NCBI GenBank assembly: GCA_917880885.1 | Contig: OU862917.1 | Span: 54,234,727 to 54,298,726 of the forward strand | Direction: 5' to 3' | From: Limnephilus marmoratus | Lineage: Eukaryota > Arthropoda > Insecta > Trichoptera > Limnephilidae | Length of the DNA stretch: 64,000 nt | In this document: positions 1-64,000 of the stretch, in pieces | Layout: the number at the start of each line of letters is the position of its first letter | How positions within the stretch are numbered: position 1 is the stretch's first letter | Notes under the pieces: model-generated | What the model was told of the DNA's origin: nothing | The model's input: only the letters and a program-made list of their open reading frames with translations | The model's database searches: none | Translations under genes and position numbers: made by a program

Positions 1-329
1 TGTAAGAGTAAATAATGTAGGTCAGTTCATGTTCAAGTACAGCTTATAAGCAAGTGATATGATTACTAGAAGGTACATCCGTTTCGACTTTCGCACCTAC
101 AAACCTTCACCGCTAAAGGTTTGTAGGGTCATGTCATTAGTCATAACTTTATTACTATTATAGATCATATAATTGATGTAATATCTAACAAGTGTCTAAT
201 CTCTAATCGCTCGGTTGGTATGTTGAAGTACGACTGTTTGTAGGTAAATGTAACACCCTGTTCAGCCTTCGCTCCATCATCAAACCGCCATGCGCCACCA
301 GTTAGCAGTAATCTCGTGAGGGTTAATAT

Positions 330-665
330 AAATGTTGATTGCGCGGGGCCGGGGAAGTAACAGTCACAGTCAGACAAGTCTCGCCGCCGTGGAAGTCGTC
401 GACTCACCGCGGAGGCTGTGCCACTGTGCCCCTGTGCCCCTGTGCCCTGCCCCCGCTGTGCCGGCGCGCCGTCCCGCTGTCCCGCTGTCCCGCTGTCCCG
501 CTCTGGCAATCAATACCCCAAACCCAAACACGCGCCGCGGTTCTGCTCTGTCGCCCTCTTTCGCTCGCTCTCTCGCGGCGCGTGGACTCGTGGAGCTCGG
601 GCAGCTCACTGCTCACTGCTCAGTGCTCCCCCATTCCATCCGCCGCCGCTGCTGGCCGCTCAAAG
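330..665. other. GC-rich island with C-rich tandem repeats
   Basis: Sharply GC-rich against an AT-rich background. It contains runs of CCCCTGTG and CCCGCTGT(CCCGCTGT)n around 418-505 and a CpG-rich stretch at 530-660. On the minus strand a CCGCG|GTGAGT splice-donor-like sequence occurs near 405. Several overlapping ORFs of up to about 140 codons arise only from the GC-rich composition and resemble no known protein. It could be a 5' untranslated exon or promoter-associated CpG region. Bases 1-329 hold nothing I recognise. Confidence 0.35.
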
Positions 666-1355
666 ATGGACTTACTTGCTATTGCTATTGTTATGTACTC
701 CTGTAGATTGTAGATTGTTGGTAAACAGGCATAGCTCATTTTTATGGCATGCCACGTGTAGAATTTATCTGATGTCAAAATATAATCATGCAAAATACCT
801 CGATTTGTTTTTATTTTTGCTTATTAGCAATCTTTGCTGATTATTATAGCGTGCCACGAGCAGAATGTACCTATCTGCATTCTTGTAGATCGTATTAATT
901 TAATTTTATTACATATTTATATGTACAGCGCCCTTGGGGTGATTTTTTTTACAAAAATGGCGCTTTATAAATCAGCCAAATATTATATTGTTATTATTAC
1001 TGGATCCCGAAGCAACAAATAAAATAAATTATCTTCGAGACGTTGGGGAATTTAAAAGCGGTCGGGGAATATTCTCGGGTGGAAATCACTAGGTAGTCAA
1101 GATTCCATCTAAGGATCGTAAATTTTCATCAAAATCTTTGTTGTCTAAGGTCAAAATACGATAAATGTGTTTTTCAGGAGCTTACAATCTGTGATCTTAG
1201 GTCTAAATATAAAAACTGCATAAAGTAATAATAATAATCCGATGTGGGGGGATAGTGCAATCCCACACGTCCCATGTAGTTTTACATATTTATATATTTA
1301 CACAGTAAAGAAATAAGAACATAAATAAAAAAAAATTAATAACAAAAATAAATAA

Positions 1356-1692
1356 TCAATACAGGCGTGATCTTGAGTGCGCTCGGGCCCATCGCTCACT
1401 CAGGAGTGGCGCTTGGTGTTGGAAGGCTGCAGTCACCAACGTGTTGTCGGAGGCCATTAGCCGCATCCTGCCTCCAGTGACCCGGTGTCTCATCAGACTA
1501 ACGAATCCACGGAGTCCTAATTCTGTGAACATTGTTGAAGCGCTGCTATACCTTCTGTATCCAAATATGATTCTGCACGCATCCGAGAGGTCTTCAGTGA
1601 TGATGTGCCCCAAGTATTTTACATTCGTGGATGTGCTTATGATTTCCTCATTAAGTTGTACGGGGAGCATCTTCTCGGGATTTTTTCAATGG
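1356..1692 (-). pseudogene. Non-LTR retrotransposon reverse-transcriptase fragment
   Basis: Reading leftward from about 1690 the translation begins MLPVQLNEEIISTSTNVKYLGHII, a signature seen in LINE reverse transcriptases downstream of the catalytic palm (NVKYLGHII followed by acidic residues). The rest diverges quickly and later becomes unrecognisable. It is short, lacks the YADD region and is a dead fragment. Confidence 0.6.
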
Positions 1693-1874
1693 TGGAATGC
1701 AATTAGCTTTTTTAGCAATTAGTTTTCTTGGGGTTGTACATCATGTTGTGGTTATTTAAAGTAATATTAATGAACGTATTATTATGTTTGTAAACAAAAA
1801 TACCTTGTTCTTAGCTATTATCAGTTTTTATTATACATAACTGAACTGCCCCTGTAAAAATATTTTGTATTTGT

Positions 1875-2110
1875 TTAGATGTCATGACTCGGTATAATTA
1901 TTTCCCTCCATTGATATTCTGGGCAAAGAGAAATACATATGGTGGTTAGTCTCAGAATTTCTTCACTGAAATAAATCCGAACTTTAATATTACATAGTGG
2001 AATCCGAAAGCTTATTAATGCAAGCAATTCTGGACTTACTTCATTTAAAATTTTATATAGAAATACCAAGTCAGTAAAAATCCTTCTGTATGACAATTTA
2101 TACATATTCT
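1875..2110 (-). pseudogene. Jockey-like LINE C-terminal fragment
   Basis: The minus-strand translation YRRIFTDLVFLYKILNEV..SPELLALISFRIP matches the C-terminal pattern of Jockey-type LINE ORF2 proteins (RR..-D-L--L-KI-N---SP-LL--I-F-VP). A single small fragment without the RT core, probably unrelated to the neighbouring fragment at 1356-1692. Confidence 0.55.
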
Positions 2111-2358
2111 ATAAACTGTGGTCTTAGATTAAATTATGAGAACAAAATTTCTTAAAAATGTACTGCTTAATTTATTTCTCGTCAGTGTGCCATTATTGAT
2201 TATTGCAAAACTTATAGCCCTTACAAAATATATCTGGTCTCGTAGATCAAAATAATGATAAATAATGCATAATTGGCAATGGGCAGTATTTGATGTCGGA
2301 ACTTTAACTTTTAATGGAATTTCGAAAAGTTTCAAGAGGTATTTTGAATATGCTATGC

Positions 2359-2470
2359 CAGGGTTTCCCAAACTTTTTCTATAATGGAACACTTTGCGAA
2401 CCCGTAATTTTTAACGCAACACTCGCTTATTTTTTAAATAAATTATTGATTATTCAGATAATTTAATTAA
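2359..2470. mobile_element. Probable hAT-type MITE end (fragment)
   Basis: The sequence CAGGGTTTCCCAAACTTTTT followed by a purine-rich stretch has the form of the left terminus of common hAT-derived MITEs. No matching right terminus or 8-bp duplication was found, so only a fragment is claimed. The remainder of 2110-2680 is AT-rich with nothing recognised. Confidence 0.35.
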
Positions 2471-2689
2471 ACAAAAAAATAAAAATAAAGCACCTAGAGT
2501 GACTTGGACGTTTTCGAGTCCGTAAATTGCATATATTTTTGAGATCAGGCACAATATTGGTAAGTTGGATTCTAATGTCTGGTGTGACGTCGAGCGTGTT
2601 CCTTTACTTACACTTAGTTGCAGTATAATAAGAAAATCCCAAATAGGTTGTAGGAAATAGCGATGTGTCAGTTCAGCTGGAATGGGCTC

Positions 2690-3185
2690 ATGTGATCCGC
2701 TCCTTTGCGGGAAGCGGTTCCTACTCCCACTCCTTTTTCAAATCGACTACTCCCAGAGAACCCGGCCCAGTCCCAGTACTCTCCGCATCCAAATAAATCC
2801 GGCGGTAATCCGGCGGTCCGAGCAACTCAACGCCGAAGCGCGAAAACCGCACTCGAATACAAGTCCCGGGTTCCTTTAAACCCAAGCGCCTTGTTCCAAG
2901 CTACGTGAATCGCGACACAATCCATTCATTCCGCCCACTCCCGGAATCGCGCGAACGCCGCGAACTACGTACATTCCTGACTCACCCCGTGGCCGCCGGC
3001 TTGCTCCGCAATCCACGGTCCGGCGTCACTCACCATTCCACTCATGAGTCGCGGGTCTCGGTGAGTTCCCGACACTCCCCGCTACCCGCGGCCGGCCAAC
3101 TATGACACTTCCCCTTGAGTCACGACTCACGAGCTGGGCGCTGGGCGTTCATTCGATCGCTGTTCGTTGATCGACACACACGTGC
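2690..3185. other. GC-rich island
   Basis: About 500 bp of CpG-rich sequence within AT-rich surroundings, with scattered short ORFs but no recognisable protein. It contains a plus-strand donor-like CTCG|GTGAGT at about 3060. It could be a non-coding first exon with promoter or an unrecognised repeat. From 3186 to 3862 I see only AT-rich sequence with a short GC-rich patch near 3370-3560. Confidence 0.3.
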
Positions 3186-3862
3186 GTGACCGCTTCGGCT
3201 AGACACGGAGCAGTTTTTAATTAGAGCGTCTTATCTGGTATCGTTAATCAACGGGTGACGTGCATTATAAAATAATAGTTTATAGTAAAGCATTACAGCT
3301 TATTAATTTACTTATTTAAATTCTCAATAAAAGACCGTGCAGTGTAGATACATTGAATGTACCTACATTGCACGGGTGACGGGTCCGGACGGGTCTTGTC
3401 CGACTCCGGGGTTCTGAGTTCTCGTGTGGGTTCTACGAGTAGGTCCTGGTTCCGAGTTCTTTGAACCCGTGCGTCCCGTTTCGGTGCGCCGCAACAATAC
3501 CCAGTGCCCAGTCCGCACCTAAGAACTCGGACCCGGGACCTGCTCCTAGAACTCGTGTACTTTTAAAAGGAAGCAAGTCTCGGAGGCTTCCGGAAAAATG
3601 CAGAACTTACCCACCTCTAGTAGGAAACGGAAGTAAAACGATAGCAGCTTGTTTTGATAAATTGGGGTACTCTTTTGACAAATTCGCCCAGAATTTGGAT
3701 TTGTACTATGGAATCAAGTGTAAATATTTGAGACAAACCGGAATAATAATTATTTCTCTTTCGAACAACATACAAATCACCTATCTCCGAATTATAGAAA
3801 AAAGTTAAAATTACTTTGTGTATGGACGCTCCGGTCAGGTCTGTCCTTTGGAATCTCTAGTG

Positions 3863-4147
3863 CAGCGGTTATTAACCTTTTGAGCCTGCGTACCCCTTGA
3901 CTTTTACTATAAATTTGTTGTAACCAGAACCCGTGTGCAATTTTTTAACATTCGCATTATTACATGAATTTATCAATCAAGTCACACAAATAGATACAAT
4001 TAATGTAAATTTATATAGAGTATTAACACGATTTCGGGCATTTTTAACCGGTGATTCCTCATTCATTTTTAACCATTTGATTTACATGTGAAATTGAACA
4101 TAACCATAACCCCAAGGGGCACGCGTACCATAGATTGAAAACCGCTG
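3863..4147. mobile_element. hAT-type MITE (285 bp)
   Basis: Terminal inverted repeats: left begins CAGCGGTTATTAACC, right ends ...GATTGAAAACCGCTG. Subterminal GTACCCCTTG and CCCCAAGGGG are also inverted. Flanks CTCTAGTG (3855-3862) and GTCTGGTG (4148-4155) agree at six of eight positions, consistent with a decayed 8-bp hAT target duplication. No coding capacity. From 4148 to 4944 the sequence is AT-rich with homopolymer tracts and nothing further. Confidence 0.7.
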
Positions 4148-4944
4148 GTCTGGTGAAATATGATCATTGTTTTTTTTCTTTGAATTGGCAATTTCATAAT
4201 TTGTCGATTTTTCGATGTTATCGCATTAGTAATGTCCTACCGAGCAAATATCGAAGAAAATTAAAAAAATCAATTCAAATTATTTAACTCTTCTCTGACA
4301 TCTAAATACATGAACACAAAGCAAGCTGTCGCCAAGTTCGCTAAATGTAACAATCATAATTATTTATCATTATTATTTTGTTTGTATTATTTTATTTTTT
4401 TTACACATTTGATTTATGTAAGTACGTAAATATAATGTATGTGTTATAATTTTTAATTTTAATTTTTTTAATGAAAAAAAAAAAAAAAAAAAATTCTTCC
4501 CTTTACACACGAGTGGTTACACTCTCGTAAAGGTTATATATTATACACATATATATGTTTATACTGTATCTAATCAATGTTGCATGTTAGTATTTAATGA
4601 TTTGAGTTTAATCCGATTGTAACCTGAAAATGTAATTACTCGTGATTATATTACATGTATATGTATATAAAAACTAATAAAAAAAAAATAAAAAAAAATA
4701 ATTTTCGAAAATAATATAAATTTGGCAAAAAGTCTATGAACCTTATGATGACCGATGACCTTATTTTGACTCACCGTGGGTAAATTTAGACGTAAATAGT
4801 GTAGATAAAGTTGTCTGCGTTTAATTTTTTTTTTAATTTAAAAAAAAATAATATCTTTTTTATTATTTTTATTTCAAGACTTAGAATGCCAGATTTTAAA
4901 TAAAATAAGTTGTAATGATAAAAAATTAAATTTTAAGTGTTCCG

Positions 4945-5725
4945 ATTGTACCCATCGGACGCCTTTCGACGTGAAACAACTTCTGGAAGCTGGCCGCGGA
5001 GGCGCTGCAATCGCGTGCCCATATTATTATACAAATTAATAATAATAATAGTCTTTTAAGATAACCTAATAGTCCATAGTGGTTGGAATTATGAATAACT
5101 ACCGCACCGTCGCCGTAAGAGCTGCGATCGTCCGGAAAACGATGGAAATTTCCGAACCCCGTCAGTTTCATATCGGTTTCGCTTGCCCTGCTGCATCAAT
5201 TAATCGAATACAAGATCAAAACTAACGAAAAACTGTAGTATAGATCATCCCATTCATGACTTTCTTGGTCTGCCGACCAGCAGCCTGGCAGGTTTTTGTG
5301 TACGTTTTAAATTTTTTTTAATAAAAAAAAAATTATAAATAAATATCTTTATGGCGAAGGTGCGTTTGTTGTTCGAAATTCCAACTACTATAGACTATTA
5401 GGAAATCTTAAAAGGACTATTATTATTATAAATTTGTGCGACAGCGGTGAGGGACACCGCGGCGGGTTTCGTAAGTGGTTTGGCGTCGAAAAGCTCGCCC
5501 GACGGATGGGGTACACTCGGAACTCTCATTTTTTTTAATGTTTATTGCTTATTTTTTAAAAAATATGGCAATCTTAAGTTTTTTAAAATATAATGAAATA
5601 AAAATAATAATAAAGAAAAACGAAAAATGAAAAAAAAAAAAACTTAAAAAAATCGTACACAAAAAGCTGCAAGGCTGCTGGTCGGCAGACCAAGAAATTC
5701 TTAAATGGGATGATCTGGACTATAG
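4945..5725. repeat. Two overlapping foldback (inverted repeat) structures
   Basis: Outer inverted repeat: about 4945-5093 (CCCATCGGACG...TAATAGTCCATAGTGG) pairs with 5374-5520 (CCACTATAGACTATTAG...CGGATGGGG order reversed) with moderate divergence. Inner and right-hand inverted repeat: 5240-5340 (GATCATCCCATTC...TGGTCTGCCGACCAGCAGCC...) pairs with 5600-5722 (...GGCTGCTGGTCGGCAGACCA...GGGATGATC). Both arms carry A/T-rich stretches. The interleaving implies one foldback element inserted in or beside another. No protein is recognised; the minus-strand ORF at 4926-5171 lies in the arm. Confidence 0.6.
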
Positions 5726-5730
5726 TTATT

Positions 5731-6060
5731 CGTTGGTTTATTCGTGTACTCGATGACGTAAAATTTACTATTTTTTACCCCACTTTGACGCCGGCTGCCT
5801 GCGAACGTGCCAGGCTGCCGGTTAGCAGACCTGCTTTTTTCTCATTTTCTAACCAACCTTTATCATATGAGACCATTCCCGTTCGTGTACTCGAAGACGT
5901 AATTTTTTCGAAAAAAATCGCTGGCTATTTCCATGACTGCGCGGCTCCTGCCAAGAGACGCACCGGCAGACCAGCCTTTTAAAGGTTTTCTGAATGTCCA
6001 TTATCACTACAAAGTAGTTTCATCCGTGTACTCGATGACGTAGGGTTTACCTATCTCATC
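5731..6060 (+). repeat. Tandem array of about 143-bp units
   Basis: The block CGTGTACTCGATGACGTA recurs at about 5742, 5885 (GAAGACGTA variant) and 6028, giving a period near 143 bp. Each unit also contains a C/G-rich segment ending in a CAGACC motif (GTTAGCAGACC, CGGCAGACC) that matches the arm of the adjacent foldback (TCGGCAGACC). About 2.3 diverged units. It appears to have grown out of the neighbouring foldback end. Confidence 0.6.
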
Positions 6061-6419
6061 TCCCAGTCTAATAGTCCCTTGTTATTATTATTTGCTAAAC
6101 GTGAACCTTCACGACTTCAGTATCCTTTTTTTTTAAATGTGAATACCCTATTAAGGGCCGCCAAGAGCCAGCAGATATTTATTTAGAAAGCTTTTACATG
6201 TTTGGTTGTAATTAATTCATGAAGGATGATTTTTAAACAGATAAAGAAATAATAAAATTAGATAAAAAATGCTCACACGTCATAAAAATACAAAAATACA
6301 GCAATTTGATAGGTTTACAAAAATAGAGATATGTTTAGAAATAGTTTTGGAATAAATTTTTTACAAGATCCACAAAATTCGCCAAGTTTATGTTAAATAT
6401 GTATGTCAACATCACCTAA

Positions 6420-6950
6420 GGGGTCGTCCATTAATCACGTGATGTTTTTTAGCAAATTTTTAACCCCCCCCCCCCCCCGTGGTGATATGTGGTCAGGTTT
6501 TAGACTAACCCCCCCCCCCCTCCCCCAAAATCACGTGTATTTTTTTAGTACAAGGTATTTTGAAGTTTTCAGAATATTCATCATCATCATCTCCTTCCCC
6601 TTATCCTATTCGGGTCGGGGACCCATTGCATCTACAAGGCTCCTCCATATTTCCCTGTCTTGTGCTGATTGTGCGGCCTCTGTCCATGGTAGCCCCATCC
6701 TCTCCCCACACAGTTTCTAGAGTTGCCTCGCCCAACTGTGTCTGGGGCGGCCCACTGGACGTCTACCCTCTGGAATCGCACTTAGTATCTTCCTCGGAAT
6801 TCGGTCATCAGACATTCTTAGTACATGCCCAAACCACCTCAGTTGCGATTTTTCTACGAAGAGTAGCAGTGGTTCGATGTTTAGATCATCTCGGATCAGA
6901 ATATTATCTCGAAAAATAAATACACGTGATATTTCGTGATTTTTTCCGAC
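6420..6950. mobile_element. Poly-C foldback element, interrupted by a LINE, right end lost
   Basis: Starts GGGGTCGTCCATTAATCACG directly after a TAA. Contains two pure C tracts (about 6465 and 6510), then CACGTGTATTTTTTTAGTACAA. After the LINE insertion it resumes with ATCTCGAAAAATAAATACACGTGATATTTCGTG. This order matches the complete copy at 9556-9812. The right terminal inverted repeat is missing; at about 6951 the sequence switches to a minus-strand LINE. Confidence 0.75.
6579..6895 (-). mobile_element. 5'-truncated LINE insertion with 10-bp target duplication
   Basis: Flanked by identical TCAGAATATT at 6569-6578 and 6896-6905. Minus-strand translation: RDDLNIEPLL..VEKSQLRWFGHVLRM then PEGRRPVGRPR, the very common C-terminus of RTE-type or related LINE ORF2 proteins. 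The 3' tail is a short ATG microsatellite (TGATGATGATGA on the minus strand, at 6579-6590) rather than poly-A. It carries no RT core, being truncated at its 5' end. It is inserted inside the poly-C foldback, so it is younger than that element. Confidence 0.85.
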
Positions 6951-7484
6951 ATCGTTGTATCGGACACTGAGCAATGTAGTTCCGCTTATGAAAGCTGCAG
7001 TAGAATAGTGTATTTTGTCGTGTAGTTACTGTCGGTATTCGTAAGTTTATGAGTTGCAGGAGTTCGCAACAGTCGAACTTAGAATTAAGTATTTTTAATA
7101 AAAATGTTACGTCGTTTATTTTACGTCTGTCTTCTAGTGTGTGTATTTTTAGAATTTTTCATAATAAATTATGTTTTAAGTTTTCTAGTGGGATATTTAA
7201 TTTAAAATTTATAAAACGCAGAATTTTTTTTTATTCGCTCAATGTTATTAATGTGAATTTTATAAGATGACCAAACTACCGAGTTATATTCCATTAGGCT
7301 TCTAACTAGAGGTACATAATATAATAATTTAATGGCTTGTATGGAATTAAAGTTTTTAGCTGTTCTTAATATCAAGCCTAGTGTTTTCATACCTTTGTTC
7401 ACAATTTGGTGAATATGATCAGCGAAACTTAGTTTTTCATCCAAAATAATTCCAAGATCTTTCATTTCCGTGACTCTTTCAGAT
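6951..7484 (-). pseudogene. Jockey-like LINE ORF2 C-terminal remnant
   Basis: From 7480 leftward: SERVTEMKDLGIILDEKLSF, then the block LRTAKNFNSIQAIKLLYYVLVRSLMEY-like, VVWSSYK and NNIERI, the post-palm region of Jockey/CR1-type reverse transcriptases. After a frameshift near 7210 homology continues in another frame (LEDRRKINDVTFLLKILNSK, then LFYCSFHKRNY) to about 6955. At least two frame changes and internal stops make it non-functional. It abuts a SINE on the right and the poly-C foldback on the left. Confidence 0.8.
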
Positions 7485-7486
7485 AT

Positions 7487-7640
7487 ATGGTATCCCCAAT
7501 TTGGGTATGGTGTGAGTTAAGGAAATGGAATGAAGATGATCGAAAAGTACCTGACTATTCAGATCTGGCCACCAAACACGACTGAAGTCATTTCGAGCAT
7601 TGCTTCTACGATATATGCTATTTACCGATTTGACAACTAT
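7487..7640 (-). repeat. SINE family B fragment (minus)
   Basis: Reverse complement matches the family body: ...CCAGATCTGAATAGTCAGGTACTT... followed by CACACCATACCC and TTGGGGATACC. Diverged and truncated at both ends. Family B is described at 37545-39252. Confidence 0.6.
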
Positions 7641-7737
7641 TGTCCCAGAATGGAAGATACTTCCAGTATAGCGCTTGTGCAAGACTAGCTACCACCATTC
7701 TACTATTACTATTTACTACATTACCATTCGTTGCTTG

Positions 7738-7905
7738 TCATGGTTTTAGCCGTGTTTGGTGACCAGATCTATAACCAGGTCCTGCCCATCATCCTCTTCC
7801 CTTACCATTACCCACAGCCTCACAACATATCCCAATTTGCCATAGTCCTATTGGGTTTAGAAGGTTGGGGGCAGTTGGGACTTTTATGTGGTATTCACAA
7901 TTAAA
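7738..7905 (+). repeat. SINE family B fragment (plus)
   Basis: Contains GCCGTGTTTGGTGACCAGATCT, CCTCACAACATATCCCAATTTG, GCCATAGTCC and GGGCAGTTGGGACTTTTATG in the family-B order; the 5' part is missing. It lies about 100 bp from the opposite-orientation fragment at 7487-7640. Confidence 0.65.
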
Positions 7906-7951
7906 AACTATTTGCTGACAAAGTGTTTATTGACAACGTATTTTTTTAACA

Positions 7952-8345
7952 TTACATTAAAAAATTCTCTCATGGCATATATCATCTTAGATGATGCTGT
8001 GTAGAGGGTCTTCTCAGGGAAAGGATGGAGAGTAAGTTCTGGAAAGAAAAGAGGTATGAGGGGTGGGTGTGTTTGAATGAATGTGTTCAGGAGGGATGAA
8101 CGTATGAAACCATCCCTCCGCGTGCAAGACGATGGATCGAGAGTCCAGCTGGAGAGGTCAAAAGGTTTAGTAGGTAGGCAAAAGCATCCGCTGCGGACAT
8201 GGACAAACCTCACTTCATGAACCGGAGCACTCCTGCTAAATCATTAAACGTAGCTAACCACTCGGGGTGATCTATGGCAGGGGTGTTGGTAATCCAATAA
8301 ATGGTTCCCGGGGCGGCTGTACCCATACCGGCTTTCCAAATTGAA
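7952..8345 (+). repeat. Dispersed repeat family A copy
   Basis: Family A is a roughly 400-bp repeat with the order: CACACAGGAGGCCCTGAGG; ATCTTAGGGATGCTGTGTGGAGGGTC; purine-rich AAGGAAAGGAAGG and GTTCTGGGAAGG; GTGACGGACGTATGAATCC; GGTGCAAGGCGATGG; GACAAACCTCACCCCATGAA; CACTTGGGGTGACC; CCAATAAATGGTTCCCGGGGCGGC; end CCCAAATTGA. This copy starts within the second block. It has no coding capacity; I see no tRNA head or terminal inverted repeat, so SINE versus other non-autonomous element is open. Confidence 0.75.
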
Positions 8346-8431
8346 TATAAAATGATAACCCATAATAAATTGTCTTTATTCCGGAATTAGTTAGCGTAAA
8401 TCCTCACAACCCTTAGAGTATGCATATACTA

Positions 8432-8480
8432 TCACGGGTAAGTTATTATTCATATTATATGAATAATAACTTACCCGTGA
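8432..8480. repeat. Perfect 24-bp hairpin
   Basis: TCACGGGTAAGTTATTATTC... at 8432-8455 is followed after one base by its exact reverse complement (8457-8480). An AT-rich cruciform-capable palindrome; no larger element was identified around it. The rest of 8481-9555 is AT-rich with no recognised feature. Confidence 0.8.
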
Positions 8481-9555
8481 GTCAATATAAAAGATCCAAT
8501 CTCAATATTATCGATCGTTGGCAATTGCAGTTCAAATATCATCGAAAAGTTAAATATCTCTGGAAGTATGCAAAAAAAAAATTACAGATGTAACTTTTAT
8601 GTGTTACATTTATTTCTTCTTTTATTTTACATGTTTCCATGTTGACCTTGGTTAAGTTAGAATTCAGGAAATGGAAGAATTTAAAATGACATTGGTCCTA
8701 AGATTTTTGTATCCCTGTATTTGTGATTAGTAGAAAGTGGATATTTTAAGGCACATTAGCACACATCATTTTAGGTTTCAGTGGCATTAACTCATTTTAT
8801 GTCATTGGACCTTTCCATTCTGAGCCGCACATAATATAATAAATAAGATAAAAATATATATGGTGGCAAGTAATAATAATAATAACAGTTTATTCCGGAA
8901 CGTATGCAGGGGCACCGCAATGCAATACTTCACCATTTCGAAATTTTTTATTTTATTTCATTACATACATGGAAATTTGAAATACCGTAAAGGACATAAT
9001 TTTAATTGTTCAGTAGAGTTAAAAGATAGTTGGTTTTTACAAAGAAATCATACCCTGTTTTTGTAGACCCATAATTACAAAGATATTCAAATTATAATTA
9101 TTATGAATTTTTATTATACAATAACTTTGAAATAGATCTTTCAGAGTATTTAACATTTTTTGAAAATTTCTTTAATAACAGAATATTTAATTTATTTTAA
9201 ATTTTTCAGAAGAAAAAAATTCCCTTAAAATGCACATCGTTAGACTAACTTATTTTCCTAGAAATATTTCAATGACGCAGATCGAAAGAGAAAACAAAGC
9301 GGAGTAAAACGACATAACATATTTAATAGCTTGTGACGCTCTCCATAGAGAGGAAAAAATTGTACGGGGTCTCAAAAGTTGCGTATGATCTGTAGCTATT
9401 CGAAAACGTAAAAATAAATGAAATTGGCGTTCACTTCGGCTCGCTAAAATGGCCGGAAGTTTTGAAAAATAAAAATTGATTTCATGATTTGGGAAAAAAT
9501 AAAAGAAACAGTCCGTATTTTATATTTTGTAGCAAACTTAATTTTTATTCCATAA

Positions 9556-9812
9556 GGGTCGTCCATTAATCACGTTATGTTTTTAGCAACTTCTTAACCC
9601 CCCCCCCCCTCTGGTGATAATGTGGTGAGGTTTTAGACTACCCCCCCCCCCCAAATCACGTGTATTTTTTTTAGTACAAAGTATTTTGAATTTTTTAGAA
9701 TATTATCACGAAAAATAAATTCACGTGATATCTCATTATACCCCCCCCCCCTCGTGTTATTTCGTGATTTTTTCCGAACCCCACCCCTCTTACGTGATTA
9801 ATGGATGACCCC
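9556..9812. mobile_element. Complete poly-C/poly-G foldback MITE (257 bp)
   Basis: Starts GGGTCGTCCATTAATCACG and ends ...CGTGATTAATGGATGACCCC, terminal inverted repeats of more than 20 bp. It is flanked by TAA on both sides (9553-9555, 9813-9815). The interior has three C tracts, repeated CACGTGA/CGTGA motifs and no ORF. The three-base TWA duplication and G-starting termini fit PIF/Harbinger-type MITEs, but no transposase is present to confirm it. Confidence 0.8.
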
Positions 9813-10394
9813 TAACTGAAGTACAAAAAACGCAAAAAAAATTGTTTGAAACATAATATATTAAGTGTGTTTGTTAAAAATATAAAAGGGAAAATAAAAC
9901 ACTTTTTTTTTTTAAATCTAAAATCGTATCTAACACTTTTTCTGGTTAAAATCATTATTCTTGTAGACTTACTTGTATTCATAAGCTTTTCGTAGTTTTT
10001 AATAAAATAAACAAACGTTAAAAACAAATAAATAAATTGTTGAAAATAATTTAAAGGTACCTACATGTTTTAGGTTTTTTTCTGATTTTCAGTTCATTTT
10101 AGTGAACCAATAATCATTCAAAAAAATCATTTTAAACGCAGTTGTCATTTTCTTTGTAAGACGCAACTTTCGAGTAATCAGGCGTTTCTGAATTCACAAG
10201 TTGAAATAATTGACTCACCCTAATATTTAACTCATTTTTGGGTTTATTGTCCTTTATTGATTGCATTTCAAATTTCCGATGTGGATATTAATGGTGAAAA
10301 TGAAACAGTATTTATCATACATAACTAATGTATATATTGTAATATTTATGAATAATATTGATTTTTTATAAATGTGTGATGTGTGTTGTTGCAG

Positions 10395-10507
10395 TGTCCG
10401 CCGCAGTGGGAGGCGATGCAGGGCGACAGCAGCGGCACGTGCCGCTCTATGGGCGGCTGGTCGCCGAGGAGCAGCTGCTGCAGCTCACCGCGCCCTCAGA
10501 CATACAG
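10395..10507 (+). CDS. mnb: Internal coding exon of minibrain/DYRK1A-like kinase (N-terminal region)
   Basis: Exon bounded by a 3' splice site (T-rich tract ending TTGTTGCAG at 10394) and a 5' splice site (CAG|GTAATG at 10508). It is 113 bases: two bases completing a codon split across the upstream intron, then 37 codons ending ...LTAPSDIQ. It ends in phase 0 and the next exon (16424) starts in phase 0, so the join reads ...[14 protein letters not shown]. In insect minibrain proteins the residues before the conserved MQ-R-P--FRDP block are, as I recall, similar (DIQ-MQARIP), which supports this frame over the two other open frames. The segment is G/A/Q-rich, has no catalytic residues and lies N-terminal to the nuclear localisation signal and kinase domain. 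Its GC content is far above the surrounding intron. The assignment rests mainly on splice signals and phase continuity with the next exon; the frame is likely but less certain than for that exon. Confidence 0.8.
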
Positions 10508-10745
10508 GTAATGTGGTCCCTTTTACAGAGCGGCCCGAGCCCTACCTTCACTCATCACCATCACCTTGTGACTCGTACACACGGTTAGTCCGTAAGTGTA
10601 TACGCACCATCACTTATTATTGATACTATCGTAGATAATAGACACAAACGATACGGTTTGGAAGCGGGCCGCCTGTCGCCGAGCCACGACCAAACTGCAC
10701 GGACTATCAAAGCGTTGGGACCGATGTAAGTTTTTTTTCTTTTGC

Positions 10746-11202
10746 ATTAGTTCCACACAGGTGGCCCTGAGGAAAATAATTTCTCTCATCTTAGGGGATG
10801 CTGTGTGGAGGGTTTTTTTTTAAGGAAAGGAAGAATAGGAAGTTCTGGGAAGGAAATAGGTACGAGGGGTGGGTAGGAATCTGGGGGTCAATGTGTCCAG
10901 TAGTGACGGACGTATGAATCCATCCCTCCCACTGCGGTGCAAGGCGATTTTCCGAGAGAATACGGCCGGAGAAGTCATAGGGACTCCCTCAATCAGTCTC
11001 TCCCGATCCGGCTTGCGATGCAGCTGGTGGGCAGACGCATCCGCCGCCAAGACCCGGACAAACCTCACCCCATGAATCCGGGCATCCCTGCTAAGTCATC
11101 AAATGTAGCGAACCACTTGGGGTGACCAATGGCAGAGGTGTTGGTTATCCAATAAATGGTTCCCGGGGCGGCGGTACCCATACTTGCCCCCCAAATTGCA
11201 TA
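10746..11202 (+). repeat. Dispersed repeat family A copy (near full length)
   Basis: The most complete family-A copy, with all blocks from CACACAGGTGGCCCTGAGG to CCCCCAAATTGC. It lies about 240 bp downstream of the first minibrain exon, sense to the gene. Short overlapping ORFs within it are by-products. Confidence 0.8.
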
Positions 11203-11309
11203 ACTTACTTCGGGTACACGGTCACTCCCACAACACTCTTCTATATTAAAATTATGATAGCAATTTCAGTTGCTTATTAAAGGAAATAGTTTACCGAAAC
11301 ACAGCTGTA

Positions 11310-11500
11310 ATGACCGGTCAGTGGTTGAGTGGGCATCGCGTTTGGGTCCCACCCAGGCGTTCCGTGTTCGATACCTCCATCATGACTCAAGCAACATTGT
11401 CGGCTTACTGTGGTGGTAGTAGGAGATTTTCAAATATTGTCGGGTTATTCGTAGCCCGGGAATGTTTGTCTTTCTTTAAAAAAAGTTTTTTTTTCTAAAC
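11310..11500 (+). repeat. tRNA-like SINE
   Basis: An A-box-like GGTCAGTGGTTGAGTGGGC followed about 40 bp later by a B-box-like GTGTTCGATACC gives RNA polymerase III promoter spacing typical of a tRNA-derived head. It continues into an unrelated body and ends near a T-rich stretch. It does not fold into a clean cloverleaf, so it is not called a tRNA gene. From 11500 to 13284 the intron is AT-rich with nothing else recognised. Confidence 0.5.
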
Positions 11501-13284
11501 TGCATTTTTTTAAACCACTGTGAACTTAGGTACCGACTTTTGATTTTGATTGGTGTTATTTAAATTTTCATAAACGGTTTATACCTAGTAGGTTCACAAG
11601 AAATCTAAAAGGGAAATTATTATTATTTAAATTATTCTTGATTTCGAAAAATTTTTGATCAATCCAATTGTTCTCCCGTGATGTGTCCTTCAATTTTTAT
11701 TAAGTATTCAATAAAAAAAATACTAAAACTATTTTTTTCTTGTTAAATTATAATGAATAATTAATTATATCTTTCAGCTATGCCCTAAGTAGCCGCATTA
11801 TTCGTAATAAATAATTTTTTGTTTGTTTTTGAGAATCGAACTTAATTTTAAATTTAATTTCTCCTTTGTGCTCCGATAATACAACTCCATGCCCACTCAC
11901 ATAATCTGATCTTGTATTTATTATTGTAATTGGTATTTATTTATGTTACCGAAAGGGTAAACTATTGTAGAATCCCCCGCAGTTCTACCCAAGATTTTGG
12001 AATTTCATTCACTGTTCTAGAAATAATTCAATTAGTCGAGTTATCTCAGAAAACTTGTCAAACAATATCATTTTATATATTTTTTTCATCCGTGATTAAA
12101 TCCAATACTGTATAGTAATACTCAACCACCAATAACTTTAACTCCATTATCTATGGCGCAGATAGATTATTTTGGTTAATTCTATTATAATAAATCGCTG
12201 TTAAAATCATATCAATACTACCAGATTATTGACGTGCCTACCTACACATTTCACAAGTTTGTTATTATTTGTCTATGGAGCTGTTTATTTGTCAATTCGT
12301 ATCACATAGACCCAGTGACGTGTACAAAATACACTGTCCGAGATTAAAATAGTTGAAATTAATATAATAGCGACTAGCGACAGCAACACCTCAGCATTCA
12401 CGTAAATATACTTTTTCTTGCAAGTCTTGTATGAAATCACCAAAAACACGGTACTTACATTAAATATATTATTTGTTTTATACATACTCATCTTAAAATG
12501 CCATGTCCCCGTAGATCTTGTCGACTTTTACATTTTACAGTTATGAGGTAGAATATACCTACTATAAAATCATTTTTACCGACTTAACTCTGTATATATT
12601 TTTATAAAATGCAGTATTGTTATTTATTTGTAAATAACAAACAGATTTTATTACAAACATTTACGTAGGAGGTTAGATAAGGTTAATCCAAAAATGTTTC
12701 TAATGCTAATGTTGTTTAGATAGATAGTTCTGCATTCAGGTGACGAATAACTTGACATTTTGTTCACAATATAAAACTAGACAAATTACCCTTGTGGGGT
12801 AATTTATCACTTCAATATTAGAGAATGATCAGACAGAATCTTGTCGCAACACTTGTTATATTTTTATTGTTGTGTTTTATTTTTGTGATTTAATATTTAC
12901 TTTAATATAACACAATAACCTTAATTCATGTGCCTTGCCTTGAATCAATTTGTTATATATTGCCATATTGAAAAAGGAATATACGGCCTAATCTAAATTT
13001 GGTGTCTTTTTGGCGGAAGGTGCGTGCATTTTGATTTGTTCACGAATCTACAGTTTTTTCAGAGGTAGATGAAACTTTGCACATTTGAAGTTCAAAATAA
13101 GAGAAACTGGTTTACATGCGATTTCGAAAAACTACCCCCATCTCCTTTTTCCACCCCCTAAGCAAAATGTTGATACTACTCGATGAAATTTTTGAGAAAA
13201 ATTACTGTCTATGTCTGATTACGTAAAGCCCAGGCCGTGTATTTCCAAAACCTAATGTCAGTCGCTTTACATTTTCAACATCAA

Positions 13285-13535
13285 AATTTAAATATTTAGA
13301 AATAAAATTATTAATTTCTAATATCCACATTGAAAAGATTATTTTATCTAGATATTAGAACAATTTTTGTTTTTGCAAAGTGATAAATTATCAATATAGA
13401 GGTGTATTTACAATATATGGGAATAATATTAAAATTTAAATATTTTGAAATAAAATTATTAATTTCTAATATACACATCAGAAAGATTATTTTATCTAGA
13501 TTTTAGAAAAATATTGGTTTCTGCAATGTGATTAA
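13285..13535 (+). repeat. Direct duplication with ~147-bp offset
   Basis: The blocks AAATAAAATTATTAATTTCTAATAT(C/A)CACAT and GATTATTTTATCTAGAT(A/T)TTAGA occur at about 13300-13360 and again at about 13447-13505, in the same orientation with several mismatches. An old local tandem duplication in AT-rich intron. Confidence 0.6.
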
Positions 13536-14022
13536 AAAATAACCAATATTAAATATATTTAATATATTACCAATATTAATATATTTTAAATGTAAATTGT
13601 CGCTACCGCGACTGAATCGGTATATGTTTTGGAAATACGCTACAGGGTGTTAACGTTAAACGTAACGTACGTTATAATCTACGCATTCACAGATGGCGCC
13701 AATCAAATAATTTTAGGTAAAACCAACAGTTACAATATTTTCTAATATATAAAATATGTGTAAATTATTTAAATAATAGTAGGTTTTCACTGACGTATAT
13801 TAATTATTTAATGAATATAAAGAAAAAGAGTTAAATTACCATATGCGGATGGGATGGTGGGAGGGAGGGGAAAGAGATGAATCTATTCTGTGTAATTAGT
13901 AGTATGAATGTTTAAATATTATTTATTTATTTTAGGTTTGAAAATGTTAGGCACAGTGTTAAATAAGTCGAATTCACTGACAGCAATGTGGAGCGCGGTG
14001 AATGAATGTATTTTGATTAGAG

Positions 14023-14945
14023 TTAGTGTCGTATTAAGGAATATTTAATGCGTGGTTTTGTCTGGTTTGTCTGATGGGCACTCTTATTTTCTAGTGATTC
14101 CGGGCAATCTATCATAGAGGTAGCTATTTTTTGTAAAAATAGTACGTCTGTCGAATTTCTAAGACCTTCCAATGACGATATCCTGAAGAACGCGGCTGAC
14201 TCTGCGTGGCCAAGATGAGGACGGTAGCTCCGAAAATCAAAATGGTAGCTCAGACGAGGACGATAGATCCGAAAATCAAGGTATCGTAGAAATCGGTTTT
14301 GCACTTTCTCAATCCTTTCTATATGTGATATATACTCAGGACTCCAGATTTGAGAGGCGTACTCCAGAGAACTGCGAACATATGCAAAGTAAAGCATTTT
14401 CATGGTATTTACTTTTTTTTAAATCTTTGCAGGTTCTAAGTACAAAGTATATTATATATTCCTAATACCTTGAAAGCATTTGATTCCATGGATTCGATAT
14501 GGCGGTCAAAAAGTAATTTCGGGTCTAACACTACTTCCAAGTCATTGGCCTTCATCATTTTTATTAGTATTGTACCGTTAGGGGAATAATTGAAAGACTT
14601 AGGTGTTTCTTTCGGGTGAAGCTGATGGCGCTGCATTTTTTAACATTTATTTAAAGATTGTGTTGTCACAATAAATATTTAGACGATTTAGATCTTGTAT
14701 GCGGGGAAAGTCGTTGGTGCACGTGATTGGAGAAAATATTTTCATGTAACCTGCGTATATAAAGTTCTGGATTGGTGAAAACATTTTCCAATATCATTAA
14801 TGTATTTATTAAACAGTAACGGTTCCAATAATGGTACGGTTACCCAATTCGACTTGTCACCGACAAGTACTGTTTGGCTGCGGTTTGCTATATAGGACGA
14901 GAGCCACCTGAGGAGGTCTCCGTGTAGCCGAAGCAAATTCATTGA
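14023..14945 (-). pseudogene. Broken LINE reverse-transcriptase ORF (Jockey-like)
   Basis: Minus-strand pieces in order: LLRWLSSYIANRSQTVLVGDK with PLLFNKYINDI (14942-14742), matching the RT segment between the fingers and the SGVPQGS/LGPLLF block but with the PQG region deleted; HQLHPKETPKSFNY..NDLEVVLDPKLLFDRHIE (14636-14436); then MKMLYFAYVRSSLEYASQIW, HIERIEKVQNRFLRYL and SSLEGLRNSTDVLFLQKI (14403-14030). This is the correct order for one ORF2 split by frameshifts and deletions over about 0.9 kb. Non-functional; intronic and antisense to minibrain. Confidence 0.85.
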
Positions 14946-14984
14946 CGTGGTTCAGTTGTCCATTCGTCGAGCAAATTGCAATTT

Positions 14985-16140
14985 GCAATTTTATTTTTTG
15001 TTTATTTTTTATTTTTTTGTTTTTTTTTTGTTTATTTAGCACAATATATTATACATTTATATCTATACATTATTTATTAAATTTTGACTGCCCAACTAGG
15101 AGTATTATCCCGTTTTAGGACAGTCAAATAATTATGGGTATGAACATGTGGAGAATGATTTGTACAAAAAGAAATAAAATTGCTGAAATAAAAATAAGAG
15201 AAAGAATATAAAATAAAATAATAAAAAAAGTTTAAAATATAGTACCTAACTGTTATTTGTTTAGCATAGCAAAAGAAAAAAAAAGAGAAGAGAAAGAATA
15301 AAATAAAGTTTTATTTTTCGATGTACATTTGTTACTTTTAATTTTAAATTTTTTTGCTACTGGTTTCGACACGTTCGTATCATTAACGAGCAAACTTAAG
15401 TTTTAAGTTTGCTCGTTAATGATACGACGTGTCGAAACCGGTAGCAAAAAAATTTAAAATTAAAAGTAACAAACTTAAGTTTACTCGTTAATGATACGGA
15501 CGTGTCGAAACCGGTAGCAAAAAAAAAATAAAATTAAAAGTAACAAATGTACATCGAAAAATAAAACTTATCAAAACAAAAATGTCTAGAAATTGTTTCA
15601 TAGTCAGTGCCCAAGAAATACAAAAAAAAAAAGAATAAAATAAAAATTAAATAACCAATTAAAACATAAAATAGCCGTGGATTGTTTCGCATAGTTGTTG
15701 AAATGATAAGCCTACATACATAAATATTTTGTATAAATATGAATAAAAAAGAGAAGAGATAAAATAAAATAAAATATGCAATTAAAACATAAGAATGACA
15801 GCTGATTTCTAATTTAAAAGTAATAGGTAAGTACATACAGATAGGTAGATACACATAATAATATAGATTAGAAGATAGGGGTATCTTTTACTTAGATCAT
15901 TTTTTGTTGGAATTTTTGTTGTTGTTTTTGGTTTTTGTTTGATTTTATTTTTTGTGTAGTAAAAGTTCACTCTCCTTTCTCCCTAATTGTTGAAACCAAG
16001 TAGTGGTCAATTTACGAAGAACACCTGTGCTTTCCTTTTTCCGAACATCAGGCATGAAGTTGTATAGTTTTGGACCTAAGAAAGTGAAGTGTCTTTGAGC
16101 GAGAGATGTTTTGGTTGTGAGTGTTACAATTTTAATTTTA
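14985..16140 (-). mobile_element. LINE 3' end, minus-strand copy
   Basis: Reading leftward: a C-terminal coding stretch ...TKTSLAQRHFTFLGPKLYNF, PDVRKKESTGVLRKLTTTWF, ...QLGRKESELLLHKK then stop TAA (15945-15947), followed by an AT-rich 3' UTR, the motif CTGTCCTAAAACGGGATAATACTCC (near 15120) and an A-rich tail at 14985-15040. It is the inverted counterpart of 19499-20715, with which it shares the ORF end, stop position and UTR end. A hammerhead-like foldback (15309-15567) sits in its UTR. 5'-truncated. Confidence 0.85.
15309..15567. mobile_element. Foldback with degenerate hammerhead-like motif
   Basis: Left arm from about 15309 (GTTTTATTTTTCGATGTACA) pairs with the right end at 15567. The core GGTTTCGACACGTTCGTATCATTAACGAG occurs in the left arm inverted, and twice in the right arm directly (about 15410-15452 and 15480-15520). 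Read rightward, ATGATAC(G)GACGTGTCGAAACCGGT retains GAAA, the following CCGGT and an ATGA, but the CTGA part is TTAA, so the catalytic core is degenerate. The arm is partly duplicated. Confidence 0.55.
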
Positions 16141-16333
16141 TGATTTACGTACTTTATACATTTTGGGGATGCTGTGTGGACATGGTCTTAAGAAAGGGAG
16201 GGGTGAACACCTTGAAGAGATCCATGTTAAAGAAATCATTCCACAGCCGAGTTCAACACAAGGACAGGACGAGTCGAGGAACGACCTGTTTTCACGACTC
16301 CCATGCGAACGTGATTCCCGGCTGTGCTTGTAG

Positions 16334-16597
<264 letters not shown>

Positions 16598-17689
16598 TAA
16601 TTATTACGTCAAGTCCGACGACTTTAATTTAATAAATGACATTGAATTAAGAACTACTTGCAAATCGGTTCCACGACAAAACGGAACACTGAGGAAAAAT
16701 GGAGGAAAAGAACCTAACCTAACCTGTATCAGGTTACCGTGCACAACAATGGGGTGAGTTTCCAACACTCTCTACACCACTTTACCTCGCCGTTAAACGG
16801 CCACATTGTCTCCAGGTTCTAGTTCATAATTAAACCACGACGGTTTGAATACAAAAACTTTAATTTACCGAATTCGCCCACAAATTATTACGAAATTCAT
16901 CAAATTTTGAAGTTCTATTCGAGTTCTGTTATTATCTTAGGTATGTAAAGCAACTGGCCCATAATTATATAGTACCAGAACTTGGACAGAACCTTTACAG
17001 AACTTGAAAATTAAATTTAAAATTTCATGAATTGTTCTAATTTTGTGAACCAGCCCGTTTCAGTTTACTTATTGTTATTGTACTTACTTATAGTTAAAAG
17101 GATAAAATAAGCCACAGTAAAAATTCAAATGAATAAATAAAAATATTTCACTTTTATTATTCGCTTTTTTTTTACTCTGCGTTAGTGCAATTTTTACAAT
17201 AGTGTTATTTAGAGAAAAATATATGTATTTCATTTTATCAAAAATTCCGAAAATTCAGTTTTTATAAACAAAGAGAAATTAAAATAAGCCAACAACGCAA
17301 TTTTTAGCAGATGCGACATTATTCTTCTGGATCGTCGAAATAATGAATGACATATCATCAGTCATCAGTCGTCCTGTTGATTAGTTAGACATTTCCAAAT
17401 ACATACAAGTTTTGAGATAATGAGGAAAGCAATATTTAATGCTCGTTGTAAATCAAATATTATTTACACGTGTCTGGGTTTTACATATTAAATGTGCTAT
17501 AAAATAACAGCGATTAGCTCATTACGCTTACATCAGCCTTGCATTCTTTGCGGATTTGCGGATTTCCACTTTTCTCACACGATCATACATGCTTTTTGTG
17601 GTGTGGTAAAATCAAATGTCAATCAATTAAAATCATATGGAAAAAAACGGATAATATAATTGTACAAAAAAATATATGTTAAAAAATAT

Positions 17690-17990
17690 TTTATTTATTT
17701 ATTTATTTATCTATAAAAGGTATGTTTACATAACATTATTCGATGCCTGTCTCACTAGGGAATACCTGTGTTGAGACAGGCGTAGAGGTACATAAATGAG
17801 TATCATACATAAGAATATTTAATTACAACATGAGAATATTTAAGGTAAGATACATACTGATTTATACAATTCAAACAGAAAGATGATTAAGATTGAGGGT
17901 TAATATCATAAAGAGAGCATTATATAGGTGAAGGAAGAGATGAATAAAGTAGTAAATCCTTTCGAGTCTATATAGGAAGTTATATTATAC
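17690..17990 (-). mobile_element. Possible LINE 3' tail (minus)
   Basis: Begins at 17690 with a TTTA microsatellite (an AAAT-type tail on the minus strand) and continues as moderately complex sequence. Such short-repeat tails are usual for insect LINE 3' ends. No coding homology is seen. The other intron sequence from 16526 to 18954 holds only low-complexity runs, including a C-rich stretch at 18345 and 18605 and a small GC patch at 18028-18060. Confidence 0.35.
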
Positions 17991-18958
17991 ATATAGGATT
18001 TTACTATTACTATTTTACTATTTGTGCGGGCCGCACAAATATCCGCCGCGCGCCGCAGTTTGACGACCACGGATTATTAGAGAGTACACTTTTACACATA
18101 ACTGCATTCTCGCTCAATTTTTGATTTTTCGGAGATGTCTGACTAATCAATTGGACGATCGGCATTTGTAGGCAAGGAATAACACATCGCGGTTTTATAA
18201 CTTGCGTCTGTAGTTTTTTTTTTACCCAACAGAGTTAGCTATCATGACCTCAGGAGTTCAGGAGAAAAGCAGTGTGTTCATGCCTTTCTTATGGCAAGAG
18301 CAGCATAAAATATTTTTTTTCGCCGGGTACCTCTCAACTTTCTTACCCCCCCCTATTCCCCGCTTCATCTAACCGGAATTCCTTATGTGTGGGTGCCAAA
18401 GCTCCATTGGGTCTAAAATCATCTCATTTTCACACAAAAATATTCTGTCACTTTCTAACATTCTTTACCAAATTTGATGACGATTATCGTCTGCACGAAT
18501 TGACTTTGAGCCATTGTGTGAATCATAGTATCATTTACATTGGCGTTAAACCGAGCTCAAAGTTCGTCACCCTTGGGTCCAGAATTTCTTTATTTTTTCA
18601 CCTCCCCCCCCCCCCCTCCTTCCGCCGATACAGGCTTCTCCCGAAAACCTCCCCCACGGCGCAAGACTTATCATTGGACAGGGTGGCCAAATACGACAAT
18701 ATTATCACGGTAATAAGTAAAAAGTCAAGATTTTTTAGATATTTCGAGGATGTGAGAGAATTTTTATAGCTGACCTAAGAAAGTTCAGAAATTGTTTTTT
18801 CTTGTGCATAATTGACGTTAATTTATTATTTACGAAATATTTTTTAATTTCCTTGCATTATTTCTCGGTAAGGTGTAACCCATTCAATATTTGGGGTGAA
18901 ACAGTAAGAGTACCCCACAGAATAGAGAATGTGTTGTCACAATCATTTTCTTAGTTAA

Positions 18959-19416
18959 GATGAAGTCATAGTAAATAATGCAAAATCATATGTTTTTGTT
19001 TTGAAAATTTGATCGCTTAGAAGTATTGTAGATGCTTCAATTAAATATTGCGTGTAGAACATACCTTGGCCCTTAAAAATATCGGTCATTTTTTTTATAA
19101 GTTTTTTAATAAGCCTATAAAAAAATAAAGTATGAGGTCTAAAAAACACACTTTCAAGTCCAAACTCTCCTATTTATAAACCCCTTTTCGGATATGGTTT
19201 TATTGTGTAATGTGGCAAATTCAGTTTATTTTATAATAATCGCAAAAAAAGTTGATATTTACACCCAATCTTCCCAAAATAAAATAAAATATGCATTTTC
19301 GCGTTGATATTTTACAATACGGCCGCTAGTCGATGAATTCGGTTATTCAAAGTGACCCCTATGGCGTCCACCGAAGAACTACTGTCCACGGCACAATAGT
19401 GAACTAGTGGATCGCC
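18959..19416 (+). mobile_element. TTAA-flanked repeat, copy 1 (458 bp)
   Basis: Runs from GATGAAGTCATAGTAAATAATG to GAACTAGTGGATCGCC between TTAA tetranucleotides at 18955-18958 and 19417-19420. It is nearly identical to 62001-62571 after removal of the insertion there, and both copies end exactly at TTAA. That suggests piggyBac-like TTAA-targeted mobility. I see no convincing terminal inverted repeat and no ORF for a transposase. Confidence 0.7.
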
Positions 19417-19498
19417 TTAATAGGTTTAACCGGAAATAAAGCATTTTAGACCACATAAAAATTCAAATTGGGCCTGGGTTAATAGAATCGTATAAATC

Positions 19499-19732
19499 CC
19501 ATCTATTAACCACTCTCACGACACCCGACACTCACGGAGAAATCCAATTGTAACTTCCACAACCAAAACATCTCTCGCTCAAAGACACTTCTCTTTCTTA
19601 GGTCCAAACCTATACAACTTCATGCCTGATGCTTGGAAAAAAGAAAGCACAGGTGTTCTTCGTAAATTGACCACTACTTGGTTTCAACAATTAGGGAGAA
19701 AGGAGAGTGAACTTTTACTACACAAAAAATGA
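19499..19732 (+). pseudogene. C-terminal end of a LINE ORF2
   Basis: 77 codons and a stop, open without a start: begins PSINHSHDTRHSRRNPIVTS and ends ...RKESELLLHKK. It contains AQRHFSFLGPNLYN and ESTGVLRKLTTTWFQQ, typical of the extreme C-terminus of Jockey/CR1-type LINE proteins (the RSFS--GP-LYN-LP pattern). It is a 5'-truncated remnant with an intact frame to its stop, more than 60 codons of it shared with the inverted copy at 15945-16139. Confidence 0.8.
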
Positions 19733-20715
19733 AATCAAATACAAACCAAAAACAACAACAAAAATTCTCAAAAGATACCCTTTTTTTCTAATCTATATTA
19801 TTATATGTATGTATGTACCTACCTATTTACTTTTAAATTAGAAAGCTAACCAAGCAGCTGTTAATCTTATGTTTTAATTGAATATTTTATTTTATTCTTT
19901 ATATCTCCTCTCTTTTATATTAATATTTATACAAAATATGTACATATATATGTGGGCTTATCAATAAGCAATGTAAACACCAGTTTTAAGTACATATATA
20001 TACCTATTATTTTAATAACTGTGCTAAGCAAACAACAGTAATAATTAGGTATTAATTGTTTATTTTATTTTACTATATTTTTTCTGTTCTCACTATATAA
20101 AATGTGTACGTAGGATTATAATATGAAAGGCAAACACCAGTTACCACCTTATATTTTAATCATTTGCTTTTAAGTACACACATATATAACTTTTATTTAT
20201 TTTTATTATCTTTTCAACAACCATGCTAAACAACCGACGGCTATTATATGTTTTAATTGGTTATTTAATTTTAATTTTATTCTTTCTCTTCTCCTTTTCT
20301 TTCTTTTTTTTCTACAACACATGTATGTAGGACTATAATATGCAATGCATACAAAAGTTACCTAAATGTTTTAACCCTCTCAATTTCTATTAGTTACATA
20401 CATGTACCTATTTACCTTTTCTTTTTTAAATTTATATTATTTTAATAACTATGCTAAACAAATAACAGTTACTAGGTTTTAAACTTTTTATTTTATTTTA
20501 TATTCTTTTTGTTCTTTTAATTTCATCAATTTTCTTTCTTTTTTGTACAAATACAAATCATGTTCCATTTTACCCATAATAATTCGACTGTCCTAAAACG
20601 GGAATACTCCTAGTTGGGCAGTCAAAAAAATTAATGAATTATGTATATACATGTATAATCTTGTACTAAATAAACAAACAAATTAAAAAAAATAAAAAAA
20701 TAAAAAAATAAGAAG
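19499..20715 (+). mobile_element. LINE 3' end, plus-strand copy
   Basis: ORF end (see 19499-19732), then an AT-rich 3' UTR of about 850 bp with internal imperfect repeats (segments each containing TATATGT..ACCTA, ATGCTAA(A)CAAC/AAC and a TTTTAATTG-like block, about 19800-20500). Then CTGTCCTAAAACGGGAATAC (20588-20608), CTAGTTGGGCAGTCAAAA and an AAAAAAT-repeat tail at 20684-20712. It forms a long inverted repeat with 14985-16140 across the second minibrain exon. Confidence 0.85.
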
Positions 20716-21595
20716 CCTCAACGTAGCCTCACCACAGTTTGAAAATGACCTTAAACGCCGAAATAGATGTCACAATAATAAAAAACTAAAATACTCAAAA
20801 ACCTACTAATAATAACATTATTAAATTTGATTTACGTTAAAGTTTAAAAAAGATAAATGAAATTCTAAGAAATAAACAAAAAACAATTAGTAACAATAAG
20901 TAACCAATGGTACCGACAACGACAACCTTTGGCGTCTCTTTAGGCAGTCGTTAACTGTGTAGAAGTCGGAGCTTTTGCCCCTAAGCACGATCAGAGCTTT
21001 ATACATTTTGGAAAACAGTTTATACGGCTAAATGAAATCTTAATATTTTAACTTATTTTCACCGCAGAATCAAGTTTAAAAAAATCGAATGCAGTTAACA
21101 CGCGGTAGAAACGAAATTTTACCAAAACAATCTCAACCGATGAAGAACCAAGAAGCCTTGAAAAGTGAGGTCTAATCAAAGCGTTAATGAGCGCAGACCT
21201 AGTGTCATTTACGTTTTATATCTCAACCAATAGGAGCCTTGATAGGAGTTTGATGCTTCGCAGGTGCTGTTATGCGTCATTTCCGTTTCATCCGAATTCC
21301 AAATCACAACGGGGCTATAGAAGTTTGTTTCAAAATCGTGCAAAATACGCCACTGCTCTGGCAAAAATTCAAATTATAAGGAAAATTGTGGAATCGGTAC
21401 AGCAGAATCACTTTTTAAAAAAATCGTGCAAATTCTGTCGTTGTTCTACGAAAAGTAAATTTTTCAGGGAATTTGGAAATCATTCCACATCCCATTTTGT
21501 TCGTTGTTTTGCGAGCAGTCAGTCATTCTAAGCAGGGGTAAGGGACTAGGGCAGGATATTGTCTCTATCCGATAACCTTATATTATTTATTATAG
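20716..21595. other. Unannotated intron stretch
   Basis: No recognised repeat. An ORF of 114 codons at 21187-21531 (cysteine- and serine-rich near its end) resembles no family I know, is not bounded by convincing gene signals, and is probably chance. Confidence 0.3.
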
Positions 21596-21599
21596 AGCG

Positions 21600-21860
21600 C
21601 TGTCCGCGGCGCAAATAGCTCATGGAGAAATTCACAATTAACAGCCGACGACCACTGAGAATAGAAACATGAGGCGGCCAGCGGGCAGCGGGCAGCGGGC
21701 AGCGGGCAGCGGGCAGCGGGCAGCGGGCAGCGAAGCTCTCGCTAGCTCCGCGCGCCAGGCGTGCTCGGAGCTCGGAGCTCGGGGCTGGCGCGCTGGCGGT
21801 CGCACAAATAGGCACTCGCGTGAGGAATGCGTCCACACGAGACTCGTAACGGATAGACTG
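21600..21860. other. GC-rich island with 7-bp minisatellite
   Basis: CpG-rich region containing about 7.4 units of GCGGGCA at 21681-21732, followed by GAGCTCGGAGCTCGGGG. Overlapping ORFs on both strands are repetitive by-products. It could be a CpG-rich promoter, but no TATA or initiator architecture can be argued. Confidence 0.4.
21681..21732 (+). repeat. (GCGGGCA)n minisatellite
   Basis: Uninterrupted 7-bp units for 52 bp with no mismatch, implying recent slippage or homogenisation. The G-rich strand has G-triplets at 7-bp intervals and could form a G-quadruplex. Confidence 0.9.
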
Positions 21861-22323
21861 GTTTGATGTGTCCGATCTTTTATCGAACCGCCAATCGGTA
21901 AATTATTCATTGTGCGAGTGCAATATAATCAACGGCAGTTACTACAAACGAAACTAACACGCTGTTTATTTGGACAAGAACTTTCACATTCAAAAGTTAA
22001 TTCTCTTTAAAAATAATGTTTTAATCCTTTGAAACCAAATGTTAATTAATCAAGTTGTAATTTTATCCGTGAGTAAAGCATTCAATGAACAGATTTTTTC
22101 AGTCCCTTCTGCTCATAATTACACGGCTTTAACCCACGACCACGGAGGTTATAGGTAGGTACTGTCCTCATATTGTTTGGTTATACGTCATAGATTTAAA
22201 ACTTGTACGTTTATCATATTTTTTAAATAATTAACCCTTTGATATTATTAGGGGTACTTTAAATTTCCTCCGTAGTGGTGTTTATATCAACTAACTGAAT
22301 TAAAAATTTTATTGTTTACATTA

Positions 22324-22724
22324 GTTCCAAACCGGAGGTCCCGAGAAAAAAAATTTCCCTCAAGGCCTATGACATCTTAGGGAATACTGTGTAGTGAGGA
22401 TATTTTTTAAGGAAGAGAAGGATAGGAAGTTCTGGGAAGGAAAAGGGTATGAGGGGTTGGTGGGTAGGAATTTGGGGGTCAGTGTGTCCAGGAGTGACGG
22501 ACTGTATCCATCCCTCCAACTGCGGTGCAAGGCGATGGATCGAGAGAGTCCGGCTGGAAAGTTCAAAAGGCCTCCCTCAACCAGACTCTCTCGGCCTGCC
22601 GCGCAGTTGGTGGGCAACCGCCGCTAAGACCCTGACAAAGCTAACCCCATGAACCCCTATTAAGTCACCAAATGTAGCGAATCACGCGCGGCGGAACCCA
22701 TACCCACTTCCCAAATTGAAGTTA
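22324..22724 (+). repeat. Dispersed repeat family A copy
   Basis: Starts near CCAAACCGGAGGTCCCGAG, includes the GTGACGGACTGTATCC, GGTGCAAGGCGATGG and CTAACCCCATGAACCC blocks, and ends CTTCCCAAATTGAAG. The segment with CACTTGGGGTGACC and CCAATAAATGG is deleted. Confidence 0.75.
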
Positions 22725-23194
22725 TTAATTAAATAATATTATTGATCTTATAAAATACCTAATTTCAAATGAGAATTATTTAATGTCATCAGAATCTAAA
22801 TAAATTAATATGGAACGCTTCTTCTACAATATTTACACAATGTGAAAAATGTTTCTTCTAATAATCACAAAATTATATAGAATTATGAAAATAGCAAACA
22901 AAAGAAAATGAGTGACAGTTTATCACGAAGCCTATCTCATTCTAACTTGTAGATATGTAGATAAACTATGAAAATTCTACTTATTTCGCTCCCGAGTAGA
23001 ATGTTTGACTATTCTTGTTTTGTGACATACTATTACCGAAGGTACTTTCCATAAAATTCCCATAGTTTGTCAGCGACAAACTCCTCTCCACTACGAAGGT
23101 TGTCTTAAAATAGATTTATATCCATTCAAAAAGGACGTTTTTCACTTGTTTATTATTTTCAAGATAATAATAATATGTGTAGTGCCAGTGCCTA

Positions 23195-23400
23195 TCCACT
23201 ATTCAGTGTACTGGGCGCTGAGCAAAGGAGGCGCGGCGTTAGGGCGGGGGCGGGGGCGGGGGCTGGAGCTGGAGCGGGAGGCTAAGGGACGTCGTGGAAG
23301 GGGTGGCATAGTAACTCGACAGACGTCTGGTGCCTCCCAGCCGCCCTACCCACCCCCAGCCGCCCATAACCTTCGTAGGTGGCAACCCTTAAACAACCGC
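23195..23400. other. GC-rich island with GGGGGC repeats
   Basis: Contains four GGCGGGGGC-type repeats (23240-23265), GGAGCTGGAGC repeats and CpGs. Sp1-like GC boxes are visible, but no downstream coding exon is recognised. An ORF running through it (23146-23535) becomes AT-rich after 23400 and is not credible as a gene. Confidence 0.35.
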
Positions 23401-23947
23401 GTCTGTTTCAAAGTCAACACATTGAGAAAAGACTTTTTTTTGAGAAATAAATTCGTTCCAACTTCGATATTAAGAGTTGTAGTCCAATTCTTTCAAACTA
23501 AACTATACTATACTTTTGATGCATTGAATTGTTAATACAATATTCATAAAATTAAATTAGTTATTAGTAGTTATTACCTAACAAAACTTGTTCTCCATTT
23601 TAACCCCCTTTTGAAAGGATAAAATGAAAATTGATTGATCATTTGGTGATTTCAGAAACTCCGTTTTCGTTGAAAAAATCACCACGATGAAGAAAAAATA
23701 CATGTTTATTATTGTATTCAGAGCTGTTATTTACGGCTTGATTTTGAATTATTTATGTTGATAGATGAATTTTTCGTTTCCCGCAATACAGCGGGTCGTT
23801 ACTGTTAGCAGAATGTTGGAAATTCAATAGATATGCATTTGTTGATTATTTTGTAATTCCGCGCATTTAACGTGAGTAGTCTCACCATTAGTTTTTTTTT
23901 TCAAAATAATATAACTCTATTTTCATTCCAATATCAAATTTTATTGA

Positions 23948-24265
23948 ATTGAAAACTTCTTTAGCACCGTTGTAATTTGAAACTCGATGAAACGGAAACG
24001 AGCGACACTAAAAAGAATACGTACATCTATAGGATTTAGTCTGCGAAAGAATGAGTGTCCTCTTTGTGCCTTGCTTCCTAGCCTATATATACGTACTTGT
24101 GTCCTCTTTGTGCGGTGCTTAGTAGAATAAAATGTAATAATGCTTAAAATTAGTAACAATATTATTATAAATAAACCCTAAAATTCTCCTACTCCTGATA
24201 CTCTGCATTCGTCTCATTCTCTCGGAAGTTTAGTTTTCTGATGGTTTCACTTCTACCGCGTTGTG
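23948..24265 (+). repeat. Diverged repeat shared with 30385-30570
   Basis: CTTCTTTAGCACCGTTGT(A/G)ATTTGAA...CTCGATGAAACG...GCGAC.CTAAAAAGA... and, later, TTTCTGA(T/A)GGTTTCACTTCTA(C/T)CGCG occur in the same order at both places. The left copy has extra sequence containing a local duplication (GTGTCCTCTTTGTGC twice, about 24055 and 24100). Confidence 0.6.
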
Positions 24266-24612
24266 AACTGCCCACATGAAATTTTTTATTTGATAAACTC
24301 CTACTGCTGGCGTTTTAGTAAAATAATAAGTACCTATTTTAAAACACTAAAATGTTATAATAATTGTTAATTTTCTTTTATGATATGTGAGAAAATTCAA
24401 TACAATAGGTCTCCCCTGTAAAGTCGGCAGTTAAATATCATTCGCATCAACAGTAGAGGAGATGGTTAATGAAATGTCGTAAGTGTATTATTGTGCTGTT
24501 TGCTCGCACTGAGATAATGAAGGGCGATGTTATTTAATAATATGGTTTCTTCTTTTTAACCTACATAATAAAATTGTCTCCACTAGAGATTGGAGAAAAA
24601 TTCAATAGAAAA

Positions 24613-24788
24613 TCAATATTATTTTTTTATAATTACTTAAAAATCTACTATACTAATCAATATTATTATTTTATAATTATTTTAAAATCTACTATACTAA
24701 TCAATATTATTATTTTATAATTACTTTAAAATCTACTATACTAATCAATATTATTATTTTATAATTACTTTAAAATTTACTATACTAA
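24613..24788 (+). repeat. 44-bp tandem array, four units
   Basis: Unit TCAATATTATTATTTTATAA plus 24 further AT-rich bases ending TCTACTATACTAA, repeated exactly four times (176 bp) with few substitutions. It has no unique spacers, so it is a minisatellite and not a CRISPR. Confidence 0.9.
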
Positions 24789-25945
24789 AGACGTAACGAC
24801 TGTGTGCATCTATGTGTTTATATTTTTGTAAGTAAAAATTACCTGACTGAATTGTAACTCCCCGTGATAGAAGTGTATTTCATACAAATCACAGTTGTCT
24901 CCTGCCACATCGACTTGCGTATATTCTATAATGTTACAAAAAAATGATATGACGTCATAAAATATAAAACTATTTTTAAACTACAAAAGGTATAACCTAT
25001 CAAGTAACAGCGATTATTATTTTATATTATGATGTTTAATAAAATATTTTTTAAAAATCTCAAAAACTTGTCTCCTACAATTTTTATGTCGTACGTAAAC
25101 TCAGTCATTCGAAATAGGTATACACTTGTGTTTGTCACCCCCGATATGCATTTTAGGCCTCCTTCCTCCCTTGTTACAATTTCCCCTCTGAGATCCAGAG
25201 AGCATTAATTTATAGTAAATAAAAATGTGAGGGGGGTGAAATTGTGACAGAGTGGTTAAAGTTATGTAGGTTAAAAGGAAGAACAACCCATATAATTAAA
25301 ATGATTACGAGATTTAATTAAAGAAGTCTGTAAAAATGTGCGATTCATTATAATTATAAATTATAACCTAAAGCACGTAACTTCCCGGTTAAGAGTCGCG
25401 CTAGTGAGGGGGGAGTTACACGCGTCGCGTGGCATTGGTAATATTTATTTACGTCGTCAATTTCCTCCTCCGGACGTCGCAACAGTTATTTTAGTGGATT
25501 CACAATAATCAAACATGAATCCACTTGAACGCGTTACGTAAAAAGTTTATGTCTGCAACTAAAACTATTTCTGTTGCTTCCGCTTTTCGCACATTTTCGC
25601 ATCCGCCTTGATTTAATATCTCGTCTTGTTGCTGTGGGAATTTCAGCCAACACTCTTTCGCAAGCTACCTATGCGATTATTATAATATATGAAGGGTTCA
25701 CTGCAAAGACCGTTGAAAGTGATTTCTAGATACTTATCTGAATTATTGATTTTAATACCGTAGAAAAAAGACGCGGTATACAGTAGTAAATTAAGTATAT
25801 ATATTTTTAATAAAGTGTACACATTATAGTACCGTTACTAATAAAAAAAAATATAAAATGTTACATTATATACCCAATAAAAAATATTTTCACGCGACTT
25901 AGTTTCCGTTACAAAATGATGATTGTCTATATGTGCATAAACGAT
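24789..25945. other. Unannotated intron stretch
   Basis: AT-rich, no recognised repeat or gene. A slightly GC-richer patch at 25380-25470 shows no exon features. Confidence 0.4.
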
Positions 25946-25947
25946 GA

Positions 25948-26160
25948 TTATCCTGATACGTTTTTAGATTTTCACGGCCAAAATTATTTTCGTTATTAGT
26001 TTTTGGGGTGTTTTGCCGTGTTGCGCTACTTCATTCTTTAGCCAACGTTTCGGACAACGTTACAGTGTCCATCATCAGGGTAGATGTGTTGTGAATTTTT
26101 ATAACACCCCAAAAACAAATAACGAAAATACTTTTGGCCGTGAAAATCTAAAAACGTATC
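25948..26160. mobile_element. Hammerhead foldback element, family D
   Basis: Outer inverted arms: left 25957-26010 (TACGTTTTTAGATTTTCACGGCC...TTTTTGGGGTGTT) pairs with right 26102-26158 (AACACCCCAAAAAC...GGCCGTGAAAATC...). The left arm continues through GCGCTAC...TTTAGCCAACG into a minus-strand hammerhead core (26048-26078). The right arm lacks its ribozyme half. Homologous to 34297-34520, 40340-40545 and 53735-54065. Confidence 0.7.
26048..26078 (-). ncRNA. Hammerhead ribozyme core (family D)
   Basis: On the minus strand: CTGATGA (26078-26072), then stem II GGACA pairing with TGTCC around loop CTGTAACGT, then GAAA (26051-26048) followed by CGTTGG. All invariant core bases are present. Stem III would be a minimal ACGT palindrome and stem I is weak, so activity as a monomer is doubtful. 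Confidence 0.6.
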
Positions 26161-26255
26161 ATCCATTTTACTGTTCAAGAACGATCATTGTTCACATTGA
26201 CGCACATTCAATAACGAAAATTGTCCACTTTACTATTCAGAACGTTGATTGTCAC

Positions 26256-27307
26256 TAGGGAATGCAATCCCGCAAGACCATGTCAATCCAGGTATTTGCG
26301 GGACTGAACAATCTTAGTCCCGCTGGATCCAGGTATTTGCGGGATCCAGCAGGGTGGACTTAGATATCTAATCAATCGTATAATAAAGGCCTAATACCTC
26401 GATCTACCAACCTTGTTTTTATTATACCTAATCAAACAAGTTCTTTGGGACATTTTAAATGGTTTATCAATATACCTTTAGTTAGACATAGGTAAAGTTT
26501 AAGTCAAGAATAAGATAAGACATAAATTTACATAACAACCTAAATTTAAATAATAACGTTCACACGATAAAAAATATTCTTGTACAATAAGTATCATAAG
26601 TTTAATAAGAAATAGCTTCGTAAAAAAGTAAAAGTATTCATTGTGTCGTCTGATAAACGGCTTCTGATACACAAAGTAGCCAGCGGCTGAAAAAGCTCGT
26701 TCAGCTTCAACGCTGGTTGGCACAATAGTCTTTAGCGCATTGTAAGTGAATTGAAGGTATCCTTTTAATCCACCGGACTCGAAGTAATTCATTTCCTTCG
26801 TTATCAAAACCTCAAGGTTGCTCATATTGCCAGATCTAGGTTGTTGGGCTGTTGACCTCGAAGTCTTCATACTAACCAAAGTAAGTTCGAGTTCGTCTTG
26901 AAGTGACATTGGTGCTGCTGCTGCTACTGCGTATGTCTCCAGATTAGCGAGAGGAGTGTCGTCATCGTAAGGATCATCAGCGTCAGCAGGAACAGTGGCT
27001 ACTGCGTTGTTATCCTTTTTCGTGTACTCTAGCCTTTCGACTATAGTTTTGATTGCCTTGCATATTAAACTTTTTGAAGGTAGATTAAATGTATCATCAA
27101 CATTAATAAATTGACTTCTGTCTTCTTCGTACTTATATGGATCATGTAACTATAATAAAACCGCTGTCAAGTTAGTTGAACTACGCTTCTCTGTAATCCC
27201 GCCAGTCCAGCGGGATCCCGCAAAATTTTCGACCGAGATTAGTCCCGCAAAATGTCTGCGGGATCCCGGTATTTCGGGATCCCGGTATACCGGGATTGCA
27301 TTCCCCA
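26256..27307 (-). mobile_element. Complete hAT transposon, internally degenerate (1052 bp)
   Basis: 17-bp terminal inverted repeats, TAGGGAATGCAATCCCG (26256-26272) and CGGGATTGCATTCCCCA (27291-27307), one mismatch. Flanked by the 8-bp duplication ATTGTCAC (26248-26255) and ATTGTCGC (27308-27315), one mismatch, which fits the hAT nTnnnnAn target pattern. Subterminal regions carry repeated CGGGATCC and TATTTGCGGGA motifs, as expected of transposase-binding sites. It encodes only the 3' part of a transposase on the minus strand (26597-27175), so it is an internally deleted, non-autonomous relic. Confidence 0.9.
26597..27175 (-). pseudogene. hAT transposase C-terminal (dimerisation) fragment, frameshifted
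   Basis: Reads LHDPYKYEEDRSQFINVDDT, then an acidic linker (DADDPYDDDTPLANLE), then MNYFESGGLKGYLQFTYNAL and the hallmark VPTSVEAERAFSAAGYF of the hAT C-terminal dimerisation domain. Immediately after GYF the frame shifts; the family's R-S-R-L-S-D-D-T-hydrophobic-FL-S continuation is present in the next frame (to about 26597). An in-frame TAG precedes LHDPYKY. The catalytic DDE portion is missing. Non-functional. Family length is usually above 500 residues; about 190 codons remain. Confidence 0.9.
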
Positions 27308-27616
27308 ATTGTCGCTCATTCATTTGTGACACTCGGCTTTCTAGCCCTGTGACGATTTTAGATAAGTTTTTTCTCGGCACTGAAAGCGATATTGTATATT
27401 TTAGATACATACAAAATTTCCTGCAATGGCATTCATAACTACATTTTTTTTACATTTGACGGTCTCGCATTGAACTCTTCAATGTGTATCTTTGGTAAAA
27501 ATTAAAAACAGATATTTCCTTTAGATATATTACTGTTTTTTTTTTTAGTAATAGTTCTTAAATTGTCTCGCGCGAGTTTTCGAAACCTCTTTGACGATTT
27601 TGAAAAAAAAAGAAAT

Positions 27617-27709
27617 GGTATAAGCTTTCCCTGACGAAGGAACGTTTGTTCCAAAACCGGTCGGATTTGCATAAGTGGTTTATACAAAGTTGAATTATTT
27701 CATTTTTCT
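27617..27709 (+). mobile_element. Small hammerhead element, family 1 (93 bp)
   Basis: Homologous along its whole length to the element at 62333-62440 (reverse strand there): TATAAGCTTTCCCTGACG..., hammerhead, GGATTTGC, TAAGTGGTTTATACAAAGTT and ATTATTTCATTTTTCTA. Flanked by AAAAAGAAAT at 27607-27616 and 27710-27719, a probable 10-bp target duplication, though low in complexity. Confidence 0.75.
27631..27662 (+). ncRNA. Hammerhead ribozyme, family 1, core-mutated
   Basis: CTGACGA (27631-27637), stem II GGAAC/GTTCC with loop GTTT (27639-27652), then AAAA instead of GAAA (27653-27656), then CCGGTC (cleavage expected after C27662). The G12-to-A change removes the general-base guanine, so this copy is predicted inactive. 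Confidence 0.75.
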
Positions 27710-27719
27710 AAAAAGAAAT

Positions 27720-28545
27720 AGGCCTATTGTCCCTTTTCCCGCGTTTGGACGGATTCGAAACATTCGTGTGTACGGCTTGATTTTACGTGGTAGAGATACC
27801 TTTTATTTTATTTGTGACTTCGATGATTACCATCACCATCAGTACATGTACTTATGTTTCAACCATTGTAGCAAATTTACGGTCTAATTTATTTTTCTCA
27901 CTTACGCTTTACTGCCGGAATAAGTAGAGTGGATAAAGGGTCACATTTCTCGCTCTTGGAATAAACTTCCATTTCCTTAATTTAAATTTCAGAAACACTG
28001 TCATGCTGATCGCCTTTTATAATAATATGTTATATTTACAAAAAAGACACCCATTGTCAAATCTGATGTTTCCACATAACCTGCTTAATAATAAAATAGA
28101 TAGTCCATAATTGTTAATATTTTGCGATTGTTTGTGAAGAAAAAAACAATTGGTGTATAATAATATTATTGTCCCATATATGACGCATGAGTTTTTGAAC
28201 TTCGGCAAAAAGCTGACCTTCTGTGAAAGGGTGAAGAATCTCTACTCGACTACTTACGACTTGTGTTAATAATAATACCTACCCCAAAAATAAATTACGG
28301 TAATACTTTTGATCGGGAAAATCTCAAATTGGTTTATGTTTGAATTTTTTAACTTAGAAAATAGGTTGTCTTTTTATTTCAACGTAATATCCGAACCCCC
28401 AGTCAAACTTTCTAACCAATACACCTCGAAGATGTTCCAATACCCAATATAAAGAAGAAACACGCAATTCCAGACATGTATAATAATAAGCAACAAGCAA
28501 CAGAACCAACCACGCCGACCTTTGACACGTCATGAACTCTTATTG
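27720..28545. other. Unannotated intron stretch
   Basis: AT-rich, no recognised repeat, no coding exon. Confidence 0.4.
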
Positions 28546-28549
28546 GTAA

Positions 28550-28690
28550 GGGGGTGGGGTGGTGGGTGGCGTCCCCCGCCCCTGATGCCCCCGGGAGACA
28601 GGGGACGACGCCACCCGCGGAATGCGCTGCCCTTTTGACAGTTATTATCGCGGGCGCCCGACTGCCACCTCCCCCCCCCCATCCTCTCCT
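28550..28690. other. GC-rich island
   Basis: A short G- then C-rich patch (GGGGGTGGGGTGGTGGGTGG; CGGGCGCCCG) with CpGs. A 60-codon plus-strand ORF has no recognisable homology. Confidence 0.3.
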
Positions 28691-28795
28691 ACAGATATGC
28701 CGACCGACAATCTGCGTTAGTTTTTCTACTTGTTAACTGGGTGGTGCAATGGAAACTTAATAATAATTCACAAGTTTCTGGATATCTCCCTAATG

Positions 28796-29335
28796 GAAGA
28801 CCGCCATTCAGAATCGAAACGTTGCTTGAAATGGCTTTAGCCGTGTTAAGTGACTATTGGAGGTTATCCACCACTTACATGCCCTGGTATAAGTAACAGA
28901 TGGTTACTACTTTAAGGAATCTAATTTTTTTGAGTGAACAAATCTTCATTTAATTTTGAACGAATCTAGACCTCCAGTGTCCCTGCATACGTTGTTAGTA
29001 AGCTGTATGCAAGTGCTTAGCGGGAAATACAAGATACAATAAGTGCTAGTATGACTTAGAATAGACAAGACCATGGGACAGGTTGGTGACTGTCCACGAG
29101 GCGGCAATCGCTGGGTGATTGTATCTAGCGTATTCCGCAAGCACCTGTAAGGAGGAAGACCAGTTCCTGTTAAGTGACCAGTTCTGAATTGCAAGGTACT
29201 TCCCCACCTTCCTCTAACCTATCTCCTTCCCCCTAATCCTCGGAATATTGATTGGTGTGGGGTATGCCATAGTCCCACTGGTTCCGGACAGTTTCATTTT
29301 TTGCGGGTATTCATACAAACATGGTGCAGTTTCTC
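28796..29335 (+). repeat. SINE family B copy interrupted by a 313-bp insertion
   Basis: Family-B body CGCCATTCAGAATCGAAACG, GTTGCTTGAAATGGCTTTAG resumes at CAGTTCTGAATTGCAAGGTACTT after the insertion 28855-29167, and ends with GCCATAGTCCCACTGG...GGGTATTCATAC. Confidence 0.75.
28855..29167 (-). mobile_element. Insertion with 11-bp target duplication (probable truncated LINE)
   Basis: Flanked by identical TGTTAAGTGAC at 28844-28854 and 29168-29178. The interior has an open minus-strand frame of about 80 codons (29194-28946) reaching into it, with no motif I recognise, and a non-coding end toward 28855. The long target duplication without terminal repeats fits target-primed insertion of a 5'-truncated LINE, but the family is unknown. 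Confidence 0.65.
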
Positions 29336-29346
29336 ATAACTCCTTA

Positions 29347-29505
29347 GGGGTCGTCATTAATCACGTGATTTTTTTAGCAAGTTTTTAACCCCCTCCCCCC
29401 CTGGTGATACGTGGTGAGGTGTTAGACTACCCCTCCCCCTATACCCAAAATCACGTGTATTTTTTTAGTACAAAGTATATTGAAATTTTCAGAATATTGT
29501 CTTTA
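29347..29505. mobile_element. Poly-C foldback element, left half
   Basis: GGGGTCGTCATTAATCACGTG after TTA, two C tracts, CACGTGTATTTTTTTAGTACAAAGTA and ATTTTCAGAATATT. Colinear with the first half of 9556-9812, then stops. Truncated copy. Confidence 0.7.
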
Positions 29506-30269
29506 AATAAAGGTATAATCTGATAATTTTAGAAAATTAAGCAAAATTACTTCTTCGTATCGAAATAAATCTGCTGTACTTGATGTACGACATCACTAAA
29601 ATTATTTATTCGTTCACGTTTTTTAACATTACAAGAAAAGTCAAAAAAGTTTCCAAGAAATGGAGGAAGATGAGTAGTACATTTTCATCCAATTGGTTAA
29701 AGAACGCATAATAACAATTGAATGATTTCTACAGCACCCTTTTTTAAGAAATCACCTCAAGGGCGCTGATACTACAATTTTTTGACAGGACTTCGATTTT
29801 GCTCGTGTTTTTTTATTATTTTCTTATAGAAAATGTGAAGGATCATAATGAGCAATTTTTCAAATTCCAAATGTCCGTGATGGAAATGTCGTTGTGAGCT
29901 GAAATTGTGTTGAACTAATAGATAATTCTGATGGAAAACGCTGTTTATATTTCATGATGCCAGAGCGTCACTGTTCGCGACTCATGTTTCAAATACCAAC
30001 TATAAATTTAAGATTTTTCCCAGCCAGTTCTGTTAGTGTTTTTTTTATGACTGTGTTTTATGCAATACCATTTACCGTAGGCCACTGGTGTGCCGCTATG
30101 TCTAATTTAAATGTGACAGATCTCATGATTTACGGTTTTATTAAAATCATTTCTTCAAAACTTTTCTCCAACGCTTACGAAATAAATCTGTTTGGTAAGA
30201 AAAGTCGTTAACATCTCCAAGAAATTACATAATACTATCTAGTACTTTTTCCGTCCAGTTGATTACACA

Positions 30270-30802
30270 GGGTGTTAGGGGACGTACTTGACTTATTTTA
30301 ACCAGTTATTCCTGACATTATTTGGAGTACAAAATTTAAATGAAATTTTGGTCTCGGGTGACATTTTTGATGTTTTTTAATAAGTGAAAACTTCTTTAGC
30401 ACCGTTGTGATTTGAATCTCGATGAAACGAAAAAGCGACTCTAAAAAGAGACAAACGTGTACATCCGTGTTATTTATGTTACTGCGAGAGAATGAGATCG
30501 AATAATCGGCCCCCCCACTCTTGTCTACTTTAGCTTTCTGAAGGTTTCACTTCTATCGCGTGTGAACCGCACACTTATTTTTTTCTACAAAAACTTTAAA
30601 AAATAATAAGTGTGGGACAGTTGGGGGCAGGGTAAGGTGTTGGGCGGCTTTTCGACTGAGTGACCAGTGACGACCTGCGGAAATTGTTTTTTGTTTGATT
30701 TTGAAGAAAAAAAGGCATCGTAAAAGTCGCAGGGGATAAGCATTTTTACTCCAAATAATATCAGTTAAGTACCAATGTCAAGTACGTTCCTTAAGGTCCG
30801 TT
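30270..30802. mobile_element. Element with imperfect inverted ends
   Basis: Left GGGTGTTAGGGGACGTACTTGAC...TTATTTGGAGTA (30270-30335) is inverted at 30745-30800 (TACTCCAAATAA...GTCAAGTACGTTCCTTAAGG). The interior holds the repeat shared with 23948-24265. No coding capacity. Probably a non-autonomous DNA element; a target duplication was not established. Confidence 0.5.
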
Positions 30803-31387
30803 TATTTTTTATGCAATATAATAACACGGACCATTTTCACTGATCTTATCAAAACTACATGCTCGGGTAAGGAAGTTTAGTGTGGCTTACAAATCAATGT
30901 AAATCATCGCCGAACCAGTATTGTATTGATGGCTGTGAATCATCAGACAATCAATAGTATAAAGTGGAAACAGATTTGTTTAGTTCATAGATTGGGATGC
31001 TTTCGCCAGTCCAACTGTTAAACATAACGTTCAGTTCTGTGCTTGGAATATCAGTGTTACCACCAACTAACTGTTTAACTGTCGAAGTTACGTCTATGCA
31101 GTTTGCATTTCAAAATAATGAATAAAACATGCACTCGTCATAAGTTTTACTTTGATGTGTATTGTTGACATTGAGCAAAGCACAATAAAGTAAATGTGGG
31201 TGGAATGGAATTATTGAGTATTCGTTTGCTTAATTTACTGTTAAGATCTATTGAAAACTTCTTTATGGTGAAAGCTGCCTTTTTTTATTCTATTAATATT
31301 TATGATTCTTTGTAATATTATGCTTTATAACATTTGTGGTAAAACAGTAATAAAATAACACAAGAAAAATTTAAATTAAACATGTAG

Positions 31388-32228
31388 ACATAATTTGACT
31401 TCCTCCGTAGTCGAGGAAATCCAAGGGTTCAAATCCCGGCGTGCGCAAGTAAACTTCATTTGATTGATTTGTTGTGTTCCACTATTTAATCGTTTAAAAT
31501 TAAGTTTCGGCAAAAAAAAAAATAGTTTCGGCAGATTTTCTGCCGAACCTTCGGCTGCACCGAAACTCTGCAAAAGATCTCAATCAATGGTAAATTTAGT
31601 CTTAAGAATGTTATGATTGTAAACGCAATTAAATTAAAATACTCAATTAATGAGGTCCTTCCTTTATAATGATTGCACATAAATATTGATTTTTGACAAA
31701 TTTTTGTTCCAAGCAGTAGTTGACATGTTTGTTAATTTTTAGTAAAAATTCACATACTCCAATTTTTGCTTTTTTATATCATTTAACACATATTAACTGT
31801 TTGTATAAATGTAAAAAATAAGCCAAACTTCAGTAAATAATAGATTTTTAACATGTCTAAAAAGTTTCGGTTTCGGTAGAAAATCCTGTTTCGATCGGAC
31901 ACTAAAAATAATATAAGATATATTAGCGTCACTTTCCAGAGTGGAAAGTGCCGCTCTCTCTCAGTATCTCTATATCGCCCTGGTGTAAGACCAGTAGAAA
32001 TACTCTCAGTATCGCCCTGGTGTAAGACCACCATACAGATTTGAAACGTTGCTTTAAATGGCTTTAGCCGTGTTTGGTGACCAGATCTGAATAGCCAGGT
32101 ACTTCCAAACCTTCCTGTCCCACCTTCTCACATTCAGCCTCACATACACCAATTGGGGATGCCGAAGTTTCGCTGACTCCTGGCGGTTGGGAGCTGTTGG
32201 GACCCATGTGCAGTTGTCACATAAAAAA
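31388..32228 (+). repeat. SINE family B copy with tRNA-like head, interrupted
   Basis: Head with B-box-like GGGTTCAAATCCC (31426-31438), linker CAAGTAAACTTCATTTGATTG...TGTGTT, then an insertion (about 31504-31908) rich in TTTCGGCAG/CTGCCGAA foldback motifs. The SINE then resumes at GCGTCACTTTCCAGAGTGG, CGCCCTGGTGTAAGACCA (duplicated), TTTGAAACG, GCCGTGTTTGGTGACCAGATC and GGGATGCCG..GCAGTTGTCACATAAAAAA. It preserves the order head, linker, body. Confidence 0.7.
31504..31908. mobile_element. TTTCGGCAG foldback insertion in a SINE
   Basis: Left end has repeated TTTCGGCA and the hairpin GCAGATTTTCTGCCGAACCTTCGG; right end has GTTTCGGTTTCGGTAGAAAATCCTG. It lies between the linker and body of a family-B SINE. 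No transposase. Exact borders are uncertain. Confidence 0.5.
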
Positions 32229-32838
32229 AAACAGTACCGATACTGAAATTAAACAATTTAAAATTCTAATTATGGTTTTAATACGTATTAAATTAATATG
32301 CATAGTTTAATATGTCATTCGCTTAAAAGTAAATTGCGTTTGTGGGTGAATAAGGAATTGGAGATATTTATTTAATAATTTCTGTGATCAATCATCGTGA
32401 CAAGGTAGAGTAAATAGCACGAATGTAACTCCCTTAACTTGTACAAAGAAAGATGACAATGTAGAACGAATTGGGTGAATTTTTAGGTAATTAGGTCCTA
32501 TATCGGTAGTCCGCTTCGGCCGCCCTGGAAATATCCCGAGAATGACCGCTTTTGTATTTACCCGTTCGGCGTGGGCGGCGGTAGGCGGCGCGGTGGGCGG
32601 AATGCGAGAATTGGATATGCGCGGAATTGGATTCTGAGACAAGAGGGGGCAAGTGGCCCCCATCCAAGCAACCACCCTCCTGGAGACGACGACGTTTCCC
32701 CCGGTCTTCTGGAATTATTGAATACACAAATCGAATCACTATCATCATCATTATTGAAGAATGAACGTAAAACCTCTCAGAAGCTGGATGCTCAATGCTC
32801 ACCCCAAAGCGGCTAAAATTAAAGAAATGTATTTTTAT

Positions 32839-33012
32839 AGATATTCAGTGAAAGGCAAGATAGTGGGTCGCCGAGGGCCTGGTAGGAGACAAATGTCTTG
32901 GCTGCGTAATATACGAGAGTGGACCGGCATTAGAAGTGTGGAGGAGCTATTCCGGGCAGCGCAAGACAGAGAGACATTTTCAATAGTGATCGCCAACGTC
33001 GGGGGGACCTGA
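32839..33012 (+). pseudogene. LINE ORF2 C-terminus
   Basis: Translation YSVKGKIVGRRGPGRRQMSW, LRNIREWTGIRSVEELFRAA, QDRETFSIVIANV then stop. This GKRGPGRRR-SWL-N-REW-G---EELFR-A-DR---ANV pattern is the frequent C-terminus of LINE proteins in arthropod genomes. The frame is open to the stop, but the upstream RT is missing. Confidence 0.8.
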
Positions 33013-33435
33013 TACGGCACACAGAGAAGAAGTGTTTGTAAAATTTGTTAATTTTCAGTTTTTTTTCTTCGTAGGTCAGTGATGCTTTTTGAGAGGGTCT
33101 GCTTTTGCTTTTCTTTCAACTTCCAGAAAGTACTTTTTCGTACTGTTAGAGGACACCGGGCGGCGCTTTGTCCATAAAAACGTGTACCACCATGGCCCAC
33201 TAGCGTTAGGAAGCTGGAAACATCGTTAAAATTGTCCGAGTTTGAACGCCATCAACAGATATTCAGTATACAAACTAGACAATGTATTTTTTTAAGCAAC
33301 ACCCACAGATATAGATTATTTTATTCTAACAGTTATTAAAAATAATCTTGATAATCGGTCAAATTTTAGAGGATAAAAATGTGAAATAAAAAACCTCGAT
33401 TTTAATGATTTTATTTAGGTATTATATACCTGGGG

Positions 33436-33560
33436 TGCAGTCAGGGCCGTATTATCCATAATGCAGTGTAGGCAACTGCCTAGGGGCCCCAAGACTTGCA
33501 TTGCCTAGGAGCCCCGACACGTTTAATCGGGCCCTTAGTGCAGTTGTCCATTTCGCTCAA
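33436..33560 (+). mobile_element. hAT element left-end fragment
   Basis: CAGGGCCGTATTATCCATAA followed by GCAGTGTAGGCAACTGCCTA and GGGGCCCC. This is the widespread terminus of animal hAT elements related to ZMYM1-like transposases. No right end or transposase was found in the following kilobase. 33561-34296 otherwise shows nothing. Confidence 0.6.
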
Positions 33561-34358
33561 TATGCGGGGGAGTAAGAGTGACAATGAAACCAACATTTTG
33601 GTAAAATACCTATTGTTAAAATTTCTCGGGGACCGGGTTTCCTCTTAAGAATCATTTATAACGGTGATTACACCGATTACTCTTAAGATTGACGCAATTC
33701 GTGCTACTATTAATTATTTTCGATTCGTGCTATAACTCCTATTTTTCTTTTTACAAGTTAAGGTGATGCACCACGTCCTGTAAAATTCGGGATCAGGCCG
33801 CTAACAATAACACTGTTTATTTAGATGGTGACAAAATTTATATATCCGCTTAACACCAGCCGCTTGTTTTGATTTATTCTAGAAATTTTGTGTTTTATTT
33901 TATTTTGCGAAGTTCAGGCACAAATATTTATATGTTTTACGATCATTTTCTTGGGAATTTAATTTCCCACATTGTACAATAAAACCATAATTGAAAAGGG
34001 GCTAGTAAGTAAGTAGGATGTTTTGAACGAAAAAGATTTTTTTTATAGGCCTGATACGTTATTTTTTTCTGGGCTTATAAAAAGACTAACCAAAGAATAC
34101 TCGATTATTTCAAGGGCAAAATATGCGTTCTATCGCAGTATTTAACTAAAATATTTCTAAGCGATCTAATTTTAAAACCCAAAACCCGTGAGTTTACATC
34201 GCTTAGTAGTGGCCATAATCCTGCGTACTTTTATGTTATTTACACGATGATTGATCATGATCACGCAAAAAATAAGTAAATAAACGTAATTTAAAAATTT
34301 TCGTTATATGTTTTTGGGGTGTTGTGCCGTGTTGCGCTACCTCCTTCTTTAGCCAACG

Positions 34359-34389
34359 TTTCGGACATCGTTGCAGTGTCCATCATCAG
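34359..34389 (-). ncRNA. Hammerhead ribozyme core, left arm
   Basis: Mirror image of the right-arm core: CTGATGA at 34389-34383, stem II, GAAA at 34362-34359, read on the minus strand. Intact core bases. Confidence 0.65.
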
Positions 34390-34427
34390 GGCAGATCCGG
34401 CAGATCTGTAGATCTGCCGGATCTGCC

Positions 34428-34458
34428 CTGATGATGGACACTGCAACGATGTCCGAAA
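34428..34458 (+). ncRNA. Hammerhead ribozyme core, right arm
   Basis: CTGATGA 34428-34434; stem II GGACA (34436-34440) with TGTCC (34450-34454); GAAA 34455-34458; then CGTTGGC. GGC (34463-34465) can pair with GCC (34425-34427) as a 3-bp start of stem I. Core intact; helix I and III short. Confidence 0.65.
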
Positions 34459-34663
34459 CGTTGGCTAAAGAAGGAGGTAGCGCAACACGGCACAACACCC
34501 CAAAAACATATAACGAAAATGCTTCTGGCCGTGAAAATCTTAAAACGTTATTTAAAAATGTTTGTCCCAATTAATTATAATGAATAAATCTATTTCTCTG
34601 CAACTGAATTTTGCCCATTTTTAAATTTATTTGGAAAACAATATTAAATCCCCGTATTTTTAA

Positions 34664-35096
34664 ACCCTTTGCTCCCTGACGGTACAAATTTGTACTCAAC
34701 TATAATTCTCTGTGTATCTATTATACCAAGAACATTGTTTTACATGTTATTCTTGTCAGTTAATTATTGAACATTATTTTGTAGGTTGGCAATTTTTTAA
34801 AGCTTATTTACGAAAACGGGCAGCAGGAGAAATCGTTTTACATTGTGTAGTCGTATGATTAATCGGGTTATTTTTCGAGAAGTTAGAATGATGAAAAAAA
34901 ACTTTTTTTTTCTAATTGTAAAATAATAACGTCATTTATCAATCAAAAATGGAAGCTTTTTATAAATAAACAATTAACCATATTTAAATTATAATTTAAA
35001 TAAAATGAAAACATTTGTAAGATAAATTGTTACTTATTTCCCTGACGGTATGAAAATGAACCAGATTATGATCAGGGATCGAAGAGTTAATTTTAA
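34664..35096. mobile_element. piggyBac-like MITE, family 1
   Basis: Between TTAA at 34660-34663 and TTAA at 35097-35100. Ends ACCCTTTGCTCCCTGAC and ...ATCAGGGATCGAAGAG are imperfect inverted repeats (about 12 of 16), matching the CCCTTTG-type termini and TTAA duplication of piggyBac elements. No transposase. Second copy at 63091-63481. Confidence 0.75.
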
Positions 35097-35821
35097 TTAG
35101 GTCTAGAAAATGAGGAACTAAAAACCTTATTCCTGCGGTATAATCCTTCACTTTTGCGCAGGTATTCGCTCTTATAATATGCCATTACGTTACATAACAA
35201 TTACAACTGTATCATCGCTGTTATCAGCTTCACATTTAACCTTTTAATGATTCCGCGAGTTCCGGGTTTGAACCCTATCCGCTAGATAACAAGAAATTAT
35301 CCACTAACACTGGATCATTCCAGAACACCCAATTCCACCGAACTACGTACGGGTCGGTACTGCCTTACACGCGATTATTGTTATTTGACTAAGTTACTCA
35401 TGAAAATAATAATAATATGACGAGGATAGAGTTTTCCAGGAACTCACTGTGACGAACATGACGTGGCGGCCCACGCGTATAGCTACGTCATCACTTCTTT
35501 CTATCAATGAACTAAATCTTCTAATAACGATATTCTGTTTCATTCAAAGTAGGCACCTAAAATATGGCGGAGACGAATTGTGTTTTTTTACAGGAATCCA
35601 ATATTGATTTTATTCAGTTTTTTAATATCGAGAGAATATAATTGCTAATTACGTTTTCAGATATAATTTTGGCAATCCGTTTGATTGTCTTAAAATTACA
35701 ACTTTTTTTTTCTGTTCGAAGAAAAACGAACATAAACGTTACCATAACTTCATCTTATCGATATTAAACTTTCTCTAAAATAAATATCTTGTGTATTAAA
35801 AGAAAATTACCATTTTTTTCA

Positions 35822-36210
35822 TTAGCTCCTATTCTTTATGGAAGTTGTATGGAGCGTCTTTTTATGGAAAGGAAAGAGAGGTAGTAGAGGTAGTAAAGTT
35901 AGGTAGGGAATGAAAAAGGTTTGAGGTGTGGGTAGGAATCTAGGGTCAATGTGTCCCGGAGTGACGGGCGTATGAATCCACCCTTCCAATTAGATGCAAG
36001 GCAATGGGTTGAGAGAGTTCCGCTGGAAAGATCAAAAGTTCTCCCTCAAACAATCTCTCTCGATCCGGCCTGTCACGCAGTTGCCGGGCAAACGCATCCG
36101 CCCCTTAAGACCTAGACAAATCTCACCCCATGAACCCGGGCACTTCTACATAGTCACCAAACGTAGCGCTCTGGGTGGGCGATTTACGGCAGGGATGTCG
36201 GTGTGTTAAA
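35822..36210 (+). repeat. Dispersed repeat family A copy
   Basis: Blocks ATGGAGCGTCTTTTTATGGAAAGG, GGGTAGGAATCTAGGGTCAA, GTGACGGGCGTATGAATCC, GGCAATGGGTTGAGAGAG, ATCCGGCCTGTCACGCAG and TCTCACCCCATGAACCC in family-A order. 5' block lost. 35101-35821 before it is AT-rich without features. Confidence 0.7.
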
Positions 36211-37093
36211 GCAGCATTAATTAATTTTTGATCTGTGACCTCTGGCACTTTGGAGATTTAGGTCACAATCTCATTTCTGTAGTGAACCATCGTACTTTTA
36301 AATGTCGATTGATCTTTCAATAAATCAAACATTTTTTACCGATTAAAAAAACATTTCTAGCTCTAGCGATGCCTGATAGTAACCACATACTAATATGAAC
36401 ATAATAAGTAGTTTTGTATAAAAGTTTAATTTAAGTATCGCGTTTCACAAAATTTACTCTTTAATACGTCAACAAATTTTACTGAGCATATTTCACGCAT
36501 TTTTTGCAATGTTCTCTAGCGTATAATCTATCACTGCCACTAAAATCGACGACGGAAAATAATATTTCACACAGTTTAAAAATTTGGTATAATAATACAT
36601 TATTAACCCCTCAGGCCTCAGGCATATTTTGTAAGAGAAGTTCCGCTTTGCAATAAAATCCAAATAAATGGAATTATTTTAAAAGGTTCTGAAATACGCT
36701 TTCAAATTTTATAATTCGAAATAAACATATTATAATTTTTGAAACATAAAAAGTTGAATGAACAAACATATGAGATAGTTTTAAAAATGGCTCACCTCAC
36801 TTTTTTTTTACTAAAATTACTTATAAAAAAACGCACATTTTTTATTAGACAATATTACAAACGTTATCGTCACATCCCTTTTTTGTCGTTTGATGTGAAA
36901 ATAATTAATGAAAAATTCCCAAAGTTGCATAATTTTTTTGTTTTCAAATTGCGGTCGGAAACTTTGGTTTCATAAAGGTGCACATTTTAATTTTTCGAAG
37001 GAAGCTTCTTCGGAAAGGTTTTCACTTTGTGATGGCATTATTTATTTTAATGAAAAGACAAATAACTTTGTTTACATCACTTTTATTTATTTT

Positions 37094-37350
37094 AGAGTGG
37101 AAGATACTCTCAGTATCGCCCTGGTGTGAGACCACCATTCAGAATTGAAACGTTGCTTGAAATGGCTTTAGCCGTGTTTGGTGACCAGATCTGAATAGCC
37201 AGGTACTTCCTCACCTTCCTCTTCCCTATCTCCTTCCCCTCCCCACTACCGTCAGCCTCACAACATACCCCAATTGGGGATGCCATAGTCCCACTGGCTC
37301 CAGACGGGAGCAGTTGGGACTCTTGTGCGGTATTCATGTAAAAAAAAAAA
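37094..37350 (+). repeat. SINE family B copy inside hammerhead foldback
   Basis: GAGTGGAAGATACTCTCAGT, CGCCCTGGTGTGAGACCACC, CAGAATTGAAACGTTGCTTG through CCCAATTGGGGATGCCATAG, ACGGGAGCAGTTGGGACTCT and TATTCATGTAAAAAA tail. No head; 5'-truncated insertion ending in poly-A. Confidence 0.85.
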
Positions 37351-37417
37351 AAATTTATACACAATCAACATGTTTTGTGAACGATGTTCACATTTGATCA
37401 AATGTATACATTTGATC

Positions 37418-37450
37418 CTGATGATGTGAACATCGTTCACGAAACATGTT
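37418..37450 (+). ncRNA. Hammerhead ribozyme, family 2
   Basis: CTGATGA 37418-37424; stem II GTGAAC/GTTCAC with ATC triloop (37426-37440); GAAA 37441-37444; then CATGTT. Minimal stem III (AC/GT closing AT), cleavage expected after T37450. GAT (37451-37453) pairs with ATC (37415-37417) to begin stem I. The mirror copy in the left arm has AAAA in place of GAAA and has lost CTGATGA. Confidence 0.75.
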
Positions 37451-37544
37451 GATTGTGCATAAATAAAAGTGATGTAAACAAAGTTACTTGTCTTTTCATT
37501 AAAATAAAAAAAAAAGTGTAGATACATTTTAATTTTTTTATAGT

Positions 37545-39252
37545 AATACCTCACAAGAGTCTCAGCTGCTCCCGTCTGGAGCCAGTGAGACTATGGCATC
37601 CCCAATTGGGGTATGTTGTGAGGCTGAAGGTAGTGGGGAGGGAAAGGAGATGTGGAAGAGGAAGGTGGGGAAGTACCTGGATATTCAGATCTGGTCACCA
37701 AACACGGCTACAGCGCCGGATCTGCCATACGTTCAAAATCGTGCAAAAACCTGGCGCCAACTCCGAAGGGGCGCCGTGAGAAAATAAATGTTGTATTAAA
37801 ATTTTGTCATAATATTCCCTGAATCGTTTCAAAATTACCCATAGTACGAAATAATTATTACACTCTAGCAACACTTTCCAAAGAAACAGAATGCGCATGC
37901 ATCAGGTTGGTATCAACGGCTTACGAATTTATAGTCAGTTACAGAATTTTTTTACAAATTCCATATATTTAGTTTAAACGTAAGATCTATTTTTCCATAT
38001 ATCTTTTACCGTCTTTTACGACGAATGGGTGCGATCCAAATTCAATAACCAATCACAGCGCCGTACTTTTGTTCTAGAGAATCAAACAAACCGACTTCGC
38101 CTTTCAAAATGCTGAAAATTTTAGGTAGCGTACGCTCGCTATTGTTTTATTTTGTACGATGAGAAGGTAATTAAAGACCATTTTCTTATGAAATCTTCAG
38201 TCAATTCCATTAACAAAAGCATCGCACGGTTTGTAGGATTTGCAGATTGCAACTTGTTGACAGTTTCATTGATTTGACATTATTTGAAGTTCGTTAAATG
38301 TATAATTAATTTCTATTAGATTTGTTACTTTATGGTGTAGGTGTAAGCGTCTTTCGTGAGCCGTTGATACCATACGTCAGTGTTTAGTGTTTGTATGGTG
38401 TTTGTTCGCTCAACACAGAACACAGGGGAAATTGGAAATGCAAGGTACAAATTTGAGGTTATATTCTTATTAGATTTTAAATTTTATAACTAAATTTCTA
38501 TTGGTTGTTAGAGGTTATAAAAGTACTGTGGATTACAATGAATAGAATAATAATTTTTAAAAAAACTTTCAGGCTCGCAGAATCTAAAACGTAGAATTAA
38601 AGAGCAGAGTGATATAAAAAAAACTTGTTTCCATTGGGAATTTTTTTATTCCAATTTCTCCAGCACCGTTAAAAAACGATGTCCCTTGCAATGACGTTAC
38701 AATGGTCCCGAGAACATCTAAACAGATATCTTTCGCACAAATTCCTACGATCGAATTATTAGAAGATAAAAATAACGTTACTGATAGCAGTTTAAATTTA
38801 ATTCTGTTTTCAGAGCTTGAATTGAAAGATCCGGATGCTGGCCAAAGTTTTCTCAAAATTATTTATATGTCTTGATTTTATTTAATAAATTAGTGTAAAA
38901 AAAACAATTAAATTAAAAAATTAAAAAATTGGGGTGAACGAATTTTTAAAATGTAGGGGGGGGGGGCGCCATCGGTACCTGCACAGGGCGCCAGATTTCG
39001 TAGATCCGGCCCTGCACGGCTAACGCCATTTCAAGCAACTTTTCAATTCTGAATGGTCGTCTTAGACGCGATACTGAGAGTATCTTCCACTCTGGAACGT
39101 GACGCAAATATAGTATACATTATTTTAAATGAATTAATTGTGAAATAACACAAACTAATCAAATCAAATTTATTTGCCAACGCCGGGATTCGATCCCCCG
39201 ACCTTCGGATTGCGAGTCAAGAGCCTTACCGCTAGACCACGCCGGCCGTCAG
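37545..39252 (-). repeat. SINE family B, full-length copy with tRNA-like head, split by a hAT
   Basis: Reading leftward: tRNA-like head (39252-39180) with A-box TGGTCTAGCGGTAAGGC and B-box GGATCGAATCC, whose outer arms GCCGGCG and CGTTGGC can pair over 7 bp; linker AAATAAATTTGATTTGATTA, then TTATTTCAC; body CCAGAGTGGAAGATACTCTC, CCATTCAGAATTGAAAAGTTG up to 39023; then a hAT insertion (37711-39014); body resumes at 37710 (CGTGTTTGGTGACCAGATCT..., CCCAATTGGGGATGCCATAG, GAGCAGCTGAGACTCTTGTG) and ends near 37545. It defines family B as a tRNA-derived SINE of about 460 bp. Confidence 0.85.
37711..39014. mobile_element. hAT-type element inside a SINE (1304 bp)
   Basis: Terminal repeats CAGCGCCGGATCT (37711-37723) and AGATCCGGCCCTG (39002-39014). 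Perfect 8-bp duplication CACGGCTA (37703-37710 and 39015-39022) within the SINE sequence. GGCGCC motifs recur near both ends. A plus-strand open stretch at about 38618-38874 (VSIGNFFIPISPAPL... to KIIYMS, then stop) is not identifiable with confidence; no catalytic or dimerisation motif is seen. Non-autonomous. Confidence 0.85.
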
Positions 39253-39698
39253 TTGTGGTTAACTTTTAGATTTGAAGCGTTGTGTTTTCTCTTTCTAATA
39301 CCGTTTGTTTAGATCATAATTCTCACCACGATAGTAAGGGGACACAGCGATTTATATGAGCGTTGTTTCCAAAAACGAAAAAATTAGCCTGTGAGGTTAA
39401 AATTGAGAAAAATGATGGTAGACGTCGCAAATAATGGCGAGCCTACCGTGTATTGTGTGTGTCTGTGTGTGGTTTCACCAGGGCCGCTTTTACCTTCAAC
39501 TTCAAGGATTTTAGTAGTGCATCTGCTGCTGACATCCAAACCGCTCAGACATGAAATAATGTCTTACTATTTATAACATGGACGCGCGGTATTCTTGTGG
39601 TACAGCCGGATGCAGCTCTGATATGAAACTATTCTACCTACCATACGTCATATTCCAAAGTATTTCATAATTCGTTGATTTTCCGTGGATTTATGAAG

Positions 39699-40295
39699 GA
39701 CAGAGTGGAGCATACTCTTTGTATCGCCCTGGTGAAAGACCTATGGGGGTATGTTTATGTGTGATTGATATGTACTAAATCAAATAATAGATCGTAGTTA
39801 CAATACTTACAGATTTATTTAACAAATTACAAACGAACATAACGCACCATAATTTAATATTTAAATATGAACAATTTTATATGGAAGTGGATAGCGAACA
39901 AATACGACTTACAAGACAGTGTATTAGCCGGGAGGTAGAATGATCTCGATGTCGATGATCTTTGTTGCAGCGCGTGAGAGTGACTTGAGATAAGGCTCGA
40001 TTCCTATTGGTGTATGGGGAACCAATCGGATTGCCGTGAGAATGCAGATCGGTGTCCTTGTTCGACCTACACAGACCGTAGAATCGAAAAGTTGCTTGAA
40101 ATAGATTTAAACAATATCTGAATATCCAGGTACTTTCCAACCTTCCACTTTCCCATCTACTTCCCTCCTTCACTCTAGTTTCAGGCTCACACCATACCCA
40201 ATTGGGGATTCCTTAGCTCTACTGGCTTTGGACAGAAGGAAGCAGTTGCGAGTTGCGACACTTGTGTTATTCACATAACAAACAGTACATGTTGA
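39699..40295 (+). repeat. SINE family B copy interrupted by about 320 bp
   Basis: Begins CAGAGTGGAGCATACTCTTT, CGCCCTGGTGAAAGACC. After a 320-bp insertion (39744-40063, flanked by GACCTA on both sides) it continues GTAGAATCGAAAAGTTGCTTG to CACACCATACCCAATTGGGG and the ATTCACATAA tail. The insertion is unclassified. Confidence 0.65.
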
Positions 40296-40339
40296 GGGAT
40301 AGACGGTTTTACAAACCATTTTAGGCGTTAGGTATGATT

Positions 40340-40545
40340 TTAGATTTTCACGGCCCAAGTGTTTTTGTTATTTATTTTTGAGGTTTTATACCGTGTTGGG
40401 CTGCCTCCTTCTTTAGCCATCGTTATAAGCCTTCTTAGTTTCGGACAGCGTTACAGTGTCCGTCATCACTCATCACGCTGTCCGAAACTAAGAAGGCTGG
40501 AAACGTTAGCTTAAAAAGGAGGTAGCGCAAAAATAAAAATTAAAA
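40340..40545. mobile_element. Hammerhead foldback relic, family D
   Basis: Family-D flank GATTTTAGATTTTCACGGCCC, TTTTGAGGTTTTATACCGTGTTGGGC, CCTCCTTCTTTAGCC, then a minus-strand core with GAAA (TTTC near 40440) and stem II intact, but CTGATGA read as GTGATGA, which breaks the invariant C3. The right arm (TCATCACGCTGTCCGAAACTAAG) is truncated. Predicted inactive. Confidence 0.65.
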
Positions 40546-41089
40546 TAGTTAAAATATTAGGCGTTAATCATATTATCATGTATTGGGGCCCATTGTTTTT
40601 TGAACTTATTTACTATTGTCCATAAAACGGCGGTTATAAATGAAACATAATGTAAATCTTTGTGTGGAAAGAAAGTAAAGAAAACTGAATTTCGATTTTC
40701 CAAAACAAAGCCGACTTTGTTTGTCGGCTTTTGCCAAAAGCATTTAAATATCTTGCAAGGAAAATTAGATAAGTCGATATAAAATAATGCCCACTTTGTT
40801 ATAAATTGAAGCAAATAATATGCCTACGTCTGAGGAGAACAGGTTAAATGTATTCATTCAATTCGTTCGAGCTTATTTTGAATCAACCCTTTGTTCATTT
40901 TACACGCAGGCGTCACAGTTAATATAATGGCATATAGCATGTATTGTAAAGGAATTGTGAGATGCTAATATAGAAGAATAGAGTAGAAAGAAAACGTCCA
41001 AAGGCCTAAAAACCTGTAAAATTTGTTTAATACAAAATGTTCATTTTTCCTGTTGCTTTTTAAAGTTGATGATAGCCAATCCCTGTTCG

Positions 41090-41427
41090 CGCAAATAAAT
41101 TTTATTTGATTAATTTGTGTTATTTCATATTTAATTCATTCAAAATAAAATGTGTTATATTTGCGGCACGTTCCAGAGTGGAAGATATTCTCTGTATCGC
41201 CCTGGTGTAAGACTACCATTTAGAATTGAAACTTGCTTGAAATGGCTTTCGCCGTGTTTTGTGTCCAGATCTGAATGGCCAGGTACTTCGCCACCTTCGT
41301 CTTCCTCATCTTCGTCGCCTCCCCACTACCTTCAGTCTCAGAACATATCTTAAATAGGAACGCCATAGTCTCACTGGCTCCAGACGGGAGCAGCTAGGTC
41401 TCTTGTTAGGCATTTGTATAAAAAAAT
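41090..41427 (+). repeat. SINE family B copy (linker plus body)
   Basis: Starts GCGCAAATAAATTTTATTTG, TGTGTTATTTCATATTTAATTC linker, then CACGTTCCAGAGTGGAAGAT, CGCCCTGGTGTAAGAC, GCCGTGTTTTGTGTCCAGAT and GACGGGAGCAGCTAGGTCTC, ending TGTATAAAAAA. The tRNA-like head is mostly missing. A short inverted fragment of the same family follows at about 41450-41510. Confidence 0.8.
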
Positions 41428-41949
41428 TAATACCGCACAAGCTTCATCATGTTCACGGAGTATGGGGGAGGGGAAGGAGATGGTAAAGAGGAATGCGGAG
41501 AAGTAGATAAACCGTAGAATCTACCGCTTATGATCCCCTTTCTAAAATGTCTCAATGTCTACCGCTCCGTCTAATTCTTTTTCCTGTAGTGTTTTTTTTA
41601 CATGATTTCCTGATCATTCGGAAATGTTCACAGCAAAATATTAGTTATAAAACATTTTAATGATTTTTTCGTAACGGTTTATTAATTCCGAACCACTAAG
41701 CAACAGGAAATACTCGCTTCGTTGGGAATTTAGCGCTTAGCCAGTAATAAATTAAGAAAGTTATCATAGAAATTTTATAGAAGTAAAATCTCGCAAAAAT
41801 ACACATTCTGCTGCTACACAGCTGTTGTCTGTGTTCTGGCATTTGCAAGCGTCAGTTAAGACAGAGGATTTTCTTATCACCAAAAGAAAAAATAATATAT
41901 AGTGAATAACATATCACTTTGTTTAAACCACTATATTATACACAGTATC

Positions 41950-41990
41950 TACATGTTTCGATAAAAATGTTATCTTCATCAGGATATGTC
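41950..41990 (-). ncRNA. Hammerhead ribozyme, family 3, left arm
   Basis: Minus strand: CTGATGA (41982-41976), stem II GATAA/TTATC with a larger loop (one closing pair lost), GAAA (41959-41956), CATGTA, then GATAC pairing with ATATC except at the last position. Core intact, peripheral helices slightly weaker than in the right arm. Confidence 0.75.
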
Positions 41991-42057
41991 AATATAAAGA
42001 AAAATAAATGACAAACAAGTATAGACAAATTAGAATAAACTATAACATAGACAAAAT

Positions 42058-42111
42058 ATACATATCCTGATGAAGATAACATTGTTATCGAAACATGTAG
42101 ATATTGTGTAT
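42058..42111 (+). ncRNA. Hammerhead ribozyme, family 3, right arm (best-formed)
   Basis: CTGATGA 42067-42073; stem II GATAAC/GTTATC with ATT loop (42075-42089); GAAA 42090-42093; CATGTA with minimal stem III, cleavage expected after A42099. Stem I: GATAT (42100-42104) pairs with ATATC (42062-42066), then a 3-nt bulge and GTAT (42108-42111) pairs with ATAC (42058-42061). All invariant bases are present, in type I topology with stem I open. Confidence 0.8.
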
Positions 42112-42150
42112 AATATAGTGGTTTAAACAAAGTGATATGTTATTTATTAT

Positions 42151-43475
42151 ACATATAATTAATGATGCCACAAAGTAATTTTGCGAAGTTTGAAGAAGGA
42201 AAAATAATAATATTATAAATGATCTTCCCAAGGATTTTCCGGCACTGGGTACTGGGTAAGAGGATAACGCATGAAAATAAAATACATCTGAAATGCTTCT
42301 TTTTTCCGTCACCATGACCTTGTCTTTCTCTTCACCGTGGGAGCGATGCATCATCTGCCAGTAATGATGTCTCTTGGGTGGTAAATGTAAATAAGCGTCT
42401 CTCGTTACCGCTAAATGTAGCGGTATTATCCTCTAGCGTTATTTTATCACTGCGTTAGCTTAGTTCTGTTACCGGTTGGGTGGCCCTCTTGATATCGATA
42501 CCGAATTTCTTTCCGGTACTTCCTCTGCCTACCCCCACCTGTCAGGGTCTCCCTTGTTGTGCTAAAACGAAACCATTCAGAAGAAATTATTTCATATTTT
42601 AATTTTTTAATACTCAACATTCTCTCAATAGTTATTTTTTTTTTTTGTTGAAAGTTATTTTCGCACGACATTTCTATTCTCTCCTAGGAATAGCTGTTTC
42701 ATAGAATTTGAATAATAACAATTTTAACTAGAACTTTCACAGAACTTGTGCATTTTAACTCTGAAATTTGATGACTACTTGTTCAAGTTATGTAAACAAC
42801 TGACCCTTAGATATTAAGATATTGTACTCCTATTTAACCGAGGAACACATTATGACCTAAATATACCTCAATGAAAAAATTGCGTAACGCCAGAGCTCAT
42901 CAGGTTTATGATGCTTCAAATCACAATTTGCTCATTAGATTTTCTGCTTTATAATAATTATCCAGAGGGAAACCACGAAGCAGTTTTTGAACGAAGGCTT
43001 TTTTTTATATTTTTACTATAGGACAGCTCTAAATTCCAAAGTAACGTGTGGCTGCTATATCGTTGGTCCAATGCTAAAGTCGCGAATCCGCATTTTTGCC
43101 AGTTTTAAGTTAAATATACCAAAAATTTTCATTTCAAATGTACCATACCCTGCCATTTTTTTATTACCCTTTATTACGTACAAACTACAAATCAGATTTT
43201 TGAATATTAATGCAAGAGAAGCTGGTTTAGTAACAATATGAATCGATTTATGATATGACTATACTTCAAACCTCAATATCTCCGAATGTAGTTTTTGCGG
43301 ATTCGCTAGGTACTTTGGCATTTACCCTACGATATAATGTAAAGGTTTCTTAACTATCACAATCATCAGGCTTATATTATCCATTAATTCACGAAGACCT
43401 CCAAACTTCTCTTCTATGTAACAAAATAATATTCTGTATGAGCGTTCTTGGCGGTTCCTGAGCCACCACCACCAC
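42151..43475. other. Unannotated intron stretch
   Basis: AT-rich; no recognised repeat, exon or RNA. Short ORFs on both strands lack recognisable motifs. Confidence 0.4.
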
Positions 43476-43479
43476 AGGG

Positions 43480-43640
43480 CGGAAATCCATCCCCGTTTAG
43501 GGCGGGGGCGGCTGCTCATTGTGCATTCGTCTCGCGCCCCCGCCCCCGCCCCCTTCCCGCTCCCCGCCACCCGCCATCCGTCCTCCTCGTCAATTAGACA
43601 ACCGTCAACCGCACTCTTTATCGACGGGCGTATAATGAAA
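43480..43640. other. GC-rich island with GC boxes
   Basis: GGGCGGGGGCGGC and CGCCCCCGCCCCCGCCCCC, strong Sp1/KLF-type GC boxes in both orientations, with CpGs. No adjoining exon is recognised; the ORFs here on both strands are composition artefacts. Confidence 0.35.
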
Positions 43641-45270
43641 GACATTCGGGAACACTTGACTAATGGCCGAAATGTTTTTAAAATGCGACCAAATGCCTGT
43701 TTTCGTGCTGGGCACGCGAGAATTTATTTGAAAAAAAAATACGTAAGCGACATGCCAAGATGCAAAACAGAACTTGTGTTTCCGTTAGGGGTCGCTGAAA
43801 CACCCCACGCAGATTATAGGTTTTTATATTAGGTATTTCAAAATACGAATTCAATATTATTATGTGTTCACTATTTTAGGTTGTATAATATTGTGAAGGA
43901 TAATAATTTCAGAGATTTTGGTGACACCTCTTCGTTGGCAGTGGAAAGGCTAAAACGTCTTTTAATCCTTCATAAAAATTCATACTTATGACAACCTAAC
44001 AAGGCACACGTCAGTATTATGGTAGTAGATATTGTTAGAAAGAAAAACTCTGCTTTGGATCTAGCGTTTTTTGTTTGTTTATTTATTTATTAATTATTCA
44101 AAGCTTTACATCTTCGTGTGTGCCAATAATTTGAGAAACATGTATATAAAATATACAATATTTGGCAAACATAATATAACTGTTTATATTTTGAATTTAT
44201 TTGTATTCAATCACTAACTTTGCACTAAACTACAGCTTGTGACAAAAACAATTAAATATTGAATTGGAGTGACGAACAATGTTTTAAATCTACCTTGAGA
44301 TACGAATTGAATGGAAATGCAAGTTTTTGGTTCCGAAAAACTTCTTACGACGGGCTAACCTGAACTCTCAGGCATTAAAAAATGTACTTTTTTCACGCTC
44401 ATCGTTATAAAATTAGTTTAATCATTTAATTGAAGTATGGAATGTCCCTACAATTTAATGAGACTCGCTAACTCTTAATTTGCGTAATTAAATAAATGAT
44501 TAACGAAAATATCATTAAAGTTTGATTTCGATACTTAACTCATCTCTCATTTTCACGTAAGGTTTAGAAGGTAATCAGAAGGTAAGAATCAAATACTTGA
44601 GTTTGGGTCATGTCAAAAATCTGAACAACAGAAGAGTGTGTACGAGCAAGAGCCAAGATGACTGTGATGTGGCGGCTTATCCTCTCTGGCTACCCCTCCG
44701 CTGAAATAGGGTTATGGTTAGATATTTATTTATTTAGTTTTATTTTTATGTTATTTTAGAAAACAAACAGACCGACCGACATAAAAAAAATTAAAATGAC
44801 ATACAATGTCCTTATTGAATTGATTCGATTACAAACGAAATAGGTGGATGAATCAGGTGGTGAAATAAAATCAGTACACGCTAGTTGGTGTCGAATAGAT
44901 TTCCGTGTCAGTTTGCAATATGTATCCGATGCCCCACATCCGATTTGGACCGCATCTCAATTATCGTTCCTCGTTACATCCGTTGATTTTATCTTTACTG
45001 CCAACACTTGGAAGTTCGATGCTATCATTTAAAAACCTTCTCATCCGTGTGAAGAGTGGATTATGTGAAAGTTATCTTTATTTTCAGCAATCGCAACATT
45101 ATTCTTTGCAATATTCTTATTCTGGTGTCCTCTCCTATCGGAGTTTGAATATCATCAGGACAATCTCCGTAGGTACCCCAGAGTGCAGCTTAGTACACAT
45201 GAGTATATTATATTGTTAAATATTGGTGTGCTTGAGAACTGTTCTACCGTGTGGTATCTTCAACTTATCT
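43641..45270. other. Unannotated intron stretch
   Basis: AT-rich. A TTTA-rich stretch at 44065-44100 and another at 44720-44760 may be LINE tails on the minus strand. Nothing else recognised. Confidence 0.35.
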
Positions 45271-45273
45271 TCA

Positions 45274-45957
45274 CCTCATTTGGATAGGGTTCTAACCGTA
45301 ATTTTTTTCAAAAATGATCTTTGAATTCCAAAGTATTTCTTTTGCTCATTTCTATACCAAAAATAATTTTCAGAACCATCTGAGTTATATTTTCGTAGAT
45401 ATATGTATGACAAAGTTCTAACATCAAGCATTTTCAATAACAATTCATTTTACAAGGTTCTAACCACTTACACTCTGTTTTGTTTGTATCTGACAATTGA
45501 TTTAAAATACGAGGCGCATTATGGTTCGTCATTTGGATAGGGTTCAAACTACGCCTCACTATTTTCTAAGGTTTCTAAGTTTCCAAAGAGGAATTTTCGT
45601 AATCTATTTAACAATTTTATTTAAAGTATTTTAGTTCATCGTATTTTAATGGAATATATATAAATAGGATGAAGCTATGGCTTGGAATTGCATTAGGGAA
45701 ATGTAATTAGAACCTTGTACAATGAATTATTATGCCCTAGTTGGTGCACAGGGTTCTATTTGCATGTTTAGGTATGTTGCAAAAGGGTAAGTATACGTCC
45801 TATTTAAATACTTTCCTTTAAAATGTGTTCAATTAAAATATTTTACACAAGATTCAACTAGATCTCGTAAATAGATTACGAGAAATCGTCTTTGCACACT
45901 TTGACACCTCATATCTCGGAACAAGGTGAAGTGAAGTTAGAACCCTATCCAAATGAA
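45274..45957. repeat. Region with inverted and direct TTTGGATAGGGTTCTAAC repeats
   Basis: TCATTTGGATAGGGTTCTAAC occurs at 45276-45295, again with one change at 45528-45547, and inverted at 45936-45957. Shorter AGGTTCTAAC/AGAACCT copies occur near 45456 and 45710. A second inner inverted pair CGTAATCTATTTA and TAAATAGATTACG lies at about 45598 and 45870. Probably a non-autonomous DNA transposon or two nested copies; family unknown. Confidence 0.55.
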
Positions 45958-45966
45958 GTGACGTTA

Positions 45967-46133
45967 GGGAACGTACCCATACTACGTGACACGTTTAGGG
46001 GGGGGGGGGTCTTCACAATGTCACGCTCCATACAAATGAGCGGCGGGTTGCTTAGGATTTTGGTCACCGGGGGGGGGGGGGGGGGGGGGTTAAAAATTGC
46101 AAAAAGTTGGTCACGTAGTATGGGTACGTTCCC
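45967..46133. mobile_element. Poly-G foldback MITE, copy 1 (167 bp)
   Basis: Terminal repeats GGGAACGTACCCATACTACG (then TGAC) and its perfect reverse complement, flanked by TTA on both sides (45964-45966, 46134-46136). The interior has two G tracts (one about 20 G), GAGCGGCGGGTTGCTTAGG, and a subterminal TTAAAAATTGC before the right repeat. No ORF of its own. Confidence 0.85.
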
Positions 46134-46356
46134 TTATGACGATTACGTCTCAAGTTTTCAGACACCATAATATCAGTGCATTCCAAATAAATATTATAGC
46201 AATCACACCGGTGATAGTATTATTCCATTAAATTAATAATATTTGTAGTTCTGCAAAGAAAACCACCCAAAACAGGTTTCTTTATCAAAAGTGAATAATT
46301 GGCATTTTTGTTAATTGTTTGAAGAGACATCGCTGTCGTTATTCAAGATATTTATT

Positions 46357-46600
46357 AAACAGCGTCGGTTGCGCTGGTCATGATACCGTAGTAAGAATAA
46401 CGGAAAGCCGACCGTCTAAGTGGCACCTCTTTAATGAACCAGCGGGATGAAGGAGTGTTGGTAGTCCTAAGTATTGGTGGTAGGAGGGTGTGGAGGCCAA
46501 CACTTCATCCTTAGGCATAAGGAAATGGATGGATCCAGTAGGATACCGGCGGGAGTGAAGACCTTTACTAAAGGCGGCCAAGACTCAAAAAAAAACATTA
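46357..46600 (+). pseudogene. LINE ORF2 C-terminal fragment with stops
   Basis: Reads QRRLRW then, after a frameshift, GHDTVVRITESRP..., GVEANTSSLGIRKWMDPVGY and RRE*RPLLKAAKTQ. This matches the LINE C-terminal pattern RLRWLGHV...W-DDVE-DL--LGI--W---A-DR-EWR-LL--AKT. Three in-frame stops, so dead. Confidence 0.75.
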
Positions 46601-47084
46601 AAAATGATTTCTAGATAAACTATCATATTTCAATTATTTTAGTAAGGAAATCTATTATGTTGAGTTTTTCCAAGCCAATAAGAAATCAATGCATGCGGTG
46701 TATTGGCCGTCAGCCGTGTCTTTATTTCGGGCCTCTCGCATAACGACTGTACTATAATATTATGTAATGCAGTGCCTCGTGCAGTTGTTTGCGAAGGGCA
46801 AGTTGTGCCAATACCGTATAGTTTATCGATGCAACCAAACAGCCAACCCACCCGCGCCTACTGACACACTTTCGTACATTTCTAAACGCATGCACAATAG
46901 AGTTTCCTGTGCTTCATTTGAGATTAGGAGTAGCAACGATTAACGAATCTTTAAAACTAAACTTGTTTAAAATGATTGGAATTATTTTAACATTTTGCTA
47001 TTTTTAAAAGAAACTCAACACGAATCGAACGATCGAATCAAGAGCAGTGAAATGACCTATATTTGTACTGCGGCTAATGGATAT

Positions 47085-47240
47085 TAAAGATTCTAATTTC
47101 GGTTGTGGGTCTGTCTGTGATTGTAACTCTGGTTCAATGATCTCAAATTTGTTTTGGGTTTAAGGGGGGAACTGTGGAACAAAATTGGAACTACGTCTAT
47201 AATTCGGACAAGTCAACCTATATCCTATTTTAACAGAAAA
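47085..47240 (+). repeat. Small dispersed repeat (three copies in window)
   Basis: TTCTAATTTCGGTTGTG...TCTGTGATTGTAACTCTG...CTCAAATTTG.TTTG..TTTAAG...AAAATTGG.ACTAC recurs at 52548-52690 (same strand) and about 58385-58480 (opposite strand). Family unknown. The remainder of 46601-48247 is AT-rich without features. Confidence 0.5.
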
Positions 47241-48255
47241 TTATTTTTACTGTCATTCTCAAAATTGGAACTGATGTGTTAAGAATTCTAACAAGCGATA
47301 AAGTAAAGACCTACAATATATTATTTGTTTACCAAAAAATAATTTATTTTGATTTTTGAAATGCATAAGTATTTCTTTTTTAAAATTATTTAGGGTTAAT
47401 TTTGACAAGTGATGATACGTATTCCGTGATTTTTCAATGGTTTGCGCTGGTATATATGATAAAATTATAGTTTTGCATTACTAAGATACGTGCGAAATCT
47501 AGTAAAGTAATGCCATAACTTTTAGATGTCATTTTCCATATTCTCCATTACCCTAAAACAAAGATCATTTAACTACCCCCATTGTAAAGCTTTAAAGCCG
47601 TAAAACTTCTGAAAATTTTGATTGAAAAATAGTAATGACTTCGACGGCGCCGTATAAAATTAATCGCCGCATAAACGGCGATTGCGAAAGCCTTAAGCGA
47701 TCACGTAACCTGCAGTCGCATGCATCGAGATCATTTTATAATTCCGCATCAATTAATTGTTTGACTGTAATGTACCCATTTTTCAGTTTCTAAAGGCTGA
47801 GGGCGATTGTGGGTAAACTGTACTAACTGAAATGTTTCGTTCCGGTGAATATTTAAAAAAATATTTACTTATCACTAACAGAATCAACTATACGTTACGG
47901 AATAACCACTTGGGGAAACTCTTGCAAAACTAATTTAAACCACCATCAACATATCATTGTTGTATCGGAATTTAACTATCTTGGTGCAGGCCTTATTATG
48001 GTACAAAACATTGATTCAGCACATATCTGACTCCTAATATAAGAAGAAAATGGAACATGATCATAATACCAGGTTCACAAAGAATGAAGCTATGCTTGTT
48101 TCAAAATAAAACAATAACTGCGGACAGCGAACTTGAAATATAACGTGCCCAAAATATTTAACACGTTGCTTTACCAAGTAATATAAAAATTGCGGTTCAC
48201 CAAATAGATTAAGATATACCATAAAACATGGTTACTAAATATAGATGCTTTATAC

Positions 48256-48798
48256 CATAGGTTCTCAACGTGGGTGATAACGCCCCTATGTAAGAGTTTG
48301 AGACTTTCAGGGGGGGCAGTAGAAGACCCAGAGAAAATTGGGGGACGTTGATATGGCACATTGATATGGTCGCGGGGATGGGCAAGTGTAAAAATATAGC
48401 CTATAAAAGACAAAAAAAAAACACGCTAATCATGTACAACTTCACCCGCCATAACACAGGGTCATCCCTAGCATGGAGGGTGAAATATCACAAAAAAACT
48501 TTATGTACTTTTGATAATTCATGTATTAAATATATAAATGTACTAATAAAGCAAAGTAAACTTTAATATCGGCAAATTTTTGGTATTGTAATCATTTTTA
48601 TCAAGTGATAAAAAAGGAAAGAGGTAGCAACCCGGTACAAAGGATTTCTTTTTTAACTTACTAAACAAAAAGGTCTAACAAATAATTTTATATATTTTTA
48701 ATCGAATTATTGATTCCGTGCCATTTGAGTCCCCTCCCCGTAAGTAAAAAAAATGTTCTCAAAGGGGGCGGTGGGCAAAATAAGGTTGAGAACCTATG
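48256..48798. mobile_element. hAT-type MITE (543 bp) with perfect 8-bp duplication
   Basis: Ends CATAGGTTCTCAACGTGGG and ...AAGGTTGAGAACCTATG are terminal inverted repeats, with subterminal CGCCCC and GGGGGCG. The duplication CTTTATAC lies at 48248-48255 and 48799-48806 and fits the hAT nTnnnnAn target pattern. No transposase. Confidence 0.85.
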
Positions 48799-48974
48799 CT
48801 TTATACCAAGTCTCATGACAATCTGGTTGTTTATATTATAATTAATAATATTATTATGTATGTGTTTTATACTCTAATTGAACATTGTAATTATTGTAAA
48901 CATTATAATTGAACATTGATCCTGTTGACAAACTGCGTAATTGCGGCTTAACGGGATTGCACTTTGAAAAAAAA

Positions 48975-49200
48975 AATAAAAAGGGGGCTCAAGTAAATAT
49001 TTCGCCTTCGCTAAGTAGGATGGATTTGCAAAGACCGAGCCGCGGGGCAACGTCCGCACTCCGCACTCCGCAACTCCGCACAGGGCAGGAGGAGCACTCC
49101 GTGCCGGTGGAGCCGAAATAGCCGAATCGATGGGACCGTTCCAGCCGTTGCCCAACCAGAGTTGACCGCTTTGGCGGGCGGAATGAGTGCGACCTACGAC
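48975..49200. other. GC-rich island
   Basis: Contains repeated CCGCACTCCGCACTCCGCAACTCCGCAC and CpGs. Overlapping ORFs on both strands are by-products. No exon recognised. Confidence 0.3.
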
Positions 49201-49497
49201 ACGCAGTGCTTCACTCTTATTGTTTTTATTCTGCCCGTACTTGTTCTTGGCTGCCGCGATTTTTTCTTTTTTTGTTAGTTAGTTACGTCAATCATTTTGC
49301 GCAAAATGAATGTGCAAAATGGGTGCAATAAGACAAAGAACCGAGAGATTATTTTTTACTCGTAAAGGTTTACTTAGTTTTAAAACTGCATAGTTAGCTG
49401 CTTATTGGCCTTTGTTAAGGTATTATTGTTTTAAATTTTTAGAACGGCCTTCAGAAGGATTAATTTTGAATGTAAATTTTTATTTTATTTTTACAAT

Positions 49498-49756
49498 AGC
49501 CCCACACAAGAGGCCCTGAGGAAAAGAATTCCTAAGGACCTATCTCATATTTGGGGACGCTGTGTGGAGGGTCTTTTAAGGGAAAGGGAGGAGAGGAAGT
49601 TCTGGGAATTAAAAAGGTATGATGAGAGGTGGGTAGAAATTTTGGGGTCATTGTGTCCAGGAGTGAAAGAAATATGAATCCGTCCATCCCGCTGCGTTGC
49701 AAGGCGATTGAGAGAGAGAGAGTCGGGCTGGAGAGGTTCTCATTTGAGATTGGATA
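49498..49756 (+). repeat. Dispersed repeat family A, 5' part
   Basis: CACACAAGAGGCCCTGAGG, GGGACGCTGTGTGGAGGGTC, GAGGAAGTTCTGGG, GTCCAGGAGTGA, GTTGCAAGGCGA. Stops after the GAGAG run. Confidence 0.75.
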
Positions 49757-49794
49757 TTTTATAAGATCAATAATATTAATTAATTAATATCTTA

Positions 49795-50085
49795 AATTTG
49801 GGAGTCGGGCATGGATACCGCCGCCCGTCACCCCAAGTAGTTCGCCACGTTTGGTGAATTAGCAGGGGTGGACGAGTTCAAGGGGTGAGGTTTGTCTAAG
49901 TCTTGGCGGCATATACTGAACCCATATACTGACCCACACATACTGAACCCCAGATTCATTCCTTTTTCCTTTCCGGAACTTCCTCTCCTTTCTTTCCTTT
50001 CTTTCCTTTCTTTCCTTCCTTTCCTTCACAAAGACACTCCACACAGCATCCCCAAAGATGACATAGGCCCTGAGAGAAATTATTT
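49795..50085 (-). repeat. Dispersed repeat family A, inverted copy
   Basis: Reverse complement of the family: CAAATTTGGGAG (end block) at 49795, then CACCCCAAGTAGTTCGCCAC, GGGTGAGGTTTGTC, and the GTTCCGG/AAGGAAAGG part expanded into a CTTTC microsatellite (49985-50028). Ends with GCATCCCCAAAGATGACATA, GGCCCTGAG. It lies 40 bp from the plus-strand copy, forming an imperfect inverted pair. Confidence 0.75.
49985..50028 (+). repeat. (CTTTC)n microsatellite
   Basis: About eight CTTTC-type units, expanded from the A/G-rich tract of the inverted family-A repeat. Confidence 0.85.
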
Positions 50086-50838
50086 TCCATTTTGGAAGGA
50101 AACGTTAATATATATCTTATCATTTAATGATTTTTGTATTTAGTCATTAGGAAAAATCCATCTATACTTTATTTTGACCTCTCGATCATGCCCGTTTACC
50201 ACTAAGGTCATCATTTATATATCTGTTGGTCGACAGGAATTGAATTAGTAGCCGTCTACGTATCCAAAAACATAAAAAATACTGAATCTATAACATCCCC
50301 CAAATGACGCTTTCAGAATTTATTAAAATAAGAAAAAAATCGTAAATAGACTATCCTCCAAAATGTTGATCAATCCGTCATGGCACAAATATCGCAAGTA
50401 TAATAAATAATAATATTCCGTCTGTAGTCTGTACGCACTGCATACAAAACCAACACGTCGCTCGTTCCAGTCTGTTATCGATTTTTGTCATCTCGCCGTC
50501 TAAAGTCTTACCATCGAGAGACTTGAGAAGACGAAAACAGCCTTTGCAGTATGGCTCGTACGATCCTGCTGATGAAATTATCGGGACGAATGCCACAATA
50601 AAAGCAACACTAAATGGCGATCTGAGAAGTATTTATATGATTGGTTATTTACTACCCCCGTTATTACCCCCGTTACTCCAAGCTGGCCTCCCCGCTCAGA
50701 AGTTGCGAAATCGAAATCCGACAACTAAAATAATTGTTTATTCGTTGCAGCATTAAAAGTTGTAATAATGCTTTCAGATGTCTCGTAGTAAGTAATAAAT
50801 GTGTTTTAGCCGCAACAAACACGTCATCTCTCTATTAA

Positions 50839-51360
50839 CCCCTCAGGCCTCGGCCATATTCTGTCAAAAGGTCAAAATATTGACCTTTTGACATTTATTA
50901 TAGAATTTAAAAAAATGGAATATTTCTGAACGAATCCGAAAATTTAAAACTGTTTTTGAAAGGTTATGAAATGCGCTTTAAAATTTTATTATTAGAAATA
51001 AACATGTTACTTTTTAAACATAATTTTTTAATTGCAACTATAAAAAGGGTTAAAAATGACTCATTTTGTTTTTTTTTTCACTTTATGAACTAAAATTACT
51101 AGTATGGAATAAACATACATAGATATTATTAGATCATTTTTTGTCTTTTCATGTAAAAATAACTAATAAAAATTGACAAACTTTCAAAGGACACTTTGGT
51201 TTCATAATTAGATAGATTTTAATATATAGCGTGGTGTTTTCTTTTTCTACCATTGTTTAGATAACATTTCTCACTATGATAGAAAGAAAGATAAAGCAAT
51301 TTCTATGAGAGCTGTATGAGTTGTTCCCAAAAGCGTAGAAATTAGCCAGAAATTAGGGGT
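50839..51360. mobile_element. piggyBac-like MITE, family 2, uninterrupted copy
   Basis: Starts CCCCTCAGGCCTCGGCC after TTAA (50835-50838) and is colinear with both halves of 36607-39396, ending near ATTAGCCAGAAATTAGGGG. Near the left end it carries a hairpin TGTCAAAAGGTCAA...TTGACCTTTTGACA (about 50872-50901) absent from the other copy. The right terminus is decayed. Confidence 0.65.
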
Positions 51361-51737
51361 CAAAACCCAAGTATAATTATATAGACTTGTAGACCATCAA
51401 TTAATTATAATTACCTTACTAATAATGTCTATAAACTATTTTGTAAGCACCCTTTTTCACACTCTTATGTTCTTCTTTGTTACTCCCTCCACGGGTTTTC
51501 GTTATTAAGTTTGGCAACAAGAATAGATTAATAAATACATTTTTCATCTGCGATACGCTTCGCCTACCCTTTGTCATAATGGTCTGCGTCTTTGGTGATC
51601 TTCCCACTTTATACAGTCTTCCTCGTGCTTTGCCCTTCATTGCATATCAATTAACAAGTTTGCACTGATACGAAACAATCAAATATTAAAAGATTTCCTG
51701 CTACCATCATACTAGGCGAAAATATTTATTTTGTCAT

Positions 51738-51822
51738 GATGGAGGATTTAGCTAGCAGATAAATTGAACCCACGATGTCCGAGTGGTAATCAGAGGCATT
51801 TGTCAACTCAGCCACTATAACC
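51738..51822 (-). repeat. tRNA-like SINE head
   Basis: Minus strand: A-box-like TAGTGGCTGAGTTGACAAATG and B-box-like GGGTTCAATTT with tRNA-like spacing, followed by an unrelated body. A Ser/Leu-type long variable region may be imitated (GACATCGTGGG). Not a clean tRNA. Confidence 0.45.
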
Positions 51823-52229
51823 GGAAATAATATTTCGATTCTAAAATAGGTTCTTTTCCATTCTAAAACTGTCTTCAACCTTAACCTTACAAAAATAATC
51901 GGCGATGGGTGAATGGCACCAACAGAACAGCCTAGTACCTAGTAGACACATCTCCTTTTGGGATGAAACGTTGCGGAAAATTACGTAACGAAATCTTTCA
52001 GCTGTGATTGAGGTCTTTAGATTTCCCGAAATACGAGTATATTATTAGCTAGGCTATTTTGGAACTTTATTTGGTATTTCCAAAGTGATATTACATAAAT
52101 AGTTAGAATGGGACGATGTTAAGAATGATAAAATGTGACGCATAATATGTCTGCTCAATCCTTTTTCTGACCGAATTACGCATGGAGAGATCCCAAAATA
52201 ATGCAAGGACCTACGAAAGCGAATTCAAG

Positions 52230-52365
52230 ATTTAGAAAGGGAAATGTTAGATGATTTGGACACTCAAAACGGACGTACGGAGAAAGAGCCAACACGGGAT
52301 TATATGACACGCAAGTGGAAGAATAAATCGAGGACGTTTCGTAAAGGCACGGAACGATAAAGATA
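52230..52365 (+). pseudogene. Degenerate LINE ORF2 C-terminal fragment
   Basis: In one frame FGHSKRTYGERANTGLYDTQVEE, matching the LINE pattern W-GHV-RM--ER-P--IY--Q--G-RGRGRPR, preceded by an in-frame stop where tryptophan is expected and followed by frameshifted GRGR-like sequence. Dead fragment. Confidence 0.6.
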
Positions 52366-52689
52366 ATCAAATACTTGAGTAGGGCCTTCTTAAGAGGAAA
52401 AAGAGAGTATCAACGTGATGTATTGACACTATTGACGGGGATGACGAGTGTATCCAACAAAATGTGTGATGTTCCGCTTTAGGCGTAGATTTTTTTCTAT
52501 AAATTTTGATTTGATGAGTTTTTTTTTATTTCAAATGCATTACGTGTTAACATACTAATTTCGGTTGTCTGTGATGTGCGTTATTCCCGCGCGAAATTAT
52601 TCACTTTCAATGAACTCAAATTTGCTTTGAATTTAAGTGCCGTTTTTCAAAATTGGGACTACTTTTGTGAAAAATAATTCAGAAAAGCG

Positions 52690-53025
52690 CTGACCAACAA
52701 GGTACCTACCTACTCTTCTTCTCAAGTCGATCGAGAGTTGTGATACTTGGAAACTCCAGCGCATTGGTGATCGTCCTTATTTCTTTTCCCTTCCACTTTG
52801 CCAGTGACTGTCTCCAAGTTGGAGTCCTCAGTTTGGCGAGCAACGTGTCCAAAGTATTTAAAGATAATTGTCGGCAGATATTTGTAAGCCTATTGTGGAT
52901 GCCTAGCTCTTCCGGAATAAACACATTTGCGCGTCTGGCTGTCCGTGTAACCCTGAGTATTTTTCTCCAGCAGCACATTTCGAGGGCGTCTATCCGCTTT
53001 CTTTCGTTGTTCCTAAGGAAACAAA
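52690..53025 (-). pseudogene. LINE ORF2 fragment (RTE-like)
   Basis: Minus-strand reading: KRIDALEMCCWRKILRVTRT, ARRANVFIPEELGI, then HNRLTNICRQLSLNTLDTLL. The block R-IDA-EMWC-RR-LR-TARR-N is diagnostic of a common arthropod LINE clade. It remains open for about 90 codons but lacks RT motifs. Confidence 0.8.
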
Positions 53026-53389
53026 TATGGTACCAACATACAATATAGTATATTTTAACCGAAAATTTTGTAGGTATCAGCGCTAATAATTTCCTAATTG
53101 CATAAATGACGTAACTCCGTTCCGACCAGAGGCAAAGATAATATCAATAATATCGACTTTGATTTATTAGGTTTGCCTTTGTCTTCAATTAAGTTCCGAT
53201 TAAATTACACCGCTGCAATAGCGTGCGACAACCGCCTCTCGGTTGGGCCCTAAGCACACAAGCACACAAGCACGGAAATTTGTGTACATTAAAATAATAT
53301 TGTCTGAAGTCCACGCAATTCCACTTGGCAATTCGGCGCTGTCCCCATTTTTCGGCCATATCCAAACTACCACGGGGTGAAATAATAGA

Positions 53390-53560
53390 CACTCGGGCCG
53401 CGGCGCTAATGAGACTTGTTTGCGAACAGTCACTGTGTACTCCGATAGTCGCCCGCCCGCCTGGGCACCCACCAGACTAGGTACCGGCTGGGTAGGTACC
53501 CCGGGTACTTACTGGAGGGGTGGCGGAGGCCCGGCAAGTATTTTACTAAGACGGACGAGT
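53390..53560. other. GC-rich island
   Basis: GGGCCGCGGCGC, CGCCCGCCCGCC, and GGTACCGGCTGGGTAGGTACC (a short hairpin). No exon recognised. Confidence 0.3.
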
Positions 53561-53734
53561 GTGACTCTTTAACTGTCCTCGTTAGTTACTCTAATTACTT
53601 GACGCGATGTTCTTCTAGCGCCCACTGTCACCTACCACCTACCTGTGTACCAAACGGAATAATTCTTTCTATCTACCGGTCCGAAGAACTATTATTACCC
53701 AGTGTTGTTTCAATTTAAAACAACCTTGTTTTCA

Positions 53735-54065
53735 AGTATGATTTTAGATTTTCACGGCCGTAAGTGTTATAGTGATTTATTGGGGGGGGGGGGTTTACGC
53801 CGTGTTGCGCTACAATTTCTTCCTTCTTTAGCCAGCATTTTGGACAGCGTTACAGTGTCAGTCATCAGCGTAGATGTGTAATCGACAATGGTAAAGTTTG
53901 TGATACCATACATAAGCACACACTTTACACCTTACGTGTGTAATCTATACATATATTACAAATCTGCCTTGATGGTGGACACTGTAACACTGCCCGAAAC
54001 GTTGACTAAATAAGGTAGTGCAACGCAGTATAATACCCCAAAAATAAATCATTATAATTGCTTTC
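53735..54065. mobile_element. Hammerhead foldback relic, family D
   Basis: Left arm: GATTTTCACGGCCG, a poly-G run, CGTGTTGCGCTAC, CTTCTTTAGCC and a minus-strand core with CTGATGA but AAAA for GAAA. Right arm: TTGATGGTGGACACTGTAACACTGCCCGAAACG then TAGTGCAACGC, ATACCCCAAAAATA, with the other core half damaged. The two arms carry complementary defects. Confidence 0.65.
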
Positions 54066-55540
54066 AAGTAGTTTTTATCCCCAATAACTGTTAAACGCTA
54101 GGTTTTTGTGGTTGGATATTAACTTTGAAAATGTACGTGTACTGTATGTATTTTATTAATTCTTTTTAAAAGCTCTATTTTCTCAGGTAGACCTGCCTTA
54201 TTTATCATACCTTACTAATTAATATATTTCTGATTTTTTTACACTTATTTTGCTTAGATATTATTGAAAAAAATTACAAAAGTACCTACACAATTTTTTA
54301 AATGTTGTCATCACGCGTTTGAGCATTTTTTATTGCAAATTGAATGTAGGTATATATTAAAGCAAATTTTGATTGAAAGAAAATGGATATTGAGTTTTTA
54401 GTTAAAAATGCTGGTACGGAGAATAATTAATCTTTCTCATTGGAACCGCCCTGTACAGTTGCAAGGGTACGATCGCAAGACCATAAAAAGGATTGAATTC
54501 TCGACCGCTGTCGGGCTTTAAATAAAATCCCTTGATTTTCCTCTGATATCGAGCTTCATAACTATTTTCTATTAACCACGTGTTTTATTTGCACACTCCT
54601 CGACAAACAAATCGCGATATACCGAATTATACTTGCCAGCTCGTGACTTGACTCGTTCCTCCATGCTTAAAAACAACTGATTTTGTATAATTTGATTTCG
54701 TACTATCATCATTCACTTATCCACACAAAGCTTCATAGTATTTCAATTGCGTCCCTAGTAAGGAGTCAACAAACATTCATTTTGGCACAATTGTCCGACC
54801 CGTGTTTTCATCTCGTTGTTTGAACGATAACAACTAACACGTGTTCGGTGTTAATGTTTTCTGTATGATCTTCGACTCGTGCAACGCAGTAATTGATTTT
54901 ATATGTCGATTTGTAGAATAATTGTCATTAGCGATTACATCACGCACTATTTACATCTTGTAAATAGTGCGTGGGTTATAAGATTAATAAGTGTCTCTAA
55001 TAAGAGCAGTGTTCGGGATTCTCTTCAATGTAGGTATACCTAACAGTATCCGAAATGACTTCAATCGGCACACTTTGTGAAATAGTTATTTTCAGTTCTC
55101 AAAACAATGTTTTCACGTCTTATATGTATAGTCGGATGGATAATATTAGTGATGGTGACGATATATTTCTTCGTTTTTCTTCTCTGTGTGAATCTACATA
55201 TTACAAATAACGTTTGTATTTATTTATTGTTCTCAAATACGTTGTGTTATTTTGTTATTTATTTGAGAGGTGCGAATGCATATTATTGTTTTCTCTTCCT
55301 ACCCGGTTACGAGATATGAATGTCCTTCGTCCAACCCCCAAACGATTTCAACATGTTGCTTCAAACATTTTTGCTTTTCACAGTGGAATTTAATTTATGA
55401 TGTGAACTGTTAAACCAACGCACCGACTTTCACAGTTTAAGTTAGCAATGCAATATTTCTTATATATGACGTTTTGTGAATTGAAAGTAATTAGAGTTAA
55501 TATTTGATAATTTTAATTTTTTTTAATTATTGCTTTGTAA
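54066..55540. other. Unannotated intron stretch with one hairpin
   Basis: AT-rich. A perfect short hairpin CACGCACTATTTACA/TGTAAATAGTGCGTG lies at about 54942-54974. The ORF at 55107-55319 is hydrophobic, AT-rich and without recognisable homology. Confidence 0.4.
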
Positions 55541-55546
55541 TTACAT

Positions 55547-55708
55547 GGGAACGTACCCATACTACGTGACACGTTTAGGGGGAGGGGGGTCTTCAAAATG
55601 TCACGCTCCATACAAATGAGCGGCGGGTTGCTTAGGATTTTGGTCACTGGGGGGGGGGGGGGGGTTAAAAATTGCAAAAAGTTGGTCACGTAGTATGGGT
55701 ACGTTCCC
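55547..55708. mobile_element. Poly-G foldback MITE, copy 2 (162 bp)
   Basis: Same termini GGGAACGTACCC...GGGTACGTTCCC and interior as copy 1, with shorter G tracts. Flanks are CAT and TAA, so the target duplication is not preserved. Confidence 0.8.
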
Positions 55709-56377
55709 TAATTTGAGTATTTTTCGACCATGTGTGTGGTGGTGGAGGCATGGCACAATGCAATTATTCTTCAAATGAATTAGAGGAAAGCATTTTATTT
55801 GCATAACGATCATTGCTGATAAAATGCTTTTTTACGTATTCCTGGCATTATTGATAAGCTAATAACTTTTAAATTGTACTCATTCTGACGCAGCGCAGGG
55901 TTCAAAATAAAAATTTTGATTGTTGGAAATTCCAAACTACCACCTTCGAAATAATATGACTGTAGGGGAGCGTAGTCTAAATTCCCAGTTCTGATTGACC
56001 ATGGGAAATTTTATTAGTCAGCTAAAACTTCGATTTTTATAAAGTTTGGATAACACGGATAATCGATGATTCCGAAAACCGTTCCAGATTTTTATTACCT
56101 GCTGTTAAATCGCTAGTGATTTTTTATCTTGTGTCACTAGTAATTTTTTTTTGTTATTTGTACATTTATTGAGAGGGACGTACATCACACTATATTGTTG
56201 TCTTCGGCAAAATTATTCGCAGAAAAAAGTAGACATTAAAGAATTTTGAAACAACGAATTAAATTTGTATCCCCTATTCAGACGAGGTTGAATTCACCGC
56301 AGACAATAAGAGACTAGATAAAAACAGCTAAGTTTGGTCCTTCTTTCTTATGATATTTTAACTACGCATGACAATAA

Positions 56378-56544
56378 GGGGCATACATTAATTACGTGAG
56401 CTCAAAAGGGTTGGGGGGGGGGGTCCAGCAAAATCTCACGTTACTTGAAAAGAATATACGAAGTGGCCCAAATTTATTTCACCAAGGGGGGGGGGGGGGG
56501 GCTAGATTGAAAGAAAAACTGCTCACGTAATTAATGTATGCCCC
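56378..56544. mobile_element. Poly-G foldback MITE, second family (167 bp)
   Basis: Termini GGGGCATACATTAATTACGT (then GAGC) and the exact reverse complement at the right. Two G tracts inside and TTGAAAGAAAAACTG before the right repeat. The subterminal TTAATTACGTGA parallels TTAATCACGTGA of the 9556 family. The left flank TAA is not matched on the right. Confidence 0.8.
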
Positions 56545-57084
56545 CATATTGGCATTGAAATTAATGTCAGTGTTGTTGATTGATAAAAAAATATTGCGCC
56601 AGTTTTTGCTAGTGAATTCTCATTATCTACCTGGAAAGCCAACATTCAGAATTTAAAGGTTCTGTAAAATTACTTTAGCTATCTTTATTGACTAGTTAAT
56701 ATGAGTACAAATTTATTTTTATCAATTCATCAACCCTTTATCCATTCTCCTCACAAAGTTTACAGACGTTGGGAGTTTCAAGGCAACTTTCAATAACGTT
56801 TTGGTCAAAGAACACCATTCAGAATATGTTCTGTAAAATGTTCATTAATTATCAGCATATTCATAGTTATCCTTCGTCTATGCTTTCCGTGTCCCCCTAC
56901 CTTCTCGTTCCTCTCACATCATAACTTTCCTCAACACTGGAAGTACCATAATCTCACAGATTGCACTTTGGTAAACGGGGACTTTGACCATCAAAATAAC
57001 GCAGTTTCCCAGAATAGATGTACACATTTCTATGTTTTCGCGAAGCTGACGAGTCAAATGAACATATGAGTCATCCCTCGTCAC

Positions 57085-57390
57085 CAAGTGTGTGCCGGGT
57101 GTCTGGTGTCGGGTGCCCATGCCGGCGCGGTGTCCCAATCCCAACTCCCAACCAGCGGCAGTAAATAATCTTGTCGTTTAGGTTATGTGCCGCTCGCTGT
57201 GTGTGGGGGATCCCGCGACACACACGGCCATTGATTTTCAGCCGCGCCCGCCCCCCGTCCGCCCCCGCCCGCCGGCCGCCCGGTGCACTAAACTTTTCAG
57301 GCCGCCCCCTCCCCATCCCCACCCACACTCCAGCCAGCCAACCACCCCCGACTGTACCAGACCAGACTGGGATTGTGCAAGTGTGGAGGT
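57085..57390. other. GC-rich, C-rich island
   Basis: CCGCGCCCGCCCCCCGTCCG, proline-type CCCACACTCCAGCCAG and CpGs. Overlapping proline- and glycine-rich ORFs occur in all frames, so a protein is not supported. Possible CpG promoter or repeat. Confidence 0.3.
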
Positions 57391-58082
57391 GGCAGGATTC
57401 GAATGTGTATAAATTTAAATACAAGAATTTGACTGATTCAAGATTTTCGTTTTCCAAGATCCAATCAATTGAACCATTTCATTTTAACTCCGCACTTTAA
57501 AAAAAAAAATCCCTTCAGATACTAACTTAATGATTACAAACAAAAAGATAGCAAATGTGGAAATTAATTATTTTTCTTCGGATAATGGAGGGAGTTGATC
57601 GAAGTCAAAGTGGGATGCTGCACTGATGCCGTGTATTCGGGAGTCACTTGATTCACCGCAGATGTGCACATTAAATAGTATTGATATCACGTTTAAAAGA
57701 AATTTGTTGTTATTTTGTTTTAGGAAAAATCCACATATGATGCAACCATTCAAAGCAATAAAAAAAGAAAAATTAAAAAAAGATAGCAAAAATTTGTATA
57801 TAATTTTATATTACTGTGAAATCAAACCTTTTTCAAATAGCCAAATATTATCAAATGCGAAATTTGAATAGCCAAGAAAAAAGATATTGAAGAGTCCTAC
57901 ATTTTTAATAAATTGCAAACTTATTATTTATTATATACCTACTCGTACTAACCAGCGGCAGATACGTAAAAATGTGGTCGGACTTCTTGACAAATCAGTA
58001 CCAATTTTGAAAATGACAATTAAAATATTGTATTCGTATAGGTAGTTCTTACTTAATTTTTGTATGTAGTTCTTACTTTTTA

Positions 58083-58350
58083 TGTTAATACCTCACAAGA
58101 GTCCCATTTGCTCCCGTCTGGAGCCAGTGAGACTATGTCATCCCCAATTGGGATGTGTTGCGAGGCTGAAGGTGGGAAGTGGGGAGGGGAAGGAAATTTG
58201 CAGGAGGAAGGTGGGGAAGTACCTGACTATTCAGATCTGGTCACCAGACACGGCTAAAGCCATTTCAAGCAACGTTTCAATTCTGAATGGTGGTGGATTT
58301 CAACCTGCATCCTTCGGATCGCGAGACGAGAGCCTTGCCCCTTGACCATC
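58083..58350 (-). repeat. SINE family B copy with tRNA-like head joined directly to the body
   Basis: Reading leftward: tRNA-like head (58350-58283) with A-box-like TGGTCAAGGGGCAAGGCTC and B-box-like GGTTGAAATCC, immediately followed by CACCATTCAGAATTGAAACG, GTTGCTTGAAATGGCTTTAG, GTGTCTGGTGACCAGATCTG, ending GAGCAAATGGGACTCTTGTG. The linker found in other copies is absent. Confidence 0.75.
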
Positions 58351-58739
58351 GCCATCGCTTGTCTGAATTCTTCTCACAATCATTTCCAGAAAAATGATAC
58401 TTAGATTCAAAGCAAATTCGAGTTAATTGGATCAGAGTTACGGAGGACACACCGATAGCCGAAATTAGTATTATTGATAAACTGCAGTTTATGCAGTCTT
58501 TTATTACCTTATTTATTCTCGGAACATAAATCTGACAGTTGCGATTGAGATTTTAACAAGTAATAATAAATCTGACACGTTATTTATTATCTTTGCGAAA
58601 GAGATTCAATTCGATTTAATTAAATTATTGTTTATTGTTCTCGCCACGTGCAGACTGTAGAACCAATGCGATGTGTCACTTGTTGGCAACACTGACTGAC
58701 TGACACATCCTCTGTAATCCGTCATCATTGGACCAGACC

Positions 58740-58960
58740 GTATTATTGACGTGATTCGAAGATCGCGGCGCTCGTTTCGACCGCCGCGCGCCGGGAAACA
58801 AAGCTGGGGCGTTTAGCGCGAAGTGCGCGAGTGCACGGCGGAGTTTTGGTGCTGACACTGGACACGCGGATAAAGCCATGAACGAAGGGATGCTGCGGTG
58901 TACCAACTCCTGGAACTGTCGGAGAACTCATTAAATTTGCAAGCACGACCGCAGATCGCC
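58740..58960. other. GC-rich island
   Basis: CGCGGCGCTCGTTTCGACCG, CCGCGCGCCGGG, AAGTGCGCGAGTGCACGG. Many CpGs; minus-strand ORFs overlap in two frames. No exon recognised. Confidence 0.3.
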
Positions 58961-59026
58961 AACGAACAATAAGTTTACGTTTACTAAATTTGCTTAATTT
59001 ACTCGATGTGAATTGTTATTTTTGTA

Positions 59027-59385
59027 CCACACAGGAGGCCCTAGGAAAATAATTCCCCTCAGGGCCTATGTTGTCTTTAGGGATGCTGTGTGGAGGGTAT
59101 TTTTAGGAAAGGAAGGAGAGGAAGTTCTAGGATGGAAAAAGGTATGAGGGTGGGTAGGAATCTGGAGGTCAGAAGTGACGGAAGCAATCCCTTCCACTGC
59201 GGTGCAAGGCTATGGCGAGGTCAAAAGGTTTCTTTACCCAGGCTCTCCCGATTCGTCCTGACACTCAGTTGGTGGGCAGATGCACCCGCCGCCAAGTTCC
59301 GCACAAACCTCACTCCATGAACCTGGGCATCCCTGCTAAGTCACCAAATATACGGTGGCCTGTGGGAGAACTAATAAAGGGCTCT
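59027..59385 (+). repeat. Dispersed repeat family A copy
   Basis: CACACAGGAGGCCCTAGG, GGGATGCTGTGTGGAGGGT, GGAGAGGAAGTTCTAGG, GTGCAAGGC, then GGTGGGCAGATGCACCCGCC and CTCACTCCATGAACC, ending AATAAAGGGCTC (the CCAATAAATGG block, shortened). Confidence 0.75.
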
Positions 59386-59696
59386 ATCGTATTAAAAAAC
59401 TGATACACTTTCACACCATGCTACAAACTCAACAGCAATTGTTTTTCTACTAACAATCTTGTTGCAATGAATTATTTCTTTATCTATTACTTATTAAAAT
59501 ACTTATTAATAGATGTCATAACCAAACTAGGCACATGTCCATATTTTGAAAACAACAAAAAAAAATTATTGCAATGGTGATTATTCCACAAACTTCTGTA
59601 ATGTTAATGTATTTGTTTACAAATGATGAATTCCATGCACCTTTTTGGGAGGAGTTTAAAAATACTTTGAGAAAAAGTTTATGGAAAGGTTGGTAA

Positions 59697-59856
59697 GGGA
59701 AAGTACCCATACTACGTGACACGTTTAGGGGGGGGTCTTCAAAATGTCACGCTCCATACAAATGAGCGGCGGGTTGCTTAGGATTTTGGTCACCGGGGGG
59801 GGGGGGGGGGGTTTAAAAATTGCCAAAAGTTGGTCACGTAGTATGGGTACGTTCCC
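59697..59856. mobile_element. Poly-G foldback MITE, copy 3 (160 bp)
   Basis: GGGAAAGTACCC...GGGTACGTTCCC with the family interior, flanked by TAA on both sides (59694-59696, 59857-59859). Confidence 0.85.
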
Positions 59857-60153
59857 TAAAGGTATTTGACAATTTATTGTTACAGAGTGATTTCGTAAAG
59901 GCCTGTAAAAAGCATTTACTCCTTTTTTACGCATTGTTTATTATAATAACAAGGAAACTGAAAATTGAACACGGAACCAAGCGACGCAGAGTAGGACGTC
60001 TTCCCCGTCGCAGGCGGGGCGTAACTGATACGAAATGGGTGTGCCAAGTTTGTAGTCCTTAGGTGGACGGCATAAGGTTCACTTTAAAAATTCAAATTCG
60101 TTGAGTATTGATTGTGTCAAAAATATTGATTGCTTCAATGGGCGATTGATGAT

Positions 60154-60291
60154 TGATTGATGTCAAAAATAAGAACGAGAAATTGCATATTTTATTTAAT
60201 GATTGATGTCAAAAATAAGAACGAGAAATTGCATATTTTATTTAATGATTGATGTCAAAAATAAGAACGAGAAATTGCATATTTTATTAAT
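60154..60291 (+). repeat. 46-bp tandem array, three units
   Basis: TGATTGATGTCAAAAATAAG plus GAACGAGAAATTGCATATTT plus TATTTAA, three copies with no mismatch until the last bases. No spacers; a recent minisatellite. 60292-61405 is otherwise AT-rich without features. Confidence 0.9.
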
Positions 60292-61405
60292 TATTATAAT
60301 GTCTAAATTTAATAAGAATGTTAAAAAAATCTGAAATATATTAGTTTGTAAGTGCGCAAATAAATACACAAATGGACCAATTTTCGTCAAGAATCACATG
60401 TACGTACATATTTTTTAATGATTTTATTGAAACTAAAATGAAAATTCTAAAACAGGCGTTTGCTAGATAATGTATTGATTTATTTTACTGCATGATTATA
60501 TTATTTGAAATGGGTGTGGTATAATACAAAATCTTTTTTGAAAATTTAACAAATCTGCCAACAACCTATGGAATAACCTTATTATACTAAAAATTTTAAA
60601 AAAATTCTCAAAATTTATTACATGCGAATGCTAGATAAAAGAACAATCTTTCGAAATCCATTTATAATTTTTTGTGGAAAAGAGTCAATACGTCTAAAAT
60701 CTGATTTGAAAATGACATATTTCTGGTTTTATCTGGTAATGCCCTCTTAATTGAAGCATCTATAATACTTCTGAGCGATTAAATTTTCAAAACAAAAATT
60801 CAAGATTTTGTATGGTTTTGCATTATTTCGCGTGGCCTTATCTTAAATAGAATTTAGGTTTAGTTCCATTCTGTGACACAATAAAATTACATCTTTTTAT
60901 TTTGATGTGATGAAATTTGATGAAACATCATCCAATCGAGCACCATCTGTCGATGCATCCCACACACTACACTACTACGTCATGGCGATTATGGTGACAC
61001 GGCAATGATATCAGCCGATAAAGCGATAAAAAACAAGTTGCCACGGGGTTTCCCGATAACTAACCTTCCGTAACAAACGACGTCCTTATGGCGGCGGCGG
61101 CCACGTCTGCTGACTGCTACTGCTACTGCTGCCTCTGTTTCATGTTTTCTATGCGTCATCCCATTGTGTGCCTAGAACTGGCAGACCAAGCAAACAACAA
61201 CCGCATCCCATGCCGGATTCATTTTACTTAGTCACTATAAAACGAGTTTTGTAAGATCCGCTATTATACCTATGATTCCCTTGCAACCAACCTAGTGATT
61301 CAACGATAAGCAAGGAAACTGCAGACTATAAAAATCTAAACAATGTTTTATATATCACTATAATATAAAGCAAACGTCTATACATTATCTTTTTTTACAT
61401 TAACT

Positions 61406-61545
61406 TCACACAGGAGGCCCCTAAGGAATATAATTTCCCTCAGGGGCTATGTCATCTTTGAAGATGCTGTGTGGAGGGTCTTTTCGAGGAGAGGAAGGAG
61501 TGAGGAAAGACAGAGGGAGGAAACGCAAAGCAGCAAGACCATTGA
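61406..61545 (+). repeat. Dispersed repeat family A, 5' fragment
   Basis: TTCACACAGGAGGCCCCTAAGG, TCATCTTTGAAGATGCTGTG, GGAGGGTCTTTTCGAGGAGAGG, GGAGTGAGG. Truncated after the purine-rich block. Confidence 0.7.
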
Positions 61546-62332
61546 ATTATTCGTGATTTTCTATGTTGTTCCCTCAGTCTCAGAACAAATTAAATGGCTT
61601 TACGATCATATACCAATTTAAAAAATGTATAGGTATATGGTATTAACCCACGCAATAGAATGAAAATTCGATGTTTTGCCGGTTTTTTTTAATGAAAATT
61701 TTTGCAAAATATCGCTCCAAGTACTTGAATTTGGAAGACACTTTAGTAACAATTCGACGGAATTCCAGTTTTCTGGTTTTAGGTAGCTTGTTTTTATGTT
61801 TGAATAATATTTTCTATCATGTTAACAAACAGTTTTCATTCTCCATAAAGAAAAACGTTAATTTTGTACTTCTTATCTTCTAATCTTTAAAAATGTCAAA
61901 TCTGGTATAATAATTTATTGTAACTAAAATAATTTATTCTTTGTTTATCTCTAGCTCCTGTGCAATTTGTGACTAAAAAAAACTCAAAAAATCATTTTAA
62001 GATGAAGTCATAGTAAATAATGCAAAATCATATGTTTTTGTTTTGAAAATTTGATCGCTTAAAAGTATTGTAGATGCTTCAATTAAATACTGCGTGTAAA
62101 ACATACATTGGCCCTTAAAAATATCGGTCATTTTTTTATAAGTTTTTTAATAAGCCTATAAAAAAATAAAGTATGAGGTCTAAAAAACACACAAGTCCAA
62201 ACTCTCCTATTTATAAACCCCTTTTCGGATATGGTTTTATTGTGTAATGTGGCAAATTCAGTTTATTTTATAATAATCGCAAAAAAAGTTGATATTTACA
62301 CCCAATCTTCCCAAAGTAAAATAAAATATGCA

Positions 62333-62440
62333 TAGAAAAATGAAATAATTTAACTTTGTAAAAACCACTTATTTGATGCGCAAATCCGACCGGTTTCGGA
62401 ACAAACGTTCCTTCGTCAGGGAAAGCTTATACTTAAACTT
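62333..62440 (-). mobile_element. Small hammerhead element with 12-bp target duplication, family 1
   Basis: 108 bp inserted between identical ATAAAATATGCA copies (62321-62332 and 62441-62452). The empty site is visible in copy 1 of the host repeat (near 19280-19305). Minus-strand order: TAAGTTTAAGTATAAGCTTTCC, hammerhead, GGATTTGCGC, TAAGTGGTTTTTACAAAGTT, AAATTATTTCATTTTTCTA. No ORF. Boundaries are defined by comparison, not guesswork. Confidence 0.9.
62380..62427 (-). ncRNA. Hammerhead ribozyme, family 1, intact core
   Basis: Minus strand: CTGACGA (62419-62413; position 7 may be any base), stem II GGAAC/GTTCC with GTTT loop (62411-62398), GAAA (62397-62394), CCGGTC (cleavage expected after the base at 62388). 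Stem I: GGA (62387-62385) with TCC (62422-62420), a U-rich internal loop, then GC with GC (62381-62380 and 62426-62425). All invariant bases present. Confidence 0.8.
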
Positions 62441-62694
62441 ATAAAATATGCATTTTCGAGTTGATATTTTACAATACGGCCGCTAGTCGACGAATTCGGT
62501 TATTCAAAGTGACCCCTATGGCGTCCACCGAAGAACCTGTCCACGGCACAGTAGTGAACTAGTGGATCGCCTTAAAGACTGTTTTAAAAAGCCCCAAAAT
62601 CTCAGTTTTCAAGACTCAATGTTAGGTCAGACGATAAGTATGTACTGTATAAGATAAGCATTTGGTTTTCTTTCGAATTATTTTTCGTGATAAA

Positions 62695-62785
62695 ACTAGT
62701 CAGTTGCATCAGAGTACCTACGACCGGAATCGAACCAGCAAACTCATATTCTACATTCAAGAGTCTTACCACCATCAACTTATTT
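62695..62785 (-). repeat. tRNA-like SINE head
   Basis: Minus strand: A-box-like GATGGTGGTAAGACTC and B-box GGTTCGATTCC with tRNA-like spacing, flanked by CGTAGG. Internal stems do not fold as a functional tRNA. Confidence 0.5.
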
Positions 62786-63090
62786 CGTCTACATTTTAAG
62801 ATGATTATGGTCAACCCGTGCCCCGCGGACAGTTTCCGATGCAATCTAAAGATTAGTTAACTTTACGTTCCATCTCTGAGAACGATTTTTTTAAACTAGT
62901 CCTCTCACAAATATTATTTTTTCCAGGAAGCGGTTGTATTATTATTACGAATCTTTACTTCCAACATTATTTTATTAGCGATTTAACTAACAGAAAATCT
63001 TCAATGTCGACAGGAAAAATAACAATTGTATATATACCGTAAATTATCTCCCCTTCAATATCTTCCAATTCATATCAAGATTTCACTTCA

Positions 63091-63481
63091 ACCCTTTGCT
63101 CCCTGGCGGGACAAATTTGTATTCGTCTATTAAACTCCATGTATCTTCTATACCAAAAACATTTTTTTTAACTTATTATTCCTGTCGGTTCATTATTGGC
63201 CATTACTTTATGGGTCTTCATTTCAACGGACACCAGGAGAAATTTAAACTGTTTTACGTTGGGTCGTCACGTGGTTAATCGAGTTATTTTTCGAGAAGTT
63301 AGAATTAGAAAAAACGTTTTTTCGTATTGTAAATCAGTAATGTCGTTATCTATCAAAAATGTTAGCTTTTAGAATTAAACCATTAATTGTATTAAATTAT
63401 AATTTAAATAAAATGAAAACAGTTAGATAAATTGTTACTCTTTCCACGACGATATAAAAATGTACCGGAGGAATTTTCCCT
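63091..63481. mobile_element. piggyBac-like MITE, family 1, second copy
   Basis: ACCCTTTGCTCCCTGGCGGG at the left, then colinear with 34664-35096 through ATTTTTCGAGAAGTTAGAAT and AATTATAATTTAAATAAAATG. The left TTAA has become TTCA and the right end is decayed. 63482-64000 is AT-rich with no feature. Confidence 0.7.
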
Positions 63482-64000
63482 GTAAGGAGTTTTCAGAAAA
63501 TTCTTTAAAAAAATTCAGAATAATTTGAAGCTACAAATAACAAATAATTCACAAAAAATGTATGAAGTTCCTCTTATTCTATATTCGAGGATCGAACATC
63601 CACCTTTCATTTCGAGTTGATTTTGTTATGCCTCAATATTTTTCATCTTTGCTTTTTTGCGTGCAGTTTCCTTGTAGGTCAAGTTTTCATATGGACTAGG
63701 GATGAAAAAAGGACGTATTCTATTACTGTACCAATTTTCGTACAGTTTAAGAGATGGCGGCCATTATTTAACATATCTGTCGTGTCATTGCTATACGTAA
63801 GCTATATTATGTGGAAATGTTGCCTGTTTATTTCGTTTTATATTTAAAATATTGGTAAAAAAAAGACTATTATATGTGCTTATTACTGATTGTGAACATG
63901 CAATCAATGTGTGTATTGTAAATTTGGAGAGTATTCTTGATGTTTGTTGACGAAAGGGCAAAGACAAATAACAAAAGCTTTCATGTCATATATATATGGT

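Follow-up and report, generated by a model that had tools for sequence, protein, structure and literature searches.

The 107-bp insertion at positions 62334-62440 (minus strand) of the 64-kb window, that is, of the whole stretch of DNA analysed here, is very likely a side product, lacking an ORF, of a Penelope-like element (PLE) that is abundant in this genome, and not a new element. Alignment with its empty site and sequence shared with PLE copies at loci L061, L063 and L064 identified the insertion as a single tail-less copy of the pseudo-LTR of this PLE (family F1). We consider it highly probable that the machinery of an autonomous PLE made this ORF-less insertion, with reverse transcription (RT) starting internally near the 5' end of the PLE mRNA and running off at that end.

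Borders, empty site and host repeat

Read in the RNA sense, the unit has its 5' end at 62440 and its 3' end at 62334. End-to-end alignment of the host repeat carrying it (62001-62571) with a copy without it (18955-19420) revealed 120 bp in the former as the sole difference, in agreement with the initial annotation, which had described the two TTAA-flanked repeats as colinear apart from 120 bp. The annotation divided this difference into a 12-bp duplication and a 108-bp unit; a duplication and an insertion were indeed found, the exact sizes being 13 bp and 107 bp. The target-site duplication, ATAAAATATGCAT, is present at 62321-62333 (left copy, 13 bp) and 62441-62453 (right copy, 13 bp), and the empty target ATAAAATATGCAT occurs as a single copy at 19284-19296. 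A third host-repeat copy (33882-34208, minus strand; 70% identical) is uninterrupted at the insertion point and also lacks the unit. The claim of an empty site within the same window stands.

A second F1 unit of 93 bp, again a single tail-less arm and with the same 3' end, is found at 27617-27709 (plus strand). The 10-bp duplication proposed for it as probable was found as AAAAAGAAAT at 27607-27616 and 27710-27719. When 1500 random intervals were given 12 bases of play per end, chance flanking repeats of at least 13 bp appeared in 2 and of at least 10 bp in 8; the 107-bp insertion is confirmed as real and not a product of chance. Both F1 units of the window end in ...TTTCATTTTTCT in the RNA sense and begin with AAGTTTAAGTATAAGC (62334-62440) and GGTATAAGC (27617-27709), and this common 3' end with unlike 5' ends indicates a fixed 3' end and a 5' end that varies by a few bases.

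The host repeat (18955-19420 and 62001-62571) has TTAA at both ends, and terminal inverted repeats were not evident by eye. Its 3' part contains a series of restriction-site-like words (CGGCCGCTAGTCGACGAATTC, ACTAGTGGATC), which we take to resemble a cloning linker. At 60052-60846 host-repeat-like pieces occur on both sides of a tandem array of 46-bp units (60154-60295), and these units are themselves similar to part of the host repeat.

The source Penelope-like element

At L064 a pseudo-LTR 97% identical to the unit plus tail is followed by an ORF of 811 amino acids, its ATG lying within the tail, and then by a tail-less 3' pseudo-LTR. Pfam analysis of this protein revealed RVT_1 (E 6.6e-10) and GIY-YIG (E 7.2e-5), both over the curated cut-offs. 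Its relatives number 33 at E up to 1e-20, with 23-41% identity, and the one named with its species is an uncharacterized Schistocerca gregaria protein. Locus L063 consists of head-to-head 5'-truncated PLE copies with frames of 283 and 197 amino acids, each ending in an F1 pseudo-LTR; one arm is tailed and the other is not, the target duplication is 14 bp, and the pseudo-LTR shows 100% identity with the unit plus tail over positions 8-147. At L047/L061 a GIY-YIG frame is followed 85 nt later by an F1 pseudo-LTR with tail. Overall, the unit plus tail matches the pseudo-LTRs of L061, L063 and L064 at 96-100% over 98-140 nt, which bears out the link to Penelope-like elements drawn in the initial annotation. 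Tandem arrangement was found at L064, L065 and L066, where the 3' part of another PLE copy lies directly before the 5' pseudo-LTR.

At least 129 GIY-YIG (PF01541) matches are present in the genome, with 150 of 5,110 candidates scored, and a search with the endonuclease protein gave 24,985 first-look candidates, the 150 scored being 94-100% identical. A second PLE family, with 27 matches in the GIY-YIG loci L031-L060, has one 3' end at ...TTTCATT and the other past a longer tail starting AATAAAATGGTGCCACAAAG; the two-end anatomy is therefore not peculiar to F1.

A single ORF with RT and GIY-YIG, pseudo-LTR homology and a minimal hammerhead, all features of canonical endonuclease-containing PLEs, were found here, together with the optional 30-40-nt tail, short target duplications and head-to-head pairs; the window unit itself is tail-less and single-armed. 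The available parts of the reports on canonical GIY-YIG PLEs, namely Poseidon of Anolis carolinensis (PMC11167929) and the elements of Adineta vaga (PMC3846280), likewise describe one ORF with RT and GIY-YIG, a minimal hammerhead in the pseudo-LTR, two internal RT starts that explain the 30-40-nt tail, tandem copies, head-to-head pseudo-LTRs with one tail, and short target duplications (the AT-rich look of the sites here is a judgement by eye, without background comparison). Solo pseudo-LTRs, as found here, are reported for Adineta (PMC3846280). The start of the ORF differs, being in the tail after the hammerhead here and at stem II in the Anolis element (PMC11167929). Short ORF-less head-to-head pairs with 5' AAGTAT repeats are present here and were not met in those parts of the two reports (PMC11167929, PMC3846280).

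Short, ORF-less copies across the genome

The genome assembly (1.63 Gb, 67 contigs) was searched with the unit, and 69 matches were obtained from 40 scored of 339 candidates. Since the query includes the short-form 5' end, the best matches, including loci L001-L030, over-represent short copies. Classification of these 30 loci revealed 22 two-arm head-to-head pairs, four single tailed arms (L002, L007, L016 and L025, of which L016 is one arm of the longer PLE pair L063), three single tail-less arms (L001, which is 62334-62440, L012 and L030) and one complex locus (L018). Most short copies thus consist of two head-to-head arms, together about 200-270 bp long, of which one has the 40-nt tail (22 of 30 loci, and 16 of 18 further loci). 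A continuation of about 40 nt, ATAATGGATAACCACAAAGTAATAGCTACATTCAAAAATA, is present on one arm in 27 of the 30 loci, and past this tail the loci diverge, save for a few copies of one insertion. Target duplications of at least 8 bp were found at 24 of the 30 loci (control 11/600) and at 14 of the 18 further short loci, a set without a control of its own.

The genome-wide search proposed in the initial annotation thus revealed many sites, mostly head-to-head pairs and mostly with duplications; the solitary tail-less unit, as present in the window, is a minority form (3 of the 30 loci). Exact pattern counts gave 28 short forms with two hexamers and 2,908 PLE-attached pseudo-LTRs (1,468 + 1,440) genome-wide, both counts missing variants and the former missing even the window copy, which reads AAGTTTAAGTATAAGC. 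With the unit matching the PLE pseudo-LTR and with these counts, the suggestion of a distinct minimal form was not upheld. The annotation would have abandoned its reading if the 108 bp always lay within a longer element; this is largely, though not always, the case.

At L018 (1501-1895) one inverted arm is followed by three direct F1 units with gaps of 4-13 bp, the only direct tandem in L001-L030. At L027 (930-1029) an F1-like unit, 78% identical, lies beside a young one, which suggests PLE subfamilies in succession. Scans for the F1 motif gave 0 places in the viral_contigs and 0 in the genome_contigs collections.

Fixed 3' ends and the one-tail pattern

Analysis of 58 arms from 32 loci (L001-L030, L061 and L063) revealed two 3' ends, with 29 arms tailed and 29 tail-less. 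In F1 the distance from the predicted hammerhead cut to the 3' end is 54 nt for tail-less and 94 nt for tailed arms, and in the second F1 unit of the window (27617-27709), which has an internal 7-base deletion, it is 47 nt. In F2 the distances are 56 and 87 nt in one pair and 58 nt in another. The tail is thus 40 nt long in F1 and 31 nt in F2. According to the available text on the Anolis PLE (PMC11167929), its cut is located at ORF position +26 and its RT begins 111-118 nt inside the ORF; the sequence separating the two RT start sites makes up the 30-40-nt tail. By analogy with that element, ends would be expected about 85-92 and about 45-62 nt past the cut; the outer F1 end (94) is slightly beyond the first of these ranges.

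Exactly one arm is tailed in all 23 two-arm head-to-head loci among the 32. Removal of L017, L019, L020 and L022, which are copies of the same insertions, left 19 of 19, of which L063 is a longer pair and the other 18 are short. The 18 further short-form loci, drawn from the exact matches to the short form, comprise 16 pairs, each with one tailed arm (16/16), and two single tailed arms; in two of these pairs (L109 and L120) the tailed arm has only a tail piece of 17-22 nt, which may be a chance match. Among PLE-attached pairs one tail was found in 17 of 19, and a duplication by simple search in 13 of 19, these 19 being all minus/plus neighbours within 1 kb among the matches listed on contig C1 only. 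Of the two exceptions, one pair is tail-less and the other has both tails and extends into the ORF on both sides, so that its ends are not insertion ends. Under a coin-toss expectation, at least 17 of 19 has p = 4e-4, and 17 or more of 18 has p = 7e-5.

In the available part of the Adineta vaga report (PMC3846280), the tail is described as an optional feature of one inverted pseudo-LTR. A tail on one arm is therefore already reported, and the possible novelty may lie in the strictness of the pattern. No description of this strictness or of a run-off origin was met in the open-licence literature, and we make no claim that either is unpublished.

Origin of the 5' ends

PLE-attached copies read TCAAATTAGTATAAGC where short copies read AAGTATAAGTATAAGC or begin near AGTATAAGC. 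At 29 of the 30 loci L001-L030, neither the endonuclease nor the 3' UTR of the PLE is present. A 6-nt slip of the cDNA end on the dinucleotide AG at an RNA end AGTATAAGC gives AGTATAAGTATAAGC, exactly the observed hexamer repeat. Among the 58 arms none has its start at position 54, where the hammerhead would cut; 52 is the closest start. From these sequences, the 5' ends of short copies appear to have arisen where RT ran off the 5' end of the mRNA, with no cleavage by the ribozyme, and the PLE mRNA is predicted, from DNA, to start at AGTATAAGC.

Ordinary 5' truncation, in which RT on a long PLE RNA stops early at or near the hammerhead, is the best surviving of the other explanations, and we regard it as unlikely. 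PLE copies shortened at other points are present (L061, L063), minus/plus PLE-attached neighbours are spaced from less than 40 bp to several kb, and 5 of the 58 arms begin inside the unit (at 44, 46, 52, 83 and 88). However, truncation predicts scattered starts in PLE sequence, whereas 53 of the 58 arms (four PLE-attached arm rows included) match from position 1-23, the second window copy (27617-27709) begins at the same point, and the short arms carry AAGTAT repeats instead of a continuation of the PLE 3' UTR.

The consistent 5' end of short copies, their many sites and their duplications of mostly 10-19 bp would also suit a separate non-autonomous family of minimal elements, similar to SINEs or retrozymes, with its own short hammerhead RNA and a borrowed PLE enzyme. 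This is improbable, as no separate lineage was found (the L063 pseudo-LTR being identical to the unit plus tail over the range given above) and the exact short form is far outnumbered by the PLE-attached form. Furthermore, the RNA of the Anolis PLE has to include the ORF from its first nucleotide to +172, according to the part of that report available (PMC11167929). This suggests that a copy ending at an internal start site, and so lacking this stretch of RNA, cannot be a template again and would be dead on arrival.

The hammerhead core and its fold

The minimal hammerhead core (CTGACGA, helix II, GAAA) of the insertion lies at 62394-62419 (minus strand). Along this strand CTGACGA is separated by one extra base from helix II (GGAAC/GUUCC), and GAAA and the palindrome ACCGGU follow. 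The cut is predicted after C, between 62388 and 62387, which leaves 53 nt of the insertion on the 5' side of the cut in the RNA and 54 nt on the 3' side. Helix III is represented by the loopless palindrome ACCGGU only, so a true helix III is absent. In the second F1 unit (27617-27709) AAAA replaces GAAA and the core is therefore broken. Perfect cores (CTGANGA, helix II of at least 5 pairs, GAAAC) occur 7 times in the window and once in 60 dinucleotide shuffles combined, and the seven represent three families, F1, F2 and F3.

Rfam hammerhead models gave no match at E up to 10 on 171 bp or at E up to 5 on the whole window. With regard to a Pol III promoter of the SINE type, which derives from a small RNA, no Rfam family reached the gathering score on the unit, and two weak matches are at chance level. 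For the F1 core, structures other than the hammerhead were predicted as best in both monomer and dimer, the imposed hammerhead fold having -7.8 kcal/mol and the best fold -11.4. Given the Rfam result and this best fold, self-cleavage by the F1 hammerhead is only possible, as judged by these models. The intact type I hammerhead core of the initial annotation is thus retained as regards the core bases, and not as regards the full fold, in view of the missing helix III and Rfam match.

The core without a real helix III, the non-coding location and the link to PLEs are shared with the dispersed minimal type I hammerheads of animals (Cervera and de la Pena 2014; Lunse et al. 2017; as cited in PMC7761336 and PMC6155905); in the present case it was also possible to define where the unit begins and ends, its empty site, its duplication and the PLE from which it came. 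In the part of the review consulted (PMC7761336), minimal PLE hammerheads are noted to be mostly dispersed in non-coding DNA, and their role is called a mystery. Metazoan non-LTR retrozymes, as described in the available part of PMC7229834, share the type I hammerhead, the lack of an ORF and retrotransposition; their repeats, of about 170-400 nt, are arranged in tandem and have canonical hammerheads, whereas a single 107-bp unit with a minimal hammerhead is found here. Assignment to the retrozymes was rejected on both points, as the unit is single (direct tandem units at L018 alone, 1 of 30 loci) and has the palindrome ACCGGU in place of a canonical helix III, with no Rfam match.

Self-cleaved or circular hammerhead RNA monomers as template, the metazoan retrozyme route, are very improbable: the core bases are present, and the absent helix III would fit action as dimers, as described for PLEs and newts in the available parts of PMC7761336 and PMC6155905, with ACCGGU as a putative dimer helix, but no arm begins at the cut, the unit is far under 170-400 nt, direct tandem units are confined to that one locus, and the imposed hammerhead is less stable than the best fold.

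Other hammerhead units in the window

Head-to-head pseudo-LTR-like pairs of families F2 and F3 were also found in the window. In the F2 pair at 34299-34549 the left arm ends 56 nt and the right arm 87 nt past the cut (31-bp tail), with a 10-bp duplication, ATTTAAAAAT; in the decayed F2 pair at 53739-54061 the left arm is tailed and the right arm ends 58 nt past the cut, with a 9-bp duplication, TTTCAAGTA. The F3 pair at 41895-42200 has its right arm tailed and its left arm tail-less (tail by eye, right border approximate), and the F3 pair at 37038-37511, split by another repeat, has its left arm tailed and its right arm tail-less (tail by eye, borders approximate). These four pairs have one tail each. 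The F2 pair at 25954-26161 is an exception to the pattern, with tails on both arms and a right arm lacking the hammerhead. A further F2 pair, decayed, lies at 40338-40530. The tail motif GTGGTTTWWACAAAGTT is common to F1 and F3, 6 of its 8 matches (up to 3 mismatches) being inside F1/F3 units, compared with a mean of 2.5 and a maximum of 6 in 100 shuffles.

A palindromic element, F4 (15306-15569), has two direct 74-bp units and a degenerate hammerhead-like core ending GAAACCGGTA; it was excluded from the counts. A pair related to F4 is present near the GIY-YIG match in L057. Another dispersed repeat forms a 188-bp inverted pair (37165-37352 and 37527-37714), one copy of which is within the left arm of the split F3 pair, and has more copies at 58077-58294, 41181-41426 and 32000-32231. 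A tRNA-like match (Rfam, 33 bits) at 39175-39246 (minus strand) is possibly a tRNA-derived SINE head. Pfam analysis of 95 of the 121 window frames (at least 75 amino acids, low-complexity removed) revealed no transposon domain, although shorter or decayed PLE pieces may escape such a scan; the sole match was a weak one to Ldh_2 (E 0.0056).

Proposed mechanism of insertion

The preferred reading, insertion by the machinery of the autonomous PLE, can be set out as follows. Its observed basis is the identity with the PLE, the two 3' ends, the target duplications, the one-tail pattern and the hexamer repeats; the steps of nicking and priming, and likewise run-off and slippage, are proposed after the biochemistry of the Anolis PLE. 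The PLE protein would nick AT-rich DNA and prime reverse transcription inside PLE RNA at one of two start sites just past the hammerhead, at the junction of pseudo-LTR and ORF, 54 nt (no tail) or 94 nt past the cut; the tail would consist of the first ORF codons, included when RT starts at the outer site. Where RT starts at the junction nearest the mRNA 5' end, it would copy about 100-140 nt before running off the template at AGTATAAGC, the predicted beginning of the RNA, and the inserted product would contain only the hammerhead plus tail. A 6-nt slip at the RNA 5' end would give the hexamer repeats of short copies. Priming would usually take place on both target strands, with a different start site used on each, and the outcome would be two head-to-head arms of which one is tailed. 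In the window copy (62334-62440) RT would have begun at the inner site and only a single tail-less arm would have remained; that this copy is of the less usual single tail-less form counts against the explanation. The hammerhead would be a passenger, the insertion ends not being set by the ribozyme. In vitro experiments on the Anolis PLE, in the parts of the report available (PMC11167929), found that both strands are cleaved and extended and that hammerhead mutants have no effect on insertion. RT starts were found there to be alike on both strands, a point that counts against the explanation.

We also propose, tentatively and as something short of an even chance, that PLE insertion is an ordered two-ended reaction, in which every event primes both target strands, with the outer RT start necessarily used on one and the inner on the other, so that the two halves of the RNA, or of the enzyme, would not be equivalent; the telomerase-related RT would in addition slip at the RNA 5' end and add short repeats there.

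Implications

This study describes a minimal hammerhead with exact borders, its empty site and its source element in the same genome, and with ends that lie near the RT starts known in vitro and away from the ribozyme cut. The near-strict one-tail pattern (19/19, 16/16 and 17/19) constitutes a testable constraint on how both strands of a PLE insertion are made, and assays that read each end separately are blind to such pairing. If the ordered two-ended reaction proposed above is true, the dispersed minimal hammerheads of animal genomes would be largely by-products of it and would not be evidence of ribozyme-driven mobility.
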